From assembly GCA_947168065.1 (NCBI GenBank), contig CAMVKH010000001.1, forward strand, positions 372,001-436,000: a stretch of 64,000 nucleotides of DNA, in the 5' to 3' direction. Position 1 is the stretch's first letter. The number at the start of each line of letters is the position of its first letter. The notes under the pieces were generated by a model, which saw nothing but the letters and a program-made list of their open reading frames with translations, did no database searches and was not told the origin of the DNA. This document shows, one piece after another, positions 1 through 64,000 of the stretch. The stretch comes from an uncultured Bacteroidales bacterium. Lineage in GTDB: Bacteria > Bacteroidota > Bacteroidia > Bacteroidales > UBA932. The position numbers and the translations under genes were made by a program.

Positions 1-1719
1 AAAGGCAGCCGGAGCGAAACCCCGCGCCTGCGCCTCGCGCTGCAGGTCGGCCGAAAGGCCGGGATACCGCTGCAGGAAAGCCTCCCAGGCCGCGAGTCGC
101 CGTCCCTGCTCATCGAGCGAGGGGAACAAAGGAGAGAGCGACTGCAGCGGACCATTTTCCGGGGAAAGGGCGGCGAGAAGTTTCTCGTTGCGCGCCAAGG
201 CGGCATCCGACGTAGAGGCCTGCGAGACGACATACACGGTCTCGAAGCCCGGACGGCTCTCGCCCAGTTCTTCCAGCAGGGCGAAGCCGCGCCGCTGGTC
301 GGCCGTCATATAATTGATGTGCTGCATGTCGGCGTCGAACGAGATCTTCCGGCTCAGGAAATAGAACACGACCGTCAGGACGAGGAATCCGGCCAGGACG
401 ATACGCCGGACTGTCGGGGAAGGATTCAGATGGCGGTCCCAGTCCAGGCGGAGCGTCCGGCGCTCCTTTCTGGCCAGCGGCACGAGCACGGGCAGGAAAA
501 CCAGGACGAACAGGATGGTTCCCGCCAGCATCAGCGCGCCCATCAGACCGAAATCGTGCAGGGCACCCGCTTTGAGCAGCAACAGCGACAGAAAGGCGCC
601 CACCGTGGTGATGTTGCCCACCAACAGCGGATTGATCTGGTCGGCGAGCGTCTTGCGCTTGTCTTTCTGGTATTTCAGATGGTCCACATAGTGGAGCGGA
701 TAGTTCACGGCGATGCCGATGATCATCGAGCCGATGCCCAGGATGATAATCGAGATCGAACTCTTGAAGAGCGCGAGCACGCCCAGCGCGAAAGCCGCGC
801 CGAAGAGAATCGTCACACCGATCCAGAGGACATCGGAAAAGCGGCGGAACGACAGCCAGAGCACCAGACCGATAAGCAGCAGGGCGATGGCGACCGCCAG
901 GAGGCTGTCTTTCTTGATACGGGACGCATTCTCGGCTGCCACCAGCGGCCCGCCTGTCGAGAAAACGTGTACGCCGGGGCAATCGGCCTGCACCTGCACC
1001 GACACGTCCGCGAGCAGCTTCGCCAGGTCGGCGTTGCGGCCGGATTCGCTGCCGCCGAAAGGAGAATTGAAGAACACCACGCCGCAACGGCCATCGGGTG
1101 TGAAGATATGACCATCCTCCATCCGATTGTTGCTCACGGGGTTCAGATCCCCCAAGCGCGTGAGGACCGGCGAGAAGAGGCCGAGCGGGTCGCTCCGGAG
1201 CCAATCTCTCGTCAGCGCCTGGCCGGGCGCATAGAGCGACTGCCTGACTTCGTCCAGCCGCGCGCCCACATAGCCCGGTTGTGCGAGCAGCGAGTCGATC
1301 CGCGTATAATCTTCATCCGTAAGGAAATAAGGCACACCTGCCGAGATGAAATCGAAAACTTCCCGGATCTGCCCGCCATCGACGGATACCTGCAGGTCGG
1401 AGACCCACCCGAGGGTATCGCGCGCTTCCCAGGTCTCGGCGAAGCAGTCCATAGCCGCCAGGATGCCGTCCACGGCTTCTTCAGGCTCCCCTTCCCCTTC
1501 GAAGAACACGGCGATCTTGTCTTGTCCGCCAAGCCGCTGGTAGATGTCCGCGTAACGCTCCGCCTCTTCGTCGTGCGGCAGGAAAGCCGAGATATCTTCC
1601 TGGTAGCCCATGCGAAGGGCAGAGAGCAGGAACAGGGTCAGCAGGGCGGCCAGCAGCACCCACACCAGCGGCTTATGCGCCGAGAGATAGTCGTAGAGCC
1701 GGAGGATCGCCTGCTTCAT
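1..1719 (-). CDS. MMPL/RND-family exporter (aryl-polyene-cluster type), truncated at the left window edge
   Basis: Reverse strand from ATG at 1719 reads MKQAILRLYDYLSAHKPLVWVLLAALLTLFLLSALRMGYQEDISAFLPHDEEAERYADIYQ. Missing from the ORF track because it runs off the edge. Overlaps the GT2 gene end. Confidence 0.75.
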   Translation of the reverse strand, partial: MKQAILRLYDYLSAHKPLVWVLLAALLTLFLLSALRMGYQEDISAFLPHDEEAERYADIYQRLGGQDKIAVFFEGEGEPEEAVDGILAAMDCFAETWEARDTLGWVSDLQVSVDGGQIREVFDFISAGVPYFLTDEDYTRIDSLLAQPGYVGARLDEVRQSLYAPGQALTRDWLRSDPLGLFSPVLTRLGDLNPVSNNRMEDGHIFTPDGRCGVVFFNSPFGGSESGRNADLAKLLADVSVQVQADCPGVHVFSTGGPLVAAENASRIKKDSLLAVAIALLLIGLVLWLSFRRFSDVLWIGVTILFGAAFALGVLALFKSSISIIILGIGSMIIGIAVNYPLHYVDHLKYQKDKRKTLADQINPLLVGNITTVGAFLSLLLLKAGALHDFGLMGALMLAGTILFVLVFLPVLVPLARKERRTLRLDWDRHLNPSPTVRRIVLAGFLVLTVVFYFLSRKISFDADMQHINYMTADQRRGFALLEELGESRPGFETVYVVSQASTSDAALARNEKLLAALSPENGPLQSLSPLFPSLDEQGRRLAAWEAFLQRYPGLSADLQREAQARGFAPAAF

Positions 1720-2453
1720 CGTTTCAACTTTTCAAGGAGCATCCGGGGATAGCCGTAGACCAGGGCCAGGATGCAGAGAACGGTATTCAGGACGCTGATA
1801 CGGAAGAAATCGCGGAAAGGCCGGAAACTCGACACCCTGTCTTCGGGATAGCACACCCGGATCGGGACCGGGACAAGCTTGATGCCTTTCCAGGCCGAGA
1901 AAACCAGCAGGGAGAGTTCCGCTTCATAACGGGCGGTCAGGATCCTGAGGCTGGGCAGGCGGTCGAGCGGATAGGCCCGGAAGCCCGTCTGCGTATCCGG
2001 GACGCGGCGTCCGGTCTGGAGCCGGAACCAGAAGTTCGAGAAGCGGTTGGCAAAGGTATTGCCGCCCGGCATGTTCTCGGCGGCCAGGTCGCGGCTGCCC
2101 AGGACCAGTGAACCGGGATGGGCCTCAATGGCCGAAAGGAAAAGCGGCAGGTCTTCAGGAAAATGCTGGCCGTCCGCGTCGAGCGTCACGGCGTAACGAT
2201 AGCCTTCCTTGCGGGCGTATTCCAAGCCTGTGCGAAGGGCTATGCCCTTGCCGCGGTTGTGTTCGTGCCTGAGCACCTTTACCGGCAGATCCGCTCCTGA
2301 GAGCAGGGCTTGCGTGCCATCGGTGCAACCGTCGTCCACGACGACGACGGGCATATTTTGCGCGAGCGCACGCGTAACCACATCCAGCACCGTGCCGGCG
2401 TTGTTGTACGTCGGGATGATGACACAGATATCTTTGCGGCGCTCCTCCATCAT
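1716..2453 (-). CDS. Glycosyltransferase family 2
   Basis: ICVIIPTYNNAGTVLDVVTRAL...VVVDDGCTDGT...TLDADGQH; start trimmed to MMEERRKD. Confidence 0.88.
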   Translation of the reverse strand: MMEERRKDICVIIPTYNNAGTVLDVVTRALAQNMPVVVVDDGCTDGTQALLSGADLPVKVLRHEHNRGKGIALRTGLEYARKEGYRYAVTLDADGQHFPEDLPLFLSAIEAHPGSLVLGSRDLAAENMPGGNTFANRFSNFWFRLQTGRRVPDTQTGFRAYPLDRLPSLRILTARYEAELSLLVFSAWKGIKLVPVPIRVCYPEDRVSSFRPFRDFFRISVLNTVLCILALVYGYPRMLLEKLKR

Positions 2454-2809
2454 CAGGGTTTGAGAACGAGTTTCATCCGGGCGCAGAGCGTCTCGCCTGC
2501 GCTGAATTGCACAGACCAAAGGTCCGTCGCAGGATCACCCTCGAGCTGAACCGTCATTTCGGTCGTCTCGCCGGGAAGGATGGGATGCAGGAAACGGATG
2601 TCCGGAGCTTCCGCTACATCGAGGGGACGTCCAGTCCCGCGCGAAGCCAGTTCCGTAGCCATCTCGACCAGACAGGCCCCGGGCGTGACGGGCATTCCCT
2701 TGAAATGCGCCGCATAAATGGGGCTCTCCGGCAGCAGACGGATCTGCGCCAGGCAGCCTTGCTGCGTGGTTTCCAAGGAAATGAGCGTATAGAGATTGTC
2801 GCAGAGCAT
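2453..2809 (-). CDS. Hotdog-fold 3-hydroxyacyl-ACP dehydratase-like protein
   Basis: PIYAAHFKGMPVTPGACLVEMATELA resembles the FabZ H..(F)P..PG motif; sits in the FAS-like cluster. Confidence 0.75.
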   Translation of the reverse strand: MLCDNLYTLISLETTQQGCLAQIRLLPESPIYAAHFKGMPVTPGACLVEMATELASRGTGRPLDVAEAPDIRFLHPILPGETTEMTVQLEGDPATDLWSVQFSAGETLCARMKLVLKP

Positions 2810-2816
2810 AGGCGGA

Positions 2817-3410
2817 TCAGGGTTGACAGAAAAGCGCTTCGTCGAGCGGCTGTCCCTTGACGAGGGAATTCAGTTCGAGGGAAGTGATGTCGCCGCTGGT
2901 CTCGGTCAGCACGATGGAGCGGAGCGCCCCGGTGGCGGGGTCGGCCAGCAGGGTGATGAGCGAGAACAGCTGGCCCAGGTCGCGCCGCAGCGGAACCAGG
3001 TCGACCTGCCACTGGCCGGGTGTCTGATACACCTTCACGGTGAAGTCTGCCTCGTTGACCAGACCTTTTTCGGCGATTTTCGACACATTCCGGAGCAGGG
3101 TCTGCTGCCGGCGGTCGGTGGTCGTCGCTCCGTTGAGCACAAACACGCTCGGGCGGGGTTGCTCCACTTCCCAACGGACCTTGTCGGGATAGATGTAATA
3201 AGCCTTGCCGCGGCTCTTCAGGGCTTCGGTCAGCAACGCACTGTGGCGTGTCATCACGAAACGGAACTGCAGCGAGGTACGGATGTCATTGGCCTTCAGG
3301 ATTGACGCCATCGCCTTCCCGCGTTCGGCACCTTCCAGGCACACGGGAGCCTGCGCCATCAGCGGAAGGCAGCCCAGCAGGAAGGTCACAAAAAGCAGTA
3401 TCTTTTTCAT
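2817..3410 (-). CDS. LolA-like outer-membrane lipoprotein carrier
   Basis: Signal peptide MKKILLFVTFLLGCLPLMAQA followed by a LolA-like body; start trimmed from the ORF. Confidence 0.7.
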   Translation of the reverse strand: MKKILLFVTFLLGCLPLMAQAPVCLEGAERGKAMASILKANDIRTSLQFRFVMTRHSALLTEALKSRGKAYYIYPDKVRWEVEQPRPSVFVLNGATTTDRRQQTLLRNVSKIAEKGLVNEADFTVKVYQTPGQWQVDLVPLRRDLGQLFSLITLLADPATGALRSIVLTETSGDITSLELNSLVKGQPLDEALFCQP

Positions 3411-3415
3411 CATTC

Positions 3416-3769
3416 TCATTTGACCATCAACGCGGAACCCGCCATGATGAGCAGTACGCCCAGCCACTGGCTCCATTCCACTTGTTCATGGAAAATCAGG
3501 ATGGCAGCAATCATGCCGAAAATGTAACTCAGGCTCGAAAGCGGATACACGATGCTGAACGGAAAATGCTTCAACAGGTACAACCACAGCACCGTAGCCA
3601 CGCCGAAAGAAATGCCGCAGCCCAGGAACCACCAGTTGGTCAGCTGGGCCCGGAAGAACGACCACGACCATTTGAAAGGGCCGGAGGCCGCCATGGCCAG
3701 TTTCAGCATGACCTGCCCACCGGCAAGGAAAAAGCTCTGCAGGAGAGCCAGGGGGACTATCTTCCACAT
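3416..3769 (-). CDS. EamA/SMR-like small membrane transporter
   Basis: MWKIVPLALLQSFFLAGGQVMLKLAMA...FPFSIVYPLSSLSYIFGMIAAILIFHEQVEWSQWLGVLLIMAGSALMVK. Confidence 0.7.
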   Translation of the reverse strand: MWKIVPLALLQSFFLAGGQVMLKLAMAASGPFKWSWSFFRAQLTNWWFLGCGISFGVATVLWLYLLKHFPFSIVYPLSSLSYIFGMIAAILIFHEQVEWSQWLGVLLIMAGSALMVK

Positions 3770-4581
3770 AGGCTTCTGAATAAAATGCTTGAACGGGACT
3801 TCCCGTGGAAGTCGTTTTCCAGGAGGAGATTGTCGCAATCGCCGGCGGCGACGCGTTCTACAGCGTCGCAAGCGCCCAGGGCGGAGACACAGAAGTTGTC
3901 GCCGTAGAGCGGGACGTAATCGGCACGGGTGAGATGCCCGGTCGGTGCCGGGCATGACGTCGTGGTCGAAGCAGCCTCGGCTCCGAGGCGGATGTCGGCG
4001 AGTTCGCAGAGCGCGCCATCGGGCGATGCGGTGAGCAGCATGGCGGCGGCCGTTTCCGACAGGCGGCCGTCGTCCGTCCGGACGCCGGACCAGCCGGTCT
4101 TCTCGAGCATCGCCGCATAATCGGGTGTCATCTCTTCGAAGGCGCCGACCAGGGCGGTGTCGACCATCCCGAGCCGTAGTTGGAGGAAGGCATCGAGCAG
4201 GGCGCTCTCGAAGGAGATTCCACCCTGCGAATAGGTGGCGTTGTAACCGTGACAGCCGAGCTTGATGGCAATCAGCGAACTGATCGTGTTATGGGTCGAC
4301 TGCATGAAGTGCGTAGGACGCAGCGGTGCATCGGACAGGCCGAGCAGCGGACGGAGGAATTGTTCGGTATTCGCAATGCAGCCCAGCCCCGTTCCGGTCA
4401 CGATGGCATCGGGTACGGTCATGTCTGCAAAGGCCAGTGCCTGATTCGAGACGGCCAGCGCCCGCTTCATCAGCCGTGACATGCGGCGCGCCTCCATCAC
4501 CGGGAACATCCCGGTATAGTCGGGATCCGGATGGCGGAGCGAAATCCGCGAGAGGGCTTTGATATAGACTTTCCGTTCCAT
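3757..4581 (-). CDS. Beta-ketoacyl synthase-like / chain-length-factor-like protein
   Basis: MERKVYIKALSRISLRHPD...TGLGCIANTEQF...NTISSLIAIKLGCHGYNATYSQGGISFESALLDA; no clear active-site Cys (YSQGG). Confidence 0.7.
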   Translation of the reverse strand: MERKVYIKALSRISLRHPDPDYTGMFPVMEARRMSRLMKRALAVSNQALAFADMTVPDAIVTGTGLGCIANTEQFLRPLLGLSDAPLRPTHFMQSTHNTISSLIAIKLGCHGYNATYSQGGISFESALLDAFLQLRLGMVDTALVGAFEEMTPDYAAMLEKTGWSGVRTDDGRLSETAAAMLLTASPDGALCELADIRLGAEAASTTTSCPAPTGHLTRADYVPLYGDNFCVSALGACDAVERVAAGDCDNLLLENDFHGKSRSSILFRSLCGR

Positions 4582-5780
4582 CACGCAAACCGGGAGAATA
4601 AAAGGGACGAATCGTTGCCGCCGAAGCCGAAGGCGTTGCAAAGGACATGGTCGAGCCGGACACCGGTACGCAGCTCCGTCACGGGGACGATGCAGGCCGG
4701 ATCCGGTTCCCGCCAATTGAGATTTGCCGGGAGGAAGCCGTACCGCATAGCCAACAGGCAGAAGACAGCCTCGATCGATCCCGAGGCGCTGGTAGTATGG
4801 CCCGTAAAGCCTTTCGTCGAGGAAACTGGCGGGTAAGCCTGTCCGAAAACGCGGCGGATGGCCTCGCTTTCACTGGCGTCATTGTTGGGAGTGCCGGTTC
4901 CGTGGGCGTTGACATAAGAGACGGCCGAGGCGGGAATCCCCGCCATCGTCAGGGCCTGCCGCATCGCCCGGAAGGGACCTTCTCCGTTCTCGGAAGACGC
5001 CGTCTGGTGAAAAGCGTCGCATGCGTTGCCATATCCCGAAAGGACGGCCAGCGGACTTGCACCCCGCTGCAGCGCCGCTTCTTCAGACTCAAGGATCAGG
5101 AAGGCGGCACCCTCGCCCAGATTCAGGCCGGCGCGCGTCCGGTCGAAGGGACGGCAAAGCTGTCGGTCCACGATCATCAGCGAATCGAAACCATGGAGAT
5201 GGAAATCCGAGAGGCTTTCACTGCCGCCTACCGCCACACGTTCCGCCCTGCCCGCCCGGATCAGATTGGCACCCAGGATCACAGCGTTCGCCGCCGAGGA
5301 ACAGGCCGTCGAAAGGGTTGTGGCGAAAGAGAACCCGCCGAAATAGTCCGCGATGGCGTCGGTCGACGCACCACAGTCGTGAATGGCGATATAATCGTCG
5401 TGCTGGTGTTCCGGAGAAAGGAACTCCCGGTAGTAGCGCTCGCTCTGATCCATGCCTCCCACCGTCGTGCCGGAAATCAGGGGCATGGCAGCGCAGGCAT
5501 CGCGGCCAAGGCCGGCTTCGGAGAGCGCTTCTTGCAAGGCAACGATGCCCAGCAAGCTCGTACGCGAGATGACGGCGTCGGCCTTCAGACCGAGCCGTTC
5601 TTTCAACTGCCCGTCCGTCTGTCTTACTTCACCCAGCAGGAACCCCCGGTCGGCCGTCTCCAGATAGCGCACCGGGGCAATGCCGGAGCGACCCTCCCGG
5701 AGCGAGGCGAGCGTTTCCGCACGGCCGGTCCCGATAGCCGAGACCACGCCGGAGCCAGTGATGAAGATGCGGCCGGGCAT
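4581..5780 (-). CDS. 3-oxoacyl-ACP synthase (FabF-like)
   Basis: FITGSGVVSAIGTG...TTLSTACSSAANAVILG...NAHGTGTPNND...KGFTGHTTSASGSIEAV. Confidence 0.9.
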   Translation of the reverse strand: MPGRIFITGSGVVSAIGTGRAETLASLREGRSGIAPVRYLETADRGFLLGEVRQTDGQLKERLGLKADAVISRTSLLGIVALQEALSEAGLGRDACAAMPLISGTTVGGMDQSERYYREFLSPEHQHDDYIAIHDCGASTDAIADYFGGFSFATTLSTACSSAANAVILGANLIRAGRAERVAVGGSESLSDFHLHGFDSLMIVDRQLCRPFDRTRAGLNLGEGAAFLILESEEAALQRGASPLAVLSGYGNACDAFHQTASSENGEGPFRAMRQALTMAGIPASAVSYVNAHGTGTPNNDASESEAIRRVFGQAYPPVSSTKGFTGHTTSASGSIEAVFCLLAMRYGFLPANLNWREPDPACIVPVTELRTGVRLDHVLCNAFGFGGNDSSLLFSRFA

Positions 5781-5789
5781 GTCGTGCAG

Positions 5790-6050
5790 TTATTTCTTAC
5801 GGTTCTTGGCGACGTAATCGGCCATCACGGCCACCGACTGGAAGACCTGTTTGCCTTCTGCCGGACTGGTCAGACGGATGCCGTAGTTCTTCTCGATCAG
5901 GACGATCAGTTCCAGCACGTCGATGGAGTCCAGACCCAGGCCGTCGCCGAAGAGCGGCGCGTTGTCATCGATATCCGCGGGAGTCATGCCCTCCAGGTTC
6001 AGGGCTTCGATAATCTGCAGCTTGAGCTGTTCGATCAATTCTTCGTTCAT
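5790..6050 (-). CDS. Acyl carrier protein
   Basis: MNEELIEQLKLQIIEALNLEG...LGLDSIDVLELIVLIEKNYGI; start trimmed from the ORF. Confidence 0.85.
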   Translation of the reverse strand: MNEELIEQLKLQIIEALNLEGMTPADIDDNAPLFGDGLGLDSIDVLELIVLIEKNYGIRLTSPAEGKQVFQSVAVMADYVAKNRKK

Positions 6051-6060
6051 GGTGATTTCT

Positions 6061-6666
6061 CTATGCTTTTTTGATTTCTTCCAGGGTTTGAACGGTAAAC
6101 GGCCGTCCTTCGGGGGCATCCTGCTCCACCAGGAGCAGGAGCGCTTCAAAGTTTCCGGCGTCGATGCATTCCGCCCAGCCGCAAATGGCCGAGGTCGTGA
6201 CGCGGTCTTCGAACGCGTCGCGCACCACCGCCACCAGCTGGGCGGGATCGAAGGCCTCCAGCCCGTAGGCCGTGGTGTCTCCTTCATATTTGTTGCGGAT
6301 GGCGATCTCGCCCGTCACGATATTGGCCAGCGTATAGACGAACAGGGCCGGACTCGGGAAATAATCGTCTCCGGAGATGGTTTTCTGGTAATTGCGGTCA
6401 TCGCAGAGCGGGCCGCTATGGCTCAGCAGCAGTACGGCCCGGTCTTCCCGCGGGGTGAAGCGCCCCGGCTCGTCTTTCACGAGCAGTTCCGTGGCGATGA
6501 CGCCCAGCTTCGAGAGCAGGTCCATCTTGAAAAACTTGGGATAGTCCTTCACGTACGCCCGGTAGAGAGCGGAAAGCAATTCCGCGCCCTGTTCCTCAAC
6601 GGGCAGGGCCACGCCGTCGAGCCGGACGGCATCGGGCAGGATGTGGACGCTGTGGACAATCTTCAT
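6061..6666 (-). CDS. Beta-ketoacyl synthase N-terminal-domain-like protein of APE-type clusters
   Basis: MKIVHSVHILPDAVRLDG...VLLLSHSGPLCDDRNYQKTI...SPALFVYTLANIVTGEIAIRNKYEGDTTAYG. Confidence 0.6.
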   Translation of the reverse strand: MKIVHSVHILPDAVRLDGVALPVEEQGAELLSALYRAYVKDYPKFFKMDLLSKLGVIATELLVKDEPGRFTPREDRAVLLLSHSGPLCDDRNYQKTISGDDYFPSPALFVYTLANIVTGEIAIRNKYEGDTTAYGLEAFDPAQLVAVVRDAFEDRVTTSAICGWAECIDAGNFEALLLLVEQDAPEGRPFTVQTLEEIKKA

Positions 6667-7796
6667 CGGGCACCTCCTTTTCTGAAAAGCAGGGCGGCAT
6701 TGCAACCGCCGAAACCTGACAGCAGCTTGATGAACGCGTGCTTGTCGGTCGTACGGTTCGCTGCGCATACATTCACGGGATAAGAAACGCCCATTTTGCC
6801 GAAGCCCAGGGTGCCCGGCACGATGCCGGCATCGGCCGCCTGCATCGAAATGAGCGACTCCAGGATGCCCGCCGCTCCCATCGTATGGCCGAAGAAGCCC
6901 TTGAGGGCGTTGAGCGGCACGTCGGAAAGACCGGCGCGGTGCAGGGCGATCGATTCCATCTCGTCATTGTAGAGGGTCGAGGTGCCGTGCACGTTGACAA
7001 AAGCCAACTCTTCGGGATCGCAGCACGCCAGCACATAACGCAAGGCCTTGTAGCTCCCTTCCCCGGTCCGGGACGGGCCGGAAATATGGTTGGCGTCGTT
7101 GCGTGTCGCCCCGTCGACCAGCTCCCAGCAGTCCGGTGGACAGGCTTCAGCGCGGGCCAGCACCATCGTAGCGGCCGCCTCGCCCAGGTTCAGGCCGCAA
7201 CGCTCGGCGTCGAAAGGCCGGCAGGGTTCCGGCGAAAGTGCCTTGAGCGACTGGAAGCCCGACACGATGAAGCGCGACTGCACTTCGGCACCGGCCACCA
7301 CGACGTAGTCGTACTGACCGGAAAGGAGCATCCGCCGGGCGTGGATCAGGGCGCTCAGGCCCGAAATGCAGGCATTGGAGACCACCAGCGGCGCTGCATT
7401 CTGTCCGAAGAAAGCGGCCACGTGGCCGGCAGATACGGTGACGGGGACTTCGGACTCATCTTCGCCGAGTTCCTCGACATTGCCCTTGATGGACGAAATC
7501 ACGAAAGCTACCCGCGAAGAGGCGGCGTCGATACCGGCACGGCGGACGGCGTCCCGGATGGAAAGGATCAGCAAAGTCTCGAAGAGATTGTAGCCGGTTA
7601 TGCCTTCCGCGGCAGCGTATTCCGCGACCTGCCCGCGATCGAAAAGCGAGGCGCAGAAAGGCTCCGGGATGCCGAACGTCCCTTCCTGCGGCGCGACACC
7701 GCTGCGTCCCTCCACGACTGCACGGAAATTTTCCTCCGCGGTGAATCCCAGCGGAGAAAGGATATTGCCGGCGACTGCATACACCTTCTGCTTCAT
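6663..7796 (-). CDS. Beta-ketoacyl-ACP synthase
   Basis: VVSNACISGLSALIHARRML...CRPFDAERCGLNLGEAAATMVLA...VNVHGTSTLYNDEMES...KGFFGHTMGAAGILES. Confidence 0.88.
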   Translation of the reverse strand: MKQKVYAVAGNILSPLGFTAEENFRAVVEGRSGVAPQEGTFGIPEPFCASLFDRGQVAEYAAAEGITGYNLFETLLILSIRDAVRRAGIDAASSRVAFVISSIKGNVEELGEDESEVPVTVSAGHVAAFFGQNAAPLVVSNACISGLSALIHARRMLLSGQYDYVVVAGAEVQSRFIVSGFQSLKALSPEPCRPFDAERCGLNLGEAAATMVLARAEACPPDCWELVDGATRNDANHISGPSRTGEGSYKALRYVLACCDPEELAFVNVHGTSTLYNDEMESIALHRAGLSDVPLNALKGFFGHTMGAAGILESLISMQAADAGIVPGTLGFGKMGVSYPVNVCAANRTTDKHAFIKLLSGFGGCNAALLFRKGGAR

Positions 7797-8239
7797 TCCG
7801 CAATCTCCTTATCGGTTGTGGCCGTTTTCATCGAGGCGGTGGCCAGCAGCTGGTCGCCGCTTCGTACCTCGATGTCGGTCAGGGTGATGCCAAAGATATC
7901 CTGCCGTACATACACCGACGTCTCGAGCGTTTCGCCGACGGCCGGATGGCGCAGGATGCGGAGTTTCCGCACGCTGCCGATATAGCCGACCGTCACAGGG
8001 ATATGCAGCACGTAACGGGCGACGTAGCCCGTGCGGGCGGCAGCGGACTGGGCCATGTGTTCAACCAGTCCGGCTGTCCTGAAAACGCCATCCTCCACGA
8101 AAAGCGCATCCTGCGGAATCCGGAACGAAGTCCGCGTCAGTTCTTCGTCGTAGTGGAGCAGTCTGTCCACGAAGACGAAGGGCGGCCGCTGCGGAAGGAT
8201 ATTCAGGATCGGTATCTGGTCGAAATCGGTCATTTCCAA
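7793..8239 (-). CDS. FabZ/ApeP-like hotdog dehydratase
   Basis: ILNILPQRPPFVFVDRLLHYDEE...AGLVEHMAQSAAARTGY. Confidence 0.8.
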   Translation of the reverse strand: MEMTDFDQIPILNILPQRPPFVFVDRLLHYDEELTRTSFRIPQDALFVEDGVFRTAGLVEHMAQSAAARTGYVARYVLHIPVTVGYIGSVRKLRILRHPAVGETLETSVYVRQDIFGITLTDIEVRSGDQLLATASMKTATTDKEIAE

Positions 8240-9123
8240 AAATCATAAAAATTGAACCACTGCGTCGGGTAGCGGCGCACCACTTCCTCCAGCAGTCCGG
8301 CGAAGGAAGAAGCCATTGCCTCGGCCCTGACCCGTGCCGGAAGTCCGGCATCGATTCCTTCGCCGACAGGACGAACATAGGCCTGATAGCGTCGGGTGCC
8401 TTCCTTCATCACGAAGACGGCCAGCATCGCAACCGAGCGCTGGGCCGCCAGCAGGAACGGGCCGGCGGGAAATGGCGCGGGCGCGTCGAAAAAGCGGCAG
8501 GTAATACTCTTCTGCGAACCGAAGATCCGGTCGCCCGGCATACTGACGATACTGCCTTCAAGCAGTGCCGCGTTCAAGGTGAACAGGTGGGACATATCTC
8601 CGGCGATAGGAACCATTTCAATGTTTGACTGGCCGAAACGGAGCGCCCGCTGCTGCATCACCGTCTCCTTCTCCCCTGCGAAGACCAGGGCATACATCCG
8701 CTTCTTCGGCGTCTGGAGAGTGTAGCCGGCCATCTCGTAATTGCCCACATGGGAACTCACCTGCACAAATCCCGGTTCGGCCGCCGACAGACGTTCGAAT
8801 TCCGGCATCCCGTCGACCTGCATATCGAACTTGCGGCCGGCATACAGGGCGAAACGGTCCATCACCACCTGTCCGAGCTTGAACTCATTGGCATAGACGC
8901 TCAGGAAGGAATGGAGAGGCCCGCGGCCGAGACGCTTGCGATAGAAGGCATAGGACGCCCGGTAGCCCCGGCGGTCAAAGAGCATATAGAAAGGGATGAC
9001 CAGCGCCGTGACGGCATAGAAGAAGCCAGTCGGGATGAAACGGAACAGCCAGAGGAGCGTCCGCTGCATCCACGGCGTGCCGCCGGTGGTGCCGTGCCAG
9101 TTGCTATGGTCGTAGGTCTCCAA
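8230..9123 (-). CDS. LpxL/HtrB-like lysophospholipid acyltransferase
   Basis: SSHVGNYEMAGYTL...VSMPGDRIFGSQKSITCRFFDAPAPFPAGPFLLA. Confidence 0.75.
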   Translation of the reverse strand: METYDHSNWHGTTGGTPWMQRTLLWLFRFIPTGFFYAVTALVIPFYMLFDRRGYRASYAFYRKRLGRGPLHSFLSVYANEFKLGQVVMDRFALYAGRKFDMQVDGMPEFERLSAAEPGFVQVSSHVGNYEMAGYTLQTPKKRMYALVFAGEKETVMQQRALRFGQSNIEMVPIAGDMSHLFTLNAALLEGSIVSMPGDRIFGSQKSITCRFFDAPAPFPAGPFLLAAQRSVAMLAVFVMKEGTRRYQAYVRPVGEGIDAGLPARVRAEAMASSFAGLLEEVVRRYPTQWFNFYDFWK

Positions 9124-9129
9124 AAGTAC

Positions 9130-9372
9130 CTAGGCAAGTTTCAGGGCGATAAACTGGCAGAACTGGTCGAAAGTCTTCAGTTCCTTGAAGTCCTCCGGTT
9201 TCATCTTGAAGCCGAACTCCTGTTCCACGAGCACGATGATGTCCACCACCTCGAGGCTGTCGATACCCAGGTCTTCCTTCAGGCGTGCCTCCGGGGCGAT
9301 TTTCCCGGGATCGATTTCCATCTCGTCAACCAGAAAACCTTTGATTTTGTCTTTGATTTCGTTGATATCCAT
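9130..9372 (-). CDS. Acyl carrier protein
   Basis: MDINEIKDKIKGFLVDEMEIDPGKI...LGIDSLEVVDIIVLVEQEFGFKM. Confidence 0.85.
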   Translation of the reverse strand: MDINEIKDKIKGFLVDEMEIDPGKIAPEARLKEDLGIDSLEVVDIIVLVEQEFGFKMKPEDFKELKTFDQFCQFIALKLA

Positions 9373-9397
9373 ATCGTTGCTTATCATTATCGATGAT

Positions 9398-10492
9398 TTA
9401 TTTCAATTTACAGACCAGAATGGTGTGGCCCTGACCCAGGCCGTCGTGGATGGCTTCCACCGCCAGTCCGGCGCGGTCGACGATCCGGATGAAATCGTCG
9501 GAATGATACATCTTGCTGTTGCCGTTGGCCATGGCCGTGAAGTAGAGGCTGGTCATGGTCAGGCAGAACGAGGCCGGCTCGAAACGCTGGCGGTCCCAGA
9601 AGGTCTCCATGATGCACAGGCGGGATTCCGGCCTGAGGATGGCGGCCGTCCGCCGCAGGATCGATTCGATCTGCTCCTCGCTGAAACAGTCGAGGAACTG
9701 GCTCATCCATACGATGTCGAACCGCTTGTCGGCGGGGAGGCAGGCATCGGGGTCGAGCAGGTTGACCGCGTAGCCGTCGATGCGGTCAGCCCCGGGCTCT
9801 CCGGCCGTCTGCTCCCGCATCAAGCCGATCTGCTGCGGCAGGTCGGCGATCGTCACCTGCACGTCGGGGTCATGCCGCACACACTGTATCGCCCAGCGAC
9901 CCGTGTTGCCGCCGACATCGAGCAGGCGCTTGGGCCGGAAGGCGAAAACGATTTCGAGCGCTTCGGCAAAAGAGTGGTCGGAATAGAAATGGTCGAAGTC
10001 GAACCAGCTCTTGCGGGCGGCTTCCGGCAAGGTAGAAAGGCCTTCATAGATGGTGTCCCAATCACCGAGCGCAGACAGACCCGCAGGACGTCCTTCCTTG
10101 AGCGCTTCATCCAACTTAAAGAAACCCAGGTAGTTCACGTGGTGATTGAAGGCCATGTTCACCCGTGTGGACGGGTCGTTGAGCAGGAACCAGCCCGTCT
10201 TTGAAAGCTGGAAGCGGTCGGTCGCGGGATCCACCAGTACGACGCTGCAGGAGAGGCCGGCTTCGAGAAGGACTTTCGCCGCATAGACGGAGATATCCGT
10301 CTTTTCGGCCGTCTCTTCCACGGTCAGCCCCCCGTCCGCATCACGCAGGGCTCCGAGGATGCCGAATTCCAGCAGGAGGCGGCAAGCCTGGAAGACGATG
10401 GGGCCGAAGGCGATGAACTCGGCCAGGCGCTGGGCCTGCCGGGCACTGAGTTGTTCCCTTGTATAGACGGACAGGGACGGAGCAAGATGCAT
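9398..10492 (-). CDS. SAM-dependent methyltransferase (O-methyltransferase-like)
   Basis: ATG at 10492 (MHLAPSLSVYTREQLSARQ). Contains KRLLDVGGNTGRWAIQCVRHDPDVQVTIADLPQQ. Confidence 0.82.
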   Translation of the reverse strand: MHLAPSLSVYTREQLSARQAQRLAEFIAFGPIVFQACRLLLEFGILGALRDADGGLTVEETAEKTDISVYAAKVLLEAGLSCSVVLVDPATDRFQLSKTGWFLLNDPSTRVNMAFNHHVNYLGFFKLDEALKEGRPAGLSALGDWDTIYEGLSTLPEAARKSWFDFDHFYSDHSFAEALEIVFAFRPKRLLDVGGNTGRWAIQCVRHDPDVQVTIADLPQQIGLMREQTAGEPGADRIDGYAVNLLDPDACLPADKRFDIVWMSQFLDCFSEEQIESILRRTAAILRPESRLCIMETFWDRQRFEPASFCLTMTSLYFTAMANGNSKMYHSDDFIRIVDRAGLAVEAIHDGLGQGHTILVCKLK

Positions 10493-10523
10493 AAGATAGT
10501 TCAGGTTATAGTTATATAAGATA

Positions 10524-10569
10524 CAAAGATACTCAATAATCCCGAAAAACGGAAAAATGCGTATCTTTG
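10524..10569. promoter_or_regulatory. Divergent Bacteroidetes -7 elements between methyltransferase (-) and ketosynthase (+)
   Basis: Minus-strand TATCTTTG at 10531-10524; plus-strand TATCTTTG at 10562-10569; matches the TAnnTTTG consensus. Confidence 0.55.
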
Positions 10570-10598
10570 CATACTGGAACAAACGCTTGAAAAGTCTT

Positions 10599-11819
10599 AT
10601 GGGAAATCGCGTCGTCATCACGGGAATGGGCATCTGGTCGTGTCTGGGCACCTCGCTTGAAGAAGTCTGCCAGTCGCTGTACACCGGAAAGTCCGGCATC
10701 GTCCTCGATCCCCTGCGCAAGGAAATGGGCTTCCGCTCCGGCCTGACAGGGCAGTTGCCTACGCCTGAACTCAAAGGCGAACTCCCCCGCTCCCAGCGGG
10801 TTTACATGCCCCAGCAGGCGCAATACGCTTACTGCGCCACGCGCGATGCCCTGCGCCACGCCCGCATCGACCAGGACTGGCTTGACGCCCACGAAGTGGG
10901 AATCCTCTACGGCAACGACAGCACGGCCGACGCCGTTTTCAAGTCGGTCAGCACCATTGTCCAGAAGAAAGACACGATGCTCTGCGGATCCGGCGCCATC
11001 TTCCAGTCGATGAACTCCACCGTGACGATGAACCTGAGCGTGATCTTCCGTCTCAAGGGCATCAACCTCACCGTGTCGGGCGCCTGCGCGAGCGGCTCCC
11101 ACGCCATCGGACTGGGCGCGCTGCTCATCCGCAACGGGCTGCAGGACATGGTGGTCTGCGGCGGTGCGCAGGAAGTGAACGCCGCCGCCACCGGTTCTTT
11201 CGACGGCATCTCCGCCTTCTCTACCCGGGAAGACGAACCCCAGAGGGCCAGCCGCCCCTTCGACCGCGACCGCGACGGCCTGATCCCGGGCGGCGGCGCC
11301 GCTACGGTCATCCTCGAAAGCTACGAGTCGGCCGTCCGCCGCGGCGCGCCGATCCTGGCCGAAGTCCTGGGCTACGGCTTCTCGAGCAACGGTGAACACA
11401 TCTCCACCCCCAACGTGGACGGCCCGCGCCGCGCCCTGGAAATGTCTCTCCGCCACGCAGGCATCGACCTCGGCGAACTGGGCTACATCAACGCGCACGC
11501 CACCTCCACGCAGGTGGGCGACACCAACGAGGCCAAGGCCATCTACAGCATCATCGGCGACCGCCGCATCCCGGTCACCAGCACCAAAGGCCAGACCGGC
11601 CACGAAATGTGGATGGCCGGTGCCAGCGAAATCGTCTATTCGATGCTGATGATGAAGCACGGCTTCATCGCCCGGAACCTCAACTTCGAGCATCCCGACG
11701 AGGACTCCGCCCGGCTGCTGATCCCCGCCGAGCGGCTCGACGTCCATTTCGATACGTTCCTGTCCAACTCCTTCGGTTTTGGCGGCACAAACTCCTCGCT
11801 CGTCATCCGGAACCTTTGA
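10599..11819 (+). CDS. 3-oxoacyl-ACP synthase (FabF-like)
   Basis: MGNRVVITGMGIWSCLGTS...VSGACASGSHAIGLGAL...NAHATSTQVGDTNEAKA...KGQTGHEMWMAGASE. The upstream ATG (10557) would overlap the promoter. Confidence 0.9.
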   Translation: MGNRVVITGMGIWSCLGTSLEEVCQSLYTGKSGIVLDPLRKEMGFRSGLTGQLPTPELKGELPRSQRVYMPQQAQYAYCATRDALRHARIDQDWLDAHEVGILYGNDSTADAVFKSVSTIVQKKDTMLCGSGAIFQSMNSTVTMNLSVIFRLKGINLTVSGACASGSHAIGLGALLIRNGLQDMVVCGGAQEVNAAATGSFDGISAFSTREDEPQRASRPFDRDRDGLIPGGGAATVILESYESAVRRGAPILAEVLGYGFSSNGEHISTPNVDGPRRALEMSLRHAGIDLGELGYINAHATSTQVGDTNEAKAIYSIIGDRRIPVTSTKGQTGHEMWMAGASEIVYSMLMMKHGFIARNLNFEHPDEDSARLLIPAERLDVHFDTFLSNSFGFGGTNSSLVIRNL

Positions 11820-11825
11820 CGCATC

Positions 11826-13121
11826 GTGGAAAAACGCGTCCTGATCATCGGGGCCGGACTCAGCGGCCTGCTCTGCGGCAAGATCCTGTCCCAGAGGGGC
11901 TTTGCTGTGACCATCCTGGAACAGGGCGCACAGGCCGGCGGCGCACTCCAGACCTTCGTCCGCGAAGGGATCCGCTTTGACACGGGCTTCCACTCCGTCG
12001 GCGGGCTTGGCCCGGGCGAACCGCTGGAACAGATCTTCCGGCCGCTCGGCCTGATGGACCTGCCATGGCTTCCGATGGAACCTGATGAACTGATCGGCTG
12101 CGACGATGCTTTCCTGCGCCTGTCTGCCGGCACGGAAGACGAACGAAGCCACGTACTCGAGCCTTACCAGCTCAGTATCTGGCGTTTGCGCGGCGGTGGA
12201 AAAACGCTGGCCGATGCGCTCGCCCTCGGACAGGATATCCGCCTGCGCAAGCAAGTCACCAGCGTGGAAAACCGGACCGTCACCTGCGCCGACGGCAGTT
12301 GCTTCAGTGCCGACGCCGTCGTATCCGCCATCCATCCCAAGGCCCTGCTCCGCCTGTTGCGCGATCCCGTGCGCAAGGCCTGGCGCACCCGTATCGAAAC
12401 CCGCCAGGACAGCCCGGGCATCTTCACCGTCAACGTGAAGCTGCGCCCCGGCGCCCTGCCCTATATCAACCACAGCATTTTCCTCAGCGGGAAAGTGATG
12501 ATCCACTTCGGCGAACCCGCTCCCGACGGCTCCGCCCGCTCGCTCGACCTGCTAGCCTTTGATACTGGGGCGCTGCCCCAAACCCCGCCGCTACGGCCTG
12601 CTATCACGCAAAGCCTCCCCTCACGGCCTCCGCTAGCGGCTGATGCCGCTTCCGTCATGCCCGGCTCCGAACTTGATACTGGGGCGCTGCCCCAAACCCC
12701 GCCGCTACGGCCTGCTATCACGCAAAGCCTCCCCTCACGGCCTCCGCTAGCGGCTGATGCCGCTTCCGTCATGCCCGGCTCCGAACTTGATACTGGGGCG
12801 CTGCCCCAAACCGTCATGCCCGGCTCCGAACGGGTATCTCGTGCCCTGTCGCTCATCCACATCGCCGCACAGCGCCTCCCGGGTTTGCCGGACGCTGTCG
12901 AAAAATACTGGACCAGTACGCCGCAGACCTGGGAGCGCTTCACCGGAACGCCGGGCGGCAGCGCCTACGGCATCTGCAAACGTGGTCCGGAAGACTATCT
13001 TGCCCCGCAAACACCCCTGCCGTGGCTTTTCCTAACGGGACAGAACCTCGGCCTGCACGGCATCCTCGGAACTTCCGTCTCCGCCCTCAACACTTGTAAC
13101 GCCCTCAACGACATTCTATGA
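11826..13121 (+). CDS. Phytoene-desaturase-like FAD/NAD(P)-binding oxidoreductase with an internal repetitive insertion
   Basis: GTG start; VLIIGAGLSGLLCGKILSQRGFAVTILEQGAQAGGALQTF; C-terminal LFLTGQNLGLHGILGTSVSALNTCN. Confidence 0.8.
   Translation: MEKRVLIIGAGLSGLLCGKILSQRGFAVTILEQGAQAGGALQTFVREGIRFDTGFHSVGGLGPGEPLEQIFRPLGLMDLPWLPMEPDELIGCDDAFLRLSAGTEDERSHVLEPYQLSIWRLRGGGKTLADALALGQDIRLRKQVTSVENRTVTCADGSCFSADAVVSAIHPKALLRLLRDPVRKAWRTRIETRQDSPGIFTVNVKLRPGALPYINHSIFLSGKVMIHFGEPAPDGSARSLDLLAFDTGALPQTPPLRPAITQSLPSRPPLAADAASVMPGSELDTGALPQTPPLRPAITQSLPSRPPLAADAASVMPGSELDTGALPQTVMPGSERVSRALSLIHIAAQRLPGLPDAVEKYWTSTPQTWERFTGTPGGSAYGICKRGPEDYLAPQTPLPWLFLTGQNLGLHGILGTSVSALNTCNALNDIL
12561..12831 (+). 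repeat. 114-bp in-frame tandem repeat (about 2.4 copies) inside the FAD oxidoreductase
   Basis: Copies start at 12561, 12675 and 12789 with gatactggggcgctgccccaaac. Each full copy encodes DTGALPQTPPLRPAITQSLPSRPPLAADAASVMPGSEL. The third is internally truncated. Confidence 0.95.
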
Positions 13122-13846
13122 ACTACGCACTCGTCACCGGCGCCAGCCGCGGCATCGGCCGCGCCGCAGCGCTCCGCCTCGCCCGCTCGGGTTACGGCAT
13201 CCTGGTCAACTATGTATCCAACGAAGAGAAAGCCCGGGAGACAGCCGCGCTGATTGAAGCCGGCGGAGGAAAAGCCTGCCTGCTGCCTTTCGACGTCGCC
13301 GATCCGTCGGCGGTAAGCATCGCCATCCAGGGATGGCAGGAGACCCATCCCGACGATTTCATCGAAGTGCTGGTCAACAACGCCGGCGTCCGGCGCGACA
13401 GCCTGCTCATCTGGATGGAGCCCGATGACTGGCACAAAGTGCTCTCCACCACGCTCGACGGCTTCTACAACGTGACCCGCGCCGTCCTCCAGCCCATGCT
13501 CCTGAAAAAAAGCGGCCGCATCATCAATGTCGCTTCGCTCTCCGGCCTGAAAGGTCTGCCGGGACAGACGAACTATTCCGCCGCCAAAGGCGGCCTGATC
13601 GCCGCTACAAAGGCACTCGCCCAGGAAGTCGCCCGCAAGAAAGTGACGGTCAACGCCATCGCCCCCGGCTTCGTGCGGACCGACATGGTGGAAGGCCTCG
13701 ACGAAGCTACGCTCAAGAAAGACATCCCGATGCAGCGCTTCGGCGAGCCCGAAGAAGTCGCCTCCCTGATCGCCTTCCTGGCCTCCCCCGACGCCGCCTA
13801 CATCACCGGAGAGTGCATCTCCATCAACGGCGGCCTGTATTCCTAA
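13118..13846 (+). CDS. 3-oxoacyl-ACP reductase (FabG-like SDR)
   Basis: ALVTGASRGIGRAAALRLARSGYGILVNY...NNAG...YSAAKGGL...GFVRTDM. Confidence 0.92.
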   Translation: MNYALVTGASRGIGRAAALRLARSGYGILVNYVSNEEKARETAALIEAGGGKACLLPFDVADPSAVSIAIQGWQETHPDDFIEVLVNNAGVRRDSLLIWMEPDDWHKVLSTTLDGFYNVTRAVLQPMLLKKSGRIINVASLSGLKGLPGQTNYSAAKGGLIAATKALAQEVARKKVTVNAIAPGFVRTDMVEGLDEATLKKDIPMQRFGEPEEVASLIAFLASPDAAYITGECISINGGLYS

Positions 13847-13855
13847 AGTCCGGTA

Positions 13856-14833
13856 TCAATAATGGAAACTTGATCCGCCGATGAACTCCCGGATGATGGA
13901 GGTCGGCGGGATGTGGCGCACATCCACCGGCGTCATGGCGATGACGCTGCGGATGAGTCCCAGCAGGCGCTGGGCCTCGCCGTAGGCAGGCGAGGCCGGG
14001 CTGATGACCTGGAGCAGCGGCTCCGCGTAGCATTTGAGCATCGGAATCTCGTAGAAGAGCGCGGAGTTGAACGTGGCGTCCGCCAGCTTCTTGTACGGTA
14101 GGATATGCTTCTCTTCGCCCGCTCCTACGCTCGGCCAGCGCAGGATCGTATCCTCAGCAGTCATACCGCGGAACTGGTTGTCGCGCACCATCCGCCGCAG
14201 CAGGCGGTAGTCGCGCGCCGGCATCTTCGTATGCTCGTCGACGGTGATGGGGGTCAGGACCGAGACATAGAGCTTGAATTTCTCCGCGTCGGGAATCTGC
14301 GGCGTAAGGGCCGGATTCAGGCCGTGGATGCCTTCCATGATCAGCACATCGTTGTCCGTCAGCTTGAGGTACTGTCCTTCGAACTTGCGTGTGCCCGAGG
14401 CGAAGTCGTATTTCGGAATCTCAACGCTTTGGCCGGAGAGGAGCTGCTCGAGCTGCTGGTTCAGGAACGGGACATCCAGCGCCTCCAGGCACTCGAAGTC
14501 ATAATCTCCATTCTCGTCGAGCGGCGTGTCGACCCGGTTGCGGAAGTAGTCGTCAAGCGAGATGATGATGGGGTTCAGGCCGTTGACCCGCATGTGGAGC
14601 GCCAGCCGCTTTGAGGAAGTGGTCTTTCCGCTGCTCGAGGGACCGGCGATCAGCACGATCCGCACCCCTTTGCGGGCTGCAATCAGGTTGGCCGCTTCGG
14701 AATACCGGTGGTCGTGCAGGGTCTCAGACAGATTGACCAGATAACGGGCTTTGCCGCTGGCGACGGCTTCATTGAGGGAACTGACGTTGTTTTCGCGGAA
14801 AATGGTCCGCCACATCGACATCTCTTTGATCAT
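13856..14833 (-). CDS. Uridine-kinase-family nucleoside kinase
   Basis: VRIVLIAGPSSSGKTTSSKRLALHM (P-loop), SLDDYFRNRVDTPLDENGDYDFE, MEGIHGLNP. Confidence 0.85.
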   Translation of the reverse strand: MIKEMSMWRTIFRENNVSSLNEAVASGKARYLVNLSETLHDHRYSEAANLIAARKGVRIVLIAGPSSSGKTTSSKRLALHMRVNGLNPIIISLDDYFRNRVDTPLDENGDYDFECLEALDVPFLNQQLEQLLSGQSVEIPKYDFASGTRKFEGQYLKLTDNDVLIMEGIHGLNPALTPQIPDAEKFKLYVSVLTPITVDEHTKMPARDYRLLRRMVRDNQFRGMTAEDTILRWPSVGAGEEKHILPYKKLADATFNSALFYEIPMLKCYAEPLLQVISPASPAYGEAQRLLGLIRSVIAMTPVDVRHIPPTSIIREFIGGSSFHY

Positions 14834-17649
14834 AGTAATGCTTTTAAATAGTGTCCTGTATAAGATTCGGGAACCTGCGCCACCTGCTCGGGCGTTCCCG
14901 CCGCAACGATCCGTCCTCCCTCTGCACCGCCTTCGGGCCCGAGGTCGATGAGCCAGTCCACGGATTTGAGGATGTCCAGATTGTGCTCGATGATCACCAC
15001 CGTGTTGCCCTTGTCGACCAGGCGCTGCAGCACGCCGATCAGCACTTTGATGTCTTCGAAGTGCAGGCCGGTGGTCGGCTCGTCAAGCAGGTAGAGGGTA
15101 TTGCCGGTATCCTTGCGCGAAAGCTCGGCAGAGAGCTTGAGGCGCTGGCTTTCGCCGCCGCTGAGCGTGGTGGCGGGCTGACCGAGGGTCAGGTAGCCCA
15201 GCCCCACTTCCTCCAGCGTGCGGAGTTTCTGCGCGATGGAGGGGATCGGCTCGAAGAAGGCGGCGGCCTGCGCGATGGTCATGTCGAGCACCTCGCTGAT
15301 ATTCTTTCCCTTGTATTTGACCGCCAGCGTATCGGGCTTGTAGCGCCGTCCGCCGCATTCCTTGCACGTGACCTGTGCCGAAGGAAGGAAGTGCATCTCG
15401 ATAAGCTGCAGTCCTGCGCCCTTACAAGCCTCGCAACGACCGCCTTTCACATTGAAAGAGAAGCGGTTGGCCTTGAAGCCGCGGATCTTGGCATCGGGCG
15501 TGGCCTCGAACAGGCGGCGGATGTCGGTCATCACGTCGGTGTAAGTGGCCGGGTTGCTGCGCGGCGAGCGGCCGATGGGCGCCTGGTCGATTTCGATGAT
15601 CTTGTCGATGTGGGCGGTCCCGTCGATCCGGTCGTAAGGGAGCACGGGATAATGGGAGCGGTAGAGCTTGTTGCTGATGATGGGCATCAACGTCTCGCTG
15701 ATGAGCGAACTCTTGCCGCTGCCGCTCACGCCGCTGATACCGACCAGAAGGCCGAGCGGGAGGTCGAGCGTCACGTCCTTGAGATTGTTGCCGCGCGCCC
15801 CTTTGAGGGTGATGTATTTTCCGTTTCCGGGACGGCGGACGGAAGGCACTTCGATCCGCTTGCGCCCCAGTAAATAATCGATGGTAAGGCTCTGTCCCGG
15901 AGGAACATCCCGGATGCCTTCCGGACGCCCGTTGTAAAGCAGCCAGCCCCCCTTCTCCCCGGCGCCGGGGCCCAGGTCCACCAGCCAGTCGGCGCTGCGC
16001 ATCATCTCTTCATCGTGCTCGACCACCATCACGGAATTCCCTTCGTCCCGAAGGGTCTTGAGCGAGCCGATGAGCTTGCGGTTGTCGCGCTGGTGGAGGC
16101 CGATGCTCGGTTCGTCGAGCACGTAGAGCACATTGACCAGCTTTGAACCGATCTGGGTAGCGAGCCGGATGCGCTGGCTCTCGCCGCCGCTGAGCGTCCG
16201 CGTGGCGCGGCTCAGCGAGAGATAGTCCAATCCCACATCTTTCAGGAAACCGATGCGGGCCACCAGTTCCTTGAGGATGTCGCCACCGATGGTCAACTGC
16301 CGCTTCGACAAGCGGGAAGGCAAGTCGAGAACCCATTCGTAGAGCCGGGAGATGTCCATATCCGATACTTCGGCGATGTTCTTGCCGTCGATCTTGAAAT
16401 GGAGCGCTTCGGGCTTGAGACGCGTACCCCCGCAGACCGGGCAGACCATCTCCTCGAAGAAGAGTTCCTTGCGCTTGCGCTTCCAAGGATTTTCCTCTTC
16501 GTCGTCACCATCGTTCTGGAGCTGGGCCAGGATGCCGGGGAAAGTGGACATCTCCATGTCCGAGTCGCTGCCGATACGCAACAATTCATCTGATCCATAG
16601 AGGATTACCTGCAAAGCATCCTGCGGAATCGTGTCGATCGGGTCGTGGAGCGAGAACTTGTAGCGGCGCGCGATGGCTTCCAGATAACGGAAGAGCGTGT
16701 TTCCCCGCATCGGGCCGACGCTTTCGATGCCGCCATCGGCGATCGAACGGCTCCGGTCGGGGATGATCTTGTCGATATCCGCACGGGCCACCATACCCAG
16801 TCCACGGCAGTGCGGGCAGGCGCCTTGCGGCGAATTGAACGAGAAGGTATAGGGTGCCGGCGGCTCGATCGAGAGACCTGTGTCCGGACAGACGAGGTTG
16901 CGGCTGAAGTGTTGCAGGTTGTCGTCGTCCAGCGAGAGGATGGCCAGGGAACCCTTGCCCTGGTTCAGCGCATTGCCCACCGATTCCCGGATGCGTTTAC
17001 GGTCGTCGGCTTGGGGGACGAGTTTGTCGACCACCAGCTCCACGAAGTGGACCTTGTAACGGTCGAGCGGACCCGCTTCGCTCAGGTCGCACATCTGTCC
17101 GTCGATGCGGACCTGGCTGTAGCCGCGGCGCTGCAACTGGACGAAAAGTTCGCGGTAGTGTCCTTTGCGGCCACGCACCAGCGGCGCGAGCAGGATCACC
17201 TTGCGGCCCTGGTAGCGTTGCAGGATCAGGTCGACGATCTCCTCGTCGGTATAGCGCACCATCTCCTTGCCGCTCTCGGGCGAGAAGGCCTGTGAAGCAC
17301 GGGCGTAGAACAGGCGGAAAAAGTCGTAGATTTCGGTGATGGTGCCCACCGTGGAGCGGGGATTGCGGCCCACCGTCTTCTGCTCGATGGAGATGACGGG
17401 GCTGAGTCCTTTCACCTCGTCGATATCGGGTCTTTCAAGAATGCCGATGAACTGGCGGGCATAGGCGGAGAGGGTATCCATGTAACGGCGCTGTCCCTCG
17501 GCACAGATCGTATCGAAGGCCAGCGACGACTTGCCGCTTCCCGACAGGCCGGTGATCACCACCAGCGCGTCGCGGGGGATTTCCAGGTCGATGTCCTTGA
17601 GATTGTGGACCCGGGCACCGGTAATCGATATCTTCTCGCTTTCAGCCAT
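14830..17649 (-). CDS. uvrA: Excinuclease ABC subunit A
   Basis: [42 protein letters not shown]...[18 protein letters not shown]...[15 protein letters not shown]. Confidence 0.97.
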
Positions 17650-17651
17650 GG

Positions 17652-18293
17652 TCAGGCGGGTTGCAGGAAGGGATTGGTCGCCCGCTCATAGCCGATCGAG
17701 GTGGCAGGACCGTGGCCGGGCAGGACATGGATGTCGCCGTCGAGCGGCAGGAGCTTCCGGGCGATACTGTCCATCAACTGCTCGTAGTCGCCCCCGATGT
17801 GGTCGGTGCGGCCGATGCTGCCGGCAAAGAGCGTGTCGCCGCTCAGGAGCACGCCGGCTTCGCGGCAGAGGAAGCAGACACCGCCCTGGGTATGACCGGG
17901 CGTGGCGATGACTTCGAATTCCGTTTCACCGAACGGGATCCGTTCGCCGTCGGCCAGGTCGTGCAACGTGCCGGTAAAGGGCTTGAAGGACAGGCCCAGC
18001 TGCGCGCACCATTCTCCCGAGCGTACCATCTGCTCCCGGTCGAGCGGGTGGATCCACGCATCGATGTTCCAGGTGCGGGCCACGTCTTCCAGGCCGAGGA
18101 TATGGTCGAAATGTCCGTGCGTGAGCAGGATCTTGACAGGCTTGAGCTGCTGCTGCGCCACGAAGTCTTTCAGGCGCTGCAGTTCCCGGTCCCCGTAGTT
18201 GCCCGGGTCGATGAAGACGCATTCCCGGGTCGCATCCCAGGCCACGTAGCAGCACTCCCGGATCGGATTGAAGTAGAAGGTCTTTATTTCCAT
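17652..18293 (-). CDS. MBL-fold metallo-hydrolase (glyoxalase II-like)
   Basis: [20 protein letters not shown]...[17 protein letters not shown]...[13 protein letters not shown]...[13 protein letters not shown]. Confidence 0.88.
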
Positions 18294-18312
18294 CTTTTTG
18301 GCTTCGAACATA

Positions 18313-18341
18313 CAAAAATACGAAAAGATGTTGTAAATTTG
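18313..18341. promoter_or_regulatory. Divergent promoters between MBL hydrolase (-) and deoxynucleoside kinase (+)
   Basis: Minus-strand TATTTTTG (18320-18313) and plus-strand TAAATTTG (18334-18341). Confidence 0.45.
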
Positions 18342-18368
18342 ACAGGCGAACCAAAAACAGACGACATC

Positions 18369-18983
18369 ATGCATATCGCGATAGCTGGCAACATCGGCAG
18401 CGGCAAGACCACCCTCACCCGGATGCTGGTCGACCATTTCCACTGGACCCCCAAATACGAATCCGTGGATTACAATCCATATCTTGCTGATTTTTACAAT
18501 GATATGGAACGTTGGTCTTTCAACATCCAGATATATTTCCTCAACAAGCGCTTCCTCGACGTGGTCGAGATCGCCAAGCACGAGGAAATCATCGTCCAGG
18601 ACCGCAGCATCTACGAGGACGCCTGCATCTTCGCCCCCAACCTGCACAACATGGGGCTGATGTCCACGCGTGACTTCGAAAACTACCGCTCGCTCTTCTC
18701 CCTGATGTCGTCACTGGTCAAGGCGCCCGACCTGCTGATCTACCTGCGCAGTTCCATCCCCCATCTGGTGGGCAACATCCAGAAGCGCGGCCGCGAATAC
18801 GAGAGCAGCATCCGCCTCGATTACCTCAAGGGCCTCAACGCCCTCTACGAAGACTGGATCGGGAACTACACCGACGGCAAGCTCCTGATCCTGGACGTGG
18901 ACAAACTCAATTTCGAAGAAAGCGCCGAAGACTTCAGCACCATCTGCGACCGCATCGAGGCCCAGTTGCACGGCCTGTTCTAA
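18369..18983 (+). CDS. Deoxynucleoside kinase
   Basis: MHIAIAGNIGSGKTTLTRMLVDHFHWTPKYESVDYNPYLADFYNDMERWSFNIQIYFLNKRF...VQDRSIYEDACIFA. Confidence 0.9.
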   Translation: MHIAIAGNIGSGKTTLTRMLVDHFHWTPKYESVDYNPYLADFYNDMERWSFNIQIYFLNKRFLDVVEIAKHEEIIVQDRSIYEDACIFAPNLHNMGLMSTRDFENYRSLFSLMSSLVKAPDLLIYLRSSIPHLVGNIQKRGREYESSIRLDYLKGLNALYEDWIGNYTDGKLLILDVDKLNFEESAEDFSTICDRIEAQLHGLF

Positions 18984-18997
18984 AAAAACTTTTCCGC

Positions 18998-19990
18998 TTA
19001 TTCCGGAATCCCCATCAGGCGGCGGATTTCGGTCTTCGCTGCTTTCCAGCGGGGGATGTCGATCTTCGTCCCGATGACTTCCACCACCTTGGCCGCCAGC
19101 GCGGAGCCCACTTCGCCGCAAGTCTTGAGCGGCATGCCGTTGGCATGGGCGAAGAGGAAGCCGGCCGCATAGGTGTCGCCTGCGCCGGTGGCGTCGACCG
19201 CTTCACCCGGCCAGGGATCGATGAAGTGGAACTCGTCGCCCCGCTGGATCATCGAACCGTCCTTGCCGATCTTGACGATGGCGGTATCCACCATTTCGGA
19301 CATGGCCTGCAAGGCCTGCCGGGGCGGCTGATGCGTGAAGGCGGCCGCTTCCGTCTCGTTGGCGAAGATGATATCGACGTAGTTCTTGACGATGTCCTGC
19401 AGGAACACATTGTTCGACTCGACCACGTTGTAGGAGGCCATGTCGAGCGAGATGATCATATTGTGCTCCCGGCCCATCTCCACGGCGCGGCGTACCAGGT
19501 ACTGGTTCTGCACCAGATAGCCCTCGATGTGGAGATAGTCGTAGCCTTCGAAATACTCGGGCTTCAGGTCGTCAGGCTCCAGCTGGAGCGCGGCGCCCAA
19601 ATAGGTGGCGAAGGTACGGTCGGCGTTGGGGGCGGTGATGAAGACCATCGCCCGGCCCGAAGCGACCGTGCCGACCAGCAGATTGGACTTGATGCCGTTC
19701 TGCAGCTGCGACTGGCGGAAGAGCGAACCGAGTTCGTCGTCGCCCACCTTGCCGATGTAGCCCGAAGGCATGCCCAGGATGGCCGTCGCCGACACGGTGT
19801 TGGCAGCGGAGCCGCCGGCAACGTACTGGACTCCGATCTCCTTGAGGTCGGACCAGATGGTGTTGCCGGTCTTGGCGTCCACATGCTGCATGCTGCCCAG
19901 CGGCAGATTGTACTTCTTGAGGAGCGTATCGTCCGGAAGGACGGCCAGGATGTCTGTCAAGGCATTTCCAATGCCCAGGATCGATTTCAT
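18998..19990 (-). CDS. PfkB-family carbohydrate/adenosine kinase
   Basis: MKSILGIGNALTDILAVLPDDTLLKKYNLPLGSMQHVDA...DATGAGDTYAAGFLFA. Confidence 0.9.
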   Translation of the reverse strand: MKSILGIGNALTDILAVLPDDTLLKKYNLPLGSMQHVDAKTGNTIWSDLKEIGVQYVAGGSAANTVSATAILGMPSGYIGKVGDDELGSLFRQSQLQNGIKSNLLVGTVASGRAMVFITAPNADRTFATYLGAALQLEPDDLKPEYFEGYDYLHIEGYLVQNQYLVRRAVEMGREHNMIISLDMASYNVVESNNVFLQDIVKNYVDIIFANETEAAAFTHQPPRQALQAMSEMVDTAIVKIGKDGSMIQRGDEFHFIDPWPGEAVDATGAGDTYAAGFLFAHANGMPLKTCGEVGSALAAKVVEVIGTKIDIPRWKAAKTEIRRLMGIPE

Positions 19991-20010
19991 GAACGGTCGG
20001 TATTGGAAAG

Positions 20011-20928
20011 TCAACGGCCCCAGAGGCTGCGGGGATAGACGCCCTGTTCGATCAGGCGGCCGATCTTGGCCACCACGTCGGGACGGTCTTCCTTGTACGT
20101 GACGCCGAACCACTTCGCATCGCAGTTGAGCACCTTGAAGGAAGCGTCGTGGCGTTTGATCAGTACGTCAGCCACATAGGGAATGAAAAATTCCGCCTTG
20201 GGATTGGTTTTCACGTCGTCGGAGGCGAGGAAGACCTTGAACAGTTCCTCGGACCAGCTGAAATAGTCGGGTGTGAATCCCCAGAAGTTCATCGAGACCA
20301 CGCTGTCTTCAGACACCTCATGGTCCTGACCTTTCTCGGCATAGTAAACCTTGCCGTCAGCCTTGCGCTGGATGGCGGTCCGCTCCGTGACCGTCGAAAG
20401 GCAGGCATTGTCGTCGAGTTCGCAGACACCGCGGGAGACACTGCCGAATTCGGAGAGCGTATTCTTCAGGAAATAGCCGACCAGGGCATATTTTCCCCGG
20501 CAACCTTCGACGCTGCGCAGGAAATCAGCCACGACCTGGAAGCCTTCGCGGCCGTAGAAGTCGTCGGAATTGATGACGGCAAAGGGCTCGTGGATCACAT
20601 CCCTGGCCATCATGACGGCATGATTGGTGCCCCAGGGCTTCTCGCGGCCTTCCGGTACGGAGAAACCTTCCGGCAGGTAATCCAGCTCCTGGTACACGAA
20701 TTCCACATCGATCTTGCCGCCGAAACGCTCCGGAGAGTAGATCTGCTTGAAGGCGTCGGCAAAAGAATGCCGGATGACGAAGACCACCTTGCCGAAACCG
20801 GCCTGGATGGCATCATAAATGGAATAATCGATGATGGCCTCGCCGCAAGGGCCCAGACCGTCCATCTGTTTGAGGGAGCCGTAACGGGAACCCATTCCGG
20901 CCGCCAGCACCAAAAGTGTAGGTTTCAT
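20011..20928 (-). CDS. Sugar-1-phosphate nucleotidyltransferase-like protein
   Basis: MKPTLLVLAAGMGSRYGSLKQMDGLGPCGEAIIDYSIYDA. Confidence 0.87.
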   Translation of the reverse strand: MKPTLLVLAAGMGSRYGSLKQMDGLGPCGEAIIDYSIYDAIQAGFGKVVFVIRHSFADAFKQIYSPERFGGKIDVEFVYQELDYLPEGFSVPEGREKPWGTNHAVMMARDVIHEPFAVINSDDFYGREGFQVVADFLRSVEGCRGKYALVGYFLKNTLSEFGSVSRGVCELDDNACLSTVTERTAIQRKADGKVYYAEKGQDHEVSEDSVVSMNFWGFTPDYFSWSEELFKVFLASDDVKTNPKAEFFIPYVADVLIKRHDASFKVLNCDAKWFGVTYKEDRPDVVAKIGRLIEQGVYPRSLWGR

Positions 20929-20944
20929 ATCTTTCTGCAATCGT

Positions 20945-22786
20945 TTATTTAATTTCCAGGATGGCGGCTGCGCCGGGCTCGACGACATACTTCTCGCCCA
21001 CTTTCAAGCGCTCGCCAGTCATCACGTTCTTCGCTCTTTTCGCATGTTTTGCGGTAATCTCCGAGAAATGGTCCCAGTCAACCGCGTAATCCTCTTTCCC
21101 GCCGTTGAGGATGACCATCACAGCCTCCCCTTTCACGACCCGGAAATAGACGTACACATTGCGGGCATCCGGACGGAAATGGATCATATCGCCCTGCGTA
21201 ACGGCCTTGGAGGTCTTGCGCCAGGTGAACAGGTCGGAGACATACTTGCGCAGCACGACCTGCTCGCGTGTGAACTTGCCCCACGGCATGTCGACCCGCT
21301 CCTGCGAGTGGCCCGTGGTGCCGTCAGCGCTGCGCAGACCGTATTCGTCGCCGTAGTAGAGCTGCGGCACGCCGCGCATGGTGGCCAGCAGCGCGTAGGC
21401 CATCTTGATCTTTTCGGGATCGCCGCCCAGTTCATGGGCCAGGCGCGAGGTATCGTGGTTGCCGATGAAGATCAGGATGTCGGAAGGATCCTCGTACAGA
21501 CGGTCGAGGGCCAGGGAGTTGTAAATCTGCAGCATCGAAGGCTCCCAGGAAGTCCCGTCGGAGGTAAGGGCCGAGAGGGTCGCGAACATCAGGGGGAAAT
21601 CCATGACCGATGGAAGCTGGGAATTGTACCCGTCCTTCTGACGCACGCCTTCCCAGTACGCACAGGAAGCCACGTCGCCGAACCAGACTTCGCCCACGAT
21701 GTTCAGGTTCTTGTACTCGCCACGGATTGCCTTCGTCCAGGCGGCGATGCCCTTCTTGTCGGAATACGGATAGGTATCCACCCTGAGACCGTCGAGGTCG
21801 GCATATTCGATCCACCAGACCGCCATCTGCGTCAGGTACTGTCGCACCAGCGGGTCGGCCATGTTCATGTCCGGCATCGTCGTATCGAACCAGCCCTTCA
21901 CGCAAGACTCCTTATCGATATCTGCAGCATGGGGATCGCTGTGCGTGGACATGGCGGCATTGGTCCGGATCAGACGGTCTCCGCCGCGTTCGAGGTTCTC
22001 CGGATAGTTGATCCAGGTCTGCGACGGCAGGTCTTTCATCCACCAGTGGGCCGTGCCGCAATGGTTCGGCACCATATCCATGATCACTTTCAGCCCCTTG
22101 TCGTGGGCCTTCGAAACAAAGGTCCGGTACAGATCATTGGAGCCGTAGCGCGGGTCGATGCGGTAGTAGTCCGCACAGGCATATCCGTGGTAGGAGTAGC
22201 TCTTCTCATTGTCGAAGGTCAGCGGCGTAGGCCAGATGGTCGTCACGCCGAGGCTCACCAGGTCATCGAGATGGTCGATGATGCCCTGGATGTCACCGCC
22301 GTGGCGGCCTCCCAGATTCTTCGGTGCAGCCTTCTCAACGGCTTCCTTCACAGTATCGTTGCTCTTGTCGCCATTGGCGAAACGGTCGGGCATCAGCAGA
22401 TAGACGGCGTCTTCCGGTCCGAAGGAACTCCTTTTGGCGGAACCGTCGCGGCGCTTGAGCAGCTCATAGTCGAAATCGAACTGGCGGCCGTCAGGCGTCA
22501 CCAGGTTGAAGGTATACGTGCCGGGTTCGAGCCGGCTGCCGATCTTCACTTCCACGAAAAGGTAGTTCGGATTGTCGGTGGAAGTCACCTTTCCTACGGT
22601 AAGGCCCTTGATGGTCGCATCGACCGTCACCTGGGAACCGGCGATGTCCTTTCCGTGGAGCATCAGTTGCAGGTCGGTTTCCATCCCGACCCACCAGCAG
22701 GGAGGCTCGACCCGGTCGAGCTTGTCGGCCCGCAGCGCAGTGGTACTCAGCATGGCCAGGCAGAGGAGCAGGATCCTAGTCTTCAT
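20945..22786 (-). CDS. susA: GH13 neopullulanase-like (SusA-like) glycosidase
   Basis: Signal peptide MKTRILLLCLAMLSTTALRA; DRFANGDKSND, GLRVDTYPYSDK, GEVWFGD, FIGNHDTSR typical of GH13. Confidence 0.75.
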   Translation of the reverse strand: MKTRILLLCLAMLSTTALRADKLDRVEPPCWWVGMETDLQLMLHGKDIAGSQVTVDATIKGLTVGKVTSTDNPNYLFVEVKIGSRLEPGTYTFNLVTPDGRQFDFDYELLKRRDGSAKRSSFGPEDAVYLLMPDRFANGDKSNDTVKEAVEKAAPKNLGGRHGGDIQGIIDHLDDLVSLGVTTIWPTPLTFDNEKSYSYHGYACADYYRIDPRYGSNDLYRTFVSKAHDKGLKVIMDMVPNHCGTAHWWMKDLPSQTWINYPENLERGGDRLIRTNAAMSTHSDPHAADIDKESCVKGWFDTTMPDMNMADPLVRQYLTQMAVWWIEYADLDGLRVDTYPYSDKKGIAAWTKAIRGEYKNLNIVGEVWFGDVASCAYWEGVRQKDGYNSQLPSVMDFPLMFATLSALTSDGTSWEPSMLQIYNSLALDRLYEDPSDILIFIGNHDTSRLAHELGGDPEKIKMAYALLATMRGVPQLYYGDEYGLRSADGTTGHSQERVDMPWGKFTREQVVLRKYVSDLFTWRKTSKAVTQGDMIHFRPDARNVYVYFRVVKGEAVMVILNGGKEDYAVDWDHFSEITAKHAKRAKNVMTGERLKVGEKYVVEPGAAAILEIK

Positions 22787-24155
22787 TTTCTTCAAACTCG
22801 CTTTCGTCACAGTCGCCGAAACAGTCGCCCACGCTGAAGATGATGTGATAGCCGTGGGCCGGCAGGGTAAATTCGCTGTCGGTGGTCACCAGATGGTTTT
22901 CCACCTTGTAGGTCACTACTTCATCGGAGAAGTTGAACATCGCCAGGCACATATCGCCTTCCACTTCACGCTCGAAGGCGAAGACCTGCTTCGGATGGTC
23001 GGTCGGCAGCACGGCCATCGTACCGCCCCAGGGATACGCCCAGAGGCAGGCGTGCTGGTCGCGCAGCTTGATGAGCTCGGTATAGAGACGTGTCATCTCC
23101 ATCGGATCGCCAGCCTTCCAGTCGATCGGATCTTTCTCAAAGAATTCCAGACGCTTGGGCAGGCAGATCTCGTCGCCGTTGTAGAGCATCGGGATGCCCG
23201 GAAGCATGAAGGTCAGCACGGTGAACTGCTTGAGCGAAGGGCCGAACATCTCCAGGTTGGTGCCCGACCAGGAGTTCTGGTCGTGGTTCGAAACGAAGTT
23301 CATGGCCAGCGTTCCGGCAGGCATGCCGGTCTTTTCGGCGTAATTCACGTAGAAATCGGCCAGGTCTTCCGCATTTTTCTTGCCGGCGGCCATATCATAC
23401 CACAGATGCATCTGCTGCCAGGCATAGTAGGCGTCAAATGCGTTCTTCTGCAGATCAGGGGTTTCCGCTTCTGCCAGGAAGAAAAGATTGTCGGGATGCT
23501 GGGCGCGGAAATCGGCGAACGCCTTTTCCCAGAAATCGGTCGGAACCTCGCTCGCCACGTCGCAGCGGAACCCGTCGACACCCCGGTCGATCCAGAACTG
23601 CATCTGCTGTTCCATAGCCGCATACACCTCGGGATGGTTCACGTAGTCGAGATGGGCGATGTCGGTCCAGTCGTACTGCGTAGCCAGGTTGCCCAGCGAG
23701 TCGAGATGGTACCAGTCCTTGTGGTCGCGCGTCCAGGCATGGTCGCGGCCCGTGTGGTTGGCTACCCAGTCAAGGATTACCTTGAAGCCCTTTTCGTGGG
23801 CGGCGGCCAGGAAGTGGTCGAAGTCTTCCATCGTGCCGAATTCGGGGTTGACGGCGCAGTAGTCCTGCACGGCATAGTAGCTGCCGAGCGTACCCTTGCG
23901 GCCTTCGACACCGATCGGATGGATCGGCATCAGCCAGAGGATGTCCACGCCCAATTCGGTGAGCCGGTCGAGCTGCGGCTCGACGGCTGCGAAAGTGCCT
24001 TCGGGCGAGAACTGGCGCACGTTGATCTGGTAGATCACGGCTTTCTGCGCCCACTCAGGATGTATGACATTTGTGAAATTGCCTTCGGGCGCGGTCGTCT
24101 TGTGGCAGGCGGCCAGGCACAGGAACGAAAGCAGGAAGATCAGTGTCTTTTTCAT
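22776..24155 (-). CDS. GH13 alpha-amylase, lipoprotein
   Basis: MKKTLIFLLSFLCLAACHK lipobox; VIYQINVRQFSPEGTF, DGFRCDVASEVP, FVSNHDQNSW. Confidence 0.88.
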   Translation of the reverse strand: MKKTLIFLLSFLCLAACHKTTAPEGNFTNVIHPEWAQKAVIYQINVRQFSPEGTFAAVEPQLDRLTELGVDILWLMPIHPIGVEGRKGTLGSYYAVQDYCAVNPEFGTMEDFDHFLAAAHEKGFKVILDWVANHTGRDHAWTRDHKDWYHLDSLGNLATQYDWTDIAHLDYVNHPEVYAAMEQQMQFWIDRGVDGFRCDVASEVPTDFWEKAFADFRAQHPDNLFFLAEAETPDLQKNAFDAYYAWQQMHLWYDMAAGKKNAEDLADFYVNYAEKTGMPAGTLAMNFVSNHDQNSWSGTNLEMFGPSLKQFTVLTFMLPGIPMLYNGDEICLPKRLEFFEKDPIDWKAGDPMEMTRLYTELIKLRDQHACLWAYPWGGTMAVLPTDHPKQVFAFEREVEGDMCLAMFNFSDEVVTYKVENHLVTTDSEFTLPAHGYHIIFSVGDCFGDCDESEFEENED

Positions 24156-24164
24156 ATCGTCGGA

Positions 24165-26201
24165 TTATTTGATGATTTCATAGGAAAGCGGTGCGACCTC
24201 AACCGTACAGCTGTTTTTCCCGCGCACGGTCAAACCGCACGGCAGGTTGAGGGTCAGGGAGCGGGATTGCGCACCCTTGTTGAGCACCACCGCCACCGTC
24301 TCGCCCATATAGCTGCGGGAATAGGCCAGGACGTCCTTGTCGACGTACAGCAGTTTATAATCCCCATAGATCAGCGGCATCGAGACGTTGTGCATACGGG
24401 CCAGCGCCTTCGTGGTGGCAAGCACGCTCTGTTCGGCCGGCGTCAGGTCGTCGAACTGCATCCAGCGGCGGTTGTCCGGGTCGTTCGCGCCCGGCTGGCC
24501 GAATTCGTCTCCATAATAGATGCACGGAATGCCGGGAATCGTGAAATTGAAGGCGTGCAGCATCTTCAGGTATTTGTAGCCCACGGGGTCGGTGACGCGG
24601 ATGTCACGGTGCCATCCCGCAGCCTTCTGGTCCTCGCCCGGCTTGAATTCGTGGCTGGCCAGGCAGATGTAGCGGGGACGGTCGTGGTTGCCGGTGATGT
24701 TGCCCATCAGGTGGTGCGAACCATACACGGACAAGTCCTCCGCAATGCGGTCGGCCAGACCCGTAAAGTCGCCGTCTTCCGACGTGGTGGCCCAGCCGAA
24801 GGTGTCATAGACATTGAAGTCGAACTGCGCATCCTGCATCCCGGGCTTCACGTACGAATTGATGAGCGCCGTGGAGCCGTAGGTCTCGCCGATCTGGTAG
24901 AAGGTCCGGCCGGGCAGGCTGTCGTAGAGCTTGCGGGTGAGCATGCGCCAGTACTGTTCAGGCACGTGCTTGGTGGCATCGTGGCGGAAGCCGTCGAAAT
25001 CGAAGTGCTGCATCCAGAACAGCGCCGAGTCGGTAAGCTGGGCGCAGATGTCTGCGCGTTCCAGGTCGAGGGTCGGGATATGGTCGTCGAACCAGGTGGT
25101 CAAGCGGAATTCATCGTAGAGCTGGCGGTTCGGCCGGCCGTCTGGCGTATCGGAAGGAGTCGTCCAATCCGGATGGGCGGTCAGCGTCGGGCTCTGGATA
25201 TGCATATGGTTCGACACATAATCGAGAATCACGTTCTTGCCATCCTTGTGCGCTTTGTCGAGCAGGTCGCGGAGTTCCGCCTCGGTGCCGTAACGGACGT
25301 CGATGGCCGTGGCGTAGTAAGGCCAGTAGCCGTGATAGCCGCTGAACCGGGTCTTGGGATCGTAGATCTGTCCCCAGGCGTCCCAAGGATTCTGGGTGAT
25401 CGGCGAAAGCCAGATGGTGGTCACGCCCAGCGAGTCGAAATAGCCTTTCTCGAGGGTCTGCGTGACGCCCAGGATATCACCGCCCCAGTAGTCCACCTTG
25501 GGATGGACCAGCGGCGAATGGAGCGGCATGTCGTTGTCCTTGCGGCCGTCGACGAACCGGTCGATCATCAGTGAATAGAGCACCTGCGCGTGCTTGTCGG
25601 TGCGGTCAAGCTCTTTCGTCGTGCGCATTACCTTGCCGTAACGGACGGGAACAAGGATGTCGTTGCCCAGGCCGTCGGCATTGGCGCAGAACGCGCGCAC
25701 GTAGGAGCGCTCCATCTTCTCCGCATTCTTCGGCACAGTGATCTCCAGCTTGCTGCGGTCGATCACCCGGATGCCGTGCTCCTTGTCGAGCACGGTGTTC
25801 TGCCAGAGCACCAGCACGTCATCCGCCTGGTTCTCGATCAGGATATAGAACCGGTCCGGCTTCCCTTCCACGGGCGCCGTGGTGATGAAGGGTACCTTCT
25901 CCGGGTCGCAAGACTCCATCTTCACGGGCAGCATGTTCTTGAGCACGAGCGCACCCTTCCCCGCCACGGACGTAATCTCCATCCAGGAAAGGAACGGCGT
26001 ATCCAGCCCCGCATCAATCGTAAGCGTATCTGCCTCGGGCAAAGTCGGGAAATAATCCCTTACGATCACCTGGGTACTTGCCTCCTGCAACAGACAAGGC
26101 GACGCCAGCGGCCCCCTGTCGAACAGCGGTGACGGCGTCACCCCCTTGTGGCCGCATCCCGCCGCCACGAGCAACAAAAGAAAGAAGGACAGTTTTCGCA
26201 T
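24165..26201 (-). CDS. GH13 alpha-amylase-family lipoprotein
   Basis: MRKLSFFLLLLVAAGCGHKG lipobox; VLYSLMIDRFVDGRKDND, FDGFRHDATKHVP, NITGNHDRPRY. Confidence 0.88.
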   Translation of the reverse strand: MRKLSFFLLLLVAAGCGHKGVTPSPLFDRGPLASPCLLQEASTQVIVRDYFPTLPEADTLTIDAGLDTPFLSWMEITSVAGKGALVLKNMLPVKMESCDPEKVPFITTAPVEGKPDRFYILIENQADDVLVLWQNTVLDKEHGIRVIDRSKLEITVPKNAEKMERSYVRAFCANADGLGNDILVPVRYGKVMRTTKELDRTDKHAQVLYSLMIDRFVDGRKDNDMPLHSPLVHPKVDYWGGDILGVTQTLEKGYFDSLGVTTIWLSPITQNPWDAWGQIYDPKTRFSGYHGYWPYYATAIDVRYGTEAELRDLLDKAHKDGKNVILDYVSNHMHIQSPTLTAHPDWTTPSDTPDGRPNRQLYDEFRLTTWFDDHIPTLDLERADICAQLTDSALFWMQHFDFDGFRHDATKHVPEQYWRMLTRKLYDSLPGRTFYQIGETYGSTALINSYVKPGMQDAQFDFNVYDTFGWATTSEDGDFTGLADRIAEDLSVYGSHHLMGNITGNHDRPRYICLASHEFKPGEDQKAAGWHRDIRVTDPVGYKYLKMLHAFNFTIPGIPCIYYGDEFGQPGANDPDNRRWMQFDDLTPAEQSVLATTKALARMHNVSMPLIYGDYKLLYVDKDVLAYSRSYMGETVAVVLNKGAQSRSLTLNLPCGLTVRGKNSCTVEVAPLSYEIIK

Positions 26202-26207
26202 AACTTT

Positions 26208-26215
26208 CAAAGTTA
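26208..26215 (-). promoter_or_regulatory. -7 promoter element immediately upstream of the GH13 gene
   Basis: Minus strand TAACTTTG, 6 nt before ATG at 26201. Confidence 0.45.
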
Positions 26216-26273
26216 GCAAAAATCTGCAAGCTTTGAAAGAATTCTCCGGTTTTCCTCAACGCTGGTCCTCATC

Positions 26274-26356
26274 AAAAAAAAGAGCGAGTCCGCAGACCCG
26301 CCCTTGATGTTTTCACAACGGAATAATCCTTATTGTGAATGGCTTCATTTTTAGTG
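26274..26356 (-). ncRNA. Putative tracrRNA of the type II-C system
   Basis: Minus strand ACACTAAAAATGAAGCCATTCACAAT is complementary to the crRNA repeat GTTGTGAATGGCTTTCATTTTTAGT (1-nt bulge, G-U wobble). Followed by hairpin GGGCGGGTC-TGCG-GACTCGCTC and T8. Preceded by TTTG-N20-TACCTTTG. Confidence 0.85.
26282..26303 (-). terminator. Rho-independent terminator of the tracrRNA
   Basis: 9-bp stem (two G-U) with TGCG loop, then eight T on the minus strand (26281-26274). Confidence 0.8.
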
Positions 26357-26359
26357 TTA

Positions 26360-26391
26360 CAAAGGTAGCTTAATCATCTGATAATTGCAAA
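26360..26391 (-). promoter_or_regulatory. tracrRNA promoter
   Basis: Minus strand TTTG (26391-26388), N20, TACCTTTG (26367-26360). Confidence 0.7.
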
Positions 26392-26432
26392 AATAATGTT
26401 AAATTTGAGAGATAATTATTGAGCACGGTATA

Positions 26433-29400
26433 ATGAAGAAGATTCTCGGACTCGACTTAGGAACAGCCAGTATCGGTTGGGCGGTAATCGAAAGAGCAGA
26501 AAAAACAGATGAATCCACAAGAATCGTTGCCTGTGGTTCTCGCGTGGTACCTCTTTCTTCGGACGAAAAAGACAATTTCGAAAAAGGAAAATCAATAACG
26601 ACAAATGCGGATCGCAGATTAAAGCGAAGTATGCGCAGAAATCTTCAGAGAAGGAATTCCCGAAGAGATGCGCTGATTGCTCTTTTACGGTCGGAGGGCT
26701 GGATTCACGCGGACGACGTTTTGTCTGAAGAAGGTAAAGGGACCACCCATGAGACACTTCGACTGCGAGCGAAGGCTGCACAAGAGAAAATCAGTCTTTT
26801 ACAACTGGCCCGGGTACTGCTCTCGATCAATGGAAAGCGGGGCTATAAAAGCTCTCGAAAAGTCGATACGGGCGAAGAAGGGCAGTTAATTGACGGAATG
26901 AGCATCGCCAAGGAACTTCAGTTATTGCAGATTACACCTTCTGAATACCGTCAAAGACATATCTTGGATGGGAAACCGAAGCGATTTGATTTCTATCGCT
27001 CCGACCTTGAAAATGAGTATGAGAAGATATGGACTTTTCAACAACAGTTCTATCCCGATATCCTGACAGAAGAACTCCACAAGCAACTTCAACGGCAAGG
27101 AAAGCAAGGGACATCCTCGATTTTCCTGGCAAAACATGGCATTTATACTGCTGACAACAAAGGAAAAGACAAAGATAAAACGGCCGTAACGTGGCGAGTC
27201 GCCGCTCTCACGGAAAAGCTGGAGCCCGATGTCCTGGCCTACGTGATTTCAGATATCCGAAAAGACATCCAAAACTCCAGTGGGTACCTTGGGCAGATCA
27301 GCGATCGCAGCAAGGAATTGTTTTTCAACAATGAGACTGTCGGTCAATACCTTTTTCGACATTTACAAAAAGATCCTCTTTATAGTACACGGAATAAAGT
27401 TTTTTATCGGCAAGACTACATCGACGAATTCAACCGTATCTGGACAGTTCAGGCCGGTTATTACCCAGAATTGAACGATTCTCTGAGACGCAAAATTGCT
27501 GATCAGATACTGTTTTATCAACGACCGCTCAAATCGCAAAAGGGGCTGGTTTCTTTCTGCGAGTTCGAGAGCCATCCAATTGAAGTACTTGTAGACGGAA
27601 AGAAGCAAGTCAAAACTACGGGGAGCCGGTGCGCCCCTAAAGCATCATTACTTTTCCAAGAATTCAAGATTTGGCTGATCCTGAACAATTTGCGCATCAA
27701 AGACAGAGTGAACGATGGCGAACGAATACTGAGTCTTGATGAAAAGAATCTGCTTTCTCAAGAACTGTCTATTAAAAGAAGTATGAGACAGACGGAGGTT
27801 CTTAAGCACCTCGGTTTGGCTCCTCGCCGCTATGAACTCAACTATTCGGAAATAGAAGGGAACACGACTTTATCTGCACTTTTCTCCGCTTACCTCTCTA
27901 TCGTAGACTTATCGGGGCATGGAGAACACGATATTAATAAGCTGAATTACAATCAGGTCCTCTCAGTTGTTCAAACTGTCCTACCTGTTCTCGGCTGCAC
28001 AAACGACATCTTTCATTTTCAGCCTGATCTCCCGAAACAAGAATATGAGCAACAACCCCTATTCAAACTTTGGCACTTATTATATTCCTACGAAGGAGAT
28101 AACTCCCATTCCGGCAAAGAATCTTTATTCAGGCGAATATCAGACTTGACAGGATTGGACCGTGAATATGCAAAAGTACTCGGCGCCATTACGTTTAAAG
28201 ATGATTACGCCTCACTTAGCCATAAAGCTATCAGCAAAATCCTGCCGTACCTGAAAGAAGGAAACACTTATGACAAAGCCTGCACACGGGCTGGATACAA
28301 TCATTCTCACTTCGAAACTGCCGAGGAACGTGGCCAAAAGCAATTGCTGGATCATTTGGAGCAATTGCCCAAAGGATGTCTGAGGAATCCCGTCGTAGAG
28401 AAAATACTCAACCAAATGGTCAATGTCGTCAATGCTTCTACCCAAGCATACGGCAAACCCGATGAGATTCATATTGAATTAGCCCGTGAACTAAAACAGA
28501 GTGCAAGAGAAAGAGAAAAAGCCACTTCCGACATTGAAGGCAATAAAAAGAGGAACCTCGAAATTGTCAAAATCCTTCAAGAGGATTTCCACGTCACCAA
28601 TGTTAGGAAAACGGATATTCTCAGATATCGTCTCTATGAAGAATTGAAGGAAAATGGATTCAAAACCTTGTATTCAGACAAGTATGTACCAAGAGACAAA
28701 CTGTTTTCCAAAGAAATAGATATTGAACACATCATTCCTCAGGCAAGACTGTTTGACGACTCTTTCTCAAACAAAACAATTGAATACAAAGACATCAATA
28801 TTGAAAAAGGAAGACGGACGGCCGCGGACTTCGTCAAAGAAAAATATGGTGAGGAAGGTTATACTCGCTTCAGACTGAGGGTTGACGACCTTCGAAACAG
28901 AGGCGCCCTCTCTGACAAAAAGAGGAAAAATCTGCTGATGACGGAATCAGATATTCCCTCAGGTTTTGTAGACAGAGATATCCGGAATTCCCAGTACATT
29001 TCCAAGAAGGCTCAGGAGCTTTTGAAGGACTATGTAAGAATAGTCCTTCCAACATCGGGTTCTGTGACAGCCCGACTACGCGAAGAATGGCAGTTGGTCG
29101 ACGTGATGAAGGAACTTAACTTTGCGAAATATGAAAAAGCCGGCAAAACAGCGATTACCGAAGATATTGATGGCAGAATAATACGCAAAATTCAGGACTG
29201 GACCAAGAGAAACGACCATCGCCACCATGCAATGGACGCGATTACAATTGCTTTAACCAAACCCGAACACATACAGATCCTCAACAACCTCAATGCCCGA
29301 AGCGACAAAGACTCTGTTTTCTTCCAAATGCTTCAAAAGGAGACCGTTGTTATCGGGAACAAACGAATCTTCACGCCGCCGATGCCTTTGGACATCCTTC

Positions 29401-30551
29401 GTGGTGAGGTAAAAAGGTCTTTAAATGATACCCTCATTTCTATCAAAGCCAAGAATAAAGTTGTAACTAACAATATCAATAAAACCAAGACTAAAAACGG
29501 TTATCAACGGACGACAGAACTTACCCCAAGAGGTCCTTTGCATAAGGAGCAAGTCTATGGACAACGGTTCAGATATGAGACTTTCGAGGTGACGGTCAAC
29601 GCAAAGATGACGAAAGAAGTCATTGCCAACGTCGCTTCTAAGCGTCTCCGCGAAGCATTATTTATACGGCTGAATGAGTTTGATGGTGATCCCAAAAAGG
29701 CATTCACCGGAAAAAACGCATTAGACAAGAATCCCATTTATCTGGATTCCCTGCATACGGAAAAGGTTCCTCAGAAAGTCAAATGTACCCGTCTTGCCCC
29801 CTACTATTGCATCCGGAAAGATATCGGCCCGGATTTAAGTATCGACAAAATCATCGACACCAAAGTCCGTTCTCGAATTGAGGAGCGTATTTCAGAGTAT
29901 GGTGGAAACGCAAAAGCAGCCTTGTCCAATCTGGATACAAACCCCATTTGGCTCAACGATGCCAAAACAATTCCTATTAAACGTGTAACAATAGGCGAGA
30001 ACTTCGACCTATGTGCTATTCACAACAAAAGGGACAAGAATGGCCAAATAATCCTTGATGCGGATGGTAATACAATCCCCTCTGATTTCGTCAATCTCCG
30101 GAATAATCACCATGTCGCACTATATCTGGACGCTGAAGGAAAAGTTCAAGAATCCATCGTTCCTTTCTTTGAAGCATTGAATCGAGTCAACCAAGGGCTT
30201 CCCGTTGTCGACAGAATGTTTCATTCAGATCTGGGTTGGGAATTCCTTTACAGTATGAAAGTCAATGAGATGTTTGTTTTCCCGGACGAAGCTAATGGCT
30301 TTTATCCTCAAGAAATCGATTTGTTGAATCCAGCCAATGCTTCTTTGATAAGCCCGCATCTTTATAGAGTTCAAAAACTTAGTAGTAAAGATTATTATTT
30401 CCGGCACCATCAAGAAACTTCTATTGAAGACGATAAAGCATTAAGGGACATTACGTGGAAAAGAGTACAATCAATTCAGGCTATGAAGGATGTCGTTAAA
30501 GTACGGATTGACCATCTTGGCAGAATCGTCACCATCGGAGAGTATGATTAA
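26433..30551 (+). CDS. cas9: Type II-C Cas9 endonuclease, 1372 aa
   Basis: RuvC-I MKKILGLDLGTASIGWAVIE; bridge helix DRRLKRSMRRNLQRRNSRRDALI; RuvC-II DEIHIELARELKQ; HNH IDIEHIIPQARLFDDSFSNKT; RuvC-III NDHRHHAMDAITIAL. Confidence 0.98.
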   Translation: MKKILGLDLGTASIGWAVIERAEKTDESTRIVACGSRVVPLSSDEKDNFEKGKSITTNADRRLKRSMRRNLQRRNSRRDALIALLRSEGWIHADDVLSEEGKGTTHETLRLRAKAAQEKISLLQLARVLLSINGKRGYKSSRKVDTGEEGQLIDGMSIAKELQLLQITPSEYRQRHILDGKPKRFDFYRSDLENEYEKIWTFQQQFYPDILTEELHKQLQRQGKQGTSSIFLAKHGIYTADNKGKDKDKTAVTWRVAALTEKLEPDVLAYVISDIRKDIQNSSGYLGQISDRSKELFFNNETVGQYLFRHLQKDPLYSTRNKVFYRQDYIDEFNRIWTVQAGYYPELNDSLRRKIADQILFYQRPLKSQKGLVSFCEFESHPIEVLVDGKKQVKTTGSRCAPKASLLFQEFKIWLILNNLRIKDRVNDGERILSLDEKNLLSQELSIKRSMRQTEVLKHLGLAPRRYELNYSEIEGNTTLSALFSAYLSIVDLSGHGEHDINKLNYNQVLSVVQTVLPVLGCTNDIFHFQPDLPKQEYEQQPLFKLWHLLYSYEGDNSHSGKESLFRRISDLTGLDREYAKVLGAITFKDDYASLSHKAISKILPYLKEGNTYDKACTRAGYNHSHFETAEERGQKQLLDHLEQLPKGCLRNPVVEKILNQMVNVVNASTQAYGKPDEIHIELARELKQSAREREKATSDIEGNKKRNLEIVKILQEDFHVTNVRKTDILRYRLYEELKENGFKTLYSDKYVPRDKLFSKEIDIEHIIPQARLFDDSFSNKTIEYKDINIEKGRRTAADFVKEKYGEEGYTRFRLRVDDLRNRGALSDKKRKNLLMTESDIPSGFVDRDIRNSQYISKKAQELLKDYVRIVLPTSGSVTARLREEWQLVDVMKELNFAKYEKAGKTAITEDIDGRIIRKIQDWTKRNDHRHHAMDAITIALTKPEHIQILNNLNARSDKDSVFFQMLQKETVVIGNKRIFTPPMPLDILRGEVKRSLNDTLISIKAKNKVVTNNINKTKTKNGYQRTTELTPRGPLHKEQVYGQRFRYETFEVTVNAKMTKEVIANVASKRLREALFIRLNEFDGDPKKAFTGKNALDKNPIYLDSLHTEKVPQKVKCTRLAPYYCIRKDIGPDLSIDKIIDTKVRSRIEERISEYGGNAKAALSNLDTNPIWLNDAKTIPIKRVTIGENFDLCAIHNKRDKNGQIILDADGNTIPSDFVNLRNNHHVALYLDAEGKVQESIVPFFEALNRVNQGLPVVDRMFHSDLGWEFLYSMKVNEMFVFPDEANGFYPQEIDLLNPANASLISPHLYRVQKLSSKDYYFRHHQETSIEDDKALRDITWKRVQSIQAMKDVVKVRIDHLGRIVTIGEYD

Positions 30552-31467
30552 GCGCACTTTATATTTTGGAAACCCAGCATATCTCAGTGTCAGTAATTCA
30601 CAGCTTGTCATAACCAAGCCTTCTGATGGTGACTTGCCACCCGACGACCTGTCCCAACTCGTTAAAACCATCCCTATTGAAGATATCGGGGTGGTCGTTT
30701 TGGATCATCGACAATTAACGATCACTTCTTCTGTCTTCTCATGCCTACTCGATAACAATGTTGCCGTCATCACGTGTGATGAGAAATCAATGCCCTCAGG
30801 CTTACTACTCCCCCTGCATGCAAACACGTTGCAAAGCGAGCGTTTTCAGTATCAACTCAAGGCCTCTCTCCCTCTGCAAAAGCAACTATGGCAGCAAACA
30901 GTTGAAGCGAAGATACAAAACCAAGCGGCTGTCTTGAAGTATATCACGGGAGAAGAAACTCGGAATATGCTTGCCTGGGCTAACAGTGTAAAAAGTGGAG
31001 ATACCGACAATATGGAAGCCAGAGCCGCCGCCTATTACTGGAAGAATATCTTTCCGAATCTTGACTTCTTCACGAGAGATCGTTATGGCCCTAAACCCAA
31101 TAATCTCCTTAACTATGGATATGCCATTCTTCGTGCTGTCATTGCCCGCGCTTTGGTCGGCTCAGGGTTACTGCCAACGCTAGGCATTCATCATCATAAT
31201 CGTTACAACGCTTATTGTCTGGCTGACGATGTGATGGAACCTTATCGCCCTTTTGTGGACAAATTAGTTGTTGATATTGTCTCCGACAACAACCCTTGCC
31301 CTTCCCTTACCCGCGAAATAAAAACCCGCCTACTAAGTATCCCTGTTTTGGATGTGGTTATTGACGGGCATCGCAGTCCTTTGATCATAGCTGCCTCTAC
31401 AACATCAGCTTCTCTCTATAAATGCTTCGCTGGCATTTCCAGAAAAGTAATTTACCCTGAATTATGA
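30544..31467 (+). CDS. cas1: CRISPR-associated endonuclease Cas1 (type II)
   Basis: MIKRTLYFGNPAYLSVSNSQLVI...LNYGYAILRAVIARALVGSGLLPTLGIHHHNRYNAYCLADDVMEPYRPFVD. Overlaps the cas9 end by 8 bp. Confidence 0.97.
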   Translation: MIKRTLYFGNPAYLSVSNSQLVITKPSDGDLPPDDLSQLVKTIPIEDIGVVVLDHRQLTITSSVFSCLLDNNVAVITCDEKSMPSGLLLPLHANTLQSERFQYQLKASLPLQKQLWQQTVEAKIQNQAAVLKYITGEETRNMLAWANSVKSGDTDNMEARAAAYYWKNIFPNLDFFTRDRYGPKPNNLLNYGYAILRAVIARALVGSGLLPTLGIHHHNRYNAYCLADDVMEPYRPFVDKLVVDIVSDNNPCPSLTREIKTRLLSIPVLDVVIDGHRSPLIIAASTTSASLYKCFAGISRKVIYPEL

Positions 31468-31799
31468 GCACCCGGTTCAGTGAATACCGAGTTATGTGGG
31501 TACTTGTATTTTTTGATCTTCCAACAGAAACAAAAAGGGAGCGGAAGGCTGCCGCTAAATTTAGAAAAGACTTGATCAGCGATGGCTTTACAATGTTCCA
31601 ATTCTCTATCTACCTCCGGAATTGTCCTTCTATGGAAAATGCGAAAATGCACACAAAAAGGATTCGGGGGTTTCTTCCGGAATATGGTAAGGTCGGTATA
31701 ATCTGCATCACCGAGAAGCAGTTTGACAACATGGAACTATTCGTCGGCAGGAAGAACTCAGAATTGCCACGAATTGAACAACAACTCGAGTTGTTCTGA
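31464..31799 (+). CDS. cas2: CRISPR-associated endonuclease Cas2
   Basis: YRVMWVLVFFDLPTETKRERKAAAKFRKDLISDGFTMFQFSIYLR. Confidence 0.96.
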   Translation: MSTRFSEYRVMWVLVFFDLPTETKRERKAAAKFRKDLISDGFTMFQFSIYLRNCPSMENAKMHTKRIRGFLPEYGKVGIICITEKQFDNMELFVGRKNSELPRIEQQLELF

Positions 31800-31830
31800 A
31801 GTGTTTTTTCTTTTCTAAACAACATCACAA

Positions 31831-31865
31831 AGCACAGTTTATCAACCATTTAGATAAACTGTGCT
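31831..31865. promoter_or_regulatory. Leader-side 13-bp perfect hairpin running into the first CRISPR repeat
   Basis: AGCACAGTTTATC-aaccattta-GATAAACTGTGCT; the last 3 nt (GCT) are the first 3 nt of repeat 1. Confidence 0.7.
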
Positions 31866-33062
31866 GTTGTGACGATGTCAAAGATACTAAAAATGAAAGC
31901 CATTCACAACTTGACCGTCTTCGGGACGAACATCTTCAGGCTGTTGTGACGATGTCAAAGATACTAAAAATGAAAGCCATTCACAACTTGATCCGCTGCG
32001 GATTAGCTGGGGCGGGCGCTGTTGTGACGATGTCAAAGATACTAAAAATGAAAGCCATTCACAACTGGTAGCCGCGTCAGAAGATAAACAATGACGCTGT
32101 TGTGACGATGTCAAAGATACTAAAAATGAAAGCCATTCACAACTCGATGCGGCGAACGCCACGCAATCGTCCGGCTGTTGTGACGATGTCAAAGATACTA
32201 AAAATGAAAGCCATTCACAACCGCCAGCACTGACGGCGTGGTCCGAATAGAGCTGTTGTGACGATGTCAAAGATACTAAAAATGAAAGCCATTCACAACT
32301 GATGCAGATCGCTTCCGTAACGACGATCTGCTGTTGTGACGATGTCAAAGATACTAAAAATGAAAGCCATTCACAACATGAAGGTGCGGTTATATACTGC
32401 ACGTATTGCTGTTGTGACGATGTCAAAGATACTAAAAATGAAAGCCATTCACAACCGCCGCGCCGAATGTAATAACGACGGCTGCGCTGTTGTGACGATG
32501 TCAAAGATACTAAAAATGAAAGCCATTCACAACGCAAGTTGCAGTCGCAGCGTCTAGCAGATGGCTGTTGTGACGATGTCAAAGATACTAAAAATGAAAG
32601 CCATTCACAACTTAAATTGTTTTTCCTTGAGTAATCCAATTGCTGTTGTGACGATGTCAAAGATACTAAAAATGAAAGCCATTCACAACATACATTATCT
32701 GCGTATTGCGGATCCCGTCGCTGTTGTGACGATGTCAAAGATACTAAAAATGAAAGCCATTCACAACTCAGGGACGGGGTTGTTGATGCGCTGCTCAGCT
32801 GTTGTGACGATGTCAAAGATACTAAAAATGAAAGCCATTCACAACGCCCGATTCCGTAATCGTCGCGGTAATCGGCTGTTGTGACGATGTCAAAGATACT
32901 AAAAATGAAAGCCATTCACAACCGGCGTGTGGTTCGACGGAAAGAACCACCGCTGTTGTGACGATGTCAAAGATACTAAAAATGAAAGCCATTCACAACT
33001 GGCGGTACTCGTTGTTGTCCGGCTCGCGCGCTGTTGTGTCGATGTCAAAAACACTAAAAATC
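31863..33062. CRISPR. CRISPR array: 15 perfect 48-nt repeats plus one degenerate terminal repeat, 15 spacers of 29-30 nt
   Basis: Repeat gctgttgtgacgatgtcaaagatactaaaaatgaaagccattcacaac starts at 31863, 31940, 32018, 32096, 32174, 32252, 32330, 32408, 32486, 32564, 32642, 32720, 32798, 32875, 32952; degenerate copy at 33030. crRNA sense inferred as minus. Confidence 0.98.
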
Positions 33063-33369
33063 AAGCAAAAGCCAAATTGTTAATGGAATTGATCCTTGCA
33101 GCGAAAGATTCATCAAATCTCGCTGTATGTAATTCATATTTCAGTTGGAGACGCATCAAGGATTCTGCGGGAATGCCCAGTGCGGCTTCAAACAGCAGTG
33201 CAGTCTTTGTAGTCACGGGGCGTTTCCCATTCAATATCTCGTTAAGCACAGAGTAAGTCATACCCAACGCATCAGCAAGCCTACGTTGGGAGATACCACG
33301 AAACTCGATCTCATCTTTGATCACATCTCCCGGATGAGTCGGAATAAAACCATAACCCAGTTCTGCCAT
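33061..33369 (-). CDS. HigA-family antitoxin (XRE helix-turn-helix)
   Basis: IPTHPGDVIKDEIEFRGISQRRLADALGMTYSVLNEILNGKRPVTTKTALLFEAALGIPAESLMRLQLKYEL. Confidence 0.92.
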   Translation of the reverse strand: MAELGYGFIPTHPGDVIKDEIEFRGISQRRLADALGMTYSVLNEILNGKRPVTTKTALLFEAALGIPAESLMRLQLKYELHTARFDESFAARINSINNLAFA

Positions 33370-33374
33370 AATTC

Positions 33375-33692
33375 TTATCTATAATGCTTGGATAATTCAA
33401 GAAGTCTGCAAATAGTGACAACAACATCTCCTCCTTCCTTTCTGCTAGAGAATTCCAAACGATACTGATCGTTGATTGCAACTGATTCGGTGCCGGCTTT
33501 GTCTCCCGAGAGCGCCTCATACCGCAAAGAATTATACCTAAAGAGGTCCTCGATGCGTGAGACTGATTCCATAATATCCACTATCTTGACATATTTCCTG
33601 ACAATCTGCGGTTGGAATCGATGCTTTTTGTCACTTGCATGCCCTGTATAATACAGTTCTGAAAGATATGCCTTGTCAAACTCAATAATCAT
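33375..33692 (-). CDS. HigB/RelE-like toxin
   Basis: IEFDKAYLSELYYTG...NSLRYEALSGDKAGTESVAINDQYRLEFSSRKEGGDVVVTICRLLELSKHY; directly upstream of the antitoxin. Confidence 0.85.
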   Translation of the reverse strand: MIIEFDKAYLSELYYTGHASDKKHRFQPQIVRKYVKIVDIMESVSRIEDLFRYNSLRYEALSGDKAGTESVAINDQYRLEFSSRKEGGDVVVTICRLLELSKHYR

Positions 33693-33737
33693 ACTCCTTT
33701 ATCTTTCTTCTGCAAATATAATGATAATAATGAGAGG

Positions 33738-33761
33738 ATTCGCAAAAAAAGCGAATTTTTT
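33738..33761. terminator. Hairpin with T-tract between the TA module and the SusG-like gene
   Basis: ATTCGC-aaaaaaa-GCGAATTTTTT. Confidence 0.5.
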
Positions 33762-33842
33762 GACAAGAAACTAAAAGTACGACCCCCAGATGTGGACAAG
33801 GGGAAAGTGTGAGATGAAATTGAACGGTCTGCTAGCTACATA

Positions 33843-35789
33843 TCATTGTAGGAACACTGCGGAAGCATAGGGGCCGAGGGAGAGGAGGCCGCTGGAGCCG
33901 TCGGCCACGCCGTTGGAGACGATCATCTTGTCGGTCGTACAGCCGGTTACGGCGAAGGCCGCGGAGCCGCCGCCGAAGTTGTGGGCCACGAGGACGGTCT
34001 GGCCTTCGTAGCTCATCTTCCAGAGCGCTACGGCGGAGTTGGGGCTGGAAACCGGCTCCATTTCACCCTTGGCCAGGGCCTTCCAGGCGTTGCGGGCCTG
34101 GGCGAAATTGCGATAGACACGGAGGATGGAAGCCGCATCCTGCTCCTGGGCCTCCACGGAAATCGATTCCGAGAGCATGGCGTTATCCACCTTCCCGCCC
34201 AGCGATTGAGAAGCCACGCCGCCGCTGCGGCTCCACTTGATGGGAGTCCGGACATATTCATCGCCTTTACCCTTGTTGCCCCAATAACCCAGTTCCTCGC
34301 CCTGGTAGATGTAGGGCTTGCCCGGGGAGGTCAGCAGGACGGCCGCGGCCAGTTTCTCCTTGGCCACGTCGCGGCCCAGGTCGTGGGCGACGCGGTCTTC
34401 ATCATGGTTGGTCAGCTTGATGGCGTCGATGAAGTCAGTGCGGTATTTCCGGAACTGATTCCGGAAATGGGTGACCGTCTGGGCAAAGTCGTTGCCACGG
34501 CCCTGGTTGATCCGGTCCTTGAGCGTCCAATAATAGTAGAAGTTGAAATTGGAAGGCAGGCCTTCGTAGTACGGTGCCATCTTGTCGACATTGTCACACC
34601 AGGCCTCGCCTACCATATAGAAGTCGCCCTTGCCGCCATTGATCTTCCAGGTGGTGTTGCAGCGGTCGTACCACTGTTTGAGGAACGTAACGTTGTCGGC
34701 GGTATTGTTCTGGTAGATCCAGATCACGGCGTCCAGGCGCAGGCCTGCTACGCCCATCTCGATCCAATGGTCAGCCGCCGCGGCCAGCGACTTGAAAGCC
34801 GGTGACGTGGCAGCGGTAGCGGCCGGACCGTAGTTGAGGTCCGGCATCGACTTGTCGAAGCTGGCGAAATAATAGGAGGCGTCACCGCCGAAAGTGATAT
34901 TGGCGGCCGTCGTATTGTTCATCTGGAACGGAACACCGAAGGTCACGCCCTTGCCGGTACCGCCCCATTTGGTTCCGTCAGCCCAGTTCGTGCTGGTGCA
35001 CACCAGGAAGCCCCAGTCGGTATCGATATCGAGGGTGATCTCGTAGATATTGGTGCCTGTGGTGTAGAGGCCGACGTGCTGGGTGACGCTGCCATACCAG
35101 AGCCAGCATTTCGGGTTCTGCGTGTTCGGGTTCTGCACGGGTTCGCCCGTCTGGGTCACCGTAACGGTCTTGGCGTTCATATCCACCTTGAAATGGACGC
35201 GGCCCTTGTATCCCGCATCCGCGCCGGTCATGGGATACCAGGTGCCCATACCGCCGTTGTCGTAGCCGCTGGGCGTGTCGGAAATCAGGTAGTAATCCCT
35301 GTAGGGGCTGTCCGGATCGGCGGCCGCCTGTTTGAACCAGATGTTGTCGCTGCCGGAATGATTCAGCACGAAGTCGAGATAGATGCCGATATTCCGGGCC
35401 TTCGCTTTCGAAATCAAGTCTTTCAAATCGTTTTCCGTGCCCAGGCGCGAACTGACGGAAGTGTAATCGTTCACATTGTAGCCGTGGTACGACATGGCCT
35501 CGTGGATCGGCGAGAGCCAGAGGGCGGTGGCCCCGATGCTGTCGAGATAATCGAGGTGCTGCGTGATGCCGCGGATGTCGCCCCAGCCGTCACCGTCGCT
35601 GTCGGCGAAACTATAGACGTTGATCTGGTAGGTAATACCCGAAAGCTTCTCCGTGGAAGCCTGGCCCCGCCAGGACTCATCCGGCCCGCCGGGAATGTCC
35701 GGCCCGTCCGGACCCGGCTTGATCTCGGGGCATGCGGTCAGCAGCAGGGTCGCCAAGACCAGTGCCGCAATAGGGAAAAACCTTTTCAT
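33843..35789 (-). CDS. susG: SusG-like outer-membrane GH13 alpha-amylase with an internal CBM58-like insertion
   Basis: MKRFFPIAALVLATLLLTACPEIKPGPDGPD lipobox; catalytic GH13 motifs; inserted VTQHVGLYTTGTNIYEITLDIDTDWGFLVCTSTNWADGTKWGG segment as in SusG. Confidence 0.8.
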   Translation of the reverse strand: MKRFFPIAALVLATLLLTACPEIKPGPDGPDIPGGPDESWRGQASTEKLSGITYQINVYSFADSDGDGWGDIRGITQHLDYLDSIGATALWLSPIHEAMSYHGYNVNDYTSVSSRLGTENDLKDLISKAKARNIGIYLDFVLNHSGSDNIWFKQAAADPDSPYRDYYLISDTPSGYDNGGMGTWYPMTGADAGYKGRVHFKVDMNAKTVTVTQTGEPVQNPNTQNPKCWLWYGSVTQHVGLYTTGTNIYEITLDIDTDWGFLVCTSTNWADGTKWGGTGKGVTFGVPFQMNNTTAANITFGGDASYYFASFDKSMPDLNYGPAATAATSPAFKSLAAAADHWIEMGVAGLRLDAVIWIYQNNTADNVTFLKQWYDRCNTTWKINGGKGDFYMVGEAWCDNVDKMAPYYEGLPSNFNFYYYWTLKDRINQGRGNDFAQTVTHFRNQFRKYRTDFIDAIKLTNHDEDRVAHDLGRDVAKEKLAAAVLLTSPGKPYIYQGEELGYWGNKGKGDEYVRTPIKWSRSGGVASQSLGGKVDNAMLSESISVEAQEQDAASILRVYRNFAQARNAWKALAKGEMEPVSSPNSAVALWKMSYEGQTVLVAHNFGGGSAAFAVTGCTTDKMIVSNGVADGSSGLLSLGPYASAVFLQ

Positions 35790-35844
35790 ACTCGTACAAT
35801 CGTAACTTTCAAAGATAATGAAAAAAACTATCATTATCAAATAA

Positions 35845-35875
35845 GATGCCCGGGTCTGCTGAGCAGGCCCGGGCA
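35845..35875. terminator. Strong GC-rich inverted repeat between the SusE/F-like and SusG-like genes
   Basis: ATGCCCGGGTCTG-ctgag-CAGGCCCGGGCAT, about 13-bp stem with one G-T pair. Confidence 0.55.
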
Positions 35876-35896
35876 TCGATTGCACATAGGGAATTC

Positions 35897-38800
35897 CTAC
35901 TTGACGACCGTGATCTTTTCGGTTTCGAAGTTGTAGATCACCGTGAAGTTCGTCAGATCGCCGACGTTGATGTTGTCGCCACCGGCCACGGCGTCGAATT
36001 CCTTGCCGGCCTCGACGAACACGCCGCCGCGGTTGACATCCCAGCCACAACCCTGACGGAGCTTCCAGCCGCCGGTAAGCGTCTGGTTGTAAGCCACCCA
36101 GTTGTTGTTGCCGTCGTACATCATGAAGACGTCGCCGGCCCAGCCGTTGAATTCACCGATCAGGCCCCAGAACTGGGCCGTCAGCGCCATCCGTTCTTCC
36201 TTCGGATAGTACGTCACCAGATAGGTTCCATCCGCAGGTACCTTGATGTTGTTGCCGCCGTCCTTGGCCTCGAAAGGCTCTTCGATGGCAACGAGGTCGC
36301 CGCCGCGGTTGACATCCCAGCCGCCGGCCCAACGGATCTTGATCTCATCGTCCTTGGTGAGGGTCACCGGCACGCTGTACCAGGCGCCGTCAGCACCGAG
36401 GTTCATCGGGATATCATTGTTCCAGCTGAAGCCCGGGATGGATGCGATCGAACCGACCACACCCCAGCCGAGGGTACCGATGGTTTCGTTGTTGGCGTTG
36501 TAAACCACCTTGAACGTACCGGTCATGGCCACATTCGGACCGTCCTGGAAGGCACCGACGAAGACACCCACGGAAGGATTCTCCGGCATGGTGCCGCCAC
36601 GGTTCACAGCCCAGTCATGGTCGAAACGGATCTTCCAGTCGCCGGAGGTGACTTCGATGACGTCGCTCATCCAGATACCGGGAGCGACCTCCGCCATCTC
36701 ATAATCAGCAGTCCAGTCACCGTTCACGCCGATGACGCTCCAGACCTTCTTGGCGTTCACCACGACGATCTTTTCGGTTTCGGGGTAGTAGTGTACGACA
36801 TACGTTCCCTCGGGCACGTTGATGTTCGCACCGCCGGGTTCTGCGTCAAACTCTTCACCCAGCACAGCCATCACACCGCCGCGGTTTTCAGCCCAATCGT
36901 GGTTCTTGCGGATCTTAAACTCGCCGCTGATCGCCGTTTCGGGGCTGACCCAGGCACCTTCGTCCAGGACCATGTCGATATCTTTCTCCCAGTCGCCGTT
37001 GACGCCGATCAGGCTCCAGACGGTACCGTCGGAGACCATCAGCATCGGCTCGGCGCCGCTCAGGTCGAGGGTCAGGAGCCAGTAGCCGGCAGGAAGCTTG
37101 ATGTTGTTGCCGCCCGCAAAGGCCGGGAAGGCTTCACCGATGTTGACCAGGTCGCCACCGTAGTTCTCGTCCCAGCCGCCGTCTTTGCGCCACTTGAACT
37201 CGGTATCTTCCGGAGCGTTGACACGGACCGTCCAGACACCGTTGTTTTCCGTGGCGAGGACATCGTCGTTCCAGTTGCCGTTGAGACCGATGACGTTCCA
37301 GCCGCTGATCGACTTGTCGATGGTGATCGTCTGCGCTTCAGGGTCGTAGGTCACGACGTAGTCGCCTTCAGCAGGGAGCATGATGTTCGGGCCATCCTCA
37401 CTGACAGCTTCGAACGGCTTGCCGAATTCCTCGAAGTTGCCGCCGATGCTCAAGGCCCAGTCGTGGTTGTGGCGGAGCTTGAAGCCGTTGGCGTTGAGAT
37501 GCGTGACAGGGCTCACCCACTTGCCGTCGGTCAAGACCATATCCACATCGCCGGCCCAGCTGTTGAAGTCGCCGATCAGGCTCCAGACATTGCCGTCGCT
37601 GATGGTGATCGTATTGTTGGCCGTATCGAGCACGACTTTCCAGAAACCTGCGGCAACCTGGATGTTCGGGCCGCCGGCCACCGCCTCGAACGGCTCATCC
37701 AAGGCCACGAACGTTCCGCCGAAGTCGGAATCCCAGGCACCGTCGAGACGCCACTTGAATTCCGAAGCTTCCGGCACGGTGATATAGGCCGTCCAGAGGC
37801 TGCCGTCGTTGGTGGCGAGGATGTCGTTCTCCCAGTCACCGTTCAGACCGATGATGTTCCAACCCTTGACAGGCTCCGGCTCCGGACCGGGTTCATCGCC
37901 GCCGATGATGCCGGATACCTTGGCACCCGTGGTTTCGGACACCTTGGCAAGGCCGGCGCCCGGATTCACGAAGAGGTCGAAGATACCGTCGGCACCGACC
38001 ACGATGTTCGCACCGTCCTGCGTGACTTCGAATTCAGCGTCAAGGCTGCTGAAGGTACCGCCCATGTTCACGGTCCAGGCTTTGTCCTGACGGAACTTGA
38101 ACTCGTCGCCTGCGGCAAGGGTGACGCCGAGTGCCACGTGCCAGTTGCCGTCGGAAACCATGGCCAGGTCGCCGTCCCAGCTGATGCCGTACTGCGACAG
38201 GGAGCCGATGACCGACCAGTTGCTTGCTTCCTTGAAATCGGGGAACGGATCGTAAGCTTCGCTGATCCATGCGGTTCCGGCCTCAGGATTGACGAACAGG
38301 TCGTAGTAGCCGTCGGCACCGACGACGATGTTCGCACCGTCCTGCGTTACCTCGAACGGCGTGTCGAGACTGCCGAAGGTACCGCCCATGTTCACGGTCC
38401 AGGCCTGGTCCTGACGGAACTTGAATTCATCGCCGGCACACAGCTGTACGTGGGCGGCGACATGATTTCCGGCACCGTCGGTCCACATTTCGAGATCCTT
38501 GTCCCAGCTTATCTCGTAAGCCGACAGGGAGCCGATGACCGACCAGTTGCTGGTCTGCGTGTACTCGATGTACGGGCTGCCCTTCGGAAGGGTCACCACG
38601 AAATTGGAAATGGAAACCTTTTCCTTTGAATCAACATGGCCGTTGCGGCCGTTGTCCTGCGCCGGATTCTGCATCGTGGCGCGGACCAGGGCCTCGAAAC
38701 TGAGGGTCTGATCCTCCTGGAAACCCATCGAAAGGAACAGGTTGCTCAGCGTAGAGACGCTCGCCGTCATGACATTGTCCTTGTTGGTCGTGGAAACGAC

Positions 38801-39052
38801 CTTGTTCACGCTCTTTCCGTCGATCGAAGTGATGACGAGCATATGGTTGGGAGCGATCTTCTCGTTGAAGCCCATGTTGAACTTGCCCGGAGTATAAGCC
38901 ACGGTCAGGGCCTTGGCACCCATCTCGTAGGAACTCACGACCGGCGCTGTCGCCTTGGAAGGATCGAACTGGGCAAATTCGTCATCGGGATAGCAAGCCG
39001 TCGCCAGGAGGGCGATCACACCTGCGAAAAGAATGGATAATACTTTCTTCAT
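35897..39052 (-). CDS. SusE/SusF-like starch-binding lipoprotein with nine tandem CBM-like modules, 1051 aa
   Basis: MKKVLSILFAGVIALLATACYPDDEFAQF lipoprotein N-terminus, SusE-like domain, then nine WsvIG..ngdW-type modules. Confidence 0.85.
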   Translation of the reverse strand: MKKVLSILFAGVIALLATACYPDDEFAQFDPSKATAPVVSSYEMGAKALTVAYTPGKFNMGFNEKIAPNHMLVITSIDGKSVNKVVSTTNKDNVMTASVSTLSNLFLSMGFQEDQTLSFEALVRATMQNPAQDNGRNGHVDSKEKVSISNFVVTLPKGSPYIEYTQTSNWSVIGSLSAYEISWDKDLEMWTDGAGNHVAAHVQLCAGDEFKFRQDQAWTVNMGGTFGSLDTPFEVTQDGANIVVGADGYYDLFVNPEAGTAWISEAYDPFPDFKEASNWSVIGSLSQYGISWDGDLAMVSDGNWHVALGVTLAAGDEFKFRQDKAWTVNMGGTFSSLDAEFEVTQDGANIVVGADGIFDLFVNPGAGLAKVSETTGAKVSGIIGGDEPGPEPEPVKGWNIIGLNGDWENDILATNDGSLWTAYITVPEASEFKWRLDGAWDSDFGGTFVALDEPFEAVAGGPNIQVAAGFWKVVLDTANNTITISDGNVWSLIGDFNSWAGDVDMVLTDGKWVSPVTHLNANGFKLRHNHDWALSIGGNFEEFGKPFEAVSEDGPNIMLPAEGDYVVTYDPEAQTITIDKSISGWNVIGLNGNWNDDVLATENNGVWTVRVNAPEDTEFKWRKDGGWDENYGGDLVNIGEAFPAFAGGNNIKLPAGYWLLTLDLSGAEPMLMVSDGTVWSLIGVNGDWEKDIDMVLDEGAWVSPETAISGEFKIRKNHDWAENRGGVMAVLGEEFDAEPGGANINVPEGTYVVHYYPETEKIVVVNAKKVWSVIGVNGDWTADYEMAEVAPGIWMSDVIEVTSGDWKIRFDHDWAVNRGGTMPENPSVGVFVGAFQDGPNVAMTGTFKVVYNANNETIGTLGWGVVGSIASIPGFSWNNDIPMNLGADGAWYSVPVTLTKDDEIKIRWAGGWDVNRGGDLVAIEEPFEAKDGGNNIKVPADGTYLVTYYPKEERMALTAQFWGLIGEFNGWAGDVFMMYDGNNNWVAYNQTLTGGWKLRQGCGWDVNRGGVFVEAGKEFDAVAGGDNINVGDLTNFTVIYNFETEKITVVK

Positions 39053-39067
39053 AGCGTTGTCCTCCTA

Positions 39068-40618
39068 TTAATAGCCCTGATTCTGGGTAAGTTTGGTGTT
39101 GGCAAGCCGGTCAGAATCCGGAATCGGGAAAAGGGCGCGATAGCTGTCAACGGCGGTACCGCCCTGGACGCCGCCCTTCCACTGCCAGACATAGTCCGAA
39201 CTGGTGAACAGGCCGAAGCGGATCAGGTCGCTGCGGCGCCAGCACTCCTGGTAGAGTTCGCGGCCGCGCTCGTCGATGATCTCGTTCAGCGTGAGGGCAT
39301 TGACTGCCGGCATACCGGCACGCTCGCGAACCTGGTTGAAGGCCGAGAGGCCATCGATCGAGGCACCGCGGGCAGCGCACTCAGCAGCCATCAGCAGCAC
39401 GTCGGCGTAGCGCATCATCGGGAAGTCGGTGTCGACGAAGCCGAGCTCCTGGCCCGGGGTGCCGTCACTCTTGATGTTGCGGAACTTCATGAAGGCATAG
39501 CCGTTGGTGAACTCGCCGATGTCGTCGATGCTCTTCTGCTGGGTAGCCGTGTAGAAGAGGTTGCGGGCGTCGGCGGAGCTGAACTTGTCGTAGAATTCAG
39601 GCGTCGTGCGGAGACCGCCCCAGCCGGAGGAGATACCCAGGGCTGCAGGGTCCATCTCGCCGCCCGTGGAGGCGAAGATCAGGTAGTTGGTCGCACCGTA
39701 GCTGGTGGTGTTGACGCCGTCCTGCTCGATGGCGAAGATGATCTCGTCGGTGCAGCGGTCGTTGTCGGCCAGGAACAGCTCCTGATACGGGCTGAAGTCG
39801 CCGGAAGAAGTGGTGTGGAGCTTGTAGCCGTCACCCATCAGGCTGCTGAGCACCTGGGCGCACTTGTCGTACATCGCGGTGCCCGTATAGACCTGGGCGT
39901 TCAGATACAGCTTGGCAAGCAGGAACTTGGCCACACCCTTGTCGGCGCGGGCATAGCCGTTGCCGCGGGGAGCTGCAAGCGCGCTGTTGTTGATCAGGTC
40001 GCTGAGTTCCTTCTCAAGCCAGTTGAAAAGGTCGGCACGGTTGATCTGGTCGGGGAAGGCACCCACCACGCTCGTCTCGTCAGCAAACGGCACGTTGCCG
40101 AAGTTGTCGATGGCGTGGTAGTAAGCCAGGGCGCGGAGCACGCGGGCCTCGGCGATGAACTCTTCCTTGTTGGGGAAAGACACGCTGGAAGCCTGGGCTT
40201 CGCGGATGAACTCGTTGGCAGCGGACACCTGCATGAAGATGCGGGAGTAGAACGCGTAGATGAACGTATCGTCCGTCGTCCAGTTCATATAGTGGAAATT
40301 CTTGATGGTCTGGTCATTCCAGCCGCAGACCGACTCATCGGTCGTCAGTTCGCTGTGGTGGTACAGGCCACGGATGTACTGCGAGGCACCTCCGTCAAGA
40401 CCGGAGATGGAAGCACTTCCGTTGGCACCGTAGTAACCCGAGGTGGCGAAGCCCGTATAGACACCCGCCAGGAAGGAGGTGAAGGAGGCCTCGTCGACGA
40501 GGGCCTTGTCCGCCGTGTTGGCGTTCGGGTCGATCGGCGTGACATTGAGGTCACCGATGCAGGAGGTCAGCGCGGCAGAGATGGCAAGGATGCCGAAAAT
40601 ATATTTGATCGTTTTCAT
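39068..40618 (-). CDS. susD: SusD/RagB-family nutrient-binding outer-membrane lipoprotein
   Basis: IKYIFGILAISAALTSCIGDLNVTPIDPN...YHAIDNFGNVPFADET...RYADVLLMAAECAARG...FNQVRERAGMP. Confidence 0.93.
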   Translation of the reverse strand: MKTIKYIFGILAISAALTSCIGDLNVTPIDPNANTADKALVDEASFTSFLAGVYTGFATSGYYGANGSASISGLDGGASQYIRGLYHHSELTTDESVCGWNDQTIKNFHYMNWTTDDTFIYAFYSRIFMQVSAANEFIREAQASSVSFPNKEEFIAEARVLRALAYYHAIDNFGNVPFADETSVVGAFPDQINRADLFNWLEKELSDLINNSALAAPRGNGYARADKGVAKFLLAKLYLNAQVYTGTAMYDKCAQVLSSLMGDGYKLHTTSSGDFSPYQELFLADNDRCTDEIIFAIEQDGVNTTSYGATNYLIFASTGGEMDPAALGISSGWGGLRTTPEFYDKFSSADARNLFYTATQQKSIDDIGEFTNGYAFMKFRNIKSDGTPGQELGFVDTDFPMMRYADVLLMAAECAARGASIDGLSAFNQVRERAGMPAVNALTLNEIIDERGRELYQECWRRSDLIRFGLFTSSDYVWQWKGGVQGGTAVDSYRALFPIPDSDRLANTKLTQNQGY

Positions 40619-40631
40619 ATCTCACGCTGTA

Positions 40632-43622
40632 TTAGAAGTTGAACTTGAGACCGAGCACGAAGGTCCGCGGGCGCGGATAGAGCGTGCCGTCGATACCGCC
40701 GTACACCTCGGGATCCATTCCCTTGTACTTGGTCAGGGTGCAGATGTTCTGGACCGTGCCGAAGATATTGAGGGAAGCGTAGTTGTCGCCGCCTACCCGG
40801 AAGAGTTTCGGGAAGGTGTAGCCGAGGGTGAAGTTGTCGAGCTTCAGGAACGAGGCGTTGGTGATGTAATAGTCCGACGTGTACTGGGCCTGGGAGAAAT
40901 AGGAATCCCAGGCGGAGGCCAGGCGGTTGCTCACGAAACTGTTGGTCCAGAGGTCGGCCAGCATTTCCGTATCGGAAGCCACGTTGTTGTAAACCCAGTT
41001 GCCGACGGAGGCGTGGCCGGAGAGGGCAGCCGTCCAGTTCTTCCAGCTGAAGTTGGTGTTGAAACCGAAGGTGAAGTCAGCGTCGGGCTTGTGGTAGAAG
41101 TACTTGTCGTCGGCGTTGATCACACCGTCGTTGTTGCGGTCCACATAGACGCCGCTGATCGGGTAGCCTTTCTCGTCATAGACCTGCTGGTACACGTAGA
41201 AGGCGCGCATCGGGTGACCGACCTGGTGCATCTGCACGTTGTTGCCGGTACCGCCCGAGACACCGCCCGTCTCAACGCCCGTGGCGTTGTCTTCGGAAGC
41301 GGTCAGACGCGTGATCTCGTTGTAGTTGTAGGCCACGTTGAAGCCGGCCGTCCAGCTCATGTCCTTGCGCTCGATCAGGATGCCGTTCAGACCGAGTTCG
41401 ACACCGAGGTTCTTCATGTCACCGATGTTGGTGTTCAGGTAGTTGGTCAGGTTGGAGAGGGCCGGGACAGGAATGTAGTTCAGAATGTCGCGGGTATCCC
41501 TCCGGTAAAGGTCGAGGTTGGCCGAGAGACGGTCGTTCCAGAAGCCGAGGTCCATACCGACGTTGTAGGTCGTGGTGGTCTCCCAACGGAGGTCGGCGCT
41601 GTAGCCCAATGCGGAGATCGGGGTGATGAGCCGGTCGTTGAAGTAGTAGTAGGAACCCAGCTGGTTGGTCAGGAACTGTGCGAAGGTGTCGTAATAGCCG
41701 CCCACCTCCTGCTGTCCGGTCTCACCCCAGGAGAGACGCAGCTTCAGGGTGCTGAGCGTTCCGGCCTGCGGCATGAAGTCTTCCTTCATGACGTTCCAGG
41801 CGAAGGCCACGGACGGGAAGATACCCCATTTGTGGTTCTGGAAGCGCGAGGTACCGTCGGCGCGCAACGTAGCGGTCAGCAGGTATTTCTCACCGTAGGT
41901 ATAGTTGGCACGACCGAAGAACGAAATCAGGTAGAGCTCGCCCTTGCCGATCGACTCGCCAAGCTTGGCCTTGTCGCTCAGACGGATGGTATTGCTGTTG
42001 CTCTCGCTGTAGAAGTGCTGCCAGGAATAACCGGCCATCAGGTCGACGTTGTGCTTGCCGAAGTCCTTGTTGAAGTCGCCGTAAAATTCCAGCGTGGTGT
42101 TGCGGCGGGAATAGTCGTAATCGGTATGCTGGCCGCCGCCCGACTGGTTGGTGTTGTGGTACGAAGCCTCAGAGCCCTTGGCCAGTTCGGTCACGCCCAC
42201 ACTCTTCGCCCAGTCGAGACCGAGGTTGAGGTTGAAGCGGAGCGCCTCGAAACCGTGGACCTTGTAGTCGAACTGTGCATTGCCGATGAAACGGTAGGCG
42301 TTCGCCGTATCGTTCTTCGCGTCGAGCAGGCCGACCGGGTTCATCGTGGCCATCGTGTTGATGTTGCCGCTCTGGTCGAACCAGGTGGTGTAGCCGTTCA
42401 GGTTGTAACCGCCGATTTTGTTGTACACCGGCTTGGTCGGGTCATAATGGTTGGCCGCGCCGATGGCATCCTGGTTGGCGTACTGGTTGAAGGCGTAGGT
42501 TCCCTTACCGTTCAAGTTGACGGTCAAGTGGTTGTTCAGGAAACTCGGCGAGAGGTTGAGCGATGCGGTGGCACGGTCCATCTTCGAGCCGATCAGCGTA
42601 CCGTTCTGCTCGGTGAAACCGCCGGAAACACGATAGGGCATGAAATCACCGATCTTGCCGCCTACGCTCAGGTTGGCGTCGTGCGAAAGGGCGTTGTGGA
42701 AGATTTCATCCTGCCAGCCGTGTTTGTTGATTTTACCCACTGCATCTGCAGGGATCTTGCCGCCGATGCCGAGATTGGCCTCAGCCGGGGAATTTGCACC
42801 GTAGTAGGAACGGATGATTTCCACGATGCCGTCAGCATCCAGCAGGGTGTTGTACTTGGCAAGCGTGTTGTACGACGCGGTGTAGTCGACGGCCACGTGC
42901 GGAATCTTGCTGGCGACCTTCGAACCCTTCTTGGTCGTGATCACGATGACGCCGTTCGATGCGCGGGAACCGTAGATGGCGGTCGCCGAGGCATCCTTCA
43001 GCACGGTGAAGCTTTCGATGTCTTCAGGGTTGATCGAGGAAAGCGGGTCGGACATACCGCTGATGCCGTCGTTCGAAACCGGCAGGCCGTCGATGACGAT
43101 CAGCGGGTCGTTGCTCGCATTGATGGAGGAGCCGCCGCGGATACGGATCGTGGCACCGGAACCCGGCATACCGGAACCGGCCGTGACCACCACACCGGCG
43201 CTCTTGCCGCGGAGCAGGTCAGCCGGGGTCGTGATGACACCTTTGTTGATTTCATCTGCGCGGACGGTCGAGACCGATCCGGTCATGTCGCTTTTCTTGA
43301 CCGTACCGTAACCGATGACGACCACTTCGTCCAGAAACTCGTGATCATCCTCCATAAGCACGGTGGCGGCCTTTCCGGCCTCGACCGTGACGGTCTTCAG
43401 ACCCAGGAAGCTGATCTCGATCAGCGTGTTGGCAGAAGGGACGTTGAGCGTCCAGGCCCCGTCCAGATCCGTCTGCACGCCGTTGCTGGTACCCACTTGG
43501 ATAACAGCAGCCCCGGCCACGGGACCGAACTTGTCTTCCACCACACCTTTCGCAGTGTACTGCGCGAAAGCGGAGGCACAAGTCAGTACCAGGACCGAGA
43601 GCAGAGTAAGAATCTTCTTCAT
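40632..43622 (-). CDS. susC: SusC/RagA-family TonB-dependent transporter
   Basis: GVVEDKFGPVAGAAVIQVGTSNGVQTDLDGAW...DEVVVIGYGTVKKSDMTGSVSTV...YGSRASNGVIVITTKKG; C-terminal FVLGLKFNF. Confidence 0.95.
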   Translation of the reverse strand: MKKILTLLSVLVLTCASAFAQYTAKGVVEDKFGPVAGAAVIQVGTSNGVQTDLDGAWTLNVPSANTLIEISFLGLKTVTVEAGKAATVLMEDDHEFLDEVVVIGYGTVKKSDMTGSVSTVRADEINKGVITTPADLLRGKSAGVVVTAGSGMPGSGATIRIRGGSSINASNDPLIVIDGLPVSNDGISGMSDPLSSINPEDIESFTVLKDASATAIYGSRASNGVIVITTKKGSKVASKIPHVAVDYTASYNTLAKYNTLLDADGIVEIIRSYYGANSPAEANLGIGGKIPADAVGKINKHGWQDEIFHNALSHDANLSVGGKIGDFMPYRVSGGFTEQNGTLIGSKMDRATASLNLSPSFLNNHLTVNLNGKGTYAFNQYANQDAIGAANHYDPTKPVYNKIGGYNLNGYTTWFDQSGNINTMATMNPVGLLDAKNDTANAYRFIGNAQFDYKVHGFEALRFNLNLGLDWAKSVGVTELAKGSEASYHNTNQSGGGQHTDYDYSRRNTTLEFYGDFNKDFGKHNVDLMAGYSWQHFYSESNSNTIRLSDKAKLGESIGKGELYLISFFGRANYTYGEKYLLTATLRADGTSRFQNHKWGIFPSVAFAWNVMKEDFMPQAGTLSTLKLRLSWGETGQQEVGGYYDTFAQFLTNQLGSYYYFNDRLITPISALGYSADLRWETTTTYNVGMDLGFWNDRLSANLDLYRRDTRDILNYIPVPALSNLTNYLNTNIGDMKNLGVELGLNGILIERKDMSWTAGFNVAYNYNEITRLTASEDNATGVETGGVSGGTGNNVQMHQVGHPMRAFYVYQQVYDEKGYPISGVYVDRNNDGVINADDKYFYHKPDADFTFGFNTNFSWKNWTAALSGHASVGNWVYNNVASDTEMLADLWTNSFVSNRLASAWDSYFSQAQYTSDYYITNASFLKLDNFTLGYTFPKLFRVGGDNYASLNIFGTVQNICTLTKYKGMDPEVYGGIDGTLYPRPRTFVLGLKFNF

Positions 43623-43661
43623 AGAAACTGCTTTAGTTAAACTTTACTTTGATGATTTAGA

Positions 43662-44990
43662 TTATTGATTTTTCTCCTTGATGGCCAGTACGCTCACGGC
43701 ACCGCAGAGCAGCAGCGCGCCCGCGATGACCAGCATGCCCGCCTGCGATCCGCCGATGGCCTTGAGGACCAGGCCACCCAGCGCAGCTGCGACGATCTGC
43801 GGCAGGCAGATGGTGCAGTTGAACAGGCCCAGGTACTCGCCCATGTGCGAACTGCCCTTCAGCGCATTGGTCAGGATCGAGAACGGGAGGGCGAGCATCG
43901 CGGCCCAGGCGAATCCGATGAGGAAATACGAGACGAAGAGCAGGTATCTGTCATGGACGAAGAATACCGAAATGAAACCGATGGCACCGATTACCAGCGA
44001 AGTGATGTAGGCGGCCCGGTTCGTCTTGAATTTCGGAATGAAGAGCGCCCAGCAGAGCGAACCCACGGCCTGGATAGCGAAGACCACGCCCACCCAGTTG
44101 CCGGCGGCCTGATAGCCTTCCGACACGACGTCGGTGGTGCCCCATACGTTCTTGGCGATGGCGCCGTTGGTGTAGGTCCACATAAAGAGGAAGGCGGCCC
44201 AGCAGAAGAACTGCACCAGACCCACGGTCCAGAATGCCTTCGGGGCCTGGGCCAGCAGCTTGATGAAACCTTCCTTCTTGCCTTCCTGCTGCTTCTGGAG
44301 GTCGAAACCGTGGAATTCCGCATATTCCTTCGGCGGCATCTCCTTTACTTTCATAAAGGTATAGAGGACGCAGAGGATCAGGATGGCGGCCCCGCAGTAG
44401 AAGCTCCAGATCACCGAATCGGGAATCACGCCCTTGGGAGCGGTATTGGCGATGCCGATCCAGGTGAAGAAAATCGGGAACAGGTAGCCGAACAGGCTGC
44501 CGGCGTTGCACAGGAAACTCTGGATCGAGTAGGCCTGCGTCTTCTGCTTCTCATTGACCATGTCGCCCACCATCATCTTGAAGGGCTGCATCGCCACGTT
44601 GATAGAGGTATCCAGGAAGATGAGCGAGAAAAGGCCGAACCACATGGCGCCGTTCAGGCCCAGGAAGAGCCGCTGGCTGAAATTCAGGCTGCCCGCATTG
44701 GGCAGGAAGACCATCACCAGCACGGCGACGATGGCGCCGACCAGCAGATAAGGCTTGCGGCGGCCCATCCGGCACCAGGTACGGTCGGACCAGTGGCCGA
44801 TCAGCGGCTGGACGATCATACCCATCAGCGGAGGAAGGATCCAGAAGAAACTCAGCTGGTGCGGATCGGCACCCAGCGTGGCGAATATGCGGCTGATGTT
44901 GGCGCTCTGCAGCGCATAGGCTATCTGCACACCGAAGAACCCGAAGCTCAGGTTGAACATCTGCCAAAACGTTAGGTTTCTTTTCTCCAT
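43662..44990 (-). CDS. MFS sugar transporter (SLC45/maltose-type)
   Basis: MEKRNLTFWQMFNLSFGFFGVQIAYALQSANISRIFATLGADPHQLSFFWILPPLMGMIVQPLIGHWSDRTWCRMGRRKPYLL. Confidence 0.9.
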   Translation of the reverse strand: MEKRNLTFWQMFNLSFGFFGVQIAYALQSANISRIFATLGADPHQLSFFWILPPLMGMIVQPLIGHWSDRTWCRMGRRKPYLLVGAIVAVLVMVFLPNAGSLNFSQRLFLGLNGAMWFGLFSLIFLDTSINVAMQPFKMMVGDMVNEKQKTQAYSIQSFLCNAGSLFGYLFPIFFTWIGIANTAPKGVIPDSVIWSFYCGAAILILCVLYTFMKVKEMPPKEYAEFHGFDLQKQQEGKKEGFIKLLAQAPKAFWTVGLVQFFCWAAFLFMWTYTNGAIAKNVWGTTDVVSEGYQAAGNWVGVVFAIQAVGSLCWALFIPKFKTNRAAYITSLVIGAIGFISVFFVHDRYLLFVSYFLIGFAWAAMLALPFSILTNALKGSSHMGEYLGLFNCTICLPQIVAAALGGLVLKAIGGSQAGMLVIAGALLLCGAVSVLAIKEKNQ

Positions 44991-45060
44991 AACAATAAAT
45001 CAGGCTTTTATGCCAAAATAAACCTTCAAATGTAAACATTTTTTACATTGGTTATAACTT

Positions 45061-45094
45061 TTTGACAAAAACTGCATAAAAAGCTTTATCTTTA
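45061..45094 (+). promoter_or_regulatory. Promoter of the serine hydrolase operon
   Basis: TTTG (45061-45064), N22, TATCTTTA (45087-45094), ATG at 45099. Confidence 0.4.
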
Positions 45095-45098
45095 TAGA

Positions 45099-46676
45099 AT
45101 GAAACAGACACTTCTCCTTACCGCCATCCTTACGCTGCTCCCGCTTGCGGCAGCCGGCCAGACCACGAAGAACATCCCTGCACGCCATCCGGTTCTCACG
45201 CAGGAAGAAATCATCGCCAACATCGAAAGGACCATCGAACAGGTCCGTGCCGACTGGAAGATTCCCGGCATGGGCGTTTCGCTCTACAAAGACGGACAGG
45301 TCATCCTGTCTAAAGGCTACGGTGTCAAGAGCCTGGAGACCGGCGTACCGGTGGATGCCCATACCCTCTTCCAGATCGGGTCCGTGTCCAAGTCGTTCAC
45401 GGCGGCCATCCTTGCACAGCTGGTAGACGAAGGTCTCCTGAGCTGGGAAGACCGGGTGAAAGACCATCTCCCCGACTTCGAGATGTACGACCCCTGGGTC
45501 ACCGCGAACATCCAGGTCAAGGACCTGACCTCCCACCGCACCGGCATGCGGGATGACATCGGCACCTACCTGGGCAACCTGGGCTACGACCGTGACGACA
45601 TCTACAAGATGTTCAAGCTGATGCCGCCCGCCTACACATTCCGGGGCGACTATCAGTACAACAACATCACCTTCATCCCCGCCGCGAAGATCATCGAGAA
45701 ACTGACCGGCAAGAGCTGGGAGGACAACGTGCGCGAACGCATCTTCCAGCCGCTGGGCATGACGGAATCCACGCTCAACGGAGAAGGCTTCGGCGCCGCC
45801 CTGGCCGACGGCACCGCCGCGCTCCCCTACACCTTCGAACGCAAGGGCCGCGAAATGAACATCTGGCCGATGTACGGCGACGAGCAGTCGCTCTGGTGGC
45901 TCACCGTCGTAGGCCCCGCCGGCAGCATCTGCTGCACGCCGACCGACCTGATCAAATGGGCCGTCTTCCATCTGGGCGACGGCAAGGTAGGCGACCGCCA
46001 GCTCATCTCCGAAAAACAGATGAACTACCTCCACCGCGGCGTGACCATCACCTCCCAGACCCCCGACAAGACCAATCTCTACGGCCACTGCTGGTTCATC
46101 GAGCAGACCCGCAAATGCCGCATGTACTTCCATACCGGCACCACCTGGGGAATGACCACGATCTGCTGCTTCATCCCCGAAATGGATTTCGCCATGACCA
46201 TCCAGGTCAACAGCGAGGCGCCTTCCGAGGCGCGGCACGCCATCCTTCGCCGTGCCGTGGACCTTTTCCTCGGCTATGAAGACTACGACTACAACGCCGA
46301 ATACCTGAAAGAATGGTACGCGAATGCGGACCGGCGCGCCACGGCCGAAGAGAAGGCTGCGGCCGAACGTGTCGCCGTGGCGGCGCCCGCCTGGTCCCGG
46401 ATCCAGGGACATTACACCGGACAGCACGAAATCCTGGGCGACCTCGACATCCTGATCGAAGGCGGCCGTCTCTATATCAAGCTGCACAACAAGAAAGCAT
46501 GGAAGCGCGAACTCAAGCACGTCAACGGCAATGTCTTCAACTTCCGTGCGGACGGCTGGGGCTTCGACGTGACCTTCCACTTCGACAACCCGGACGAATG
46601 GGGTTCCCTGGCCAAGGGACTGTCCATCACGGTGGGATCGGGAGAAGAATTTGCAAATTGGGACAGAAAACTCTAA
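45099..46676 (+). CDS. Beta-lactamase-family serine hydrolase, secreted
   Basis: MKQTLLLTAILTLLPLAAAGQ signal; PGMGVSLYKDGQVILSKGYG...FQIGSVSKSFTAAILA...YQYNNITF. Confidence 0.92.
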   Translation: MKQTLLLTAILTLLPLAAAGQTTKNIPARHPVLTQEEIIANIERTIEQVRADWKIPGMGVSLYKDGQVILSKGYGVKSLETGVPVDAHTLFQIGSVSKSFTAAILAQLVDEGLLSWEDRVKDHLPDFEMYDPWVTANIQVKDLTSHRTGMRDDIGTYLGNLGYDRDDIYKMFKLMPPAYTFRGDYQYNNITFIPAAKIIEKLTGKSWEDNVRERIFQPLGMTESTLNGEGFGAALADGTAALPYTFERKGREMNIWPMYGDEQSLWWLTVVGPAGSICCTPTDLIKWAVFHLGDGKVGDRQLISEKQMNYLHRGVTITSQTPDKTNLYGHCWFIEQTRKCRMYFHTGTTWGMTTICCFIPEMDFAMTIQVNSEAPSEARHAILRRAVDLFLGYEDYDYNAEYLKEWYANADRRATAEEKAAAERVAVAAPAWSRIQGHYTGQHEILGDLDILIEGGRLYIKLHNKKAWKRELKHVNGNVFNFRADGWGFDVTFHFDNPDEWGSLAKGLSITVGSGEEFANWDRKL

Positions 46677-46685
46677 TTTTGAGCC

Positions 46686-47483
46686 ATGATGAAACGGTAT
46701 GTGATGCTTGCCGCCGCGTTGCTGGGTGCAACGCTCGGTCTCTGGGCCAAGACGCCCGTCATCGGCATTTCCTCCTACAGTGAGAGCGGAAGATGCCAGG
46801 TCAATATGACTTACGTCAACTCCGTCCGGATGGCCGGAGGTGTGCCGCTGGTCATTCCCGTCACGGGTGACGACGCCCAGATCGACCTCGTCATCTCGGC
46901 CATCGACGCCCTCGTGATGACGGGCGGCGAAGACTTCGACCCGCTCAAATGGTTTGGCGAGGAGCCTGTCCGCGGCCTGGGCGAAGTCGTTCCGGAACGT
47001 GACGAGTATGACGTCAAGCTGGTCCGCGCAGCCGTGGCCCGGGGCATCCCCGTGCTGGGTATCTGCCGCGGAGAGCAACTGCTGGCCGTGGCCTTCGGCG
47101 GCTCACTCTGGCAGGACATCCCTTCGCAGGTTCCCTCCAGCTACGTAAAACATCGGCAGAGCCCCACGAGCGGCGCCTACGGCACCCATTCGATTTCCAT
47201 CACGCCCGATTCAAAACTGGCAAAAATCCTCGGCAAGGACAAGGCCGTCGTCAATTCCTTCCATCACCAGGCCATCAAGGACGTACCCAAGGGCTTCAAG
47301 GTTACGGCCACATCGGCCGACGGTATTATAGAAGGTGTCGAGCGCGTCGGCAAACTGCCCGGTTTTGTCGATGGGGGCGGCATCATCATCGGCGTCCAGT
47401 TCCATCCCGAAGTGATCACCAATGCGGGCAATCCGGAATTCCTGCCCATTTTCCGCTTCATCGTAGAAGAAGCCTGCAAATAA
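46686..47483 (+). CDS. Peptidase C26 / gamma-glutamyl-GABA hydrolase-like class I GATase
   Basis: PVIGISSYSE...DALVMTGGEDFDPLKWFGEEP...VLGICRGEQLLAVAFGGSLWQDI...GVQFHPE. Confidence 0.92.
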   Translation: MMKRYVMLAAALLGATLGLWAKTPVIGISSYSESGRCQVNMTYVNSVRMAGGVPLVIPVTGDDAQIDLVISAIDALVMTGGEDFDPLKWFGEEPVRGLGEVVPERDEYDVKLVRAAVARGIPVLGICRGEQLLAVAFGGSLWQDIPSQVPSSYVKHRQSPTSGAYGTHSISITPDSKLAKILGKDKAVVNSFHHQAIKDVPKGFKVTATSADGIIEGVERVGKLPGFVDGGGIIIGVQFHPEVITNAGNPEFLPIFRFIVEEACK

Positions 47484-47492
47484 GTTTCCCTG

Positions 47493-49253
47493 ATGTCTGC
47501 ACGCACTTTCATTACTTCACTGGCCATGCTATGCGCCTTGGCCGCCGCATCTTCCTGCGTCGACCCGGCGTATGATCTCAACCGGACAGACCCCGCCGTC
47601 ACACTCGGCGGCGACGACCTGACGTTCCCCCTGGGCACGACCCGGCAACTGAAAGTCGGCGACATGATTACCGACCGCTTCGGCAGCCTCTTCGTCCGGG
47701 AAGACGACGGGACATTCACCGCGCATTATACGGCCGATCCTGTAGATTTCGTCTTTGCCGGGCTGAAGGACTACGACGGAGCCCGTCCGTTCCGCAAATA
47801 CTGCAACTTCCCCATTTCCACGGCTTTCTCGCTGTTCAGAACGCCAGCTTCCGGCGTGAGTTTCGACCCGGACGGTACGGCTGACCTTTCGGGCCTGCTG
47901 CCTGCCACGATCAATCTCGGCACCAAGTCGCGGGGTACGACCCTCAATATCCCGCGCATGCCCGACCAGCTGCTCGGACTCGAATCGATCACCCTCACCC
48001 GCGAGTCGATCGTACGGGTCACCTTCGCGATTCCCAACTGCGTGCTGACCGACGGCACGGTGACCGCTACCGTCAACGTCGACCTGAGCCAATTCTTTGA
48101 AAGCGAAGACTGCGTCGACGGCATCTTGACCGTCGTCGTCCCGCTCACGAAGGAAAACGGCTATTCCTCCACCATCGACATTCCGCTGCGCACGCTCAAG
48201 TTCAGTTCGGGTGATTACGACGTCAAGACCCACACCCTCAATTTGGAAGCCCGGCTCGGCTTCAACGGCAGCGTGTCGGTGAGCGGGGCCCGGACCAGCC
48301 GCGCCCGCTACGAAAGCATCGTATCGTCCAACCCGCTCCAGCAACTCCAGGTCACGGCGGAACTCCGCGACCTCACCTGCGAATCCATCCGCGGCCGCTA
48401 CGACTACAAGATCGCCCAGCTCCAGACCAGCGTCGACCTGACCAACCTGACCGGTCAGGTCCTCGACCGGATCGGCGACAAGGACGCCGTCTTCGACTTC
48501 GACGATCCCGAGATCATCCTCAACGTGGAGAGCAATATCAGCGTTCCGACCTACGCCCTGGTCAAGCTCACGGCCCTGAAGAAACGCGCCAAGGTCGCTG
48601 TCATGGACAGCATCGTCGTCCCCTTCCCGATCGCCGAACCGGGCGAAACCCTGCACAAGCAGATACGCCTGGCCAAAACCGCGAAGAGCCCGGAAGACGT
48701 CGTCCTCGACTTCACCGAACTGGTCCGGATCGCCCCCGACCAGATCGTCGTGGACATCGAGGGCCTCACTTACCACGACCAGACGGGGGAAGTCCGCGTC
48801 GGAGTGGTGTATGAAGCACACGTGACGCCCCGCGTCAACATCCCCCTGGCCTTCGGGCCCGCCCTGCAGCTTACGATGCGCGACACGCTCACGCTGCCCG
48901 ATACCTTCGGCAACCTGCTTCAGGACAACCGGCTGACACTGCTCGGCGAGATGACCAACACACTCCCGCTGCAGCTTGAATTCAATATGGAGATGACCGA
49001 TGCGGCCGGAAACCGGCTGCTCGAGCCCGTCGATGCGACCATCGCCGCAGGCGGCACCAGTCCTCTCTCCGTTCCTTTGGCTCCCCTGGCTGACGCGCCG
49101 GTCGGGAAACTGACGAAAGCCTTCCTGACCTTCAAGGTGAAAGGGACGAAAGACAACCGTCCCGTCAAGGCCGACGATTACATCCAGGCCGCCCTCCGGG
49201 TCAAGGTCCCGGGCGGCTATCATCTCTCCCTCCAATACGACGACGCGCAATGA
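47493..49253 (+). CDS. Conserved hypothetical lipoprotein-like protein
   Basis: MSARTFITSLAMLCALAAASSCVDPAYDLNRTDPAVTLGGDDLTFPLG; long intact ORF overlapping the next gene's start. Confidence 0.75.
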   Translation: MSARTFITSLAMLCALAAASSCVDPAYDLNRTDPAVTLGGDDLTFPLGTTRQLKVGDMITDRFGSLFVREDDGTFTAHYTADPVDFVFAGLKDYDGARPFRKYCNFPISTAFSLFRTPASGVSFDPDGTADLSGLLPATINLGTKSRGTTLNIPRMPDQLLGLESITLTRESIVRVTFAIPNCVLTDGTVTATVNVDLSQFFESEDCVDGILTVVVPLTKENGYSSTIDIPLRTLKFSSGDYDVKTHTLNLEARLGFNGSVSVSGARTSRARYESIVSSNPLQQLQVTAELRDLTCESIRGRYDYKIAQLQTSVDLTNLTGQVLDRIGDKDAVFDFDDPEIILNVESNISVPTYALVKLTALKKRAKVAVMDSIVVPFPIAEPGETLHKQIRLAKTAKSPEDVVLDFTELVRIAPDQIVVDIEGLTYHDQTGEVRVGVVYEAHVTPRVNIPLAFGPALQLTMRDTLTLPDTFGNLLQDNRLTLLGEMTNTLPLQLEFNMEMTDAAGNRLLEPVDATIAAGGTSPLSVPLAPLADAPVGKLTKAFLTFKVKGTKDNRPVKADDYIQAALRVKVPGGYHLSLQYDDAQ

Positions 49254-50587
49254 AAAGATACAGTCTTACCATCCTGCTCGCACTGCTCGCCTTCACGGCG
49301 CTCGTCCCGGCTCAGCCGCTCCGCGGCAGTTACTTCTTCGAAACATCGCTTCTTCGCAGCAAGCTCAACCCGGCCTTTGCTCCGCAGACAGACCTCTATA
49401 TCTCCGTCCCGGTGGCCGGCTACGCCAGCGCCGAAATGCTCAGCAATGTCGGTCTTGGCAACTTTTTGTTCCCCGAAGGCGACAAGACCTACACTTTTCT
49501 CAACGACCACGTGGATGAAGCTACCTTCTATGGAAAGCTTCCGGAGAAGGACCCCTACCTTACGGCGCGCTTTGAAACCGATCTGCTGGGCGCGGGATAC
49601 CGCTTGAACGACAAACTCTTCCTCTCGGCAGGACTCTCCGTTTCGGGCTACGGCCATGCGGATATCCCCCGGGAGTTGCTCCGCTTTGCCAAGACAGGAC
49701 GCAGCGGCGGCAGCCAGTCCTGGATGATTGAAGGTCCGCACGCCTCTTTTCTGACGTACGCAACGTTCTCGGCCGGCTGCAGCTACGACCTGGACGATTT
49801 GGTTCCCGGACTTCGCGTCGGTGGCCGTCTTCGTCTGATGACCGGTCTGAATTCTGCCAACGCCACGCTTCATATGCTTGACGTCCAGATGAATGACGAC
49901 CGTCTCGCCGCCACGGTGCGCGGAATCCTCGACCTCTCCGGCTTCTCTTACACGCCCGAGGGAGGTTTCCGTTCCGACGGTTTCCGCCTCCACGGCCTGG
50001 GCGCCGCCTTCGACCTAGGCGCTGAATACAGGCTCCTCTTCGACGGCTTCGTGAACGGCCTCAATCTCTCGGCTTCCATCGCCAATGTCGGGAAACTGTC
50101 CTTCGGAAAAGCCAACCGGCTGAAAGCCGAGCACAGCGCCAGCTTCGAGGGCTTCCAGAACATCAGTGCCGACTTCGACTTTGCCTCCGCCCTGGAAAAG
50201 GTAACCAGCGACTTCAGCGAGCTGGTCACGCTGGAAAGCGACGGGACCCCGGATTTACGCTACATCATGAGCCCGGAAATCTTCGCCGGAGCCGAGGTCC
50301 CCTTCCTCAACGAAATGCTGAGCGTCGGCCTGCTCTACAACCGGAGCATGGACAAAAACCACATGACCGTCGCCTTCAACGCCACGCCGCTCGAATGGCT
50401 CAACCTGAATGCCCACTACACGTTCGGCCCCGTCGGCCGGATGGGATTCTACGCCGAGTACATTCCGAAGAAATACGTCGGCTTCTTCTTCGGCTTCGAA
50501 AAAGCCTCCTGGAAGACCAACAAGCAGCTGCTCGGCATCCGTAACTTCACCGAAAGCGTCTGCCTCGGCCTGAACGTCCTGCTGTAG
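49250..50587 (+). CDS. DUF5723-like outer-membrane-associated protein
   Basis: MKRYSLTILLALLAFTALVPAQPLRGSYFFETSLLRSKLNPAFAP...YNRSMDKNHMTVAFNATPLEWLNLNAHYTFG. Confidence 0.75.
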   Translation: MKRYSLTILLALLAFTALVPAQPLRGSYFFETSLLRSKLNPAFAPQTDLYISVPVAGYASAEMLSNVGLGNFLFPEGDKTYTFLNDHVDEATFYGKLPEKDPYLTARFETDLLGAGYRLNDKLFLSAGLSVSGYGHADIPRELLRFAKTGRSGGSQSWMIEGPHASFLTYATFSAGCSYDLDDLVPGLRVGGRLRLMTGLNSANATLHMLDVQMNDDRLAATVRGILDLSGFSYTPEGGFRSDGFRLHGLGAAFDLGAEYRLLFDGFVNGLNLSASIANVGKLSFGKANRLKAEHSASFEGFQNISADFDFASALEKVTSDFSELVTLESDGTPDLRYIMSPEIFAGAEVPFLNEMLSVGLLYNRSMDKNHMTVAFNATPLEWLNLNAHYTFGPVGRMGFYAEYIPKKYVGFFFGFEKASWKTNKQLLGIRNFTESVCLGLNVLL

Positions 50588-50599
50588 CCAGCCTGTAAC

Positions 50600-50627
50600 A
50601 CACCCTCCCGGCCATGAAAAAGCGGGA
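50600..50627. repeat. Degenerate solo copy of the RAYT-flanking REP hairpin
   Basis: acaccctcccggccatgaa matches the 59.3-kb element; local hairpin CTCCCG...CGGGAG; directly after the gene stop. Confidence 0.55.
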
Positions 50628-50675
50628 GCAACAGTAGCAGATTCGACGGCAACTTGTTCAATGAATTGAATAATA

Positions 50676-50707
50676 TTTGTTTTGAGCGAATAATGTTCGT
50701 ATCTTTA
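50676..50707 (+). promoter_or_regulatory. Promoter of the candidate sRNA
   Basis: TTTG (50676-50679), N20, TATCTTTA (50700-50707). Confidence 0.55.
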
Positions 50708-50710
50708 CAT

Positions 50711-50808
50711 CGGATTCGTTAATGGGAATTCGATGAAGGGATGACAACCCTTTCAAGTCAACTTGATCCGAGCCCTTCCTGAAAGTCGCTGCCTAAGCGG
50801 CTTTTTTC
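50711..50808 (+). ncRNA. Candidate structured small RNA of about 95-100 nt
   Basis: Promoter-like box, no ORF, stem-loops AAGGG-atgacaa-CCCTT and TCAAGT-ca-ACTTGA, then terminator GCTGC-ctaa-GCGGC-TTTTTT. Confidence 0.6.
50787..50806 (+). terminator. Rho-independent terminator of the candidate sRNA
   Basis: gctgcctaagcggc followed by T6. Confidence 0.65.
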
Positions 50809-50935
50809 TTTTTCTCCCTGGGGACAAGATATACAGTATTGAACATAATCTCCATATGAGTGTTGGAAACCCACGACAAGTTTAATATTTTGATATCTCA
50901 GTATTAGGATCTTTGAAAAGCCCTTTTGGTTTTGG

Positions 50936-51175
50936 TCATTCGTTTTTCTTGGCCCTTACTGGACCAACACGGCATTTTCCAAGATTTTCGTTAATAGATA
51001 GATATTTAACCTTGATATACTGATTGATCGATTTGTTCCAAATAGCCTTTGACGGATGATCGGCTATCCATCGAGCATAAAAATCCTTGATAATCTTTTC
51101 CCGCCCCTTGATATCATCCCGACTATTTCCCGTCGGAATATCCAAAGCAATTCTACCCATATCTGTCAACTCCAA
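50936..51175 (-). CDS. Small hypothetical protein (79 aa), possibly a truncated relative of a larger mobile-element-associated protein
   Basis: MELTDMGRIALDIPTGNSRDDIKGREKIIKDFYARWIADHPSKAIWNKSINQYIKVKYLSINENLGKCRV; preceded by a consensus-like promoter. Confidence 0.5.
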   Translation of the reverse strand: MELTDMGRIALDIPTGNSRDDIKGREKIIKDFYARWIADHPSKAIWNKSINQYIKVKYLSINENLGKCRVGPVRAKKNE

Positions 51176-51208
51176 TTAACCCAACGCCACTTTGGCTCTG
51201 GACGAAGA

Positions 51209-51264
51209 CAAAGATAACATATGAACTTGCGATTTGCAAGAGTTGGCTGAAATGCTTATCTTTG
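51209..51264. promoter_or_regulatory. Overlapping divergent promoters with matched N20 spacing
   Basis: Plus: TTTG 51233-51236, N20, TATCTTTG 51257-51264. Minus: CTTG 51240-51237, N20, TATCTTTG 51216-51209. Confidence 0.6.
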
Positions 51265-51555
51265 TTTTTGACATAGTGAAAGCTATGTCATTACAAATCA
51301 GCGAAAGTGTTTTCGCGTTGACCTGGATCGAAATCTAGAAAATTTTGAATGAGAAGATTGGCGGCAGAAACACTCTGCTCGACATTGATTTGTTGTCGGC
51401 TCAATTCGGCCGATTCCATATCAGTCGGGTGTGGAGTATCAGTCGTATTCATCTCTCAAAGGTTTTTCCAGAACCCCGATCCGGTGGACGCGAAAGAAGC
51501 TCCACACTTTTTTGTTATACTTCCCTTAAATGGAGCCGAGGGGATACTAAAGTAA

Positions 51556-51888
51556 TTGATTATGAATTCGACCCATCCTCCTTTAGGAACATTCATTACA
51601 GATGAATTGTACACAAAAATTGTAAGTACTCTCCCTGATACTTTTGATTTAGACCAATTTACATTATCATTTATTCATTTTTTCCCAGACCAAATGATGG
51701 ATACCCTCCTTTGTCGTAGTTTCGTTTCAATAAAACGTTATCTGCACAAATATGTTTTAGGAAAGGCAATCCAGGATAGGCTTCACTTAGCGAAAAGACT
51801 GGAGGTGTACCCAAATAAAGAACTGTGGACAAAAGATATGAAGAAGGAGTCTTTCAAGATTCAAAGCAAACATGTAAATCAGAAATAA
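51556..51888 (+). CDS. Hypothetical protein
   Basis: ORF MIMNSTHPPLGTFITDELYTKIVSTLPDTFDLDQFTLSFIHFFPDQMMDTLLCRSFVSIKRYLHKYVLG in a low-GC patch. Confidence 0.4.
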   Translation: MIMNSTHPPLGTFITDELYTKIVSTLPDTFDLDQFTLSFIHFFPDQMMDTLLCRSFVSIKRYLHKYVLGKAIQDRLHLAKRLEVYPNKELWTKDMKKESFKIQSKHVNQK

Positions 51889-51905
51889 CAACCATTGATA
51901 TTATC

Positions 51906-52388
51906 ATGAAACATATTATTCTTATCATTTGCTGTCTTGTGATCTCTGCTTGCAACGTTTCCAGGTATGCTTCGATTCAGAGAAATGGAACAATTGATGA
52001 CTATGAATTCTTTTATGTTGTTCCTACTAGTCAATTAACTGCCGGGGCGGGAATTGTTAGTGGAGGTCAATACGGTGTTTTCGGTGGATCATCTACAAAA
52101 AGTGTTAATCCAGCTGACATAATCAGTGGATACTTAATGAAGAAAGGGTTTCGTCGAACAATGGATGACATAATGCCAGAGAAAACGTTTATAGTCGCTT
52201 ATGGAGAAAGTGGCAGACATAGTATGGGACTGACTAGCTATGCTATTGAGATTACCTTACAGTTTATCGATGCTTCAACCGATAAAGTTATTATAACATC
52301 AACAGCAGCAGGTATTGGATCAACTGAAGCTGATGATATTAGAATAGCGACTCTAAATTGTTTGAAGAATATATTTGGAGAAAAATAA
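51906..52388 (+). CDS. Hypothetical lipoprotein
   Basis: MKHIILIICCLVISACNVSRYASIQRNG lipobox; start trimmed from the ORF. Confidence 0.65.
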   Translation: MKHIILIICCLVISACNVSRYASIQRNGTIDDYEFFYVVPTSQLTAGAGIVSGGQYGVFGGSSTKSVNPADIISGYLMKKGFRRTMDDIMPEKTFIVAYGESGRHSMGLTSYAIEITLQFIDASTDKVIITSTAAGIGSTEADDIRIATLNCLKNIFGEK

Positions 52389-52584
52389 CGCTGTCCAAAC
52401 AGTGATAGCGGACGCAATAAATGGGCAAGATCTCATGTCGATGTTGAGACCTTGCCCGATGTTATTCGGCAAGATGTCTGAACTACATCCCCAGGCCGCC
52501 ATAGGAGAAGGCAGCGGAGAAGTGATAGTTCAGGGTCCGGGTCGGAACGCCCTTGTAAACAGATTGGAGTGTCTGGCCGGACTA

Positions 52585-52942
52585 CTCAACCGCCTTCAGG
52601 CGGACCTTGGCCAGCAGATTGTCGTCGAAGGCTGTGTCGATGCGGAATGCATATTCGCCGGAATGGTGTGCAAAGCCAACCGGGAAGGAGAAGGTATGTA
52701 CGACGAGTTTTGACTTGTGGATAGTCTTGAGTTCACCACGGGGAGCGACCGTCATGCATTTGCCGTTGTCATACACGCGGGCTCTCATTTCAATAATGTT
52801 GAGTAAGAATTCGCTGTTGAGCGCCTTATTCTACATATCCATCATCTGGGCGGTGGGCATATAGACACCCCAGCCGAAATAGTTGAGTGTTTCAAAGGTA
52901 ATAGGCTCTTTACCGAACGAAAGATCGATCCAAAGACGCTTT
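52585..52942 (-). pseudogene. Remnant of an unidentified gene with an in-frame stop
   Basis: Minus strand reads EKRLWIDLSFGKEPITFETLNYFGWGVYMPTAQMMDM*NKALNSEFLLNIIEMRARVYDNGKCMTVAPRGELKTIHKSKLVVHTFSFPVGFAHHSGEYAFRIDTAFDDNLLAKVRLKAVE*. Confidence 0.45.
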
Positions 52943-52947
52943 TCTCG

Positions 52948-54204
52948 TCAGATCGTCAACTGTTCTCCTTCGCTGTGGGCGATGATGACCGCACCGCAGG
53001 TGTCACCGTAGGAATTGATGCAGGTGCGGGGCATGTCGCAGATCTGTTCGACGGCCAGCACCATGCCGATGCCTTCGAGCGGAAGGCCGACGGCCGACAG
53101 CACGATGGCCAGCATCACCATGCCTGCCATCGGAATGCCCGCCGCACCGATGGCTGCCAGCAGCGCCGTGAAGACGATCATAATCTGCTGGGCCAGCGTC
53201 AGGTCGATGCCATAGGCCTGGGCGATGAAGATGGCGGCGACGCACTCGTACAATGCCGTACCGTTCATATTAATCGTGCTGCCCAAAGGGAGGACGAAAC
53301 TGGCGATCTTGTTCGAGATGCCGCATTTCTCCTGCGAATCCCGGATATTGATGGGCAGGGCTGCGCCGGAAGAGCAGGTGGAGAAAGCTGTGAGGATGCC
53401 GGTGGACATCTTGGAAATGTGCCGCCAGGGGTTCTGCTTGCCGAGCGTCCGCACCAGCAGCGGCAGCACGACACCGCCCTGGATGAGCAGCCCGCCCCAG
53501 ACTACCAGCACGAATACACCGAGGCTCCCGGCCATGGCCAGCAGCGCCTTCGGATTATCGGCCTGTTTGCCCACGACATTGGCCACGATGGCGAACACGC
53601 CGTACGGAGCCAGCCGGATGATGAACATCGTAATCTTCATGATCACCTCGAAGACGGCCTCGAACAGGTTCTTCAGCGTGCCCGCATGCTTGATCTCCAC
53701 CTTGTTCATGAACAGGCCGAAGATCACGGCGAAGAAGATGATGGGCAGCAGGTCGCCTTTGGCCATGGCTTCGAAAATATTGGCCGGGACGATGTTCACG
53801 ATCTGGTCGATGAACGACACCTGCTGCGAACTGACTGTAGCCACTTCCTCAGTCAGGTTGAGGCTGGCGCCCACCCCGGGTTTGACGAGGTTGACCAGCA
53901 GCAGGCCGATGGTGGCCGCAATCAGCGTGGTCCCGATGTAATAGAGGATGGTCTTTCCGGCGATGCGCCCCAGGGCCGTTGAATCGCCCATGCCGGCTAC
54001 TCCCAGCGCAATGGAAGTGAAAACCAGCGGGATGACGATCATGCGCAGGCCGCGCAGGAAGATGTCGCCGGCCCATTTGATGTATTTGGCCCAGTTCTCG
54101 TAGGGTGTGATCTTGCACAGTACGATGCCGGCCACGATACCCAGGCCGATGCCGATCAGGATCTGCCAGTGCAGGGCCAGGCCTTTTTTCTTCTCGTTCG
54201 CCAT
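52948..54204 (-). CDS. Dicarboxylate/amino acid:cation symporter (DAACS family)
   Basis: LRMIVIPLVFTSIALGVAGMGD...FSTCSSGAALPINIRDSQEKCGISNKIASFVLPLGSTINMNGTALYECVAAIFIAQAYG. Confidence 0.95.
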   Translation of the reverse strand: MANEKKKGLALHWQILIGIGLGIVAGIVLCKITPYENWAKYIKWAGDIFLRGLRMIVIPLVFTSIALGVAGMGDSTALGRIAGKTILYYIGTTLIAATIGLLLVNLVKPGVGASLNLTEEVATVSSQQVSFIDQIVNIVPANIFEAMAKGDLLPIIFFAVIFGLFMNKVEIKHAGTLKNLFEAVFEVIMKITMFIIRLAPYGVFAIVANVVGKQADNPKALLAMAGSLGVFVLVVWGGLLIQGGVVLPLLVRTLGKQNPWRHISKMSTGILTAFSTCSSGAALPINIRDSQEKCGISNKIASFVLPLGSTINMNGTALYECVAAIFIAQAYGIDLTLAQQIMIVFTALLAAIGAAGIPMAGMVMLAIVLSAVGLPLEGIGMVLAVEQICDMPRTCINSYGDTCGAVIIAHSEGEQLTI

Positions 54205-54211
54205 AGCAGGA

Positions 54212-56245
54212 TCATGCTTTGCGTCCGCTTTGGGCGATCATTGCTGCAACCTTCTCGTTGAATGCCTCGTTGCCGATCATCTCTTCGAGCGTCACGTGCA
54301 TCCGCCAGCGCCAGTAATGCTTCGGATTGGCCGGGATGTTGATGCGCTCGCCGGGGATGTCTTCCACGCGGAGGGATGGCTCGAGGGAGAACCAGTCCTG
54401 CAGCGGCAGGATGGTGAGCATGGACGGGGAATAGAGGTGCTCGGCGATGATCCACCGGCAGGTTTCCACCGGGCAGTCTTCGCCGTCGTGGTTTTCACCC
54501 CACCAGCCGCGGAGCGTGCTGGTGTCGTGCGAGCCCGTGGTGCAGACGCTCATGTAGGGATATTCGGCGGGATTGCCGAGCATCTGTTTGGGATCTTTGG
54601 GCATACGCTGGACTTCGAGCGAGAGGATGTGCAGATCCGACAGCACCTGCGGCACGCAGGCCGGAATCATGCCCAGGTCTTCGGCACAAGTGAGCATGTT
54701 GGTGGCACCGATCAGAACAGGCAGCTTGCGCATGGCCTGCTCGCGCCAGAAATCGGTATTGCGGTGGTAGAAGAACTCGTCGTAGAGGTGGTTGTAGGCA
54801 TCTTTCTCCCACTGTTGCAGGTCGTTGTAGCTTCGGGTATATTGGGCGCTGATGCGGGGATGCCAAAGCCCCTTGTGGACGGGATCCTCGAGGAAGAGCA
54901 CTTCCCGCGGATCGTCATCCGCATAGGGACGGGCGTGCCGCCGCTCGTCGAAGTGGAAGCCGCGCCATTGCAGGTCCTCCAGGGAATAGGGCAGAGCCGG
55001 GCTGAAATGGCCCATCAGGCCGGATTTGTAAGGCACGGGGATCTCCCAGATGCGGAAGAAACCCAGCACGTGGTCGATCCGGTAAGCGTCAAAGTACTCG
55101 GCCATCTTGCGGAAACGGCGCTTCCACCAGGCGTAGCCGTCCTGCGCCATCCGGTCCCAGTTGTAGGTCGGGAAGCCCCAGTTCTGGCCGTCGGCCGCGA
55201 ACGCGTCCGGCGGGGCGCCGGCCTGTTCTCCCATGTTGAAATACTCGGGTTCGGCCCAGGCCTCGACACTGTGAGGCGTGATGCCGATGGGGATATCGCC
55301 CTTGAGCGCAATGCCTTTCGAGCGGGCATAGGCGTGGGCGTCGCGGAGCTGCCGGTCGAGGTGATATTGCAGGAAGATGTAGTAGTCCATCTCGGGCTTG
55401 GCCTCTCCGGCATAGAAACGGGCCACGGCGCCGGCATTGTATTTCTTGAAAGTCTTCCACTTGCTGAAATCGGCGGTGCCGTAGCGGTCGCGGAGCACGC
55501 AGAAGGCAGCATAGGGCAGCAGCCAGTCTTTGTTCGATTCGAAGAACTCCTTGAAAGCACGGCTGCTCATCATGCGGGTGCCCTTCTGTGCGAAGATGGC
55601 ACGGGCATACCGGTCTTTCAGATGGAACACCTGTTCGTAGTCAAGTTGCGGGAGGGCATTGAGCCGGGCGGCCTCTTCTTCGAAGGCAGCCTGTGCCTCC
55701 TTGTTGCGCAGCGGGCCGATGTCCTGCAGGTTCAGGTAGATGGGATGCAGGGCCATGATGGTGATGCCGCCGTACGGGTAGGAATCGGTCCAGGTCTTGG
55801 TGGAAGTGGTGTCGTTGACCGGAAGCAGCTGGAGCAGGGCCTGTCCGGTGGCTGCGGCCCAGTCGACCATCAGTTTGATGTCGGCGAAGTCGCCGATGCC
55901 GGCACTGCGGCGGCTGCGGAGCGAGAACACGGGGATGGCCGTTCCGGCATAGCGGGGATGCTGGTCGGGGAAGGTCGTCTCGGTGACGGCATAGGGGTCG
56001 GTCCGGTTGAAGCAGGTCTCCCAGACGACGGAGCCGTCCGCCTTGCGGCAGATGAACTTATATTCGAAATGGGACGGAAGGAGCGCCTTGTCCAGCTCGA
56101 TACTCCAGATAATACCCTGGGTCACGGTCATGGGAAGGGCCTTCTCGGGATTCCACGCGCCCAGCGCGGGACAGCTGCCTATGAGCAGGATCTGCTCGCC
56201 ATGCAGCATCCACGGTCCGATGGTTTTGATGGTCAGTGTTTCCAT
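54212..56245 (-). CDS. malQ: 4-alpha-glucanotransferase with an N-terminal CBM20-like domain
   Basis: LLIGSCPALGAWNPEKALPM (CBM20-like) then RSRRSAGIGDFADIKLMVDWAAATGQALLQLLPVNDTTSTKTWTDSYPYGGI...YRIDHVLGFFRIWEIP. Confidence 0.92.
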   Translation of the reverse strand: METLTIKTIGPWMLHGEQILLIGSCPALGAWNPEKALPMTVTQGIIWSIELDKALLPSHFEYKFICRKADGSVVWETCFNRTDPYAVTETTFPDQHPRYAGTAIPVFSLRSRRSAGIGDFADIKLMVDWAAATGQALLQLLPVNDTTSTKTWTDSYPYGGITIMALHPIYLNLQDIGPLRNKEAQAAFEEEAARLNALPQLDYEQVFHLKDRYARAIFAQKGTRMMSSRAFKEFFESNKDWLLPYAAFCVLRDRYGTADFSKWKTFKKYNAGAVARFYAGEAKPEMDYYIFLQYHLDRQLRDAHAYARSKGIALKGDIPIGITPHSVEAWAEPEYFNMGEQAGAPPDAFAADGQNWGFPTYNWDRMAQDGYAWWKRRFRKMAEYFDAYRIDHVLGFFRIWEIPVPYKSGLMGHFSPALPYSLEDLQWRGFHFDERRHARPYADDDPREVLFLEDPVHKGLWHPRISAQYTRSYNDLQQWEKDAYNHLYDEFFYHRNTDFWREQAMRKLPVLIGATNMLTCAEDLGMIPACVPQVLSDLHILSLEVQRMPKDPKQMLGNPAEYPYMSVCTTGSHDTSTLRGWWGENHDGEDCPVETCRWIIAEHLYSPSMLTILPLQDWFSLEPSLRVEDIPGERINIPANPKHYWRWRMHVTLEEMIGNEAFNEKVAAMIAQSGRKA

Positions 56246-56285
56246 ATCGTGTCATTCAATCATTCAAAGATAATGAAAAAATTCA

Positions 56286-56293
56286 TACATTTG
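56286..56293 (+). promoter_or_regulatory. -7 promoter element directly before the radA start
   Basis: TACATTTG ends 4 nt before ATG (56298). Confidence 0.4.
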
Positions 56294-56297
56294 TCGT

Positions 56298-57707
56298 ATG
56301 GCAACGAAGATTAAGACGGTATGGTACTGCACCTCGTGCGGGAACGAAAGCCCGAAGTGGATGGGACGCTGTCCTGCCTGTGGGGAATGGAATACGATGG
56401 TGGAGGAACCGAAAGCGGCCCGTGCCGGTGCGGGCGGGGGCGGAAAGACGACTTCCCGCTCGCGGGCATACATTGACGCTTCCGACGCCCGGCCGCAACG
56501 GCTCCGTGAGATCGACCTCTCGCACGACAACCGGTTTTCCATCGGCATCGGGGAGCTCGACCGCGTGCTCGGCGGCGGGATGGTCGCCGGAAGCATGATC
56601 CTCATCGGCGGCGAGCCCGGTATCGGCAAATCGACCCTCTCCCTGCAGATTCCGCTCTGCTGCAAGGACTTGAAAACCCTCTATGTCTCCGGTGAGGAAA
56701 GTCCCAAGCAGATCAAGCTCCGCGCAGAGCGCCTCGGCGGCAGCGAAGACGACTGCTTTGTCCTCAGCGAAACCGTTCTCGAGAACATCCTCTCCCAGGC
56801 CCGGGAGATCCAGCCCGCCCTGCTGATCGTCGACTCCATCCAGACCATCTACAGTGAGGCGCTCGACTCCTCCGCGGGCAGCGTGTCCCAGGTACGGGAG
56901 TGCGCCTCATCGCTGCTGCGCTACGCCAAGGAGACGGGTACGCCCGTCATCCTGATCGGCCACATCACCAAGGACGGAACGCTCGCCGGTCCGAAGGTCC
57001 TTGAACACATCGTCGACGTGGTCCTGCAGTTCGAAGGCGACACGAAAGGTGCCTACCGCATCCTGCGCAGCATCAAGAACCGTTTCGGATCGACCGACGA
57101 GCTGGCTGTCTTCGAAATGACCGGCGCGGGACTGCGGGAAGTGCGCAACCCTTCCGAAATCCTCATCCCGATGCATCAGGACGACCTTTCGGGCATTGCC
57201 ATCGCCGCCATGATGGACGGAACGCGTCCGTTCCTGATCGAGATCCAGGCACTGGTGAGCACCGCTGCCTACGGTACGCCCCAGCGCTCGGCCACGGGCT
57301 TCGACGGCCGCCGGCTCAACATGCTGCTGGCCGTGCTCGAGAAGCGCGCCGGCTTCAAGCTGGCCGCCAAGGATGTATTCCTGAATATCGCCGGCGGCCT
57401 CCGGGTGGCCGACCCGGCCTGCGACCTGGCCATTGTGGCCTCCATTCTCTCGTCCAACTTCGACCTGTATATCTCGCCGAAAGTCTGCTTCGCCGCCGAA
57501 GTGGGCCTGAGTGGGGAAATCCGCCCTGTCTGCCAGGTTGAGCGCCGCATCGCCGAGGCCGAAAAGCTCGGTTTCGAGCAGATCTACATCTCTTCTTTCA
57601 ACAAGGAATCCTCCTTCGCCAAGCGTACGAAATCGGCCGACGGCCGCGGCATCACCGTCACGCCCGTAGACGACATCGCTGCCCTCTGCCGGAAGCTGTT
57701 CCAATAG
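56298..57707 (+). CDS. radA: DNA repair protein RadA
   Basis: WYCTSCGNESPKWMGRCPACGEWNTMVEE zinc finger; GGEPGIGKSTLSLQI Walker A; KNRFGSTDE motif. Confidence 0.97.
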   Translation: MATKIKTVWYCTSCGNESPKWMGRCPACGEWNTMVEEPKAARAGAGGGGKTTSRSRAYIDASDARPQRLREIDLSHDNRFSIGIGELDRVLGGGMVAGSMILIGGEPGIGKSTLSLQIPLCCKDLKTLYVSGEESPKQIKLRAERLGGSEDDCFVLSETVLENILSQAREIQPALLIVDSIQTIYSEALDSSAGSVSQVRECASSLLRYAKETGTPVILIGHITKDGTLAGPKVLEHIVDVVLQFEGDTKGAYRILRSIKNRFGSTDELAVFEMTGAGLREVRNPSEILIPMHQDDLSGIAIAAMMDGTRPFLIEIQALVSTAAYGTPQRSATGFDGRRLNMLLAVLEKRAGFKLAAKDVFLNIAGGLRVADPACDLAIVASILSSNFDLYISPKVCFAAEVGLSGEIRPVCQVERRIAEAEKLGFEQIYISSFNKESSFAKRTKSADGRGITVTPVDDIAALCRKLFQ

Positions 57708-57720
57708 CCGACTGACGCCC

Positions 57721-58224
57721 ATGGAAGTCCTGCCCGTCAAACAGCACAGGTCCCTTCAGACCCGCGAATACGTGGCGCTGGCCTTCCTGGCCGCCTCCGT
57801 TACGTTCTACATCCTGGGACTCTGCTATCCCCTGATGTCCACCAAATACCAGGTATTGGGCTTCCAGATCCGGAGCCAGGAAGTCACGCTGTTCGATTCG
57901 GTCCGGATGTTCTGGGAGAGCAGCGACTACCTGATTTCGGGCATCATCCTGATCTTCACGTTCGTCTTTCCCGTCCTCAAATACATCGAGCTGGGGCTCA
58001 GGCTGGCCACAGGCCGGCAGTTCCTCAAACTGCAGTCGGTGGACAAATGGAACATGATCGACGTGTTCCTCGTCGCCATGCTGCTGCTCAATTTCAAGAT
58101 GAACTCGCGCTTTATCGTCATGCGCCTCGAAATGGGCACCAACTTCATCGCCCTGGCCGTCCTCACCCGTCTGGTCACCATCCTCCTGCTCGACCGCGCT
58201 GCCAAACGCATCTCCCAGCCATAA
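57721..58224 (+). CDS. Paraquat-inducible protein A-like membrane protein
   Basis: LAFLAASVTFYILGLCYPLMSTKYQVLGF...LISGIILIFTFVFPVLKYIELGLRL; stop codon lies in the repeat at 58218. Confidence 0.75.
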   Translation: MEVLPVKQHRSLQTREYVALAFLAASVTFYILGLCYPLMSTKYQVLGFQIRSQEVTLFDSVRMFWESSDYLISGIILIFTFVFPVLKYIELGLRLATGRQFLKLQSVDKWNMIDVFLVAMLLLNFKMNSRFIVMRLEMGTNFIALAVLTRLVTILLLDRAAKRISQP

Positions 58225-58303
58225 AAACCGGCCGTTTCTATGGCCGACCCTGCTGAAAACATCCTCCCGGCCATGAATTCAATGCGTTTTCATGGCCGGG
58301 AGG
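58218..58303. repeat. 86-bp double-hairpin REP-like element, left copy
   Basis: gccataaaaaccggccgtttctatggccgaccctgctgaaaacatcctcccggccatgaattcaatgcgttttcatggccgggagg; 84/86 identical to the copy at 59346. Confidence 0.95.
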
Positions 58304-58401
58304 GGTTTTACGTCAAATAGTATTTGCAAAACGACCTTCTGCGATGTATATTTGTTGTATCCATAGCCTCGGTGGCGTTGGAGATAGATGTGAAAAGGAG
58401 T

Positions 58402-59352
58402 ATGGCTAAGGAACATTCTTTTTTTGAGAAGGAGGAACGCTGCAGACGGGTCTTCGAATGGACATTGCACAAATATGGTGGTGTGTGGCACTTGTGCACA
58501 CCCGGTCAAAAACAGACTGTCATTTTCATTGATCCGAAAGACTATATCTACGCAATGACACTTGTGGCAATGTGTGCCCACGATTGTCCGGGCATCAAGA
58601 TCATCACTTTCGAATTGATGAGCAATCATGTGCATTTTATCATTTGCGGCAGCAAAAAAGAGGTATTGACTTTCTTTGACTTATTCAAAAAGCGTTTACA
58701 GCGTTATCTGTCATCTAACGGCAAGACCGTCGACCTTTCTAACTTCGATTGTGAGGAGCCACATCCCATCGATAACCTGGAATCGCTACGAAACCAGATT
58801 GCTTATACGAACCGCAATAACTTTGTGGTGGATCCGGACCAACTTCCATTCGGATATCCCTATGGTGCGAACAGTTATTACTTCCTGCCGATTGCCAAAG
58901 AACGGCAGCATGGCCGTTTCGGGGAATTGAGTATTCTCAAGAAAAGACAATTCGTCCACTCAAAACAGATCGATTATCCTGACACCTTTACAATCGTCGA
59001 TGGTTATTTCTCCCCGATGAATTACTGTCGGCTGGATATCGGAGAAGGGGTGTTCCGAGATGCCCGCCACTATTTCCACAAGCTTTCTAAAGGGGTGGAA
59101 TCCTATCGGGATATTGCCGTCATGCTGGGTGATGCAGTTTTCTACACCGATGAAGAATTGTTCGACATTATCAAGCAGTATTGCCATGAGAAGCATGGCG
59201 GCCAGCGGGCATCCCTCCTGGGATGGAATGAGAAGATGGAACTCGCCAGGATGCTTCATTTCGATTACAACGCCGACAACGCCAAGATTGCACGCCTAAT
59301 CAAACTGCCCGTCGAAACACTCAACGAACTATTTCCCTCTTCCCGGCCATAA
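58402..59352 (+). mobile_element. REP-associated tyrosine transposase (RAYT)-like Y1/HUH transposase
   Basis: MAKEHSFFEKEERCRRVFEWTLHKYG...ITFELMSNHVHFIICG (HUH) ...LRNQIAYTNRNNFVV (candidate catalytic Tyr) ...C-terminal HTH-like NAKIARLIKLPVETLNEL; between two REP copies. Confidence 0.85.
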
Positions 59353-59431
59353 AAACCGGCCGTTTTTATGGCCGACCCTGCTGAAAACACCCTCCCGGCC
59401 ATGAATTCAATGCGTTTTCATGGCCGGGAGG
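59346..59431. repeat. 86-bp double-hairpin REP-like element, right copy
   Basis: gccataaaaaccggccgtttttatggccgaccctgctgaaaacaccctcccggccatgaattcaatgcgttttcatggccgggagg; contains the RAYT stop codon. Confidence 0.95.
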
Positions 59432-59474
59432 TTTGCGTGGGATTCTTCGACGTGGAAACGGAGGATGTGGGCTG

Positions 59475-60431
59475 TCAGCGGATGACGAAGCGGTCGCGGC
59501 CTGTGATGTCGGCGACGACGCGGGAGCCGGGAAAGAGGGCGGCCACGTCGGAGCCGAATCGCTCGTTGATTTCCAGATAAAGATGGCCGTCGGGGCGCAG
59601 GAGGACATCGGCCCAGCGTGCGATGGCCCGATAGAAGCGCAGCGGATCGTCGTCGGGGACGAAGAGGGCCTCGGCGGGTTCAAAGTCAAGGACATTCGGC
59701 CGCATCGCGGCGCGCTCGCTGTTGCAGATATAAGGCGGATTCGATACGATAACATCGAATTTCGGCAGTCCGGCCGGCGGAGCCGCCAGCACGTCGGCCG
59801 AGAAAAAGATCGGCTTGGCTCCCCGAAGTTTGATGCGCTGCCGGCAGGCATAACGCAGGGCAGCGTCCGACAGATCGCAACCATAGACCATCGCCTCGGG
59901 AAACTCCGCCGCCAACGACCAGGCGATACATCCCGAGCCGGTGCACAGATCGAGGATACTGAACGGGCTGTCGTCGTCGGCCTCGAGATGCCCGGTCGAG
60001 CCGGGCACGACGGAAGAAGTCGAGCCGGGCACGGCGGAATCGTCGTCGGCATAGAGGTCGTCGATGATGCGGGAGACCAGTTCCTCCGTTTCCGGCCGGG
60101 GAATCAGACACCCCTCGCCCACTTTGAAACGGTGGCCGCAGAACTCCGTGAAGCCCAGCACATACTGTAGCGGACGGCCGGTCGAGAGCTCTTCGAGCGC
60201 CGCCAGGATGTCAGATTCCCGGTCAAGCCGGGAATGACGAACGGAGTCAAGCTGGAAATGACGGGAGTCAGTAGCGGAGGCTAACGGCATATCCGGTTCG
60301 GAAACATACTTATAAGAAGGTATGTCACAATAGTGCTCCAACAGCCGGAAAGCCATGGCCTTGGCCTCCGCCTCCGGATACAGGGACGACAGCCGGTCAA
60401 TACAGAGATGGACGAATGCTGCTATTGTCAT
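59475..60431 (-). CDS. prmC: Peptide chain release factor N(5)-glutamine methyltransferase, with two palindrome-derived insertions
   Basis: RPLQYVLGFTEFCGHRFKVGEGCLIPRPETEELV...ILDLCTGSGCIAWSLA...FDVIVSNPPYI. Confidence 0.93.
   Translation of the reverse strand: MTIAAFVHLCIDRLSSLYPEAEAKAMAFRLLEHYCDIPSYKYVSEPDMPLASATDSRHFQLDSVRHSRLDRESDILAALEELSTGRPLQYVLGFTEFCGHRFKVGEGCLIPRPETEELVSRIIDDLYADDDSAVPGSTSSVVPGSTGHLEADDDSPFSILDLCTGSGCIAWSLAAEFPEAMVYGCDLSDAALRYACRQRIKLRGAKPIFFSADVLAAPPAGLPKFDVIVSNPPYICNSERAAMRPNVLDFEPAEALFVPDDDPLRFYRAIARWADVLLRPDGHLYLEINERFGSDVAALFPGSRVVADITGRDRFVIR
59982..60050. repeat. 69-bp in-frame palindromic insertion in prmC
   Basis: Bounded by 11-bp direct repeats tcgtcgtcggc (59971-59981 and 60040-60050). 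Contains TGCCCGG-tcgag-CCGGGCA and a 24-bp tandem duplication. Confidence 0.75.
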
Positions 60432-60456
60432 AAGGTTCTGCCGCGTCGTCGGGGCC

Positions 60457-61431
60457 CTATTTGGATGTTTCCAGCGCCTCTTCGATCAGGCAGTCGAGCA
60501 CCTCGGCGACCGTCATGCCGGCTGCGCGGATCTGGGCGGGCACCAAGGACATCTTCGTCATACCCGGCACCGGATTGATCTCCAGGAAATAGACCTTGCC
60601 CGACTCCGACAGGATGTAGTCGCAGCGGATCAGGCCGCGACAGCCGAAATGCTGGTAGATGCGGCGCGTCTGCTCACGCACGACCTGCTCCACATCGGAA
60701 GGAATCTGCGCCGGGCATACCTCGTCGCTCTTGCCCAGGTATTTGGCCTCATAATCGAAATACTCATTGTGCGGGATGATCTCCGTGACCGGCAGGGGGA
60801 TGACAACCCCTTTGCGGTTGAAGACCCCTTCGGTCAGCTCACGTCCGGGGATGTAGCTCTCGATCAGCACGTCGTCGCTCTCGGAGAAAGCCGCCGCAAC
60901 CGCCGCCGCCAGGTCTTCCTGCCGCTTGACCTTCGTCACGCCGAAGGAACTGCCGCCGTCATTCGGTTTGACGAAAACCGGCAGGCCCAGCTGCTCCACG
61001 ACCGCCTCGGCATTGAGCGGCTCCCCGCGATGCAGAAAAATCTCCGGGGCCAGGGGAATACCCAGTCCCCGCATGGCCTTCTTGCAGGCGTGCTTGTCGA
61101 AGGTCATGGCCGATACCTGCGAGGAACAGGTGGTGAACGGGACACCATGTTTCTCCAGTTCAGCCTGGAGGATGCCGTTTTCGCCCGGCGTGCCGTGGAT
61201 CATGATGAGCGCCACGTCGAAATATTTCAGGTCGGAAGGAATGAACGGTTTTACGGGAACGGCCACGTCGGTCACGGACGGGTCGCAGACCGACCACTGT
61301 CCGGAGCGGAGCAGGAGTTCCGTCACCTCATAACGGGCAGGGTCCAGGCAGGTAGCCACGAACTTGCCGCTGAGCACAGAGATGCCCCATTCGGAGGAGT
61401 CACCTCCGTAGATCAATGCTATCTTTTTCAT
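60457..61431 (-). CDS. ddl: D-alanine--D-alanine ligase
   Basis: KKIALIYGGDSSEWGISVLSG...MIHGTPGENGILQAELE...PVFVKPNDGGSSFGVTKV...FLEINPVPGMTKMSLVP. Confidence 0.96.
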   Translation of the reverse strand: MKKIALIYGGDSSEWGISVLSGKFVATCLDPARYEVTELLLRSGQWSVCDPSVTDVAVPVKPFIPSDLKYFDVALIMIHGTPGENGILQAELEKHGVPFTTCSSQVSAMTFDKHACKKAMRGLGIPLAPEIFLHRGEPLNAEAVVEQLGLPVFVKPNDGGSSFGVTKVKRQEDLAAAVAAAFSESDDVLIESYIPGRELTEGVFNRKGVVIPLPVTEIIPHNEYFDYEAKYLGKSDEVCPAQIPSDVEQVVREQTRRIYQHFGCRGLIRCDYILSESGKVYFLEINPVPGMTKMSLVPAQIRAAGMTVAEVLDCLIEEALETSK

Positions 61432-61441
61432 TTGAAATCAC

Positions 61442-63775
61442 TTAATTGAAATAATCGTTTCCAGAGGATGCGGAGGAGGTATCGTCGGAGGAACCGTCGC
61501 ACAACTGGTCGGCCGTCCAGCCGAGCGGCGGGACGAAGACATCGTTCGGACCGATCGGGATGGAAGGATCGTTATAGACTTTCTGCATGAAGATCGCCCA
61601 GATCGGCAGGGCCATGCTGGCGCCGGCACCATTGGCCGTACTGGAGAAGTGGACCTGGCGGTCCTCGCCGCCCACCCAGACGCCTGCGGTCAGACGCGGC
61701 GTGTAGCCGATGAACCAGCCGTCGGAGTTGTCGTTGGTCGTACCGGTCTTGCCGGCGATGTCACCCTGGATGTTGTAGCGCCAGCGGATGCGGCCCGCCG
61801 TACCGTCGTTGACCACGCCCTGCATCATGTTGACCATCTTGTAGGCCGTGACCTCACTGATCGCCTCGCGCTTGCGGGTGGAGAAGGTAGCCAGTACGTT
61901 GCCGGCGTTGTCTTCGATCCGCGTGACGAACATCGGGAAGCAATAGACGCCGCGGCCGGGATAGGTGTTGTAGGCTGCCACCATCTCCATCACGCTCAGG
62001 TCGCAGGAACCTACGCAGAGCGAGACGACCGGATCGAGGTAGCTGCTGATGCCCATCTTGCGGCAGATTTCGACCATCGCGAAGGGGCCGAACTGCTTCA
62101 TCAGATAAGCGGAGATATTGTTGCGGCTGTTGGTCAGACCCCACTTGAGGGTCACGATACGGTCGTCCACTTCGGCCTTGGGCGCCCAGTCGGTACCGTT
62201 GACGTCGATCACGTAAGTCGAGTTGGCAACCCGGTCGCAGGGCGTGTAGCCCTCCTGCATGGCAAGCGTGTAGAGGAACGGCTTGAAGGTCGAGCCCACC
62301 TGCCGCTTGCCCTGGCCCACGTTGTCATATTTGAAGAAGCGGTAGTCCGGACCGCCGACATAAGCCTTGACATAACCCGTATTCGGCTCGATGGCCATGA
62401 ACGCCGCACGGAGGAACGACTTGACGTAGCGGATGGAGTCGTTGGGAGTCATCGTCGTATCGACGTAGCCCTTGCTGTTCCAGGCGAAAACGCGCATCTT
62501 CACCGGTTCGTCGAACGACTTGAGGATGTCGGCCTCGGAATAGCCCGCCTCCTTCATGACACGGTAGCGGTCGCTCCAGCGCCGTCCGTTGCGCATCAGG
62601 CGGTCGACTTCCTCCTTCGGGACATCGTTGGAGAAGGGGAAGTTCTTGCGGTACTTGAGTTCCTTGTCAAGTGTTTTCTGCAGGTCATTGCCCAGGTGCT
62701 GGGCCACGGCCTGCTCGGCATACTTCTGCATCCGGGAGTCGAGGGTGGTATAGATGCGGAGCCCGTCGCGGTCCAGGTCCCACTGGGTACCGTCGGGCTT
62801 GAGATTCTTGTTGAGCCAGCCGTAGAGGGGATTGTCGCGCCAGGCGAGGGAATCGGCGCGGAAGTCTTCCACCTGCGCATACGCGGAACGCTTGGGCTGG
62901 GTGGCGTTCATGAACTTGCGGAGCATGTCGCGGAAGTACGGTCCGTAGCCGGAATTGTGGTCCTGCTGCTGGTACGTCACCACGATCGGAATCTGGGTGA
63001 TGGAGTCCAGGTCATGCCGCGAGAGATAGTCGTATTTTTCCATCTGGCGCAGCACGTGGTTGCGGCGCGCGAGGGAAGATTCGGGATTCAGGGCGGGATT
63101 GTAGCGCGTAGGCTTGTTGACCATACCCACCAGGCAGGCGCCCTCCTCGACCGTCAGGTCCTCCGGATCCTTGGCGAAGAACGTGTTGGCCGCAGCCTTG
63201 ATGCCGTAGGCATTGCCGCCGAAGAAGATCTGGTTGAGATACATCGTCACGATCTCCTTCTTGGTATAGTTGCGCTCTATCTTGACGGCCGTGATCCACT
63301 CCTTGAGCTTGATGCCGATCATCTTGAGCTGCCGCCCGCCGGGGATACGGCTGTGCACGTTCTGGCGCGGGTACAGGGTCTTGGCCAGCTGCTGGGTGAT
63401 GGTACTGCCGCCTCCCTGGGAAGAATCGCCCAGGAGCAGGGTCTTCACGCCCACGCGGGCCAGGCCGCGGAAGTCGATGCCGGAGTGGCGGTAGAACCGC
63501 GCGTCCTCGGTCGCGATCGCCGCGTCGATCACGTGTTTGGGAATCTGGTCGTAACTCACATAGGAGCGATTTTCAATATGATAGGTATTGATGATCTTGC
63601 CGTCTTCGGAGATGAGCAGGGTAGCCAGGTTGCTGTCGGGATTCTCGATCTGCTCGAAAGAAGGGATCTTGGCGAAAAGCGCTACCAGCAGCAAAGCAAG
63701 CAGCAGGCAGGCCAGGGGCAGGGTGATCACGATCCAGAACCACTTGGTTATTTTTTTCTGTAAGGACTCTTTCAT
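61442..63775 (-). CDS. Penicillin-binding protein 1A (transglycosylase/transpeptidase)
   Basis: [21 protein letters not shown]...[19 protein letters not shown]...[16 protein letters not shown]...[19 protein letters not shown]. Confidence 0.95.
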
Positions 63776-63894
63776 TTTTAACTACGTTAAAGGCCAAACG
63801 AGGGGCGATACATCTTGCAAAAATAGAAAAAAAGATTTGGAAATTTGACTCGATTATCTGTTACTTTGCACTCCCAAAACCAAAATTGAACGAG

Positions 63895-64000
63895 ATGGGA
63901 GAGAATTTAGTCATTGTGGAGTCTCCGGCCAAGGCCAAGACGATTGAGAAGTTTCTCGGCAAAAGTTATACCGTAAAATCCAGTTTCGGCCACATCCGTG
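63895..64000 (+). CDS. topA: DNA topoisomerase I, truncated at the right window edge
   Basis: [35 protein letters not shown]. Confidence 0.95.

Follow-up and report, generated by a model that had tools for sequence, protein, structure and literature searches.

Where does transcription of a CRISPR array start, and in which direction does it run, when the array seems to point towards its own cas genes? The question is raised by a locus in a 64,000-nucleotide stretch of DNA from an uncultured Bacteroidales bacterium, analyzed here as a whole and called the window. The locus is type II-C in a Bacteroidales member: only cas9, cas1 and cas2 adjoin the array, with neither csn2 nor cas4, and the operon formed by these three genes stops 63 nt before it. 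The features on which the argument rests, and their neighbors, are the following:

26273..26355, minus strand: tracrRNA, made of an anti-repeat with hairpins and a T run after it; its duplex with repeat nt 1-25 has -32.3 kcal/mol
26360..26391, minus strand: tracrRNA promoter by motif match, TTTG-N20-TACCTTTG
26433..30551, plus strand: cas9, 1372 aa (TIGR01865, E 4.1e-151; PADLOC Cas9)
30490..31467, plus strand: cas1, type II (TIGR03639, E 8.8e-91)
31464..31799, plus strand: cas2 (TIGR01573, E 1.8e-20)
31800..31862, strand unspecified: leader, the acquisition end
31863..32999, minus strand: CRISPR array of 15 identical 48-nt repeats, with the crRNA strand opposite to cas9-cas1-cas2
31879..31910, minus strand: promoter-like element in the repeat next to the leader, GTTG (31907-31910)-N20-TATCTTTG (31879-31886), predicted +1 at 31874
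33030..33077, minus strand: degenerate repeat, cas-distal and oldest (the 'extra' repeat), its tracrRNA-pairing half diverged and its box decayed to TGTTTTTG
33061-33369 and 33375-33692, minus strand: toxin-antitoxin pair of the higB-higA type (HigB-like PF05015; HigA TIGR02607)
39068-43622, minus strand: SusD- and SusC-like genes, judged from translations alone

The translations, again taken alone, suggest that the CRISPR locus lies within a starch-utilization region (22572-43622), with amylase-like genes on both sides.

The tracrRNA fixes the direction of the array. It is encoded on the minus strand, upstream of cas9, and its anti-repeat pairs with nt 1-25 of the repeat in its minus-strand reading (GTTGTGAATGGCTTTCATTTTTAGTATCTTTGACATCGTCACAACAGC), which makes the GTTG end the 5' handle and places the crRNAs on the minus strand. 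This pairing with the 5' half of the repeat supports the claim of a preliminary description of this DNA that array transcription opposes the cas genes. A scan against Rfam for a tracrRNA or CRISPR family gave no match. The pairing ends at nt 25, where a second motif, TATCTTTG, starts.

This motif occupies nt 25-32 of the repeat and fits TAnnTTTG exactly; the Bacteroides sigma-ABfr consensus is TAnnTTTG at -7 with (T)TTG about -33 (PMC7366714). Together with GTTG it forms the same GTTG-N20-TATCTTTG element in all 15 intact repeats, the last copy at 32968-32999, and the repeat coordinates, motif sequences and N20 spacing given in the preliminary description are correct for each of the 15. Its statement that every repeat carries a promoter needs one exception: the box is present in 15 of the 16 repeats of the window and has lost its TA in the degenerate one (TGTTTTTG). 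The pattern GTTG-N18..21-TAnnTTTG matches 16 times in the window, where dinucleotide shuffles expect 0.15; 15 matches are the minus-strand array copies, all with N20, and the 16th is unrelated and lies inside cas9. The full consensus, TTTG-N18..21-TAnnTTTG, is found five times (0.19 expected), always with N20, and one of the five is the tracrRNA promoter. Genome-wide, TTTG-N15..25-TAnnTTTG occurs at 167 sites vs 34 for the reversed pattern, and among the first 100 of the 167 sites listed the spacing peaks at N19 (25 sites) and N20 (33 sites; 58 together). Mapping in F. psychrophilum places the box at -12 to -5 (PMC9723704), which puts the predicted +1 at repeat nt 37 and leaves 12 nt of repeat before the spacer, in agreement with the start about 12 nt before each spacer that had been proposed.

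The two halves of the element do not carry equal weight. GTTG matches TTTG at -33 in three of four positions, and its N20 distance falls in the N19-N20 preferred by the genome. Nevertheless, nearly all such repeats have GTTG, with or without a -7 box, and GTTG is bound to tracrRNA pairing; we therefore rejected it as independent evidence for a -33 element, contrary to its earlier use as promoter evidence, and count only the -7 box as real evidence.

The box was followed in relatives, which are loci anchored on a type II Cas1 and taken from whole genomes across the order and the phylum; arrays were called in them and the repeats oriented by their GTTGTG 5' end, not by the box. This gave 149 distinct repeats, 85 of which are Bacteroidales repeats that are long (42-50 nt) and run opposite to cas1. 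TAnnTTTG is found on the crRNA strand in 71 of these 85 and on the other strand in one, where shuffling expects 4.9. Relaxed to the core TAnnTT at nt 22-29, the box is found in 77/85 (11-12 expected) and, outside the order but within its class (Flavobacteriales and their kin), in 14 of 15 long repeats (2.2 expected). A second set of named genomes, essentially all Bacteroidota, served as a replicate: the box occurs in 20/21 long reversed Bacteroidales repeats and on the opposite strand in 0/21, Marinilabiliales repeats bear it too, and Cytophagales, Chitinophagales and Flavobacteriales have lineage variants such as TATCTTTC, TAGCTTAG and TATTTTTA. Across relatives the position of the box slides from nt 23 to 28 and the sequence 3' of it varies freely; repeat pairs with 0-25% tail identity both carry the box in 69-81% of cases. 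Counting independent origins by tail clustering was dropped, since single linkage merged nearly all repeats into one group. Judged from the repeats themselves, the arrangement appears to be kept over about a hundred related arrays, and this comparative evidence argues for the earlier reading of the element as a putative promoter of the Bacteroidetes sigma type.

The tracrRNAs of relatives show the same box: TAnnTTTG lies 7-16 nt before the anti-repeat in 51/76 (1/76 in a control window), and 32 of these 51 boxes have TTG at N18-N20 upstream. Spacing is less strict than the window alone suggests. That the repeat shares N20 with the tracrRNA promoter is true in the window, but only locally, and conservation of GTTG-N20-TAnnTTTG in related repeats holds for the box and not for the distance, the gap from GTTG to the box being mostly N18 (33 repeats) or N19 (24), with N20 in 8 and N21 in 4. 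The exact N20 of the window is a local value inside a working range.

Other repeat forms were seen among the relatives. In other-class genomes (Ignavibacteriota-like and others: L165, L171, L197, L199-L204, L324, L338, L346), GTTCTTTG or TTTCTTTG replaces the Bacteroidales TATCTTTG, and some of their tracrRNA upstream regions keep TAnnTT. In L259, L265, L276 and L280 a GATCTTTGACA block stands displaced, close to the 3' end of the repeat, replacing the usual box or beside it, and II-C arrays of the type studied here, as in L219/L225, have a 47-nt repeat with TTAGTATCTTTGAACC. B. thetaiotaomicron VPI-5482 is without a CRISPR array (PMC7366714). Many reversed 36-nt repeats (L166, L172-L174, L176, L178, L181, L183-L186, L188, L189, L194, L278) end in GATATT, TATATT or TAGATT, which resembles the Neisseria promoter element at the repeat-spacer border.

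Arrays of the opposite orientation provide a comparison. Twelve Bacteroidales arrays with 36-37-nt repeats run in the same direction as cas1 while still lying downstream of cas2. Their repeats contain the box in 0/12, and their leaders contain TAnnTTTG, directed into the array and 92-164 nt upstream, in 10/12, vs 4/85 inward-directed boxes in the leaders of the reversed long Bacteroidales arrays (Fisher 5e-9). A scan of the leader in the window (31800-31862) likewise found no TAnnTTTG directed into the array. An array directed away from the cas genes would thus have its promoter in the leader, and one directed towards them would have it in the repeats. The orientation of the array changes only twice on the Cas1 tree, so the contrast amounts to one or two evolutionary events, and a test by independent pairs was set aside because two changes give too little power. 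We lean slightly towards a general form of this relation, in which Bacteroidota II-C arrays would exist in two mirror states: 46-48-nt repeats with a sigma-ABfr promoter, running towards cas, and 36-37-nt repeats without one, running away from cas from a promoter about 90-165 nt upstream in the leader, the move of the promoter being tied to a flip of the array with the acquisition end unchanged.

Two Paludibacteraceae MAGs (L333, L343) combine long II-C repeats and a weaker box, TAATTTAG, with the same direction as cas1; their arrays look as if inverted. Six of the same-way 36-nt leaders (L082, L084, L092, L148, L239, L253) share a CACTTCC-like motif and often also contain TTCTTTGA, perhaps an acquisition or RNA element.

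The acquisition end itself is on the side of cas2. Among arrays with one degenerate end, in the window and its relatives, that end is cas-distal in 42 and proximal in none, and experiments on a Riemerella II-C array with 47-bp repeats found acquisition at the cas2 side (PMC6008519); both support the earlier proposal of cas-proximal spacer acquisition. In degenerate repeats, the mutated share is 52% in the tracrRNA-pairing half (nt 1-18), 6% in the TTTG of the box and 11% in the tail. Decay of the guide half with retention of the box fits the account of Feussner et al. 2025, in which the extra repeat loses guide function and should retain its promoter (PMC12080349); the extra repeat of the window is nonetheless without TA. 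We do not take this decay as proof of selection on a promoter, as the tail has been preserved to a similar degree as the box.

At the acquisition end, the newest repeat joins the leader in a predicted structure:

31823..31874, minus strand: 21-bp hairpin between the leader and the final 12 nt of the newest repeat (-29 kcal/mol, z -6.9), beginning at the predicted start of the last repeat

Transcripts from the newest repeat would enter the leader and, in the window, begin with this hairpin. Hairpins of this kind are enriched in relatives: z is below -2 in 24/84 Bacteroidales, and eight or more base pairs between repeat and leader are found in 37, where 13.9 are expected. Repeat-leader hairpins were seen in L099, L221, L212 and L177, sometimes terminator-like, with a T run after that of L212. 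Such hairpins may stop array transcription short of an antisense run into cas2, or may terminate the cas mRNAs.

Altogether, we consider it very probable that a functional sigma-ABfr promoter lies on the crRNA strand of the repeat, as the Bacteroidota version of a solution already known from II-C systems. The basis of this reading is the motif, its strand, position and conservation, its counterpart at the tracrRNA, and the exchange between leader and repeat; that RNA polymerase uses the element, and exactly where it would start, we infer from sequence. Each intact repeat would then carry a promoter for the primary sigma factor (sigma-ABfr type), with the -33 TTG in its first four bases and the -7 box at nt 25-32, and transcription would begin about 12 nt before each spacer. 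Each pre-crRNA would consist of a 12-nt repeat tail, the whole spacer and the tracrRNA-pairing half of the next repeat, and its synthesis would head for the leader and the cas genes, which are convergent with the array. Within the repeat, the 5' half would act as the tracrRNA-pairing guide handle and double as the upstream promoter region, and the 3' half would hold the -7 box and the start site and be dispensable in the mature crRNA. New spacers would join at the cas2 side, and each insertion would copy a repeat and hence a promoter.

Three other explanations were weighed. The TATCTTTG block could be conserved for repeat recognition by Cas1-Cas2 or for pre-crRNA processing, and only look like a promoter. 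At its two 'n' positions the box has TC in 58/73 repeats, and tracrRNA promoters vary there (TA 21, TC 9), suggesting that the box may be constrained by more than promoter strength; in some Ignavibacteriota-like and a few Bacteroidales lineages the TA is missing (GTTCTTTG or GATCTTTG) and the CTTTG core stays; and the tail of degenerate repeats is kept about like TTTG. We still judge this explanation improbable, given that the box matches the host's own sigma consensus, is strand-specific (71 vs 1) and has promoter spacing, that its position slides, and that same-way arrays, whose Cas1 belongs to the same family, have it in the leader and not in the repeat.

The array could also be mainly read through from the higBA operon, which adjoins it upstream on the crRNA strand, with the repeat promoters weak or silent. 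The stop codon of higA lies inside the degenerate repeat, so that higA ends in codons made of repeat sequence and any read-through would continue into the array. Against this, the box is general among relatives, and Feussner 2025 (PMC12080349) considers transcription that enters the first repeat from outside to be harmful, since an extraneous crRNA is made. Read-through is in any case compatible with repeat promoters, the two sources not being exclusive, and as the main source it seems unlikely to us. Hardly credible are plus-strand crRNAs from a leader promoter beside cas2, the usual CRISPR layout and one that seems valid for the 36-37-nt same-way arrays, given the anti-repeat pairing, the absence of TAnnTTTG from the window's leader and its scarcity in comparable ones.

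A promoter within each repeat has precedents outside the phylum. In Neisseria and Campylobacter, a sigma70-type -10 lies at the 3' end of a 36-nt repeat. Repeat-embedded promoters in the II-C systems of Neisseria meningitidis and Campylobacter jejuni are described in the passages of PMC8092290, PMC10309648 and PMC12080349 that cite Zhang 2013 and Dugar 2013. The array studied here would share with them the II-C type, a promoter in each repeat, short transcripts made with no promoter in the leader, and a direction towards the acquisition end. Set against the sigma70-type element as generally described for them, it differs in having a box of the TAnnTTTG type at nt 25-32 of a 48-nt repeat, so that the whole spacer and 12 nt of repeat should be transcribed, unlike in those systems. 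Compared with an ordinary sigma-ABfr promoter, the element sits inside CRISPR repeats, is repeated, and has GTTG at -33.

Closer at hand, a repeat-encoded promoter was proposed for the II-C array of F. columnare on the strength of a TTG lying 33 bp before the spacer (Hoikkala 2021, PMC8092290), where eight RNA-seq reads within the array, sparse as they are, run towards the leader (PMC8092290), and a study of F. psychrophilum repeats the TTG argument (PMC10309648). These arrays share with ours the phylum, a TTG 33-35 bp upstream of the spacer and transcription towards the leader; the reports name TTG alone, with no -7 box in the repeat, and the F. columnare repeats are 36 nt. For CRISPR1 of Riemerella anatipestifer, which has the same gene order and cas2-side acquisition and 47-bp repeats (PMC5006608, PMC6008519), the authors in 2016 found no promoter in the repeat with a generic predictor and placed it in the leader (PMC5006608). 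A repeat-encoded promoter in Bacteroidota II-C arrays is thus already known as a proposal, made for Flavobacterium on TTG alone. In a search that covered few subscription papers and preprints, we found no paper naming a -7 box in such repeats or the leader/repeat exchange; what our analysis would add is the putative -7 element, its conservation and its apparent relocation from leader to repeat.

If the repeat promoter is real, the II-C rule of promoters within repeats would reach the gut-dominant Bacteroidota, written in their own promoter code, and the Flavobacterium and Riemerella studies would have missed or denied its -7 element. The crRNA strand and start site would be readable directly from sequence, which would be of practical value for using native Bacteroides Cas9 arrays as guides, and the presence of a promoter may be the reason for a repeat length of 46-48 nt instead of 36 nt. 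The leader-driven sister arrays would provide an evolutionary control for the change in transcription direction. Should the two mirror states also prove true, they might account for the unusual repeat length, and 'II-C means promoter in repeat' would fail as a general rule.

Follow-up and report, generated by a model that had tools for sequence, protein, structure and literature searches.

A probable REPtron-like locus with a divergent RAYT-like protein and paired hairpins of fixed period in an uncultured Bacteroidales bacterium

A gene for an HUH/Y1 protein that lies between two almost identical hairpin-bearing repeats raises the question whether protein and repeats form one system, as in the REPtrons of E. 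coli, whether gene and repeats move together as an insertion sequence, or whether the protein has no part in the repeats at all. An earlier note pointed to such a locus in a window of 64,000 nucleotides, i.e. the whole stretch of DNA analysed here, from an uncultured Bacteroidales bacterium (genome G000). To our knowledge, the recognition and spreading of REPs by RAYTs has been worked out only in a few proteobacterial GTAG-foot proteins.

The two repeats are direct, 91 nt long each, identical at 88 of 91 positions (97%) and spaced 1128 bp apart. Over the 86-bp span used in the earlier note, its figures of 84/86 identical positions and 1128 bp for the copies around the HUH gene were confirmed. 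The gene and its flanks comprise the following features.

58213..58303, + strand: left two-hairpin unit (91 bp), at the same place in the conspecific genome G036 and in contig C105 of genome G018
58217..58245, + strand: hairpin 1 of the left unit (29 nt, one mismatch), in which the PqiA-like ORF ends with TAA at 58222-58224
58263..58303, + strand: hairpin 2 of the left unit (15-bp perfect stem), with its 29-nt core at 58269-58297, 52 nt after hairpin 1
58402..59352, + strand: RAYT-like HUH/Y1 protein of 316 aa, stop codon at 59350-59352 in right hairpin 1
58627-58629, 58633-58635 and 58804-58806, + strand: codons of the predicted HUH/Y1 catalytic residues H76, H78 and Y135
59224..59331, + strand: C-terminal three-helix (HTH-like) region, residues 275-310, from the AlphaFold model
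59341..59431, + strand: right two-hairpin unit (91 bp), with the core of hairpin 1 at 59345-59373 and hairpin 2 at 59391-59431

Both copies contain the two hairpins that had been described, hairpin 1 (CCATAAAAAC..GTTTTTATGG) with a mismatch in the left copy and hairpin 2 with a perfect 15-bp stem. The two hairpins of a unit are built from one stem, CGGCCATAAAA / CGGCCATGAA, and start 52 nt apart. Folded as ssDNA, the left and right copies gave z = -5.95 and -8.13, and 0 of 200 shuffles were equally stable; an Rfam search of 58100-59600 returned no match. The PqiA-like ORF ends with a TAA stop inside left hairpin 1, and the RAYT likewise with a TAA stop inside right hairpin 1. The loop CAATGCG occurs in both flanking units of G000 and CAACGGG in both units on G018 contig C105, and since these loop changes are common to the left and right units within each locus, the two copies exchange sequence (concerted evolution).

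The protein is best read from the ATG at 58402, the start common to close relatives and favoured by the family alignment; a longer TTG-started ORF from 58324 is unneeded. Both the HUH motif FELMSNHVHFIICG and the candidate tyrosine in IAYTNRNN, as named in the earlier note, are present, and with the catalytic tyrosine about 60 aa after HUH and a matching fold the protein has the features of the Y1 HUH superfamily. All 14 close relatives have N75-H76-x-H78 and Y135 unchanged, and H76, H78 and Y135 are also invariant across 10 sequences down to 25% identity. The gene is under purifying selection, with dN/dS = 0.107 (about 0.11) in comparison with the G018 copy on contig C105. Structural support comes from an AlphaFold model with a mean pLDDT of 62, in which good quality is confined to the HUH core and C-terminal helices and residues 138-246 are mostly unreliable; its helices 275-289, 293-300 and 304-310 form a block with pLDDT of about 83-88, in line with the C-terminal HTH suspected before. 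A Foldseek search with this model gave no match below E 0.001; the top PDB match is 4er8, the E. coli RAYT with REP hairpin (prob 1.00, E 3.8e-3), and the next 30 matches are nearly all Y1 (IS200/IS605) transposases. The sole match of a PDB sequence search was ISDra2 TnpA (E 0.13). A PHROGs match of the protein was at chance level only and was discarded.

The features of canonical RAYT/TnpAREP class 2, i.e. YI..NP, the W motif and scores above the curated profile cut-offs, are all lacking in the window protein. The Y motif of its close clade is YxNRN, residues 78-135 between HUH and Y contain no W, and the scores fall below threshold both for the Y1_Tnp profile (E 0.0084, 16.7 bits vs a 23-bit cut-off) and for REP_Tyr_transpos (E 0.053, 13.4 bits vs an 80-bit cut-off). 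A distant sister clade, whose members the window protein finds with E about 1e-23, keeps the class-2 YV..NP signature (YVQMNP / YVLKNP), and a homolog from it scores 1.3e-10 (41.3 bits) with NCBIfam REP_Tyr_transpos and 7e-5 (23.4 bits) with Y1_Tnp. Hence, the invariant H/H/Y residues, the dN/dS value, the top match to 4er8 and the profile scores of the sister clade mark the window protein as a working-looking, divergent relative of RAYTs.

The connection between protein and hairpins becomes apparent when homologs are compared. In most of them the left and right flanks share a hairpin stem, and this stem differs from homolog to homolog, with examples such as GGCCATAAA, TGTCCAAG, CATCCTCA, GTCCATGAA, TGGCACAAA and GTGAGCAAA. 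For 31 of the 45 homologs, none of the 45 right flanks matches the left flank better than the gene's own does (permutation p 1e-4), and stem similarity rises with protein identity, although this correlation is modest (Mantel rho 0.37, p 5e-4). The distance between hairpins is kept irrespective of the stem: among 89 same-stem pairs 36-80 nt apart, 58 show a period of 51 nt and 28 of 52 nt (together 86/89), with two more at 50 nt and one at 42 nt. These counts are non-independent, given arrays, overlapping hairpin calls and some stems of common ancestry; the control is near zero, five-fold shuffles yielding 1 pair in total. Moreover, an A4/T4 run occurs in 25 of 51 distinct spacers, compared to 6.7 expected. 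Hairpins also occur in arrays, in G035 and G029 as well as in G013, where a 51-nt hairpin repeat is present in 10.2 and 10.4 copies on the two sides of the gene.

L133:6656-7175 and 8354-8884: arrays around the RAYT of G013, about ten 51-nt hairpin repeats each

A CRISPR-like nature of the 51-nt arrays was considered and dropped, as each array has conserved 22-nt 'spacers' and its repeats are hairpins. As the two-hairpin layout recurs around dozens of homologs but was found at 0 of 11 distant-homolog loci from other families or classes, where the 51-52 nt layout was sought, it is not a chance product.

Units with the cognate stem are dispersed in the genome as well. A genome-wide count of the element, as suggested in the earlier note, revealed other copies, the absence of which the note had named as part of a refutation: three further intact units and one half-hairpin remnant. 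This makes five intact two-hairpin units in G000 (the two at the gene, and C3, C7 and C9; the MAG is 77% complete) and compares with seven in G036.

50597..50620, - strand: half of a hairpin-2, arm CCTCCCGGCCATGAA at 50604-50618, after the DUF5723 gene; a whole unit stands at the same boundary in G036

GGCCATRAA hairpins number 11 in G000, 15 in G036, 10 in G023, 11 in G001 and 5 in G018. Each of the remaining 35 of 40 genus genomes has 0-3 of them, and a reversed-pattern control gave 0-2. The TGTCCAAG pattern of the 72% identical paralog was too permissive genus-wide, with equally high control counts in many genomes, so that its use was restricted to paired hits in G000 and G036. With only about 5 to 7 units per genome, and with diverged loops, the units give no evidence of recent transposition. 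A comparison of G036 with the incomplete MAG G000 provided no clean pair of a filled and an empty site for a solo unit; the sites of two units found only in G036 (C35, C42) gave matches of only 76-82% in G000, where the orthologous stretch may be missing. At L163 vs L165, around 977-997, the gene content of G036 and G000 differs about 120 bp 5' of a common solo unit.

The locus has a PqiA-family gene (PF04403, 3e-16) on one side and, on the other, a methyltransferase consistent with prmC, as the earlier note had placed it. G036 belongs to the same species as G000 (about 98.5% across several loci), but when this site was compared with it, the RAYT proved to be missing there while solo units remain. 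The order in G036 is prmC - unit - symporter..PqiA - unit, followed by the DUF5723 gene. The window differs in that its 5.3-kb symporter..PqiA segment is inverted, the RAYT stands between PqiA and prmC, and the half hairpin is found at the other end.

52950..58303, no strand assigned: segment inverted relative to G036 (dicarboxylate symporter, malQ, radA, pqiA-like, left unit), bounded in G036 by inverted solo units

The outgroup G003 has the G036 gene order and no units. G004 has the window order without a RAYT at this place, and another hairpin stands inverted at both ends with a spacing of 51. Recombination between inverted units together with deletion between direct units would simply explain the difference between G000 and G036. 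In G008 the window order is not accompanied by obvious units, which means that inversion does not always need them. Across the genus, the symporter-malQ-radA-pqiA segment (window 52950-58303 vs G036 L098:9712-15074) is found in both orientations, and its ends often carry hairpin units or RAYTs. Beside the half-hairpin remnant, 2.3 kb (window 50624-52949) with small ORFs, one of them lipoprotein-like and without a Pfam match, are missing from G036.

The coincidence of the inversion with unit pairs would also be expected if the units were mainly bidirectional terminators or mRNA-stabilising 3' hairpins which additionally provide recombination homologies, and on which the protein no longer acts. 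Their strong stems, their position here between convergent genes and the stop codons supplied by hairpin 1 are consistent with such a role. However, a pure terminator has no need of a second hairpin at a fixed distance, whereas the 51-52 nt period is kept, the stem sequence follows the neighbouring RAYT and the catalytic residues are under selection. Furthermore, a simple terminator scan, which covered loops of 3-8 only, called none at the units. We therefore regard this explanation as rather unlikely.

The absence of the gene from a conspecific genome, together with an HUH/Y1 protein and terminal hairpins, might likewise point to a self-mobile IS200/IS605-like insertion sequence, in which the whole 1.2-kb block of unit, gene and unit moves and the hairpins act as its ends. 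Indeed, the HUH/Y1 catalytic core is shared with IS200/IS605 transposases (ISDra2, IS608). But these elements have a single subterminal hairpin per end, whereas the ends here are direct two-hairpin copies, and the gene-free site of G036 retains solo units, as deletion between direct repeats predicts. Many genomes possess several paralogs, each gene type being single-copy per genome; near-identical multiple copies of the gene or of the whole element, as expected for IS200/IS605, were found in no sampled genome, and the next closest paralog in G000 is 72% identical and carries another stem. The 'self-mobilising' alternative of the earlier note is thus unsupported, and we consider an insertion sequence of this kind improbable.

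Of 61 relatives that were searched, 31 have the family, and nearly all of these belong to one genus, the carriers including Bacteroidales MAGs from rumen and other ruminant guts, and an alignment-based search of 295 genomes of the order added one further genus only, from the same family. The closest RAYTs are those of G018 (97%) and G023 (80%), followed by G001 (67%, with a related stem). The presence of several paralogs in many genomes is not an IS-like pattern. Weak HUH-domain matches occur elsewhere in the phylum; among them, loci L202-L205 and L207-L209 (family f136) have ORFs of about 325 aa with a weak HUH match and without surrounding paired hairpins, in many genomes. The G018 copy is located on a 4.2-kb contig (L099, C105) that is 94-95% identical to the window, and because G018 has a second PqiA-like copy (81%), this contig is probably a binning stray from a G000-like strain.

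Finally, the direct repeats of 97% identity could stem from a simple segmental duplication on both sides of a nuclease gene to which they bear no functional relation, but this is hardly credible in view of the same layout with different stems around dozens of homologs and is contradicted by the flank-matching test (31/45).

How, then, does the locus relate to known systems? With the E. coli TnpAREP/RAYT REPtron (4er8; PMC8266576) it shares the HUH/Y1 fold, as its best structural match, a single-copy gene, flanking hairpin repeats with further copies in the genome, and one repeat type per gene. In E. coli, however, REPs need the GTAG foot, which is crucial for the RAYT, form inverted REP/iREP pairs and reach high copy numbers (PMC8266576), whereas the window system has no GTAG, a 51-52 nt hairpin period, direct whole-unit copies, a low copy number and a protein with a much longer C-terminal part. 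The earlier proposal of a REPtron-like unit with cognate palindromes holds for the architecture, i.e. gene-specific palindromic flanks that are also dispersed in the genome; it does not extend to the GT[AG]G foot, absent from units and flanks on direct reading, to W and Y..NP, or to the usual copy number of >100 REPs, which contrasts with 5 units in G000 and 7 in G036.

Y1 proteins have been sorted into subclasses (PMC6006769). Subclass 2.6 is found in Bacteroidetes and is described with atypical hairpins without GT[AG]G, a median length of 179 aa, YIH[QN]NP and a W motif (PMC6006769). The window family resembles it in phylum, in the lack of GT[AG]G and in atypical hairpins that also occur elsewhere in the genome, but is set apart by this description with about 316 aa, YxNRN and no W. 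Subclass 2.1 / TIRYT proteins have a C-terminal HTH, with either no REPs or terminal inverted repeats (PMC6006769, PMC3733652). The long HTH-bearing extension is common to both, whereas the window gene is flanked by paired hairpins in direct repeat and not by long terminal inverted repeats. Judged from these motifs, the window family seems to combine a 2.1-like extension, REPtron-like flanks and a diverged Y motif. REPINs and BIMEs (PMC3116915, PMC6006769) are likewise dispersed units of two hairpins, but consist of inverted REP doublets in high numbers, whereas the window-type units are fixed 51-52 nt doublets or arrays with about 5-7 per genome.

Hence, we think it likely that the locus is REPtron-like and represents a divergent RAYT subclass in one Bacteroidales family, whose protein acts on its cognate paired hairpins. 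Such a protein would be a Y1-type HUH ssDNA endonuclease, with H76/H78 for the metal, Y135 as nucleophile and a long C-terminal HTH-bearing extension. Where a strand becomes single, on the lagging strand or by extrusion, it may bind the paired hairpins, nick at the hairpin feet via a 5'-phosphotyrosine and rejoin the ends, whereby the two-hairpin unit would be copied or moved to intergenic sites. The gene itself would stay single-copy in place with mostly vertical inheritance. The left and right units exchange sequence with each other, the gene between them could be deleted with one unit left behind, and units may serve as inverted homologies for chromosomal inversions.

It is possible, and we put it forward tentatively, that this is a distinct Y1/HUH repeat-mobilising system, in which the protein reads two same-stem hairpins as a single substrate. 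Their period of 51-52 nt, about five helical turns, would be fixed, so that the stems could change along with the protein but the spacing could not. Units would grow to 10-copy arrays, and a core-gene segment could flip where inverted units surround it. RAYT-flanking units across the genus that differ in stem from one homolog to the next but keep the 51-52 nt period appear to be new here; the fixed doublet is undescribed in the open-library papers found, although absence there is no proof of novelty, and the earlier suspicion that the two-hairpin architecture of Bacteroidetes is poorly described agrees with its absence from them. The many paralogous protein/hairpin pairs of this genus, with different stems and one spacing, represent a natural swap experiment on recognition. 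Moreover, the system makes the joint processing of two hairpins testable and connects repeats of this kind with rearranged gene order in uncultured rumen bacteria.

Upstream of the gene, a promoter and a leader can be proposed.

58347..58354, + strand: candidate RAYT promoter, Bacteroides-type -7 box TATATTTG; a TANNTTTG-like box lies 5' of most homologs
58361..58381, + strand: conserved leader CCATAGCCTCGGTGGCGTTGG, 14-15 nt downstream of the -7 box, with the near-dyad GCC..GGTGGC

We take the -7 box to be Bacteroides-type from its general consensus. In 17 of 21 close homologs, the leader CCANAGCCNNGGTGGCGTTGG follows 14-15 nt past this box. As its near-dyad falls on the likely transcription start, we speculate that it is an operator candidate for the protein's own HTH, through which the gene may be autoregulated. 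Promoter box and near-dyad leader (window 58347-58381) are common to RAYT paralogs and mark a possible self-repression site.
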